Source: a virus. Taken from it: a DNA stretch of 27,038 bases. The notes under the pieces were generated by a model. It was not told the origin of the DNA. It saw nothing but the letters and a program-made list of their open reading frames with translations, and did no database searches. The stretch lies in IMG/VR virus record IMGVR_UViG_3300033155_000885, positions 1 through 27,038 of that record; one strand, 5' to 3'. The translations under genes were made by a program, and so were the position numbers. Below are positions 1 through 27,038 of this stretch, piece by piece. Numbering within the stretch: position 1 is the first letter of the stretch; every line of letters starts with the position of its first letter.

Positions 1-1155
1 CAACGATGTACTGGTATCCATCGCCATTACGAATTTCGTAATACTGTCGTCCTTCAGGAGAACTACGTCTTTCGAAAAATCCGTTAGAGTGAAGTTTAAG
101 TGATTTCCAGTCAATGATATGAATAATCTCATCATCCCTTTCCTGAACACCAATAAGCTTAAGCTTACCTTTAACACCGATAACTTCTAGCTCAGTCCAA
201 CCATAGACAGAAGCTTTGCTATCTTTAAGAGTAGCTTGTCTTCCTAGTCCATACTTAGATCCACCACCAGATTCAAGAGCTTTCATACAAGAAGATAAAT
301 GCTTGTAGCTCATGATTACATCTGTAGGTGCGCCTTTACCGATAGTTCTTGTCTCATTGTAAGCATCAAAGATACTTTCAAGTACAGTATCAGCACCCAT
401 TCCAGAACCATCATAATTGAACGCCTGAAGATGTGGGTAGTCTGCTTTTGTTACTCCGAAAAGACTAGCAGAACCAAAGTTTGCTGCAGAAAGAAGTTGA
501 TCTCTCATAGATGTAAAACCATTACCAGCAACAATTGCACCAGCAATATAAGCTTTATCACCAGCTACAACACCAGCAGCAGATAAATCTACCTGCGCAC
601 CAGACAAGTCCTTAAGGACGTTGATAGTGATTGCTTTGTCAGACATATTGATAGCTTCAACGTAACCAGAAGTTCTTGAAGTTCCGATAACACCAAATTC
701 AAGGTACTGTCCAAGTCCAAGTCTAGCTGGTCTGTCAACTACAACGATACCATTAGCTAGGTCTGTAGCTGCAGCAGTAACGTCAAGTGTAGCAATGTGT
801 GAACCATTAAGTAGGTTAATAGATACAGTTTCCTTAAATGCAGTAATAAATTCTTCAAGTTGATCAGGAAGAACTTTAATAAATGACTGCTCAAGGTCAC
901 CATGTCTCTGAAGGTCATGACAACCGTACCAAGAACATATTTGTTCTCAACGATGTCAGCTACATCAGTTAGTCCACCATACTTAATAGAAGAAGCACTT
1001 CCGCCCTTAAAAGGAACTTGAAGCTCTCCGCCTTTCCACTTTTGATCTTTCTCTGCTTTCATTAGAAAATAGTCACGCTTCATTACTTCTTCCCAAAGGA
1101 GCTTGTAAGGCATGTACTTTTTCAACATATTGTTAAAGGATGTTTTAGTTGCCAT
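1..1155 (-). CDS. Major capsid protein, frameshifted, C-terminus beyond the window
   Basis: Main shell protein of the phage head (HK97-fold type inferred). Translation starts at the ATG at 1155 after a GAGG site and is normal for about 79 residues, to LGTVV. The conserved continuation DLQRHGDLEQSFIKVLP then lies in another frame. Switching frame near 915-930 gives an open frame of about 310 codons to the left edge with no stop. It contains NLLNGSHIA, a beta-rich middle, a segment beginning AANFGSASLFG, and a C-terminal part ending in an RQYYEIRNGDGYQY motif. The unshifted frame instead runs into low-complexity leucine-rich sequence and stops at 757. The lesion equals one missing base or a -1 shift. 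I see no canonical slippery heptamer there. Position right after scaffold and portal supports the call. The family assignment comes from remembered sequence patterns plus context. Confidence 0.85.
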
Positions 1156-1166
1156 GATAATTTACC

Positions 1167-2051
1167 TCATTCAAATTGATTAGCTAACTTCTTTAAGTCT
1201 TCAATAGAATTGATAGACAACCCATTAGGAGAACCGCCTCCACCTCTGATAGATGGTAAAGTTGGTGCTGCTTGCTGGGTAGGAGCTGCCATAAAGTTAT
1301 ATTTTGTTAATACTTCGTTAAACGCTTGTTCAACTGGAATGTCGTTACCAGTTGTTTGATGAACTGCCAATCCATGGTTAACTACTTCTTGCATAAGATT
1401 TAACCCATTTGCCTTCATGACATTACCAATTGCTTGGCCTCTATCACTAGATACAAACCCTTTAAGGTTATCAACATCACGCATAGTATCTGCTTGCTCT
1501 CGCTGAGAAGAAAACTGTGTTGTAACATTGTTAAGCTTATGTTCAAGGTTATTAATCTTGCTTTCATAATCTCGCATTTGCTGGTTCTTCATCCTCTCAT
1601 CTTCAGGAAGTTGCTGCTCTTTAGCTAACCCAATGGCATGTTTCATTAACTGGTCTTCAGTTACGCCAAGGGATGTGAAAAGCTCATTCAACTTACCGTC
1701 ATCTCTGAGAGTCTTTAGATTTTGGAAACCTTTAGTTAGCTTCTCGGTGTGACCATAAAGTTTACCGTAGTTATCCTCATACTCATTAATCTTAGTTTTG
1801 TAGTGATCTACTCCACCAGACTTAGTGTACAAGTCACGAAAGTATTCTTCGTCCTCTTTAGTTTTAACAACAGTTTTCACTCTGTCATCAAACTGAAAAG
1901 CATCATCACGAACCTTATACTCAAAGTTAGGCGTGTAATCTTCTGTTACTACGTCATCGTTTGGTACATCAGCTTCATTAAGGTCGCTATCAACAGAGTC
2001 ACTTTCGGTGATTCCTGTATCAAGTTCTGTGTCCATTTCATTCTCGTCCAT
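1167..2051 (-). CDS. Scaffolding protein
   Basis: Probable internal scaffold that guides capsid assembly and is absent from the mature particle. The protein is about 294 aa with a very acidic N-terminus (Asp/Glu-rich for ~60 residues), a long Lys/Glu/Gln-rich helical middle that looks like coiled coil (roughly residues 110-210), and a C-terminal section rich in Ala/Pro/Gly ending EDLKKLANQFE. It lies between portal and major capsid genes, the usual scaffold position. The ATG at 2051 is preferred because GGAG sits six bases before it. An in-frame TTG at 2063 would overlap that ribosome site. No enzymatic motif is visible. The call rests on composition and gene order, not on a recognised signature. 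Confidence 0.8.
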   Translation of the reverse strand: MDENEMDTELDTGITESDSVDSDLNEADVPNDDVVTEDYTPNFEYKVRDDAFQFDDRVKTVVKTKEDEEYFRDLYTKSGGVDHYKTKINEYEDNYGKLYGHTEKLTKGFQNLKTLRDDGKLNELFTSLGVTEDQLMKHAIGLAKEQQLPEDERMKNQQMRDYESKINNLEHKLNNVTTQFSSQREQADTMRDVDNLKGFVSSDRGQAIGNVMKANGLNLMQEVVNHGLAVHQTTGNDIPVEQAFNEVLTKYNFMAAPTQQAAPTLPSIRGGGGSPNGLSINSIEDLKKLANQFE

Positions 2052-2066
2052 CTCAAACTCCAATTG

Positions 2067-4127
2067 TTATTGTGCTTGCGGCACAGTTAAGTTCTGCGGC
2101 CCCACTTGCGGTGGCGCAGTTAATTGTTGAGATTGATTCATTGGTGTTGCTATGTCAACCTGCGCTTGCGGCGGCAGATTCTGTAACATCTGTGCATATA
2201 CACCTTGTTCTTGTAATTTATTTACCATGAACATAACTGAATCAGATGGTATTTTTATTCGTTCAACTCTGTTATTAGCAGGGTTAAACCAAGAAGCATT
2301 AACGGTAACTAAGAATCCACCCGAAGGTATCATCCCAAAGTCTGCACGTTGCTTCTCCATAATTTGGTTTCTTATTGATGTCTGGTGCTCATTTAATCTC
2401 ATCTCATACATCTGCTGTACTTCTACTGGCATAGTTTTAAAATCAGATTTTCGCATCCTATGTATCAATGCCTTTATCATATACTCATGATTGTCATACT
2501 TATTTGCAGGAACATATTGACCTCTATCTAAAGAGAGTATATCATTCGTTGCTATGTCATCATCTGCAGTCAATGTAGAGAAGGCTTCGTCTTTATTACC
2601 AAATGGCAACTGCTTTATAACTTTACCTAGCTGATCAGGGGTTAAGCTGCTTCCTGCATACTGCAACACTTGAGTCATTGACAATACTTTCCCAAAGCGT
2701 GTCTCAACATCTCCTGAAGCAGAATCTACCTTGATTTCAAAACCCCGATCATCAAGGCGTTTAAATTCTTCGATGTTAACTGCCTCGCAAGAACCTGCAA
2801 CCTTGATAATATGATACGGCCCTAGATAATGTTTTGCTAGTTGCCTAATGATGTCGAATAGATCGGTTTCAAATCGTTCATACTTTTCTACATAACGTAC
2901 AAACTTTTTCTTATCTTTCATTGAAGCGTACAACATAAGGAACGGATCGCCCTGTGTCTGCTTGTCCTCTAATATATGTGTGAGGTTACATGCTTCATAC
3001 ATTTCTTTAATCTGTGATAGTTGGTACTCAAGATACTGGGCACCACTTCTACCTTGTAATATAGTTGGCTCTTTACCTGCTACCTGAAAAGCACGAACTC
3101 CATCAAACTTGCCACCGTTAGATAGCTTAGTTCCTTTCTGGATAAATACTTTATCATCGCCTAAAGTAATTTGATGTTCTGCCATTTTGGAAGCACTTCT
3201 ATTTACTTCAACTTGGTAAGGACGACACACCCTGATTATTCCTGAAGACCTTGGCGATGTAGACAGTTGGTCAAACCCTGCGTAAGCAATAGGCCATACA
3301 CCAAAAGGTAACTCAGTTTCCATTATAATAAAATCAGTAGTGTGAAGTATATACCAACCATTAGGGTATCTAGAACATGGTCTATAAAAGAACTCTCTGA
3401 TATATGCTTTATCTTTTACTTCACGATACTCCATAGTGTTAGTATCAAACATTTGGTAGGTCTGCTCATTTGCGCCAGGCTTAATCTTATCAACCATCTC
3501 TGGGTTAATCTTCTTAACTAGATCTTTGAAATCTTCAAAGTCAACTAGCTGTTCATGGATTCCCCATCTAACTTCTTCCCATGATCTAGCTGATGGATCA
3601 CGCTTAAATTCAAATGGAAATATCTTTTCAATAACAAACTCACCAGACTTAATTGGCATACCTTCTTCGTCTAAACCTATCTGCTGACCTTTCTCTGTAT
3701 CCCAGTAAACTTTACCGAATGCTTCACCTTGTACAATAAAATCATGAACTGCACTCTCTTGCTTAGCTTTCCACTTGTTAGTTCTCTTAACCCATTCAAA
3801 TACAGAGTTATACTGCTCACTAATTTTCACATCATGCAATTCTTTCTCATTAAATGCTGATGCAACCACAGATGGATTACCCTCAATAATTGAGTTGATA
3901 TAGATATTAGTAATTCTGTGGATGTGGTTCTTAGTTAGCCTAATCTTCTGATCTTTATTGATAGCTCCAGTTGATCTATAATTGTCTATAAACTGGTTCG
4001 ACTTCGTGTTATAATGCTCACCATTTCGTAATTTAATATTAGTACGCTGTTCAGCGAATAGCTTCTCGTCACACTGCTTGCCTTGGTCATAAAACTTTGT
4101 TAACTTTTCTATTGTAAAACTAGGCAT
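2067..4127 (-). CDS. Portal protein (P22-type)
   Basis: Forms the dodecameric ring at the capsid vertex through which DNA is packaged and ejected. The 686-aa length fits the large P22-like portal family. Typical features are the N-terminal RLTKNHIHRITNIYINSI helix with an IIEGNPSV loop (~residues 62-87), the HDFIVQGEAFGKVYWD segment (~150), an aromatic domain around residues 240-290, the PYQVEVNRSASKMAEHQ region (~300), and a Gln/Pro/Ala-rich C-terminal tail of about 40 residues that may be the barrel. The start has GGAG six bases upstream and overlaps the previous stop by 8 nt, suggesting coupled translation. It lies between terminase and scaffold genes as expected. Confidence 0.92.
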   Translation of the reverse strand: MPSFTIEKLTKFYDQGKQCDEKLFAEQRTNIKLRNGEHYNTKSNQFIDNYRSTGAINKDQKIRLTKNHIHRITNIYINSIIEGNPSVVASAFNEKELHDVKISEQYNSVFEWVKRTNKWKAKQESAVHDFIVQGEAFGKVYWDTEKGQQIGLDEEGMPIKSGEFVIEKIFPFEFKRDPSARSWEEVRWGIHEQLVDFEDFKDLVKKINPEMVDKIKPGANEQTYQMFDTNTMEYREVKDKAYIREFFYRPCSRYPNGWYILHTTDFIIMETELPFGVWPIAYAGFDQLSTSPRSSGIIRVCRPYQVEVNRSASKMAEHQITLGDDKVFIQKGTKLSNGGKFDGVRAFQVAGKEPTILQGRSGAQYLEYQLSQIKEMYEACNLTHILEDKQTQGDPFLMLYASMKDKKKFVRYVEKYERFETDLFDIIRQLAKHYLGPYHIIKVAGSCEAVNIEEFKRLDDRGFEIKVDSASGDVETRFGKVLSMTQVLQYAGSSLTPDQLGKVIKQLPFGNKDEAFSTLTADDDIATNDILSLDRGQYVPANKYDNHEYMIKALIHRMRKSDFKTMPVEVQQMYEMRLNEHQTSIRNQIMEKQRADFGMIPSGGFLVTVNASWFNPANNRVERIKIPSDSVMFMVNKLQEQGVYAQMLQNLPPQAQVDIATPMNQSQQLTAPPQVGPQNLTVPQAQ

Positions 4128-4476
4128 TTAATTCTCCATCTCGCATTACTTTCTCATACTTTATGGGGTCTGAGATCATCAAACTGTCAAGGTCAATCCC
4201 ATCTTCATCTTGCGTAGCATCATTAGTGTCGTCATCGCTAGTAACATTATCGCCCTTTTCCGTAAGGAAATCAAGGTGTGAGTCATCGAAAACTGGAACG
4301 GTATGTCCAAACGTTACCTTTATTCCAGACTCATCATATATAAAGGATGAAACCCCAGCATCTTTACATGCATCAAGTATCTCAGAGATCCCCGTACTGG
4401 TCAGACCAGAAGGTGAACTCTTCCTCGTAATGCGACTCGTTCTCTTCTTTGTCTTTTTGGTTGCTCCAGTAGTCAT
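4120..4476 (-). CDS. Small protein between terminase and portal
   Basis: Function unknown. The 118-aa reading from the ATG at 4476 has a basic Lys/Arg/Ser/Thr N-terminus (~30 residues), a short compact domain containing ISEILDACKDAGVSSF and GIKVTFGH, then an acidic Asp-rich stretch and SDPIKYEKVMRDGELNA. Small proteins with an 'xxIIxACxxxGVxxxxxxxxxIxFG' pattern often sit between terminase and portal in podovirus-like phages; this is remembered, not searched. The start overlaps the terminase end by 95 nt. An earlier in-frame ATG at 4530 would overlap by 149 nt. The conserved part begins only after the terminase stop, so the basic N-terminus may not be translated. A short downstream start without ATG is possible. 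Confidence 0.7.
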   Translation of the reverse strand: MTTGATKKTKKRTSRITRKSSPSGLTSTGISEILDACKDAGVSSFIYDESGIKVTFGHTVPVFDDSHLDFLTEKGDNVTSDDDTNDATQDEDGIDLDSLMISDPIKYEKVMRDGELNA

Positions 4477-5965
4477 TAGGCCTCGCTTGTTCTTGTGAAC
4501 CTTCAACAGGCTCTGGTTTAACTTGTTCATTACTTATGCCTTCATTGAAGACTAGCTCCCAGTCTATTGGCATTGCTAGTAAAGCATATCTTATGGTGTC
4601 AATCAAATCATCTTTAGCTACTCTCTTTGGAGTGTCTTCACGTAAGCTTTCAAATTCCCTAGCAAGCTTTTCTCCTTCACCTTCATCATCATTATATACA
4701 ACAAGCATCCCAAGTTTAAGTGCAGTGTTAAGTGCTAGTTCACCTTCATCGTGGCTCTTGTTCGCTCTTTCGAAGGAATCCCCAGCACGGGACGCAATTG
4801 TTCCAAAATCTTTAGCTGACCAGTCGTATACCTGCACCACTGGTTGCAACTTTCCTCTGGCCTTCTTATAAGCTGTGTACAAATCGCCAGCAGTTGTCTG
4901 GATGCCATCAAGCCTTCTCTTCTTGAAGACTCTAATTTTTGTAAGGCATGGAGAAAGCGAGAGGAAGGAATAAGCAGATGGATGACCACTGTCACCACCG
5001 CTACCATAATCAGCTGCCGTATAGATCGACCATCCTTTTGGGACTCCTTTGAACTCGTTACCATTCTTCCCCCTTGGGTATGGGTGTAAATTTCTTTCTC
5101 TATCGAAGCCTGGATACTTTAGCCCAGTGTCTTTCACGAACCTTCCATATATCCTACGCTGTACTTCAGCCTTTGATTTCATCTTTAATATTATTTTACC
5201 TATCCTATCTTTAGTCCATGGAGTGCTACTGCCATCAAGATACTCCAAGCAATCATACATACTGACTTGAGCTTTCCATGCATCAGGGAATATCTCATCA
5301 ATTTCATTCTGTCTTTCAATAGTCTTGTACCAGATGTCCTGACCTAATGTTGCTGTAAATGCCATTGAGAACTGACCACTAGTAGCAAACAATCTTGCCT
5401 CAAGTTCTGACAGTAACCCCTCTGGAAGTTCCTCATCACAGTCAACACCAAATACAGTTCCTGATTGCAGGTCATGTACATTTTGGTTGTATGTCTTGAA
5501 GTATATCTTATAGCCTGAGTTGAAATCTATTCGCTTAAGAACTTTATTCTGTACCTTTTCTTTCCACCCATATAAAGGATGGTTTTTAAACTCACCCCTT
5601 GGCAATATGTCAGGAACCCACTTATCCAAAAACTCTGAGAAAACTGTGTCTTGGTTTGGATATAAGTACCAACTGTATGGTACAGTATAAGGTTTAAACT
5701 TAAAAATATTAGGCCATAAAATAGGCCATAACTTTGGGTTGGTAGCAACGTCAATCCTATCCCTTATCTGGATAGTAGACTTACCAATCTGATTAGCAGC
5801 ACATATGAATCTCTTCTCATGAGTGAACTTAGCTTTACAGTATTCATCTTGCCATTTGTATTTAGGCAAACCATAAAGGTGTGGCAGTCCATCCTTAAGT
5901 CGAAGCTTTTCCTCTAGTGCTTTTGCCTTGGCTATCTTTAGTCGCAGCAGCTCGTCTTTTGACAT
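4382..5965 (-). CDS. terL: Terminase large subunit
   Basis: ATP-driven DNA packaging motor and headful or site-specific nuclease. The 527-aa protein shows a variant Walker A, CAANQIGKST (about residues 55-64), Walker B plus catalytic Glu in VFGVDCDEELPE (about 171-182), a coupling-type TATLGQD motif (~204-210), and a C-terminal RNase H-like nuclease with acidic residues in YTAADYGSGG (~D319), VQVYDWSAKD (~384) and KDDLIDTIRYALLA (~457). The N-terminal MSKDELL ... LPHLYG ... YKWQ segment is typical of this AANQI-type terminase group. An AAGG site precedes the ATG at 5965. The N-terminus overlaps the upstream small gene by 71 nt. Confidence 0.95.
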   Translation of the reverse strand: MSKDELLRLKIAKAKALEEKLRLKDGLPHLYGLPKYKWQDEYCKAKFTHEKRFICAANQIGKSTIQIRDRIDVATNPKLWPILWPNIFKFKPYTVPYSWYLYPNQDTVFSEFLDKWVPDILPRGEFKNHPLYGWKEKVQNKVLKRIDFNSGYKIYFKTYNQNVHDLQSGTVFGVDCDEELPEGLLSELEARLFATSGQFSMAFTATLGQDIWYKTIERQNEIDEIFPDAWKAQVSMYDCLEYLDGSSTPWTKDRIGKIILKMKSKAEVQRRIYGRFVKDTGLKYPGFDRERNLHPYPRGKNGNEFKGVPKGWSIYTAADYGSGGDSGHPSAYSFLSLSPCLTKIRVFKKRRLDGIQTTAGDLYTAYKKARGKLQPVVQVYDWSAKDFGTIASRAGDSFERANKSHDEGELALNTALKLGMLVVYNDDEGEGEKLAREFESLREDTPKRVAKDDLIDTIRYALLAMPIDWELVFNEGISNEQVKPEPVEGSQEQARPNDYWSNQKDKEENESHYEEEFTFWSDQYGDL

Positions 5966-6128
5966 GTACCTTCTCTTTGTATTCTATTGCACAAAACAAT
6001 TTGTTTTCACCAACAAAGAATGTCTTATTAGTTATGTCTTTACCATCAAGCTCTACTAAAGCTTTATTCATTGCTGTTTCAAAATCAGCATTACTAATCC
6101 ACGATTTCACTAACTTTATCTTTTGCAC
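5895..6128 (-). CDS. Cse60-like small protein
   Basis: A 77-aa protein beginning with GTG at 6128, chosen because GGAG lies seven bases upstream and because an in-frame ATG at 6164 lacks a good site. The core, DFETAMNKALVELDGKDI followed by a beta strand ending LFCAIEYKEK, resembles the Cse60 family (small proteins of the form D-F-E-x-x-x-N-x-x-L ... I ... C-A-x-I-x-Y-x-E) found in phages and sporulating bacteria; function unknown. The C-terminal tail is Lys/Arg/Ser/Thr-rich and overlaps the terminase start by 71 nt in another frame. The gene also overlaps the upstream small gene. Resemblance is from memory and is moderate. Confidence 0.65.
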   Translation of the reverse strand: MQKIKLVKSWISNADFETAMNKALVELDGKDITNKTFFVGENKLFCAIEYKEKVHVKRRAAATKDSQGKSTRGKAST

Positions 6129-6264
6129 TATAAACTCCAAGCATTTTAATATTACTAATAGCAAACCTATTCCACATTTTATTATCTCTTAGCCCTAACG
6201 AAGTAGTATAACAAGGACGATGATTACTAAAAGCTTCGTATTGATTAAACGTCGCTATTAACAT
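6094..6264 (-). CDS. Short hypothetical protein
   Basis: Unrecognised 56-aa ORF starting at the ATG at 6264 with GGAAG a few bases upstream, overlapping the end of the putative small terminase by 20 nt. It is rich in aromatic and polar residues (NQYEAFSNHRPCY, NKMWNRFAIS). It ends inside the next small gene with a 35-nt overlap. An upstream in-frame ATG at 6354 would overlap the preceding gene by 110 nt and is less likely. Its only support is the open frame, the ribosome site and its place in a densely overlapping operon. Confidence 0.45.
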   Translation of the reverse strand: MLIATFNQYEAFSNHRPCYTTSLGLRDNKMWNRFAISNIKMLGVYSAKDKVSEIVD

Positions 6265-6949
6265 CTGCTTCCAAAACCACGCATTCCCCTGCAACGTCTC
6301 CATCTCTGGCGATATCTCCTCTAAGTCTCTCTTCAAGCTCTTTAATTCGTTCATTTACTGTATCCATGTTTAATTCTGATTTACTATCAGTAGGTTTATT
6401 TGTGTGAACGTGAACGCTCTTTTGTATAGCAAGACCCTTAACCCGTTCTTCAAGGTTCTTAATTACAGATAACAAAACCATCGCCTTCTTTGGGTCTGTA
6501 GTTGTAACTTCCTCATACTCGCCAGTAGCTTTATTCTTAACTCTTTTAGTAGAGGTTATTTCCATATTAAGTAGTTCATCATATCTTGTAATAGCTTTAT
6601 TAAGTGCAGCCTTAGTCTGGTCTTCATAATCCTCTAGTGGGGTAAGCAACCATGCCATCTTATCTACATTAGCTACTATCTTTTCCCAGAAGTAGTTTGA
6701 CTTGCATACACCTCTGAACACTTCAGTCGCAACTACCTTACGATTTGATTTCTGTGCTTTATCTATCTCTCGCCAGAAGTTTGCCTTGATCCTGTACATA
6801 GTTAAGTTAGGTCTTGCCTGATCTTCTAAGTATCTAATTGATCTACCGTAATAGTTTTGAGGTACAGCTTCTATACTGTCTAATAGCTTGCCAAAAAATA
6901 ATGTAGTAGTGTCTTCACTGATTGGTACTAAGCTGTCTTGTTCTTCCAT
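6245..6949 (-). CDS. Putative terminase small subunit
   Basis: Probably recognises phage DNA for packaging. The 234-aa protein is placed two small genes upstream of the large terminase, the normal position. The sequence is helical and charged: a central part with RIKANFWREIDKAQKSN and an aromatic KSNYFWEKIV segment, a helix around residues 90-120, and a C-terminal ERIKELEERLRGD segment that could oligomerise as coiled coil. No helix-turn-helix is clear to my eye, so function rests on position and size. No Shine-Dalgarno site is evident before the ATG at 6949. Instead a perfect 13-nt palindrome lies 4 nt upstream (6953-6965). Confidence 0.6.
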   Translation of the reverse strand: MEEQDSLVPISEDTTTLFFGKLLDSIEAVPQNYYGRSIRYLEDQARPNLTMYRIKANFWREIDKAQKSNRKVVATEVFRGVCKSNYFWEKIVANVDKMAWLLTPLEDYEDQTKAALNKAITRYDELLNMEITSTKRVKNKATGEYEEVTTTDPKKAMVLLSVIKNLEERVKGLAIQKSVHVHTNKPTDSKSELNMDTVNERIKELEERLRGDIARDGDVAGECVVLEADVNSDV

Positions 6950-6952
6950 ATG

Positions 6953-6965
6953 GACATACTATGTC
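6953..6965. promoter_or_regulatory. Palindrome GACATACTATGTC before the putative small terminase
   Basis: Perfect inverted repeat GACATA-C-TATGTC just upstream of the ATG at 6949, within an 80-nt gap that has no visible ribosome site. It could be an operator, a packaging-related binding site or a small RNA hairpin. On the minus strand a weak promoter-like pair (TTGCGT, 17 nt, TAGTAT) ends in the same palindrome. Confidence 0.4.
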
Positions 6966-7029
6966 TATACCATTTATAACGCAATAAGCTTACTAGGCTA
7001 AAATTAAGAATTGCCATGAAATCAATAGC

Positions 7030-7599
7030 TTATCTAATTGTATCTACTAGCCTTTTATACCTAGAAGTATTTGCAGCTTCCTCTCCAGCCTCTTTTGCTG
7101 ATCCAACTAGCTGATCATAACTATACTGTGAGTCAGGGTGCATCCGATTGAACTCAGCTCTATTGAAAATATTTTCTTCTATAGGGTCTGTATCTATTGG
7201 AGTTGAATCAAACGGGTCAAGCGAATGAACATCCCCCGATAATCCCATTAATATTGCAGAAGGTATAAGTGATTTACCTAACTGTTTTGCACCTCTTTTA
7301 AACGCTCTTTTATTTGCAAGTTTTAACTGTCTAGTACCTTCGCCTGGGTCATAAGGCATTCCTTCTCCAAGTTCACGAACAGCCGTATTATATTTTTCAG
7401 ACATCCTTGCATAGCTACTTTTGTTTGCTGGTTCTAGTTCCATATCCTTGAGATGCCTTCTTACTCCTCTAAGCATTTCTTTATCTTTAGGTGTAGCTAC
7501 CATTGCATCTTTAAGATACTTAGACCCGTCAAAGCCAGTAAGCTGCTTGAAGTCTGGTATACCGCCTAGCAGCTTCCTTAGCTCTCTCGTCACCTTCAC
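7030..7599 (-). CDS. Hypothetical late protein, 189 aa
   Basis: Not recognised. It starts at GTG (7599), overlapping the upstream stop by three bases (GTGA), and ends 80 nt before the putative small terminase. The N-terminal two thirds are basic and helical (RELRKLLGGIPDF, LRGVRRHLKDME, ANKRAFKRGAKQLGKSLIP). A short hydrophobic stretch IPSAILMGLSG (~residues 112-122) is followed by an acidic, Asp/Pro/Asn-rich tail. Position beside other late-operon leader genes suggests a virion or assembly role, but nothing shows it directly. Confidence 0.7.
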   Translation of the reverse strand: MKVTRELRKLLGGIPDFKQLTGFDGSKYLKDAMVATPKDKEMLRGVRRHLKDMELEPANKSSYARMSEKYNTAVRELGEGMPYDPGEGTRQLKLANKRAFKRGAKQLGKSLIPSAILMGLSGDVHSLDPFDSTPIDTDPIEENIFNRAEFNRMHPDSQYSYDQLVGSAKEAGEEAANTSRYKRLVDTIR

Positions 7600-7901
7600 C
7601 CATTTCTACCGCCTTGAAAATTAGAACTTACGTCTAAGAATGGATGTTCAGCAGCATCACCATATACAGGGACCCCTTTAGGAATACTAAAAGGATTAAA
7701 TCCCTGCCCACCAGACTTAACCATCTGCTCTTGAACTTTCTGCATACGTTCAGCTTCTTTGTCTGCATACTTAGACTGAGCTAATTCTGCTTGAGCTTCT
7801 GCAAGTTGCTGCTTCATAACAGCATCCATCTGAGCTTGACGTAATTTCATCTTATCAATCTTAGACTCATTAATAGCTGTCATCAGTTTTTCATATCTCA
7901 T
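7596..7901 (-). CDS. Hypothetical coiled-coil protein, 101 aa
   Basis: Not recognised. Residues 1-65 are almost entirely Gln/Ala/Lys/Glu/Met and predict one long helix or coiled coil (QMDAVMKQQLAEAQAELAQS). The C-terminal 35 residues are Gly/Pro-rich (GGQGFNPFSIPKGVPVYG). The ATG overlaps the upstream stop by one base (TAATG). It is part of the start of the late operon, so a structural or assembly role is inferred from context only. Confidence 0.7.
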   Translation of the reverse strand: MRYEKLMTAINESKIDKMKLRQAQMDAVMKQQLAEAQAELAQSKYADKEAERMQKVQEQMVKSGGQGFNPFSIPKGVPVYGDAAEHPFLDVSSNFQGGRNG

Positions 7902-8113
7902 TATTCACCAAATTGGTTTGATGGGATAGGGACTGGGCCTGTAGCCTCGTTAAGCAACTTACGAATTTCAATCTCTTCGTTTATCTTATCAGCTTTCATT
8001 ATCTTTTCTAGCTTGTCCAAGTAAGCATCATTAACTTCTGAATCATCAGCTATTAGTGCATTGATATCTTGGTCAGTAAGAATCTCAGGCATCTCCTGCT
8101 CTTCATATTTCAT
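7901..8113 (-). CDS. Hypothetical acidic protein, 70 aa
   Basis: Not recognised. It is strongly acidic (EQEMPEILTDQDINALIADD) with a short helix around DAYLDKLEKIMKADKINEEIEI and a Pro-rich tail ending NQFGE. Its ATG shares an ATGA overlap with the upstream gene's stop, so translation is probably coupled. No motif or family is apparent. Confidence 0.65.
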   Translation of the reverse strand: MKYEEQEMPEILTDQDINALIADDSEVNDAYLDKLEKIMKADKINEEIEIRKLLNEATGPVPIPSNQFGE

Positions 8114-9222
8114 AATCCTAACCTCTTTAGTAAAGCTCGCTTAATTTCTCTATCTGACTCTGCTGACTTAATATATTCTTTCATCATAAGCTCATTGAAT
8201 GATGTAGATCCACCGCCTCGCTCTTGGTTAGTTGGCGGAGTTACAGCTTCAGGTGAATCAGCTTCAACCTTATTACCCCATTTATCGTATGCCCATGTTC
8301 CAAGTTCGTATGCTGTATAAATAGCGGCTAGTGGGGCAGCAGCTTTGCTACCAACTCTCAACGCAGCCCCAATGCCCGGAATTTTAGATACGGCACTAGC
8401 ACCTTTTGCTATGGACTTTGCCCCAGGAATTTTAGATACTTGACCTGCTAGGCGTGACCACATGCCCTTGCTTTTACTAGCTTCCTTGGCAACCTTTGCA
8501 GCTTCTTTTGCTGCCTCGGCTTCCATCTTGCGAGTAACTGTGTATGGAATCTTTTTTGGAATATCTACTTTCATTGGCCTAGAAATAACTGGAGGTTTCT
8601 CTACTGGGATAGGCGGTGGTCTATTTAAAATATCATCCATCAACCTAGTGGCATTTGCTATCTGTCCACCTCTCATCCCTTTAATAACTTGCCTAGTTGG
8701 GCGTACATTTTTTATCCCTCTAACTGGAGATAGCTTCTCAGGAACATTACGTCCTCTTGTAGCTCTATAGGTTTCATCAATTACATCAGGGGTGCCTGGC
8801 GCAGTTGGCGGTTTTTCATAAGCACTTACTATCTTGTCAAGGATGCTTGAACGTTTCTCTATATCTATAGGAGAAATCCCTTTTGGTATTTTACCAATAG
8901 ATCTAAGCTCTGGACGCTCATTTATTAGCTTGTCTCTAAACTTGGTAGCAGTATTAGCTAATGCCTTGTCTGCCTTGTTTTTACCTTTTACAGTTTCATT
9001 AACCATCTTCTGTAGCCTTGCCCAGCGTGTAGCAAATCCACGAGAACCTTTCTGTGGTCTAACTGTTTCGATCTCATCCGACAGGATTGTAGCATCTTCG
9101 GCGTATTTAGTGAATATCTCATTCATAGTTTGAGGTATAGCACTAGCAGGTAGGTTCCCACTTCCGACTCCCTTGTCTAGCATTTTGACTGCCATGAGGA
9201 TGTCATCGATATTAGTTGGCAT
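8110..9222 (-). CDS. Hypothetical Ala/Pro-rich late protein, 370 aa
   Basis: First gene of the late operon, starting at the ATG at 9222 with GGGAGA five bases upstream. An in-frame ATG 17 codons earlier overlaps the promoter and is rejected. The protein is strongly basic. It has helical residues 1-130, a Pro-rich linker (~185-215), an Ala/Lys-rich repeat (KMEAEAAKEAAKVAKEASKS), two copies of a VSKIPG motif (KIPGAKSIAKG and KIPGIGAALRVG), and a hydrophobic Ala/Gly segment APLAAIYTAYELGTWAYD (~295-315) able to cross a membrane. That layout resembles phage internal or ejection proteins, but I do not recognise a family. A virion role is inference. Confidence 0.75.
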   Translation of the reverse strand: MPTNIDDILMAVKMLDKGVGSGNLPASAIPQTMNEIFTKYAEDATILSDEIETVRPQKGSRGFATRWARLQKMVNETVKGKNKADKALANTATKFRDKLINERPELRSIGKIPKGISPIDIEKRSSILDKIVSAYEKPPTAPGTPDVIDETYRATRGRNVPEKLSPVRGIKNVRPTRQVIKGMRGGQIANATRLMDDILNRPPPIPVEKPPVISRPMKVDIPKKIPYTVTRKMEAEAAKEAAKVAKEASKSKGMWSRLAGQVSKIPGAKSIAKGASAVSKIPGIGAALRVGSKAAAPLAAIYTAYELGTWAYDKWGNKVEADSPEAVTPPTNQERGGGSTSFNELMMKEYIKSAESDREIKRALLKRLGL

Positions 9223-9244
9223 AATGTTCTCCCTTATACACTTT

Positions 9245-9273
9245 AGTATAAAACAACAACATAGCGGTTGCAA
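9245..9273 (-). promoter_or_regulatory. Late-operon sigma70-type promoter
   Basis: On the minus strand, -35 TTGCAA (9268-9273), a 17-nt spacer and -10 TATACT (9245-9250). Transcription would start near 9238, giving a short leader that contains the GGGAGA site of the 370-aa gene. It faces into the whole structural block. Four ATGTAAAG repeats lie immediately upstream. Confidence 0.75.
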
Positions 9274-9289
9274 CTCACACTGTATATAA

Positions 9290-9330
9290 CTTTACATATC
9301 TTTACATAGAAACTTTACATATCTTTACAT
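9290..9330 (-). repeat. Four ATGTAAAG direct repeats upstream of the late promoter
   Basis: On the minus strand the octamer ATGTAAAG occurs at 9323-9330, 9313-9320, 9300-9307 and 9290-9297, with periods of 10, 13 and 10 nt. The inner pairs are therefore on the same DNA face. The first copy lies about 17 nt upstream of the -35 box. This is a likely activator or repressor site, or an UP-type element for the late promoter. Confidence 0.7.
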
Positions 9331-9536
9331 AGACTAAACGAAATTTGTTTATAGTGGGAAGGTAGCACTGTCGGCTCTAATGTGTCGGCTCAAAACTGGC
9401 TGCTGTTGGGCTGTAGGCACAATGCTGACCGTTCGCTTTTGGGGTTGAAGACCCTTTTAAATCAGTAATCTGATTCTAGCACATAAAGTACAATAATAAT
9501 ATAGGAGAAATTAAACTAAATTCAATATCGCAATGA
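9331..9536. other. Gene-free stretch with small repeats and hairpins
   Basis: No ORF with a ribosome site is visible. It holds a direct repeat TGTCGGCTC (around 9369-9390), a 4-bp GC hairpin GGGT-TGAAG-ACCC followed by TTTT on the plus strand (9442-9458, a weak terminator), and a 6-bp hairpin AATCAG-TAAT-CTGATT (9460-9475). With 9223-9330 it makes a 314-nt gap between the late operon and the acetyltransferase gene. Confidence 0.4.
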
Positions 9537-9941
9537 TTACAGTTCCTTAATGTAGAATAAAACTTTCTCCACCCACTTGTACTGTGGCTCGTAACGCAGG
9601 AACCCCGATTTGATAAGTGTGTTAGACGATGCCGCATTATCGTAAATTGTATAAGTAATCACGTTCTTGTATCCATTACGTTTAGCATATCGAAGTCGAG
9701 CAGCAACCATCCTCCTGTGTAGCCCTTTACCCCTATGGTTCATACTTACCCCTGCCCTAGTAAAATAAACAGAGTCACCATTTATCTCCTTGAGTATAGC
9801 AAATCCTACAGGAACCATATTAGAGTCATAGGCAATCCAGAACACCATCGACTCATCATTATACATTTCATCATTAGGGAAGATGTCCAACTGGAGCAAT
9901 GTCAACACATCAAGATCAGCACTTCTTCTTACTTTATACAT
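9537..9941 (-). CDS. GNAT-family N-acetyltransferase
   Basis: Predicted acetyl-CoA-dependent acyltransferase; substrate unknown. Core GNAT elements are present: an N-terminal strand YKVRRSADLDVL, the VGFAILKEI strand, the acetyl-CoA binding motif A in AGVSMNHRGKGLHRRMVAA, and the later NVITYTIYDN and SNTLIKSGFLRYEP segments typical of beta5 and alpha4. Length is 134 aa from the ATG at 9941. A GTG at 9956 would add five residues, but its ribosome site would lie inside the terminator stem just upstream. No good Shine-Dalgarno precedes the ATG. A TATACT at 9948-9953 could give an almost leaderless transcript. Similar GNATs are found in phage late regions, with unclear roles. Confidence 0.85.
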   Translation of the reverse strand: MYKVRRSADLDVLTLLQLDIFPNDEMYNDESMVFWIAYDSNMVPVGFAILKEINGDSVYFTRAGVSMNHRGKGLHRRMVAARLRYAKRNGYKNVITYTIYDNAASSNTLIKSGFLRYEPQYKWVEKVLFYIKEL

Positions 9942-9956
9942 ACCAATAGTATACAC

Positions 9957-9980
9957 AAAAAACCCCTGCCGAAACAGGGG
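9957..9980 (-). terminator. Rho-independent terminator (minus strand)
   Basis: Perfect 6-bp GC stem (CCCCTG 9963-9968 with CAGGGG 9975-9980), six-base loop, followed on the minus strand by TTTTTT (9957-9962). It ends leftward transcription just before the acetyltransferase start, so that gene needs its own promoter or read-through. Confidence 0.85.
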
Positions 9981-10091
9981 CCGAGTAAGATTCAGGTTAG
10001 GTTACCAGAAGTCACTGCAAAAAAGAATGTGTACCTATACAGTAAACTAATGCTAAACCAAAGTCTACAATAATCACATCGGAGGGCAGTC

Positions 10092-10160
10092 ATGGCAGAG
10101 GTTGGAATAATCCTAATAGGCTTGGTTATATTTTGGCGGATACTTGTTATGTTGGGATGA
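10092..10160 (+). CDS. 22-aa membrane peptide
   Basis: Short ORF with an excellent GGAGG site six bases before its ATG. The peptide is almost entirely hydrophobic (VGIILIGLVIFWRILVML), one predicted membrane span. Its stop overlaps the next ORF's start as ATGA, suggesting coupled translation. No family is recognised. A TACAAT at 10066-10071 could serve as a -10 box, but its -35 is poor, so expression is uncertain. Confidence 0.45.
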   Translation: MAEVGIILIGLVIFWRILVMLG

Positions 10161-10336
10161 GCCAGAGAGGGGAGGCCAGTCATGTAAGCTTGCCCAGTTT
10201 TTATTTTAGGTTAGTAGCAGTTGGGTTGTTTTTGGTAATTTACGTTTGTGGATTTTTTGTATGTGTACCAATGACATTCATTGTCTACCTGCCTCTCGTA
10301 CCCCCAGCCCCCCTACTAATAAAATTAACAGGTTAG
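10157..10336 (+). CDS. 59-aa hydrophobic membrane protein
   Basis: Starts at ATG in an ATGA overlap with the preceding mini-ORF and has no ribosome site of its own. After a short polar N-terminus it carries a strong span (LVAVGLFLVIYVCGFFVCV, ~19-37) and a second hydrophobic, proline-rich stretch (MTFIVYLPLVPP, ~39-50). It could be a small holin-like or exclusion-type membrane protein. Nothing identifies a family. Its reality rests on composition and coupling. Confidence 0.45.
   Translation: MSQRGEASHVSLPSFYFRLVAVGLFLVIYVCGFFVCVPMTFIVYLPLVPPAPLLIKLTG
10171..10187 (+). promoter_or_regulatory. Duplicated initiation site ending in ATG-TAA
   Basis: GGAGGCCAGTCATG at 10171-10184 repeats the initiation site at 10081-10094 with one base changed, but here ATG is followed at once by TAA. 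It has an ideal GGAGG with six-base spacing, a start codon and a stop codon and nothing between them, inside the 59-aa ORF in another frame. It may act as a start-stop ribosome trap or be the remnant of a lost gene. Confidence 0.45.
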
Positions 10337-10405
10337 CATGCCTTATACTGGGTGACATGCCTCTGAGATTTGTATGTGATGTGTTGTGTCTGTGTACATA
10401 AAATA

Positions 10406-10442
10406 GATAGAAATAATTATGTATATAATGATAGAAATTTCT
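10406..10442. repeat. GATAGAAAT direct repeat and AGAAATTTCT palindrome
   Basis: GATAGAAAT occurs at 10406-10414 and 10430-10438 (24-nt period) and the second copy runs into the perfect palindrome AGAAATTTCT at 10433-10442. It lies in the 233-nt gap 10337-10569, which otherwise holds an imperfect hairpin TCAACTTAA/TTAAGGTTGA (10502-10526) and the terminator at its right end. It is possibly an operator. Confidence 0.35.
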
Positions 10443-10532
10443 AGGTGATTAATGATTGACCTTGGATGTTGGTCGGGACAGTGGAATCTGAAGACGGGAC
10501 GTCAACTTAATTTATCTTAAGGTTGAATGGAC

Positions 10533-10558
10533 AAAAAAATACCCCAGACTGGCTGGGG
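10533..10558 (-). terminator. Rho-independent terminator (minus strand)
   Basis: CCCCAG (10542-10547), 5-base loop, CTGGGG (10553-10558), then on the minus strand TA and a run of seven T (10533-10539). It follows 11 nt after the stop of the 74-aa gene and makes that gene monocistronic. Confidence 0.9.
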
Positions 10559-10569
10559 CGATGATGATG

Positions 10570-10794
10570 CTAGTTGGTGTAGGTATAGGCCAATGCCATA
10601 GCTGGGAGTACCAGAGCTACCAATGCCATGATGCCAGTATCGACCACCCTAATCTTGGTAAATATCCTACCAGTAGGGGCATTCTCTGCCATTGCTTGAC
10701 GGTAGCCAGTAGCTCTTGCCTCCTCCAATTCTAGTACATGAATTTCCTCTAACATAGACAGCATATAGCTATCAACCTCACACATTCCTTTCAC
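10570..10794 (-). CDS. 74-aa tail-anchored membrane protein
   Basis: Solitary gene with a GTG start preceded by AGGAGG at ideal spacing and followed directly by a strong terminator, so it is transcribed alone. Residues 1-45 are amphipathic and acidic (MLSMLEEIHVLELEEARATG). Residues ~53-71 (TGIMALVALVLPAMALAYT) are one C-terminal membrane span with almost no residues after it. A candidate promoter is TTGATA, 17 nt, TATTAC (10869-10897, minus strand). The single-gene unit between early and late operons looks like a moron or a lysis/exclusion gene. No family is recognised. Confidence 0.7.
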   Translation of the reverse strand: MKGMCEVDSYMLSMLEEIHVLELEEARATGYRQAMAENAPTGRIFTKIRVVDTGIMALVALVLPAMALAYTYTN

Positions 10795-11341
10795 TGAATA
10801 CCTCCTACGGTATGGTTTAATAACAATCGATAGCTACCATGAGATGAAAGCAATTGTAAGTTGACTGTGTAATAAGTTCACACCACACTATTATCAAGTA
10901 CTTAGGGAAATTGAAAGGGAAAGGGGCGTGACTATCAGTGGCAATTCAAACCACCACTAAACCACCCCACACATCCACCCCAACTAAAAAAACCTAGCGG
11001 ATCTCCCTTACTTGACTAGCCGATGTTACCCACCTGACAAAAAGGCTACCCTAATAATCCGTTAGAGCTCCGACAACCAACCGATGACAATTACCTCCCA
11101 AATACCTGTTGATTTAATGCTGTTAATAGCCCCCGCATAAACTAAATTGATTCCCCTATAATGATAAGGCCGCCATCAAATTCTAACATCCCTCCTTTAT
11201 ATCCACTCCCACTATTAGCTCTCCTAATATTACCTATTAGATATACTAATACTTACGGTAGCTAAAACAATTATTATCGTAGCTAAGTGCTTAATAATTA
11301 ACCCATATACACATTAATATTAATTAAATAGGTTCAAGCTA
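10795..11341. other. Gene-free control region before the early operon
   Basis: About 550 nt without a convincing gene on either strand. The plus strand here is C-rich and G-poor between ~10940 and 11220, the reverse of the purine-rich early genes to the right. On the minus strand there are only mini-ORFs of 9-15 codons; two follow AGGAG or AAGGAGGG sequences (near 11170-11230), one with an unusable spacing. The right end (11311-11332) is nearly pure A/T and could be a promoter UP element or a melting site of a replication origin. Confidence 0.5.
11259..11285. repeat. Two GTAGCTAA boxes 21 bp apart
   Basis: GTAGCTAA occurs with its TAGCTA core at 11259-11264 and 11280-11285, exactly two helical turns apart and about 60-80 bp upstream of the early -35 box. 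A third TAGCTA at 10831-10836 precedes the solitary 74-aa gene. The core is palindromic, so these may be operators for a shared regulator. Confidence 0.4.
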
Positions 11342-11370
11342 TTGACGGCGTAATACGCTAATGCAATACT
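11342..11370 (+). promoter_or_regulatory. Early-operon promoter
   Basis: -35 TTGACG (11342-11347), 17-nt spacer, -10 AATACT (11365-11370), preceded by an A/T-rich tract. Transcription would start near 11377, giving a ~26-nt leader with the GGAGG site of the first early gene. It drives the plus-strand operon that runs to ~22.6 kb. Confidence 0.75.
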
Positions 11371-11402
11371 GGTCTCACAAGATAACCAACTGGAGGACAA
11401 CA

Positions 11403-11741
11403 ATGGCAAACAAGAAACTATTTATACTCAAGGTCATATCAGAGGATGACAGCTCAATATTTAACTTCTCGACATCAAAGAGAATGATTGAAGCATTGAC
11501 AGCATCAACAATTAGGACATGCGAACCATGGAAGCTAAACAAAATTATATTTGCACTTGACTGCGGCACAGATGACAACCCTTACAGTGTTCAGATGTGT
11601 ACGGCAGAATATAACAGAGCGTTATTAGTAAGCAGACTAAAGACTGACAACCTAGTATGGGCAAGTGGAGTTGATGGCAATAATAAGCATATAGAAATAG
11701 AACTAACATGGGAATACCTAGACGCAGAGGAGTTGCATTAA
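11403..11741 (+). CDS. Hypothetical early protein, 112 aa
   Basis: First gene of the early operon. The ATG at 11403 has GGAGG eight bases upstream; an ATG at 11361 overlaps the promoter and is rejected. The sequence alternates short strands and helices (KKLFILKVIS, MIEALTASTIRTCEPWKLNK, HIEIELTWEYLDAEEL) and looks like a soluble, compact, slightly acidic protein. First-in-operon phage genes often target host functions, but no family is recognised here. Confidence 0.75.
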   Translation: MANKKLFILKVISEDDSSIFNFSTSKRMIEALTASTIRTCEPWKLNKIIFALDCGTDDNPYSVQMCTAEYNRALLVSRLKTDNLVWASGVDGNNKHIEIELTWEYLDAEELH

Positions 11742-12064
11742 TGGAAAACTTAACACTAGACGACATAAAACCACTAACAGTGGAGGAACTTACCGCACTC
11801 GTGCCAGTGGAGTACAAGCACAAAGTTGAGGATGATAACGGTCATGGGTTTATATTTGCTTGCTATCCTAACGCTAAGCTAGCTGGGGATACTGCAAAGA
11901 ATAACAACCTTTGTCCTATCACCTTGACGATAACCGACATGGATGACGATGAGATTTGCTATGCCTATGTTTCAGGATGGCACATGTGCAATAGGGAACG
12001 ATGGCTATTCACTAGAGATACCCGAAAGCTTGACCACATTGAGATTGTTGGTCTCGATGGATGA
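11741..12064 (+). CDS. Hypothetical early protein, 107 aa
   Basis: Starts at the ATG at 11741 in a TAATG overlap with the previous stop, with GAGGAG upstream. The protein is acidic (TLDDIKPLTVEELTALVPVE at the N-terminus) with a Cys/Trp/His-containing second half (DDDEICYAYVSGWHMC). The single Cys residues do not form a clear metal site. No family is recognised. Confidence 0.7.
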   Translation: MENLTLDDIKPLTVEELTALVPVEYKHKVEDDNGHGFIFACYPNAKLAGDTAKNNNLCPITLTITDMDDDEICYAYVSGWHMCNRERWLFTRDTRKLDHIEIVGLDG

Positions 12065-12200
12065 ACAATTGTTAACCGATAACACTACTGAATTGCTGGG
12101 ATGGATACTAGAAGAGATACAGAATTGTGAGATGGAATACGACAAGGAACTATTACTCAAACTATTAGGAGAGGAACTTGGAAGCACTAAAGATAACTAA
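12057..12200 (+). CDS. Short acidic protein, 47 aa
   Basis: Starts at the ATG at 12057, overlapping the upstream gene by 8 nt. Extending upstream would only read the previous gene out of frame. It is helical and acidic (ELLGWILEEIQNCEMEYDKE) and resembles a small protein-binding helix pair. Its end overlaps the next gene by 23 nt. Function unknown. Confidence 0.55.
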   Translation: MDEQLLTDNTTELLGWILEEIQNCEMEYDKELLLKLLGEELGSTKDN

Positions 12201-12765
12201 CAAGATGACAGGCAAGATGGAAGGGATGATAAGCCTTAACACATCAAGCTTGAACAATAAATTCTGTATAGCTATGGCAAAGAAGGATCTCATATGCAGT
12301 AAATGCTACTCGAATCAAATGCTCAAGATGTACAAGAATGCTGACGCTGCATTCCAACATAACGGTAGGCTATTGAGTGAAGGTAAGTTAGAAGATTTAC
12401 CACGATTTAACGCTGCCTTTGTGAGGTTTAATGCATTTGGTGAGCTTATAAACGATTCCCATATGTATAATCTCATCAAGATATGTGAGCATAACCCCAA
12501 TACTACCTTTACTTTGTGGACTAAAAAGAAAGGGATAGTTATCAAGATGCTAGGTCAATACGGTAAGCCTAAAAACTTACTACTTGTCTACTCATCTGAA
12601 GAGGTAGGAGTAAGGGAACTATTGCCCTTGTATTTTGACAAGGTGTTCACAGTCTATGGAAAGGTGTCAAAAATTGACATTAATTGTGGTGATAAGAAAT
12701 GTTTCGATTGTCGATTATGCTACACAAAAAACAGAACTATCTACATAAAGGAGAGGATCAAATGA
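12178..12765 (+). CDS. Gp88-like cysteine-rich protein
   Basis: A 195-aa protein starting at TTG with AGGAG/AGAGG upstream. It matches the pattern I remember for the phage 'gene 88' (mycobacteriophage Gp88-type) family: ISLNTSSLNNKFC, then ICSKCYSNQML, then FNAAFVRFNAFGELINDSHM, NPNTTFTLWTKKKGIV, KPKNLLLVYSSEE, and a terminal cysteine cluster. Cys residues at about 30, 40, 43 and 170, 175, 178, 181 (CxxCxxC at the end) are well placed for a zinc or iron-sulphur site. The biochemical role of the family is not established. The stop overlaps the next start (ATGA). Confidence 0.8.
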   Translation: MEALKITNKMTGKMEGMISLNTSSLNNKFCIAMAKKDLICSKCYSNQMLKMYKNADAAFQHNGRLLSEGKLEDLPRFNAAFVRFNAFGELINDSHMYNLIKICEHNPNTTFTLWTKKKGIVIKMLGQYGKPKNLLLVYSSEEVGVRELLPLYFDKVFTVYGKVSKIDINCGDKKCFDCRLCYTKNRTIYIKERIK

Positions 12766-13013
12766 AAACTAACGAACTAAAGAAAGGGCATACCGTCAAG
12801 CTTAGGAATGGATGGAAAGCAGAGATTGCCGACAACAAAAAGGGAAATGTTAGGATGGCAAAAGTCTATGGCAACTGCACTGAGCTAGGAACAATATATT
12901 CCCACGATATTATAGGGTATTACGATATTACTGGCTACTACGACGATATAGAGCTAACAGCATCACAATTGAAGTGCAAGAAAGCTAACCAATCTCTAGG
13001 GTTTGGGTACTGA
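12762..13013 (+). CDS. Conserved small phage protein, 83 aa
   Basis: Starts at the ATG at 12762 (ATGA overlap, GGAGAGG upstream). The opening KTNELKKGHTVKLRNGWKAE plus IADNKKGNVRMAKVYG and IYSHDIIGYYD follows a pattern common in small phage proteins beside replication genes, likely a small beta-barrel. Function unknown. The C-terminal tail after SQLKCKKAN is short and basic. Confidence 0.75.
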   Translation: MKTNELKKGHTVKLRNGWKAEIADNKKGNVRMAKVYGNCTELGTIYSHDIIGYYDITGYYDDIELTASQLKCKKANQSLGFGY

Positions 13014-13014
13014 T

Positions 13015-13122
13015 ATGACTATCTTTATTATCTTTGCCCTATGGCTGGGCATAACTACTGCAGCAATTGAGCTTGATGACCAACCTGAAAGGAGGAACTG
13101 TATAACTATCTGTGATGAATGA
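13015..13122 (+). CDS. 35-aa peptide with hydrophobic N-terminus
   Basis: Mini-ORF one base after the previous stop. Residues 1-17 (MTIFIIFALWLGITTAA) form a signal-anchor or signal peptide, then a short acidic tail containing two Cys (RRNCITICDE). The ribosome site is weak, so expression could depend on coupling. Its support is the tight fit between neighbours and the non-random hydrophobic pattern. Confidence 0.45.
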   Translation: MTIFIIFALWLGITTAAIELDDQPERRNCITICDE

Positions 13123-13173
13123 CGGACAGCTACAAGGAGATATACAATATAGTAAACAAACAAGGGGGGAACT

Positions 13174-13803
13174 ATGGAAACACTAGCAGTAGCAAACGAC
13201 ACGCACATACTTGCACCACACAGTGAGGGTATAACGGTTGATGAATTGATTGCACTTAAAAAGAAATACACGCATGTTATTTTAAATGGTGACATCATTG
13301 ATATGACTAACTGTAGAAAGAAACTTGTGGGGCATGGTGAAAATCTAATCAACATACTCAAGCAACGATTCGGTGATGACTATGTACTAGGTAACCATGA
13401 AGCTATGGACATAGGCAAAGGCTACACTGTCAAGGAGATCAACGGCAAGAAAGTATTGTTCCTTCATGGGCCTGGACTATTTGCTAAGGGTGAGTATTGG
13501 CCTGTCTATTATGAGATTGATTCAACTCTCAAGTGGGAGAAAAAGAAGAGAGGCAGAGGGCGAAGCTCTTACTGGAAATACAAGATGTACCGATCATTCT
13601 CTAAGCATAAAGGTGGTAACAAGAGACCTAAGGACAAGGTTATAAAAAGGTTGTTCACTGTCATGGAAGTCATGGGTTGCGAGGTTGTTGTGTTCGGACA
13701 TACACACAGGACATTTGACCGATGGATAGCTGACCCAATTGGCTCTATTAAAATGAAAAGAATTATTAACACAGGCAAGGGGATCACTGAAGTTACAATT
13801 TAA
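13174..13803 (+). CDS. Calcineurin-like metallophosphoesterase
   Basis: Predicted two-metal phosphoesterase, 209 aa, GGGGGAA site upstream. All family motifs are visible: D-x-H (D9, H11), GDIID (D40), GNHE (73-76), the histidine in FLHG (H98) and GHTH (~175-178). A strongly basic insert (KKKRGRGRSSYWKYK) between the last two blocks could bind nucleic acid. Substrate unknown; phage members have been linked to DNA, RNA or cyclic-nucleotide cleavage. It is one of two unrelated-looking phosphoesterases in this operon. Confidence 0.9.
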   Translation: METLAVANDTHILAPHSEGITVDELIALKKKYTHVILNGDIIDMTNCRKKLVGHGENLINILKQRFGDDYVLGNHEAMDIGKGYTVKEINGKKVLFLHGPGLFAKGEYWPVYYEIDSTLKWEKKKRGRGRSSYWKYKMYRSFSKHKGGNKRPKDKVIKRLFTVMEVMGCEVVVFGHTHRTFDRWIADPIGSIKMKRIINTGKGITEVTI

Positions 13804-13836
13804 TTTATCCATAACCTTTAAACGGAGTTAACTGTT

Positions 13837-14151
13837 ATGAACTTAGAAGACATGAAGCTGTCATTTGTTATTGAATGTTACATGAAGAACAAACTTAACA
13901 AGGACATGACGGCATTGGAACTTGATATAAATGTTAGAACTCTCAGGAAGTATATTAAAAGATACGAGGATGATAACGGAAAAATAATACCAGCTCCTAA
14001 GCGAGCACCAATTAACGACTTCTTTATATTCGCTACGAATGATGAGAGGTTAAACGAAAAGTCATGGCCTAACAGGGTAGACAATAGGAGATATAGAAAT
14101 GGATTCAAACGAAGCGATACGAAAGGCAAGCAAGAAGACAGCAATAACTAG
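13837..14151 (+). CDS. Helix-turn-helix protein, 104 aa
   Basis: GGAG precedes the ATG. Residues ~10-45 form a compact helix-turn-helix (MKNKLNKDMTALELDINVRTLRKYIKRYED, split by a turn) close to Fis-type or MerR-like DNA-binding helices, followed by a proline-rich linker and a basic polar tail. It probably binds DNA and may regulate the operon. The last 53 nt overlap the methyltransferase gene in another frame. Confidence 0.7.
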   Translation: MNLEDMKLSFVIECYMKNKLNKDMTALELDINVRTLRKYIKRYEDDNGKIIPAPKRAPINDFFIFATNDERLNEKSWPNRVDNRRYRNGFKRSDTKGKQEDSNN

Positions 14152-14590
14152 ACACCATATGAGTGTACCTGCTGAGAGGTTGATGACTGCTCATCTAATC
14201 AAGGGGAAGGTACTTGACTTTGGATGCGGCAAGGGTAGGGATGTTGCTGATTTAAAAACACAAGGCATTGATGTCGTAGGCTATGACCCTAATTTCAACA
14301 ACAAGCCTGAGCTATTAAAGGAACGATACGACACTATCATATGCAACTATGTACTCAATGTTCTACCGCTAGAAGATGAGGCAGTAGTCATTGAACAAAT
14401 TAAATCTGCATTAAAGGATGACGGTATAGCTTACGTTACAGTGAGAAGAGATTTAACAGAGGACAGTGTGAAAAGAACTGGTGCACTACAAAGGAGAGTT
14501 ATATTAAACCTGCCAGTGGTACGTCACACAAGTTCTTATAAGATATTTAAATTGACAAAGGAGGACACCGAATATAGCGTATTACTCTAA
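14099..14590 (+). CDS. Class I SAM-dependent methyltransferase, 163 aa
   Basis: Motif I is VLDFGCGKGRD (~38-48), followed by the acidic ribose-binding residue in GYDPNF and the conserved core IICNYVLNVLP, then AYVTVRRDL. The order and the RHTSSYKIFKL ending recall the small methyltransferases whose larger relatives (TIGR04096) are annotated as DNA phosphorothioation-associated; this likeness is remembered, and no dnd genes are present here. Substrate unknown, perhaps nucleic acid. GGAG lies upstream of the ATG at 14099, and the gene overlaps its neighbour by 53 nt. Confidence 0.85.
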   Translation: MDSNEAIRKASKKTAITRHHMSVPAERLMTAHLIKGKVLDFGCGKGRDVADLKTQGIDVVGYDPNFNNKPELLKERYDTIICNYVLNVLPLEDEAVVIEQIKSALKDDGIAYVTVRRDLTEDSVKRTGALQRRVILNLPVVRHTSSYKIFKLTKEDTEYSVLL

Positions 14591-14602
14591 CCAAGGAGGA
14601 CT

Positions 14603-14833
14603 ATGAAAGCAAAGAAGAAACATACAAAGAAGAAGTGCTGCGTATGTAAAAAAGAAATGTGTGTGTCAGATTTTTATGCTGACAAAAGAAAGCCTGATGG
14701 TTTGAGGTATGACTGTAAAGACTGCTTCAATAAAAAACTATTAGCATCAATGATTAAACGAGTAGGAGAAACTAATGAAAAGAAGACTGATCGCATTGGA
14801 CATCGAAACGGTGGGCCAAGGAAAAAGAGCTAA
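14603..14833 (+). CDS. Zinc-finger protein, 76 aa
   Basis: GGAGG site precedes the ATG. Residues 12-41 hold C-x2-C (C12, C15) and C-x2-C (C38, C41) with FYADKRKPDGLRYDCKDC between, the zinc-ribbon pattern usually seen at the N-terminus of phage HNH endonucleases. Here no HNH nuclease domain follows; the rest is a basic tail. It is a stand-alone zinc-binding, probably nucleic-acid-binding protein. The C-terminus overlaps the exonuclease start by 59 nt. Confidence 0.75.
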   Translation: MKAKKKHTKKKCCVCKKEMCVSDFYADKRKPDGLRYDCKDCFNKKLLASMIKRVGETNEKKTDRIGHRNGGPRKKS

Positions 14834-15461
14834 TGATTACACTGATAAAGTAAAGGTCAAAGCACCTAAGAACTACAAAGATCCTGAGAAAATTGAAACT
14901 TACATTAAGGATAAACAACTAGCTGAACGTGATAAGCATGCACTGTCATGGCACACAGGCAAGGTGTTATCCATCGCACTGTCTGAAGTATTTGGTGAGA
15001 CGAAAGCATACTACTTCTCCCATGATGAGAGTGAGATACTAGCAAGGATGGACAACCTACTAGAGGAAGGTGACTACCTCATTGGAAAGAGTAGCAAGAC
15101 ATTCGACTTCCCTTTCCTTGTCGGTAGGTACTTAGCAAATGGGATGAACATTCCTTCTAGCCTTAAGATAAGAACATGCATGCTTGACGTTGATGATTTC
15201 TTTGGACTGTCATCCGCTAGTAGTCAACGCATGAAGCTTGATGCATATGCATTTGGTGTAGGTCTTGACCCTAAGACAATGGATGGCTCTGGTGTTGCTG
15301 ATCTTTATAAGTCAATGCTTATGGGAAGTGACAACGAGAAAACCAAGGCGATGGAAGACTTGCAGAAGTACAACGAAAGAGACACTGATATTGTTAAGCA
15401 ACTTGCTGAAAGTTATTACGTTAGTGTTGATGAGATAGTTCAATTAAAAGGTTGGAGGTAG
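14775..15461 (+). CDS. 3'-5' exonuclease, DEDD (PolB-exonuclease-like)
   Basis: Predicted nuclease of the RNase H-like DEDD fold, 228 aa. Motifs: LDIETV (D9, E11), SKTFDFPFLVGRY (second Asp, ~111), and YNERDTDIVKQL (DEDDy motif III, ~198-209). It most resembles the stand-alone exonuclease domain of family-B DNA polymerases rather than a polymerase, and no polymerase domain follows. It could process ends for Sak4-mediated recombination or proofread a host enzyme. The start is at 14775 inside the zinc-finger gene. Confidence 0.88.
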   Translation: MKRRLIALDIETVGQGKRANDYTDKVKVKAPKNYKDPEKIETYIKDKQLAERDKHALSWHTGKVLSIALSEVFGETKAYYFSHDESEILARMDNLLEEGDYLIGKSSKTFDFPFLVGRYLANGMNIPSSLKIRTCMLDVDDFFGLSSASSQRMKLDAYAFGVGLDPKTMDGSGVADLYKSMLMGSDNEKTKAMEDLQKYNERDTDIVKQLAESYYVSVDEIVQLKGWR

Positions 15462-15464
15462 AAG

Positions 15465-15809
15465 ATGTTATGGCAAAGTAATTATAGCGTAGGGGAAGTG
15501 GTCGAGGTTATGAAACCATCTGCACCTAATAAAAAATTGTACGGGATGATCGCAAGGGTATCATTTGAAATTGATCATGATGGTTTAACTGAAGTGTACT
15601 ATCACATTGAGACGTGGGTTGGTGACTACCTAGAAGAGACTGTGCGTGTACACAATGGGTTGATATCTAAAAGTATTACCAATAAGTGGAAGGAAAGTAG
15701 CAAGGAGATAGTTTACAAACTGGTTGAAGATGGCATGGAGCCTGTCGAAACTGAAACATCAGCGGAACACAAGCAACACGTGGAGGACATCTATGCAAAT
15801 ATTAAATAA
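15465..15809 (+). CDS. Hypothetical protein, 114 aa
   Basis: GGAGG seven bases before the ATG. The protein is mostly beta-strand (YSVGEVVEVMKPS, YGMIARVSFEID, EVYYHIETWVG) like a small SH3/OB-type barrel, then an acidic helical tail. No family is recognised. Its position between the exonuclease and the Sak4 ATPase suggests a role in the recombination module. Its end overlaps the ATPase by 17 nt. Confidence 0.7.
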   Translation: MLWQSNYSVGEVVEVMKPSAPNKKLYGMIARVSFEIDHDGLTEVYYHIETWVGDYLEETVRVHNGLISKSITNKWKESSKEIVYKLVEDGMEPVETETSAEHKQHVEDIYANIK

Positions 15810-16470
15810 CCAAGACATAATGAATGATACTAAGGTTCACTCACTATCTATAGGTGACAGTGGCAAGGGGAAGACATGGTTCATTGGAACTATATGTGGA
15901 CATGGAAATCCTTTCATCATTGACAGTGAAGGTGGACTTAAGACTATACGTGATAAGAAGTTTGAAGCTGTACAAGTAAATGGATTCCAAGAGTTTAAGG
16001 AAGCAGTAGGATGGTTCATGCAGAACTATCAAGAGAAAGGATACACACATCTTGTTGTTGATTCATTCACTAGGCTGCAACAATACCTTATCGCTGAACA
16101 ATGCGGAGATAACAAACCAAACTTTGATGACTGGGCAGTAGTGCTTGCATCATTAAGGAAGGTAGTTAACTTCCTAACAAAGGAATGTCCTGTACCTGTA
16201 CACATGACAGCGATGGCAATGGAAAGCAAGGATGAACTAAGCGGTATGGTTAAAGTCTACCCCAACATCCAAGGATCATTTAAGTTTGATCTTGCTGGAT
16301 ACTTTGATGTAGTTCTATACCACAATTGTGGTGGCCAGGGTGATGAGCAAAAGTACTGGGTGCAAGCTAAGGGTGATGAACGAATCACTGCTAGGTCTAG
16401 GCTACAAGGATTAAATAAATATGAACCGAATGATTATAGTATAATCGTTAACTTACTAAAGGGAGAATAG
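15793..16470 (+). CDS. Sak4-like RecA-fold ATPase (single-strand annealing)
   Basis: Predicted phage recombinase of the Sak4 (AAA_24) type, 225 aa. Walker A is GDSGKGKT (~22-29), Walker B is THLVVDSFTRLQQ (~81-93) with the preceding NPFIIDSEGG segment typical of this group, and the C-terminal ERITARSRLQGLNKYEPND block carries the conserved arginine-rich end. The ATG at 15793 is chosen because GGAGG sits six bases before it; an ATG at 15724 lies inside the previous gene without such a site. An SSB-like gene follows, the usual partner of Sak4. Confidence 0.92.
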   Translation: MQILNNQDIMNDTKVHSLSIGDSGKGKTWFIGTICGHGNPFIIDSEGGLKTIRDKKFEAVQVNGFQEFKEAVGWFMQNYQEKGYTHLVVDSFTRLQQYLIAEQCGDNKPNFDDWAVVLASLRKVVNFLTKECPVPVHMTAMAMESKDELSGMVKVYPNIQGSFKFDLAGYFDVVLYHNCGGQGDEQKYWVQAKGDERITARSRLQGLNKYEPNDYSIIVNLLKGE

Positions 16471-16473
16471 GAA

Positions 16474-16956
16474 ATGTTAAATTCACTTACTGTAACTAAG
16501 GATGAAATTGCACAAGCAAAGGAAGGGATGTTCTTTGATTTAAAGGATGGCGAATCATATGCCTTCATGGTCACTGAGCTGAAAGAGTTTCCTGACAAGG
16601 GTGCATTCTCTGTCAAGACAAAAATCATTAGTGCTAATGCTACTGGTAAAAACTATAACATCTACATTGGTAACAATGGTGGTGGTAAGAAAACTTTATA
16701 CAGTATCTTATCATGTTGGTTTACTGATGATCAGATAGCTAGTGGGGTAGTAACACCTGCACTTCTAATATCTAAAATGTTTTCTGCTACTGCTAAATCT
16801 AATGAGTACAAAGGGAAGACGTACACTAACTTGAATGGGTGTAAAGCATTTGATGGAACACCTAGTGTTGCTCAGTCTACTGCACCTGCACCTGCCGCTA
16901 ACCCAATAGCAGCAGCACTTGGCAATCCAGATCCTAACATGGAAATCCCTTTCTAA
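16474..16956 (+). CDS. Single-stranded DNA-binding protein (Sak4-associated)
   Basis: 160-aa protein next to Sak4. Its body is beta-rich (SYAFMVTELKEF, AFSVKTKIISA, NYNIYIGNNGG), consistent with an OB fold, then an Ala/Pro-rich flexible linker (~132-152) and the terminal NMEIPF. That tip resembles the acidic DDIPF tail that bacterial SSBs use to recruit partners. It lacks the classic SSB sequence, so the call depends on fold pattern, tail and neighbours. The stop overlaps the primase start (TAATG). Confidence 0.75.
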   Translation: MLNSLTVTKDEIAQAKEGMFFDLKDGESYAFMVTELKEFPDKGAFSVKTKIISANATGKNYNIYIGNNGGGKKTLYSILSCWFTDDQIASGVVTPALLISKMFSATAKSNEYKGKTYTNLNGCKAFDGTPSVAQSTAPAPAANPIAAALGNPDPNMEIPF

Positions 16957-17930
16957 TGTATAAGTATTTTTCATACACTGAGCAGGGCTACTGGCATTGC
17001 AACTACCTGCTCAGCGAAAAACAAATTGGAACTATGTCAACTAACTTAGGTAACGAAGTGGAAAAGTTTAAGACAATACAAAACTACACAAGCAATGGCG
17101 ATATACATGGGACGTATGTGTACTTCGATATAGATGAGAAGAACTTATACGATGCCATGGAATCAACACAGGAACTTGTCAATGGTTTACTGGGCGTCGA
17201 CGCTGCTCCACTAGTTTCCTTCTCTGGATCAAAAGGTTTCCATGTTGTTGTACCTTATTACATAACTCATAGTAGATGTCACGATGTAGTTGGCATCATG
17301 TCTAAAGAGTTTGGAGTTAGTGTTGACCCCAAAGTATATAAGACTAGAGCAATGTGGAGAATGAATGGGAGTATAAATCGTAAGTCGAATAGGTATAAGG
17401 TTCCTGTATCTGTTGATCGTGTAATGTCTGGTGACCTTGATAGCATAATTAAAATGGCAGAGATGAACAAGGGTGACAGTGTAAACGTAGTGTACAAACA
17501 CAATGGATACTTCGATGAACTAACTAGAGATGCTATCAGTGAACTACCAGAGTTAACTCAACAACAAGTTAGCATTGGTGATGGCTCAACATTCTGGGAT
17601 GACATGCCTATATGCTTAAGAAAAATATGGGAACTCCCATCCCCACCAGAGGGTGAACGACATAAGACAGCGCACTTAATGGCAAGGTATTGTTTTAAGT
17701 CAGGCCTTACTAAGGCAGAGGCAATTACATTATTCTGTAACCATAGTTTCTGGGGCAGTGTTACCTCTAGGGATTACTCAAAGGTAGTGGAATCTATATA
17801 CCGCAATGGCAATGGGATGCTTGGGTGTAAAGGTGGTGATGATGGAAAACTACTTAGACTTTATTGTAGTAAGGCGTGTTGGTTTAATGATTATAATATC
17901 AAGGATGTGTTTAACGGAGGGATTAAATGA
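16956..17930 (+). CDS. Archaeo-eukaryotic-type primase
   Basis: Predicted primase or primase-polymerase, 324 aa. AEP landmarks: YVYFDIDEKN with D58 and D60 as metal ligands, SFSGSKGFHVVVP (~88-100) with S92 and H96 of the nucleotide-binding SGxxGxH motif, and a third acidic residue in VSVDPKV (D124) followed by arginines in RAMWRMNGSIN. The C-terminal half (~200-324) is helical with a Cys/His cluster (CKGGDDGKLLRLYCSKACW) resembling a zinc finger. No replicative helicase domain is fused. It lies between SSB and endolysin. Confidence 0.85.
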   Translation: MYKYFSYTEQGYWHCNYLLSEKQIGTMSTNLGNEVEKFKTIQNYTSNGDIHGTYVYFDIDEKNLYDAMESTQELVNGLLGVDAAPLVSFSGSKGFHVVVPYYITHSRCHDVVGIMSKEFGVSVDPKVYKTRAMWRMNGSINRKSNRYKVPVSVDRVMSGDLDSIIKMAEMNKGDSVNVVYKHNGYFDELTRDAISELPELTQQQVSIGDGSTFWDDMPICLRKIWELPSPPEGERHKTAHLMARYCFKSGLTKAEAITLFCNHSFWGSVTSRDYSKVVESIYRNGNGMLGCKGGDDGKLLRLYCSKACWFNDYNIKDVFNGGIK

Positions 17931-18523
17931 TGAGATTATTTAAAGGACTGCCACCTGCCAGGCATAATGTTTTAGCAATAGGCAATGATAAAAGATACTA
18001 CCTGCATAGATGGAATAGTTTGTTTGTACTTAGAAAATATTCGAAGCAAGTAAATTGGTATGTGGATAAACTTCTAGATAGTACATCAAGATACATAGAT
18101 GTTGAGAGGTCGACTGGTGTACCTTGGGAAGTAGTCGGTGCTATACACATGATGGAATCTGGTGGTGATTTTAATATGCAACTACTCAATGGGCAAAGGT
18201 GGGACATGGAAACAACTATGGTTCCTAAACATAGAGGCCCTTGGGGTTCATGGGAAGAGTCATGTATGGCTGCATTCGAGACACCACTGCCTAAAGTCTG
18301 GGATGTATGCAACACACTAGGATTTTTAGAATCATATAATGGAATGGGCTATGCCAAAATGGGTAAGCCTAGTCCGTACCTATGGTCATTCAGTAACCAC
18401 TATGAATCTGGTAAGTACGTTAGCGATGGAAAGTATAAGGACAATGCAGTCTCTAAACAATGCGGCACTGCTGTCATGTTACATGAGATTAGATATGACG
18501 GTCGAACATATGGCGGTGACTAA
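17927..18523 (+). CDS. Endolysin, lysozyme-like muramidase
   Basis: Predicted peptidoglycan hydrolase, 198 aa. The core GVPWEVVGAIHMMESGGDFN places a catalytic Glu in a lysozyme-type VGAIHxxES motif (~residue 73). The later blocks LESYNGMGYAK, SPYLWSFSNHYESGKYVSDG and DNAVSKQCGTAVMLHEI follow a lysozyme-like family I know from phage and cyanobacterial proteins. No cell-wall-binding domain or signal peptide is visible. The N-terminal 50 residues are basic and unassigned. It starts at ATG-ATG with GGAGG upstream. It is embedded in the early, not the late, operon. Confidence 0.88.
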   Translation: MMRLFKGLPPARHNVLAIGNDKRYYLHRWNSLFVLRKYSKQVNWYVDKLLDSTSRYIDVERSTGVPWEVVGAIHMMESGGDFNMQLLNGQRWDMETTMVPKHRGPWGSWEESCMAAFETPLPKVWDVCNTLGFLESYNGMGYAKMGKPSPYLWSFSNHYESGKYVSDGKYKDNAVSKQCGTAVMLHEIRYDGRTYGGD

Positions 18524-18594
18524 TGGAACTATACTTTTATTTTTCAATGTGCTGCTTAATAATAATGTTGCTGATAACCGAGAGGGATGTATGA
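18523..18594 (+). CDS. 23-aa membrane peptide after endolysin
   Basis: Mini-ORF exactly joined to both neighbours: TAATG with the endolysin stop and ATGA with the next start. The peptide is one hydrophobic span (LYFYFSMCCLIIMLLIT) with a short acidic/basic tail. GGTG is the only ribosome site, so coupling to endolysin translation is likely. Position suggests a holin-like or lysis-regulating peptide, but size is far below known holins. Confidence 0.5.
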   Translation: MELYFYFSMCCLIIMLLITERDV

Positions 18595-18779
18595 ATTTTA
18601 AAACAGAGCAAGAATATATTAATGAGATAGATAGGCTAAATAACAAACTAGCTATTGCTACTAAAGCAATCGGAGAAGCTATTGATGACTACAAAAAAAG
18701 AAAGCTAACCTATGGATGGCATGATTTAGAATACCAAAAGAATATCAAAGCATTAAGGTGCATAGAGGATAATAAATGA
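18591..18779 (+). CDS. Hypothetical coiled-coil protein, 62 aa
   Basis: Starts at the ATG at 18591 with GAGAGGGA upstream, in ATGA overlap with the mini-ORF. A reading from 18339 would run through the endolysin gene and is rejected. It is helical with heptad-like pattern (INEIDRLNNKLAIATKAIGE) and a C-terminal basic part. Family unknown. It is the first of three short helical proteins in a row. Confidence 0.6.
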   Translation: MNFKTEQEYINEIDRLNNKLAIATKAIGEAIDDYKKRKLTYGWHDLEYQKNIKALRCIEDNK

Positions 18780-18988
18780 TCAAGCTTAAGATGCCAACTG
18801 ATGAAGAACTTATTCGAGAACTAGAAAGTGAAGTTGCTCGGTTGGAGGAAATTTCAGGAGTAGTGGAGAAGGCTTTAAGGGAGACTAAGAGCATACTGGT
18901 TCATGATATGGGTGATTGGAGAGCTTCTGTAAACTTTACTGAACTATATGAAGCAATAAAGAAAATACAAGAGTTGAAGGAGGGATGA
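18776..18988 (+). CDS. Hypothetical coiled-coil protein, 70 aa
   Basis: ATGA overlap with the previous stop. Heptad-rich helix in residues 10-40 (IRELESEVARLEEISGVVEK), then a WRASVNFTELYEAIKKIQ segment. It is acidic and resembles a small Rz1-independent regulatory or chaperone coiled coil. No family recognised. Confidence 0.6.
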   Translation: MIKLKMPTDEELIRELESEVARLEEISGVVEKALRETKSILVHDMGDWRASVNFTELYEAIKKIQELKEG

Positions 18989-19203
18989 TGGGATTAGATA
19001 ATGGAGGTTGGAGCAAAGCTGATGACTTGGCCCAATCATACGAGCATAATTTTACAATGAAAGATCGGGTGAAGGAACTGGAATCCAAGTTAGACATAGC
19101 AATTTCTGCCCTCAAGCACCTCCGCACAATGGATACTTGGCAGAATGTAAAACAGATTAATGATTTTTTAGATGAGACTTTGAAGGAGATTGAATGCCAG
19201 TAG
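18985..19203 (+). CDS. Hypothetical coiled-coil protein, 72 aa
   Basis: Starts at ATG-ATG after AAGGAGGG, with the second ATG (18988) also possible. It has a polar N-terminus (MGLDNGGWSKADDL), then a helix RVKELESKLDIAISALKHL and an acidic C-terminal helix. It shares its design with the two preceding genes, which could be diverged copies. Function unknown. Confidence 0.6.
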   Translation: MMGLDNGGWSKADDLAQSYEHNFTMKDRVKELESKLDIAISALKHLRTMDTWQNVKQINDFLDETLKEIECQ

Positions 19204-19436
19204 CAAAATTATTGTACCACTTGCCAGAAGAACAAAGCGAATTTGATGATGCTGTCAACGGGACTAAGTATTCTATACAACTTGACGATGTATGGGACGA
19301 ATGTTTTAGGCCTAACTTCAAGCATGGGTACAATGAACAGATTGAAAAGATCATAGCCAAATGTGGTAACGACAACGCTTATAACTTAATAGAGGAACTA
19401 AGTAAAATATACACTACCATTACAAAGGAGGAATAA
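19194..19436 (+). CDS. Conserved small phage protein, 80 aa
   Basis: GGAG seven bases before the ATG at 19194, overlapping the previous gene by 10 nt. The pattern LPEEQSEFDDAVNGTKYSIQ followed by DECFRPNFKHGYN and a helical C-terminus is one I associate with small proteins near phage recombination genes. It has no catalytic motif and its role is unknown. TAATG joins it to the next gene. Confidence 0.7.
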   Translation: MPVAKLLYHLPEEQSEFDDAVNGTKYSIQLDDVWDECFRPNFKHGYNEQIEKIIAKCGNDNAYNLIEELSKIYTTITKEE

Positions 19437-19748
19437 TGGGCGGCAAGATGTCAAGGACTAAAGGTCATAGCTATGAACGTGAGATAGCTAACAGGTTTAA
19501 GGATATATATCCAAACGCTAGGAGGCAACTAGAGTATCACGAAGATGATTGCCATGGTGTAGACATACAAGATACTGGAGACTTAGATCCAATGTAAACG
19601 GTATCGAAAGTATGCACCTATCTCTTGCATAAAAGAAGTAGTGGTGTCTAGCCCACATGATATACCAATGTTAATAACAAGAGGTGACAGGGAGGAGGAC
19701 GTAGTGTGCTTATACCTTGATGACTTCATAGATATCTTAAAGGAGTGA
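19436..19748 (+). pseudogene. Holliday-junction-resolvase-like nuclease, frameshifted
   Basis: Predicted PD-(D/E)xK-type resolvase. Frame one, 53 codons from the ATG at 19436, reads SRTKGHSYEREIANRFKDIY then NARRQLEYHEDDCHGVDIQD and TGDL before a TAA at 19595. The rest of the domain continues from 19587 in another frame as IQCKRYRKYAPISCIKEV, then IPMLITRGDREEDVV and DDFIDILKE, stopping at 19748. E-x-x-x-A, V-D and the lysine in QCKR supply the nuclease signature across the break. One extra base or two missing bases restore the gene. This may be a consensus error, a real mutation or an unusual frameshift. Confidence 0.8.
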
Positions 19749-19755
19749 TAAATTA

Positions 19756-19938
19756 ATGGATGTGAAATATGAGTACAAAAAAAGAGTAGACAACATCCTA
19801 CTATCGATTGCGGTAAAGCTTCCAAAGAGGCTACTGCTGTGGTGTTTTATAGTAGTGTACGGCGAAGATGGTGAATGCCCTAGCCTAGAATATAAATATA
19901 AAGCTGACTATTGGAGCAACAAATATAACATAAAATAA
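19756..19938 (+). CDS. Conserved small phage protein, 60 aa
   Basis: Short protein with a LPKRLLLWCFIVVYG core, a pattern seen in small proteins beside phage helicase genes (LPRRLVYWCAIRV-like). The middle is hydrophobic but carries charged flanks, so it is more likely a buried helix or strand than a membrane span. GGAG lies ten bases upstream. Function unknown. Confidence 0.65.
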   Translation: MDVKYEYKKRVDNILLSIAVKLPKRLLLWCFIVVYGEDGECPSLEYKYKADYWSNKYNIK

Positions 19939-19947
19939 GGAGGATCA

Positions 19948-21504
19948 GTGAAGCTAAGGAAGTACCAAAAAGAATGTGTGGAAAATATTATAGACGACAT
20001 CGACCAAGGGCATACAAAGATAATTTGTGTTGCACCTACTGGCTCAGGTAAGACTGTAATATTTGGAGACTTAACAGACCAATACTTAAAAGCTAATAAA
20101 GACAAAAGGGTAGTGATAGTATCACACCTTGGGCTACTAGTAGAACAGACAAGTGAACGATTTAAGGAAGACTACGGAATAGAAACTGGTGTACTACAGG
20201 CAGACAGGATGCCAAACAAAGATGCCAGGTGTATTGTCTCTACCATGCAATCGTTTAGGGTTGACCAGAAAATTTCTTGGTGGGCCAGACAACTAGACTA
20301 CTTTGATAAAAGCATAGATAGAATCAATGTCGGTATGATTATAATAGATGAGGCACATTACGTTGGCTCTGAATCATACAACACTATCATGGAAATGTTT
20401 CCCAATACAATCATCGTTGGGTTTACTGCTACACCATTTAGAAAGAACAAGTTCATGGTTAACCTATTTGAAAAAGTTTCGTTTGAAATTTCTGCCAAGG
20501 AACTTATCGACATGGGATACCTAGTTAAGCCTAAGTTAAACGTATTCAAAGTGAATACAGATGATGAGGCTGAGGTGTATGGAACTGTGCTATCTATAAT
20601 AAAAAACAAACATCCAAAAGATAAATGTGTTGTGTACATGAGGACAATCAAGCAAGCGAAAGACTTAAGGCAAGTGCTAGTTGACAATGGGATACATGCT
20701 GCCTCTGTTACATCAGAAACCAAAAGTAAGGGTGAGCGTAGCAAGATCCTAAATGGATTCAAGCAAGAACATGGGGGCCATCAAGTGCTAACAACTGTTG
20801 ATGTTTTAACTGCTGGGTTTGATGCTCCAATAACTAAGGCAATCATCATGCCCTACCCAATCAAGTCTGTTGTTACTTACCTACAAAGAGTTGGACGTGG
20901 GCTTAGAACATACAAAGGCAAGGACTGTTGCTATGTATATGCAGGTTCATCAGCTCCAAAGAAAGAGAAAGGATACTGGGAGAAGCTACAGAAAATTGGT
21001 ATGAATAACGGACGAAAGGATTTCGATGACTACCAAGAAGAGCTAGACTATGGATGCCTACCAGATGATACATACACTTGGACAAAAGAAATAGTAGACA
21101 TGGCAGAGCAAGCTAGGCAGAGAGGGATGGAATGTATCGGTGACCTCATCATGGAAAAGAAATTCCCAGAGGATTTACTTGATGTAATGAATGAAGGTGG
21201 TGGATTCACTAAGCTATCTAACTCCAAGAAGATGGCAACACCAAAGCAAGTTGACTACATAAGAGGCATGGGCATGCCTGTGCCTGACAACATAACATCT
21301 AATGAAGCGATCAATCTTATATACCATGGGAAGATAGCAGCAGGGTGGAAGCCAGAAAGCTGGGAGATGATACCAACTGGCAAGCATGCAAACAAACATT
21401 TCGGGATGGTTCCTCACTACTACTGGAGATTCGTAAAAGAAAAATATAGTGAATCACCACTGTATAAATCATACTTAAACTATAGAGCTAGAAAAGGATT
21501 CTAG
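19948..21504 (+). CDS. DEAD/DEAH-box superfamily 2 DNA helicase
   Basis: Predicted ATP-driven helicase of 518 aa, starting at GTG with GGAGG four bases upstream. Motifs in order: LRKYQKECV (Q-like, 3-11), Walker A APTGSGKT (29-36), Ib STMQSF, DEAH (134-137), FTATPFRK (159-166), a second RecA domain with VVYMRTIKQAKDLR, TVDVLTAGFDAP (motif V) and YLQRVGRGLR (motif VI). An extra C-terminal ~130 residues carry TPKQVDYIRGMGMPVP and a GWKPESWEMIP segment, as in UvsW/phage Y-family helicases used for fork repair and branch migration. It is the last large gene of the early operon before a promoter. Confidence 0.93.
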   Translation: MKLRKYQKECVENIIDDIDQGHTKIICVAPTGSGKTVIFGDLTDQYLKANKDKRVVIVSHLGLLVEQTSERFKEDYGIETGVLQADRMPNKDARCIVSTMQSFRVDQKISWWARQLDYFDKSIDRINVGMIIIDEAHYVGSESYNTIMEMFPNTIIVGFTATPFRKNKFMVNLFEKVSFEISAKELIDMGYLVKPKLNVFKVNTDDEAEVYGTVLSIIKNKHPKDKCVVYMRTIKQAKDLRQVLVDNGIHAASVTSETKSKGERSKILNGFKQEHGGHQVLTTVDVLTAGFDAPITKAIIMPYPIKSVVTYLQRVGRGLRTYKGKDCCYVYAGSSAPKKEKGYWEKLQKIGMNNGRKDFDDYQEELDYGCLPDDTYTWTKEIVDMAEQARQRGMECIGDLIMEKKFPEDLLDVMNEGGGFTKLSNSKKMATPKQVDYIRGMGMPVPDNITSNEAINLIYHGKIAAGWKPESWEMIPTGKHANKHFGMVPHYYWRFVKEKYSESPLYKSYLNYRARKGF

Positions 21505-21517
21505 TAAAGGAAATCAA

Positions 21518-21817
21518 ATGAAACTTAAAAATGGAAAACTATTCTCAATGCAATTCTCAACTGCCATTAACGACATCATGGACATCAAGGAACTTAAAGT
21601 TAAGGACAAGCTTAACCTCATCAGGCTAAGGAAAAAGATGAGCGATAATGCTATCTTTATGAGGCAAGCAATTGAAGAGAAAAGCGATGATGAAATCAAT
21701 ACGTTGATGACAGATGAAAGCGAATATAAATTTGAGCCAATAAGCGACAACATCCTGTACGAGAAGCTAAGTGCTACAAGTATACTAGAGCTTGAAGGTA
21801 TCCTATCTGAGAGCTAG
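21518..21817 (+). CDS. Small helical protein (DUF1617-like?), 99 aa
   Basis: Starts KLKNGKLFSMQFSTAINDI, with two long helices and an ILELEGILSES end. The order (short strand, KLKN-type opening, Lys/Arg-rich helix, acidic ending) recalls small DUF1617-type phage proteins, a tentative likeness. AAAGGAAATCAA gives a weak ribosome site. Function unknown. Confidence 0.65.
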   Translation: MKLKNGKLFSMQFSTAINDIMDIKELKVKDKLNLIRLRKKMSDNAIFMRQAIEEKSDDEINTLMTDESEYKFEPISDNILYEKLSATSILELEGILSES

Positions 21818-21835
21818 GTAATACTTACCACTCGT

Positions 21836-21864
21836 TTGCATCGCATCCAGTCACAAGATATAAT
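21836..21864 (+). promoter_or_regulatory. Internal sigma70 promoter, consensus -10
   Basis: -35 TTGCAT (21836-21841), 17-nt spacer, -10 TATAAT (21859-21864), in the only 80-nt gap inside the late part of the early operon. Transcription would start near 21871 and serve the following phosphoesterase, separating it from the helicase unit. Confidence 0.75.
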
Positions 21865-21897
21865 AAGGACATACACTAATACACCAAGGAAGGTAAT

Positions 21898-22608
21898 ATC
21901 AATAGATCAATATTTATTATCCCTGATCTCCATTGCCCATTTGACCATCGTGATGCTCTACCATTTCTCATAGAAGTATGGAATTATTTCAAGTTAAATT
22001 CAAATACATTAGTTGTGTTCCTAGGGGATGAAATAGATGGAAATTCATGGAGCTATCACCCCACCTCACCCGATGCTGACTACACTCCAAAGCAAGAACT
22101 TAATAAAGCTATCAAACATTTACAGAAATATATGTTGATGTTTCCACACGCAACTATCCTTGAAAGCAACCATGGTTCATTAGTGTACAGGAAAGGCAAG
22201 ACTGCAATGCTACCCTCAGAAGTGTTCAAGTCCTACAATCAAATACTTGATGCACCTGATACATGGAAGTGGGTGTATGAACTTGATGTCCCACTACCTA
22301 ATGGTTCCTGTTTAAACATGCATCATGGTAGTAGAAAGAATGCATTCTCAGTAGCTAAGGACATAGGTAAGTCTCATGTGTGTGGTCATTATCATACTGC
22401 ATTTAAAGTAACACAGGAACTTGTAGCTGGGCAGATGCTGTTTGGTATGAATGCTGGCTGCTTAATTGATAGTAAGTCATATGCGTTTGAGTATGGTAAA
22501 GCATTTAAGCCTGGGGTAAAGTTAGGCTGTGGGCTAGTGCTTGATGGACATCCAATGTTAATTCCAATGCTGCTAGATGCTGATGACAGATGGACTGGCA
22601 AGCTGTAG
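21898..22608 (+). CDS. Metallophosphoesterase with non-canonical ATC start
   Basis: Second calcineurin-like phosphoesterase, about 236 aa. Family landmarks: IIPDLHCPFDH (first metal D and H), FLGDEID, ILESNHGSLVYRKGK, a histidine in MHHGSRKN, CGHYHTAF and CGLIDDKS-like AGCLIDSKSYAFEYG, matching a phage-specific subfamily. The first usual start codon (GTG at 22015) would remove the D-x-H motif, so the true start must be upstream. In frame there is no ATG/GTG/TTG after the stop at ~21876, but ATC at 21898 has AAGGA seven bases upstream. An ATA or ATT slightly downstream is also possible, or the start was lost by an error. Confidence 0.82.
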   Translation: MNRSIFIIPDLHCPFDHRDALPFLIEVWNYFKLNSNTLVVFLGDEIDGNSWSYHPTSPDADYTPKQELNKAIKHLQKYMLMFPHATILESNHGSLVYRKGKTAMLPSEVFKSYNQILDAPDTWKWVYELDVPLPNGSCLNMHHGSRKNAFSVAKDIGKSHVCGHYHTAFKVTQELVAGQMLFGMNAGCLIDSKSYAFEYGKAFKPGVKLGCGLVLDGHPMLIPMLLDADDRWTGKL

Positions 22609-22700
22609 TATATAGTTATCAATTCTACAACCCTCCCGCCAACAATTAATCCAATCGGCTGCGCCAATAGTATTAAGTATAAAATCCAAACTCAAGTCAA

Positions 22701-22829
22701 CTTAAGATTTCTTAAGGTTAGCGCAAGTACCTGTATACACATCCAACCTAAAGATTTCTTAAGGTTAAGTTTGGCATGGCATACCCAATCTAAAGATTCC
22801 TTAAGGTTGTCTTAAGGTTGTCTTAAGGT
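22701..22829. repeat. CTTAAGGTT repeat array before a small late-facing gene
   Basis: Three copies of CTWAAGATTYCTTAAGGTT begin at 22701, 22748 and 22790, and two further CTTAAGGT follow at 22811 and 22822, giving an 11-nt tandem run (22800, 22811, 22822). Within the run TTAA occurs with N7 spacing twice (TTAAGGTTGTCTTAAGGTTGTCTTAA). Spacing of 10-11 nt puts the sites on one DNA face. It fills most of the 226-nt gap 22609-22834. A lone copy of CTTAAGGTT lies at 10516-10524. Confidence 0.8.
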
Positions 22830-22834
22830 ACAAT

Positions 22835-23008
22835 ATGGATATGATTAAAAAACAAGGCAAGTATTACGTGCTGTATTCCAAGGATGGGAAGCGAAAGCTT
22901 GGGCAGTCTACTACATTTAGTGGGATTAAAAAGCGTGAGAAGGAAGTTAAGTACTACGTCGACCTAGCTCATAAGGCCAAGGATTCCACGAAGAAAGTCC
23001 TTAAGTGA
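22835..23008 (+). CDS. Small basic phage protein, 57 aa
   Basis: Short ORF directly after the repeat array: AAGG is six bases before the ATG at 22835, and a second ATG follows at 22841. The sequence (KKQGKYYVLYSKDGKRKLGQ, then ST ... IKKREKEVKYYVDL) follows the common small phage pattern K-x-G-x-Y-x-V-x-S-x-x-G-K-x-L-G with a basic helix after it. It is probably a nucleic-acid- or protein-binding accessory protein; function unknown. A TACAAT box (22828-22833) overlaps the last repeat. It ends inside the convergent acidic gene (45-nt overlap). Confidence 0.75.
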   Translation: MDMIKKQGKYYVLYSKDGKRKLGQSTTFSGIKKREKEVKYYVDLAHKAKDSTKKVLK

Positions 23009-23191
23009 TTGCTGCTTACATGGACTCATGCCAGACCCCATCTCAACTTCAATGACAGAGATACCATCATCCATTTCTTTTTGACCAATCTCACCTGTCT
23101 TCTCTTTCTCTTCAGGTAGTTCATCATAGTCTTCTATTGCTTCATTGCGAGGCTCAATTGATTCTGCCATACCTTTAAATTTACTTTTCAT
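22964..23191 (-). CDS. Acidic hypothetical protein, 75 aa
   Basis: Last gene of the right minus-strand block. Very acidic (AIEDYDELPEEKEKTGE, then KEMDDGISVIEVEMGSG) with a C-terminal helix QQSLKDFLRGILGLM. The start overlaps the end of the 913-aa gene by 11 nt, with GAGGG six bases before. The tail-to-tail overlap with the plus-strand gene and absence of a terminator mean the two transcripts collide. Function unknown. Confidence 0.6.
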   Translation of the reverse strand: MKSKFKGMAESIEPRNEAIEDYDELPEEKEKTGEIGQKEMDDGISVIEVEMGSGMSPCKQQSLKDFLRGILGLMS

Positions 23192-25922
23192 TTTTTTCCC
23201 TCGCCTTCTGCTTACGTTTACGTGCGTATTGTTGCTGCTTTGCTGATACCTTGCGTTTGTGGAATGGTGTTAGCTTTGATCCAACTTCGCCAGGACTCTT
23301 CCTTCCACTTAATAAATCATATGATGAACCAAGTAGTAAATCTATAGCAGGGGTTGGTAGTAAGTTTGACTTGAGATTAACAACTCTAGATGCGACATCA
23401 CTGTCAACATACAAGCTACCACTTGGGCGTGATTTAATATCTATGCCCGGCACAGCATCAAGTAATAATGCTTGAGAGAACACAGGCTTCTTGCCTCCAC
23501 GTATCCCACTTGCTTCAAGTGATGTACCAAGGAACAAGTCGGTGTTTGTGAATTGTTCATATATAGATTTAAGTATTGGATTAACAAGACCTAACGTCTC
23601 TTCACTTGGATCACGTACTAAAGCTATTGCATCGTTCATTGACATAGATGGCATATATGAGGCCATTAAATTACCAGCACTATCTTTGCCAGATACCCTT
23701 GGATTAAATTTTAATAACCATTCTGGTATGCCTTCTCTCTCTTCAACTGTTGGAGTCCTGCCCATGTTGTTGACAATCTTATACATCTTGGCAACCTTCT
23801 CTGTATTAGTGAAGATTTCATTTGACCAGAACTTCATGTTGCGTGAGAAGAACGACCAGTACGGGAAGATACGTTTCAATACTTTCTGTTCAAATGCAGA
23901 CACATCCTTGTAATCAAAGAACGTATCATTAACCATATCTTTAGATTTAGTTAGTATACCTTTCACCTCAGGGCTTATCCTTGAAGCTTCAAGTAATCCA
24001 ACCTTATCTACTACCTTTTTTGCAGCTTTATTATTTTGCAATCCTTGTTTATAGAATTGTCTAAACGATAGTACCCTAGCAGTTCCTTCAGAAGCAGCAC
24101 CCCAATTACCAACTGTTGACCACATGTGATCTTGGAATCCATCGATCGCTTTTCCTATTCCAGTTCGTGCTTCAAGTTGCATAGCTATTTTATCAGCTTC
24201 TTTTCTACCTTTCTTGGCTATAAGTAGTGCCATGTTTTCTCTTGCCATATCTTTAATGTCATCAAAGAATGATGAGCCAACAACTCCAACATCAGATGCT
24301 ACCTGTAGCTCCTCTGTATTGAATCGTACTTTTCTTGGGCCTGTCTTTGGGTTGAATGCTTTTAACATTTCATTGTAAACAGAATCAGATTCTTTAGATA
24401 TCAAATGCCTTGCTGGTGCAGTCTTCCCTAGCATGCCAACAGTATCCTTAAACCCATGCTTAAGATATGCCTTCATACTATTGTCTACATAGTTGTTTGC
24501 TAACCACTTGTATGTAAACGTAAGGTGCATTGTTTTCAGGAACCCCGTGAACCTATCGTACTTCTTAAGCCCAAGCTCTAATAGTTTAGCGTTATCTGTT
24601 ACTGCTTCAATATCAGGTATCTTTAATACTCTCTGTGCTGCCCTAACATGTTTACCTGCAAATGCGTTTGCATATCTCTGAGCTTCTATAGCACTACGAT
24701 CTGCCAAACTAAGACCAGCGTCACTAATGCTAACCTTACCTCTCTTTTGGAAACCAGTCCTCAATGGAGAAGCAAGAAATTCTAATGGACTTTTAAAATC
24801 ATCAGGGGTTGCTACATCTGCGATATGGAAATCAAGTGGCTCTATCATTTGCGATGGATTTTTTAATTGCTTGTTCCATTTGCCAATCATTTTTCTGTTA
24901 TGAGATGCATAGTCTTTTACTGCTTTTGTTAAGTTAGGATTACCTATCCTTGCAAGGTCATCTGTCACACCTTTCCATGCTTTGCTGTTAGATTGCTTTG
25001 TTATATACCTAAGCAACTCCTCATTTGAGTCAGCTCCCCATGCACCTTTTTTAATGTTTGCCTTATTGATCATGTTTAAAAAGTTACGGTGTTCTATTGT
25101 TGACTCTGCTCCCTTTGTTATAACTTTGTCTAGCACACCAAGCATCTCTGGTGATTTAGCAGTTAGCTCATCAAGTATATTTTGCCTACCACCAAGGAAC
25201 TCGGAATGTAGTGGTCGCATTTCATTTGTAAATTTTCTTGTTAGTTCTGTAGCCTCACCAACAGTTGGTATTTCCACACCTGCGTCAGCTAATGGTTTTT
25301 TTATTGCAGCATAAGCTTCAGGTCTAGTAGTCTTATAATATTTATCAACTAGCCCATCACCTGCCTTGCTAATAATTGACCCTGCTTTTGTTATTAATGG
25401 AGATACAGCAGCACCTATACCTGCACCTACTGCAATGTTACCTATAACATCTAAAGCATCATCTTCTGGCATAGTTGATAATGCACCTATAGTTGCACCA
25501 GTTGCTCCTCTTGCTATAGCAGAACTTGCAGCCTCAGGCAGCTTGCTTAATATTTTTGATCCTTTAACCATTGTATATAATGGAGCTGCTAAATAAGTTA
25601 ATGGATCTGTAGCTATGTCAAATGCTAGATCAACCGCATAGCCAGGCACACCGTCAATAGTTTTACCTGTTAATTTTTGGAGTGTATCATGGGCAGTTAA
25701 TTCTTTCTCACCCTTCATTATCTTAGAGAACTCATCTAGGTTAAGGTCGCCATCAATAGTTTGCATGATAGCTTCTCTACCCATAGCTCCAGTCTTTGAG
25801 AATGCAGAGCCTAGTCTTTCAAGGAAGCTTCTATCTATATCTTCAGGAGCTACACTCCCACCACCTTGGCGTTGCTGTGAAGCAAGTATAATATCAAGGA
25901 ACTCATCTGAATCTTTTGACAT
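23181..25922 (-). CDS. Large putative internal virion / DNA-ejection protein, 913 aa
   Basis: Long protein with N-terminal DEFLDIILASQQ, a DIATDPLTYLAAPLY motif (~105-120), then Gly/Ala-rich hydrophobic segments (GATGATIGALS, NIAVGAGIGAAVSPLI, ~135-175) suited to membrane insertion, and a long helical body. A KRIFPYWSFFSRNMKFW motif (about 682-698) matches the FPFYxxxRxNxPL-type motif seen in large internal proteins of podovirus-like phages. The last ~30 residues are strongly basic. These are hallmarks of proteins ejected with DNA. Function is inferred from pattern and position near the late genes. GGATTGGG precedes the ATG. Confidence 0.75.
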   Translation of the reverse strand: MSKDSDEFLDIILASQQRQGGGSVAPEDIDRSFLERLGSAFSKTGAMGREAIMQTIDGDLNLDEFSKIMKGEKELTAHDTLQKLTGKTIDGVPGYAVDLAFDIATDPLTYLAAPLYTMVKGSKILSKLPEAASSAIARGATGATIGALSTMPEDDALDVIGNIAVGAGIGAAVSPLITKAGSIISKAGDGLVDKYYKTTRPEAYAAIKKPLADAGVEIPTVGEATELTRKFTNEMRPLHSEFLGGRQNILDELTAKSPEMLGVLDKVITKGAESTIEHRNFLNMINKANIKKGAWGADSNEELLRYITKQSNSKAWKGVTDDLARIGNPNLTKAVKDYASHNRKMIGKWNKQLKNPSQMIEPLDFHIADVATPDDFKSPLEFLASPLRTGFQKRGKVSISDAGLSLADRSAIEAQRYANAFAGKHVRAAQRVLKIPDIEAVTDNAKLLELGLKKYDRFTGFLKTMHLTFTYKWLANNYVDNSMKAYLKHGFKDTVGMLGKTAPARHLISKESDSVYNEMLKAFNPKTGPRKVRFNTEELQVASDVGVVGSSFFDDIKDMARENMALLIAKKGRKEADKIAMQLEARTGIGKAIDGFQDHMWSTVGNWGAASEGTARVLSFRQFYKQGLQNNKAAKKVVDKVGLLEASRISPEVKGILTKSKDMVNDTFFDYKDVSAFEQKVLKRIFPYWSFFSRNMKFWSNEIFTNTEKVAKMYKIVNNMGRTPTVEEREGIPEWLLKFNPRVSGKDSAGNLMASYMPSMSMNDAIALVRDPSEETLGLVNPILKSIYEQFTNTDLFLGTSLEASGIRGGKKPVFSQALLLDAVPGIDIKSRPSGSLYVDSDVASRVVNLKSNLLPTPAIDLLLGSSYDLLSGRKSPGEVGSKLTPFHKRKVSAKQQQYARKRKQKAREKNEK

Positions 25923-25937
25923 CCCAATCCTAATTAT

Positions 25938-26750
25938 TTAAAAGTAGCGTTTGATAAGTCTCATTGCATCTATACGTTCTGCCTCAGTCATGTTTTTATA
26001 ATTTGCATTTAACACTTTGACTGATTCAGATCGTTTGCTTTGATCATCCATAGACCCAAGCCTCATGAATGACTGCCTATCTGCTGAGCTTAACTTCATT
26101 AGTGTTGCTAGTGTCCCAAGTATAGTTTCTTCTTTCTTCTGTACCTGTCCGAGTAATTCCATTGCAGGATTTTCACGTGTAGATAGGTCACCAAGTCTTT
26201 GGCTTAAAACATCTTCAGGTGATGTAGGTGGTTGAAATGCTGGAGTACGTGATGCCTCAGGTAAGAACGATTGCTTGCCTCTGAAGTCTTCGTTCATCCC
26301 TTTCAGTACATCACTGAAATAAGCTTGAGCAGAGAAGTCACGTTGAGGTGCTTCTGGAACCATCTTAGCAGCAGCCAATACTTGAAGTGCATCAGCAAGA
26401 CTAGGCTTAACCTTTGCTCCTTGCATCTGTGTAGTGAACTCGGCAGGGATATTTATATCTTTATGTTCAAGACCAACATTCTCACCGCCAATATCACGAA
26501 CATTAACTGTAGGAGTTTTTGCTATTACTTTACCTTTAGTTGGATCAATAGCTGGAAGTGTACTGTCTATTCCCGCAGCTTTCTCTGCTTTGTTAGCTGC
26601 TTCAGATCTTCTCAAAAATTCAAGCATCACATCAGCGTCGGCTGTCTTTGGAGTCTCTGGTCTTCTCATTGGGAATTGATATGTTGAAGGGGTTTCAACC
26701 TCTTGCATATTGATTAAATCAGTGTATAGATCCTTGGTAGTCTCGATCAT
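25938..26750 (-). CDS. Hypothetical late protein, 270 aa
   Basis: Directly upstream of the 913-aa gene in the same operon, starting at ATG after AAGGGG. It is a hydrophilic, helical and Pro/Ala/Glu-rich protein with short motifs (TPKTADADVMLEFLRRSEAA, then DINIPAEFTTQMQGAKVK, then ADALQVLAAAKMVPEAP, then TEAERIDAMRLIKRYF) and no membrane span. It is likely virion-associated by context. No recognised family. Confidence 0.7.
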   Translation of the reverse strand: MIETTKDLYTDLINMQEVETPSTYQFPMRRPETPKTADADVMLEFLRRSEAANKAEKAAGIDSTLPAIDPTKGKVIAKTPTVNVRDIGGENVGLEHKDINIPAEFTTQMQGAKVKPSLADALQVLAAAKMVPEAPQRDFSAQAYFSDVLKGMNEDFRGKQSFLPEASRTPAFQPPTSPEDVLSQRLGDLSTRENPAMELLGQVQKKEETILGTLATLMKLSSADRQSFMRLGSMDDQSKRSESVKVLNANYKNMTEAERIDAMRLIKRYF

Positions 26751-26753
26751 CAG

Positions 26754-27038
26754 TTACCCCTTGTTCTTTGCAAGCTCATCAGATTTTATCTTAGAGAACT
26801 CTCTAACATACTGAAGTATTGGAAGCATATCTTGGTATCTACTTTCTTCTCGTGATTCACGTAGCTTATCAGACTCTCTTTTCTCTTTAGCTAGATTAGC
26901 TGAGTACATAGTCCCTGCTAATGAAGGACTCTCTGGAAGCGTACCAGATACTTTTTGTTTGGTGAATGGAGATACAAGTGCATCAGCTATTGCAGTCTCT
27001 GATCTGCCCTTCTCACCAAACCCACGTTCAAGTTCTGA
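26754..27038 (-). CDS. Partial late protein, C-terminal 94 residues
   Basis: Open frame from the right edge to TAA at 26754-26756; the start lies outside the window. It is Glu/Lys/Ser-rich and helical (LAKEKRESDKLRESREESRY), followed by MLPILQYVREFSKIKS. The stop is three bases before the next gene's ATG. Its context implies another internal virion component, but nothing identifies it. Confidence 0.65.
   Translation of the reverse strand, partial: SELERGFGEKGRSETAIADALVSPFTKQKVSGTLPESPSLAGTMYSANLAKEKRESDKLRESREESRYQDMLPILQYVREFSKIKSDELAKNKG

Follow-up and report, generated by a model that had tools for sequence, protein, structure and literature searches.

Organization of the capsid locus

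The window analysed here is the whole 27,038-nt stretch of the IMG/VR virus record IMGVR_UViG_3300033155_000885, and at one of its ends the minus strand carries, in this order, genes for a probable large terminase, a portal protein, a scaffold-like protein and the major capsid protein (MCP), an order shared with tailed phages whose MCPs have the HK97 fold. The first three genes are intact. The portal gene (2067..4127) is recognized by its match to PHROG 156 (portal, E 2.8e-12), whereas the others are placed by position: the gene between portal and MCP (1167..2063) is termed scaffold-like on that basis only, and the terminase candidate (4382..5965) is named from its position and a Walker A-like motif, AANQIGKS. 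Portal and terminase genes are collinear with those of relatives, and the terminase candidate, which had no Pfam or PHROG match (E 0.001), is 58-62% identical to its homologues in three related records, G001, G003 and G004. The homologue in G003 (also L018; IMGVR_UViG_3300005264_000007, 1806-4205) is an 800-aa frame in which about 250 aa are inserted at the Walker A motif, between GK and S and with HN before the S, and from its sequence this insert looks like an intein.

The MCP gene starts at 1155 on the minus strand and is read for 78 codons, after which the native sequence, from 920 up to the end of the contig, lies in a different frame. Its 5' part (921..1155; MATKTSF...VLGTV) comprises these 78 codons and the first base of codon 79, and its 3' part (2..920; HDLQRHGDLEQSF...QYIV), which is cut by the contig end, shares 56.9-60.5% amino-acid identity with G001, G003 and G004. 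The open reading frame that begins at 1155 ends at 757 and encodes 132 aa, namely 78 native residues and a tail of 54 out-of-frame residues (757..920) before a stop codon. The frame that contains the HGDLEQSF motif has no stop codon between about 946 and position 2, where the contig ends, and it overlaps the first by about 190 nt (946-757). An earlier note on this DNA had rightly placed the two halves of the gene in different frames.

Two other genes of the window deserve mention. A phosphoesterase-like gene (21880-22608) aligns with a relative from a point upstream of its first ATG, GTG or TTG (22015). Since no standard start codon follows AAGGAAGG in the vicinity of 21899, translation may begin at a rare codon (ATC or ATA), or the sequence may contain an error. 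A 913-aa protein (23181-25922, minus strand), with relatives of 937-1062 aa that are 23-34% identical in G001, G003 and G004, is possibly a large internal virion protein. Among the conserved genes of the window that were compared with these three records, only the MCP gene shows a change of frame.

A near-identical record with an intact gene

A scan of IMG/VR yielded a second contig, 3300033141_002967 (4813 bp; here L002), that is nearly identical to the window over 4156 nt. Window positions 4156-921 differ from it by one mismatch in 3236 nt (99.97% identity) and positions 920-1 by two mismatches in 920 nt (99.8%), and the 40 nt that separate these two matching blocks in L002 (3237-3276) are missing from the window at 920..921. 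One 40-nt gap and three substitutions are therefore the sole differences between the two records. In L002 the MCP gene is a single intact frame of 422 aa; the segment absent from the window begins at the second position of codon 79 and ends at that of codon 92, and its absence shifts the frame by -1. The earlier note was thus correct that the gene is split, and its range of about 915-930 includes the junction, but the exact site is 920/921 and what is gone is 40 nt, not the single base that had been proposed. Nor does fusing the two frames restore a coherent capsid protein, as had been expected, since the joined product would still be without about 14 conserved residues (GSYKEIWGSMMFND). Relocation of the segment within the window was rejected, as a 25-nt piece of it has no other match there with up to 3 mismatches allowed.

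The remaining differences are unevenly placed. The upstream 3236 nt contain just one, a synonymous substitution at 1884 in the scaffold-like gene, while the other two (sense T to G at 138 and C to G at 128) lie less than 140 nt from the contig end and cause the changes M353R and D356E. Both positions are conserved: M353 is identical in the five sequences compared, and D356 in all four that reach that position. Counting the gap, the terminal 920 nt of the contig account for three of the four differences between the records, two of which alter conserved residues. Neither flank of the junction was found in any other IMG/VR record, and searches with the helicase and the 913-aa protein recovered no further near-identical contigs.

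Fold and identity of the capsid protein

By sequence the MCP has no PHROG (E <= 0.001), Pfam or notable PDB match, and its identification was therefore based on the fold, tested on the intact L002 copy. An AlphaFold2 model of the L002 protein, built with 35 sequences (pLDDT 85.5, pTM 0.84), matched a phage capsid in Foldseek with E 1.2e-10, and both Foldseek and VIA-align placed it among HK97-fold capsids and encapsulins, with Z values of about 15-18 for solved structures of such proteins (VIA-align: 18.4 for 7f38_I, 17.1 for 6j3q_a and 15.9 for HK97 2gp1_A). The model agrees with an HK97 fold of spine helix, E-loop, P-domain and A-domain, and the product of the intact gene is accordingly predicted to have this fold, in line with the earlier naming of this gene as the major capsid gene. 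The predicted fold, with a hairpin preceding the spine helix, resembles the MCPs of the cyanophages A-1(L) and Mic1 and of HK97, although sequence identity to these structures is only about 6-14%. In the model, strands 72-78 and 82-91 form this hairpin ahead of the long spine helix (101-129), and by likeness to HK97 the hairpin would be the E-loop. The 40-nt loss takes out mainly its second strand.

Relatives of the capsid protein

A tblastn search of 50,697 phage records matched neither the MCP nor the terminase, yet dozens of MCP relatives occur in IMG/VR despite the lack of PHROG, Pfam and phage-record matches; judged by these searches, the window belongs to a phage group that they do not recognize. 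Further IMG/VR scans provided relatives at 33-66% identity to L002 for the aligned set. A comparison with related capsids had been proposed in the earlier note as a check: residues 76-96, which include the lost block, are ungapped in all 35 aligned sequences (L002 and its relatives), and within the block E83, G86 and F90 are invariant. The region is read through in one frame at 41 of 42 IMG/VR loci, some of which run into a contig edge beyond it, and at the remaining locus (L058) the MCP gene is interrupted by a removable insert. No relative carrying the 40-nt deletion was seen, although one of the search patterns lay within the lost block, which biased the search toward relatives that keep it. 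The collection of bacterial and archaeal genomes yielded no MCP relatives.

Origin of the 40-nt loss

We consider it likely that the loss is a fault of this one record with no functional frameshift behind it, and that the phage population carries an intact gene. This reading is favoured because L002 is near-identical and has an intact 422-aa frame, because the block is present in each of the 35 aligned sequences, and because neither flank recurs in other IMG/VR records. The MCP gene would have lost 40 nt (parts of codons 79-92) in a single record, with a frame change of -1, through a faulty read, a faulty library molecule or a faulty assembly join, in a part of the sequence close to the contig end that would have little read support. 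The clustering of differences near that end, which amounts to three differences only, would favour weak read support.

The case resembles the indel errors of single metagenomic contigs, in that a gene broken in one record is intact in a near-identical one. It differs in that the loss is neither an indel of 1 nt nor a collapsed repeat, but one of 40 nt at a blunt junction. No matching base is present on either side of the junction, and no exact repeat of at least 9 nt occurs within 3151-3400 of L002; with neither flanking repeat nor microhomology, collapse of a repeat by the assembler is unlikely. The lack of microhomology counts against the simple assembly-collapse form of the record-error explanation, and the blunt join must then come from some molecule, read or gap-closing step. 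Deletion driven by a hairpin was rejected, as the 121-nt region folds as DNA no better than shuffled sequences (z -0.10). A search of the literature on assembly errors returned nothing specific.

The alternative that the deletion is a true allele, by which some of the phage genomes in the sample are defective after losing the 40 nt, being complemented or packaged as dead genomes, appears unlikely to us, if distinctly less so than those that follow. A blunt junction without microhomology is unlike the product of repeat collapse, and relaxed selection would likewise account for the two changes of conserved residues. Against this, the deletion is known from a single record, and a phage without MCP cannot spread alone. 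Moreover, the absence of MCP relatives from the bacterial and archaeal collection, and of a phage integrase from the four records inspected, lends no support to long survival as a decaying prophage.

The interrupted gene of L058 invites another explanation. In this record (IMGVR_UViG_3300049846_002157) the MCP gene is interrupted after codon 75 by 197 nt (2726-2922), removal of which restores a full-length MCP. A U precedes the 5' site and a G ends the insert; the terminal GTGCGT of the exon can form P1 with GCGCAC in the insert; and helices traced by eye are arranged as in a group I core (P3 TTTCCTC/GAGGAAA, P7 GACTG/CAGTC, P8 CCTA/TAGG, P9 CTCTGG/CCAGAG). On inspection the insert is probably a group I intron, although no Rfam family matched the 197 nt. 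Group I introns are known from the capsid genes of mycobacteriophage LittleE and lactococcal phage Tuc2009 (PMC3706429). L058 is like these in having an interrupted capsid gene, with the U before the 5' site and the terminal G, near the breakpoint of the window, whereas the window itself has no insertion and has instead lost exon sequence. As the L058 insertion point aligns 10 nt upstream of that breakpoint, one may imagine, on a very weak suggestion, that an intron endonuclease cut the conserved site of an intron-less MCP gene and that template-free end joining, compatible with the blunt junction, lost the 40 nt. We regard this as very improbable: the L058 intron is too small to encode an endonuclease, no endonuclease for this site was identified, and the deletion occurs only once. 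If true, it would mean that phages of this group without the intron bear scars at capsid sites that such introns target.

A programmed -1 frameshift joining the two frames, which the earlier note had raised while favouring an error, has only their overlap to recommend it and can be given almost no credence: the overlap (946-757) holds no X XXY YYZ heptamer, as that note had observed, the single one in the scanned reading frame, at 1097, being out of phase and not within the overlap; relatives have one open MCP frame; the near-identical L002 gene needs no shift, which contradicts recoding for this population; and the shifted product would still omit about 14 residues of a block ungapped in all 35 sequences. 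Since mainly the second strand of the hairpin is removed, a ribosomal shift joining the frames would not give a normal subunit. The preference for an error over recoding is thus borne out.

Implications

The split gene is either a record error, which is most likely, or a dead allele of an ordinary, essential capsid gene. The split is not recoding, and no 132-aa capsid protein should be annotated from the window record. Beyond this, the relatives delineate a set of phage capsids of predicted HK97 fold that was missed by the PHROG, Pfam and phage-record sequence searches used here, and one of its members, L058, probably has an intron in its capsid gene.
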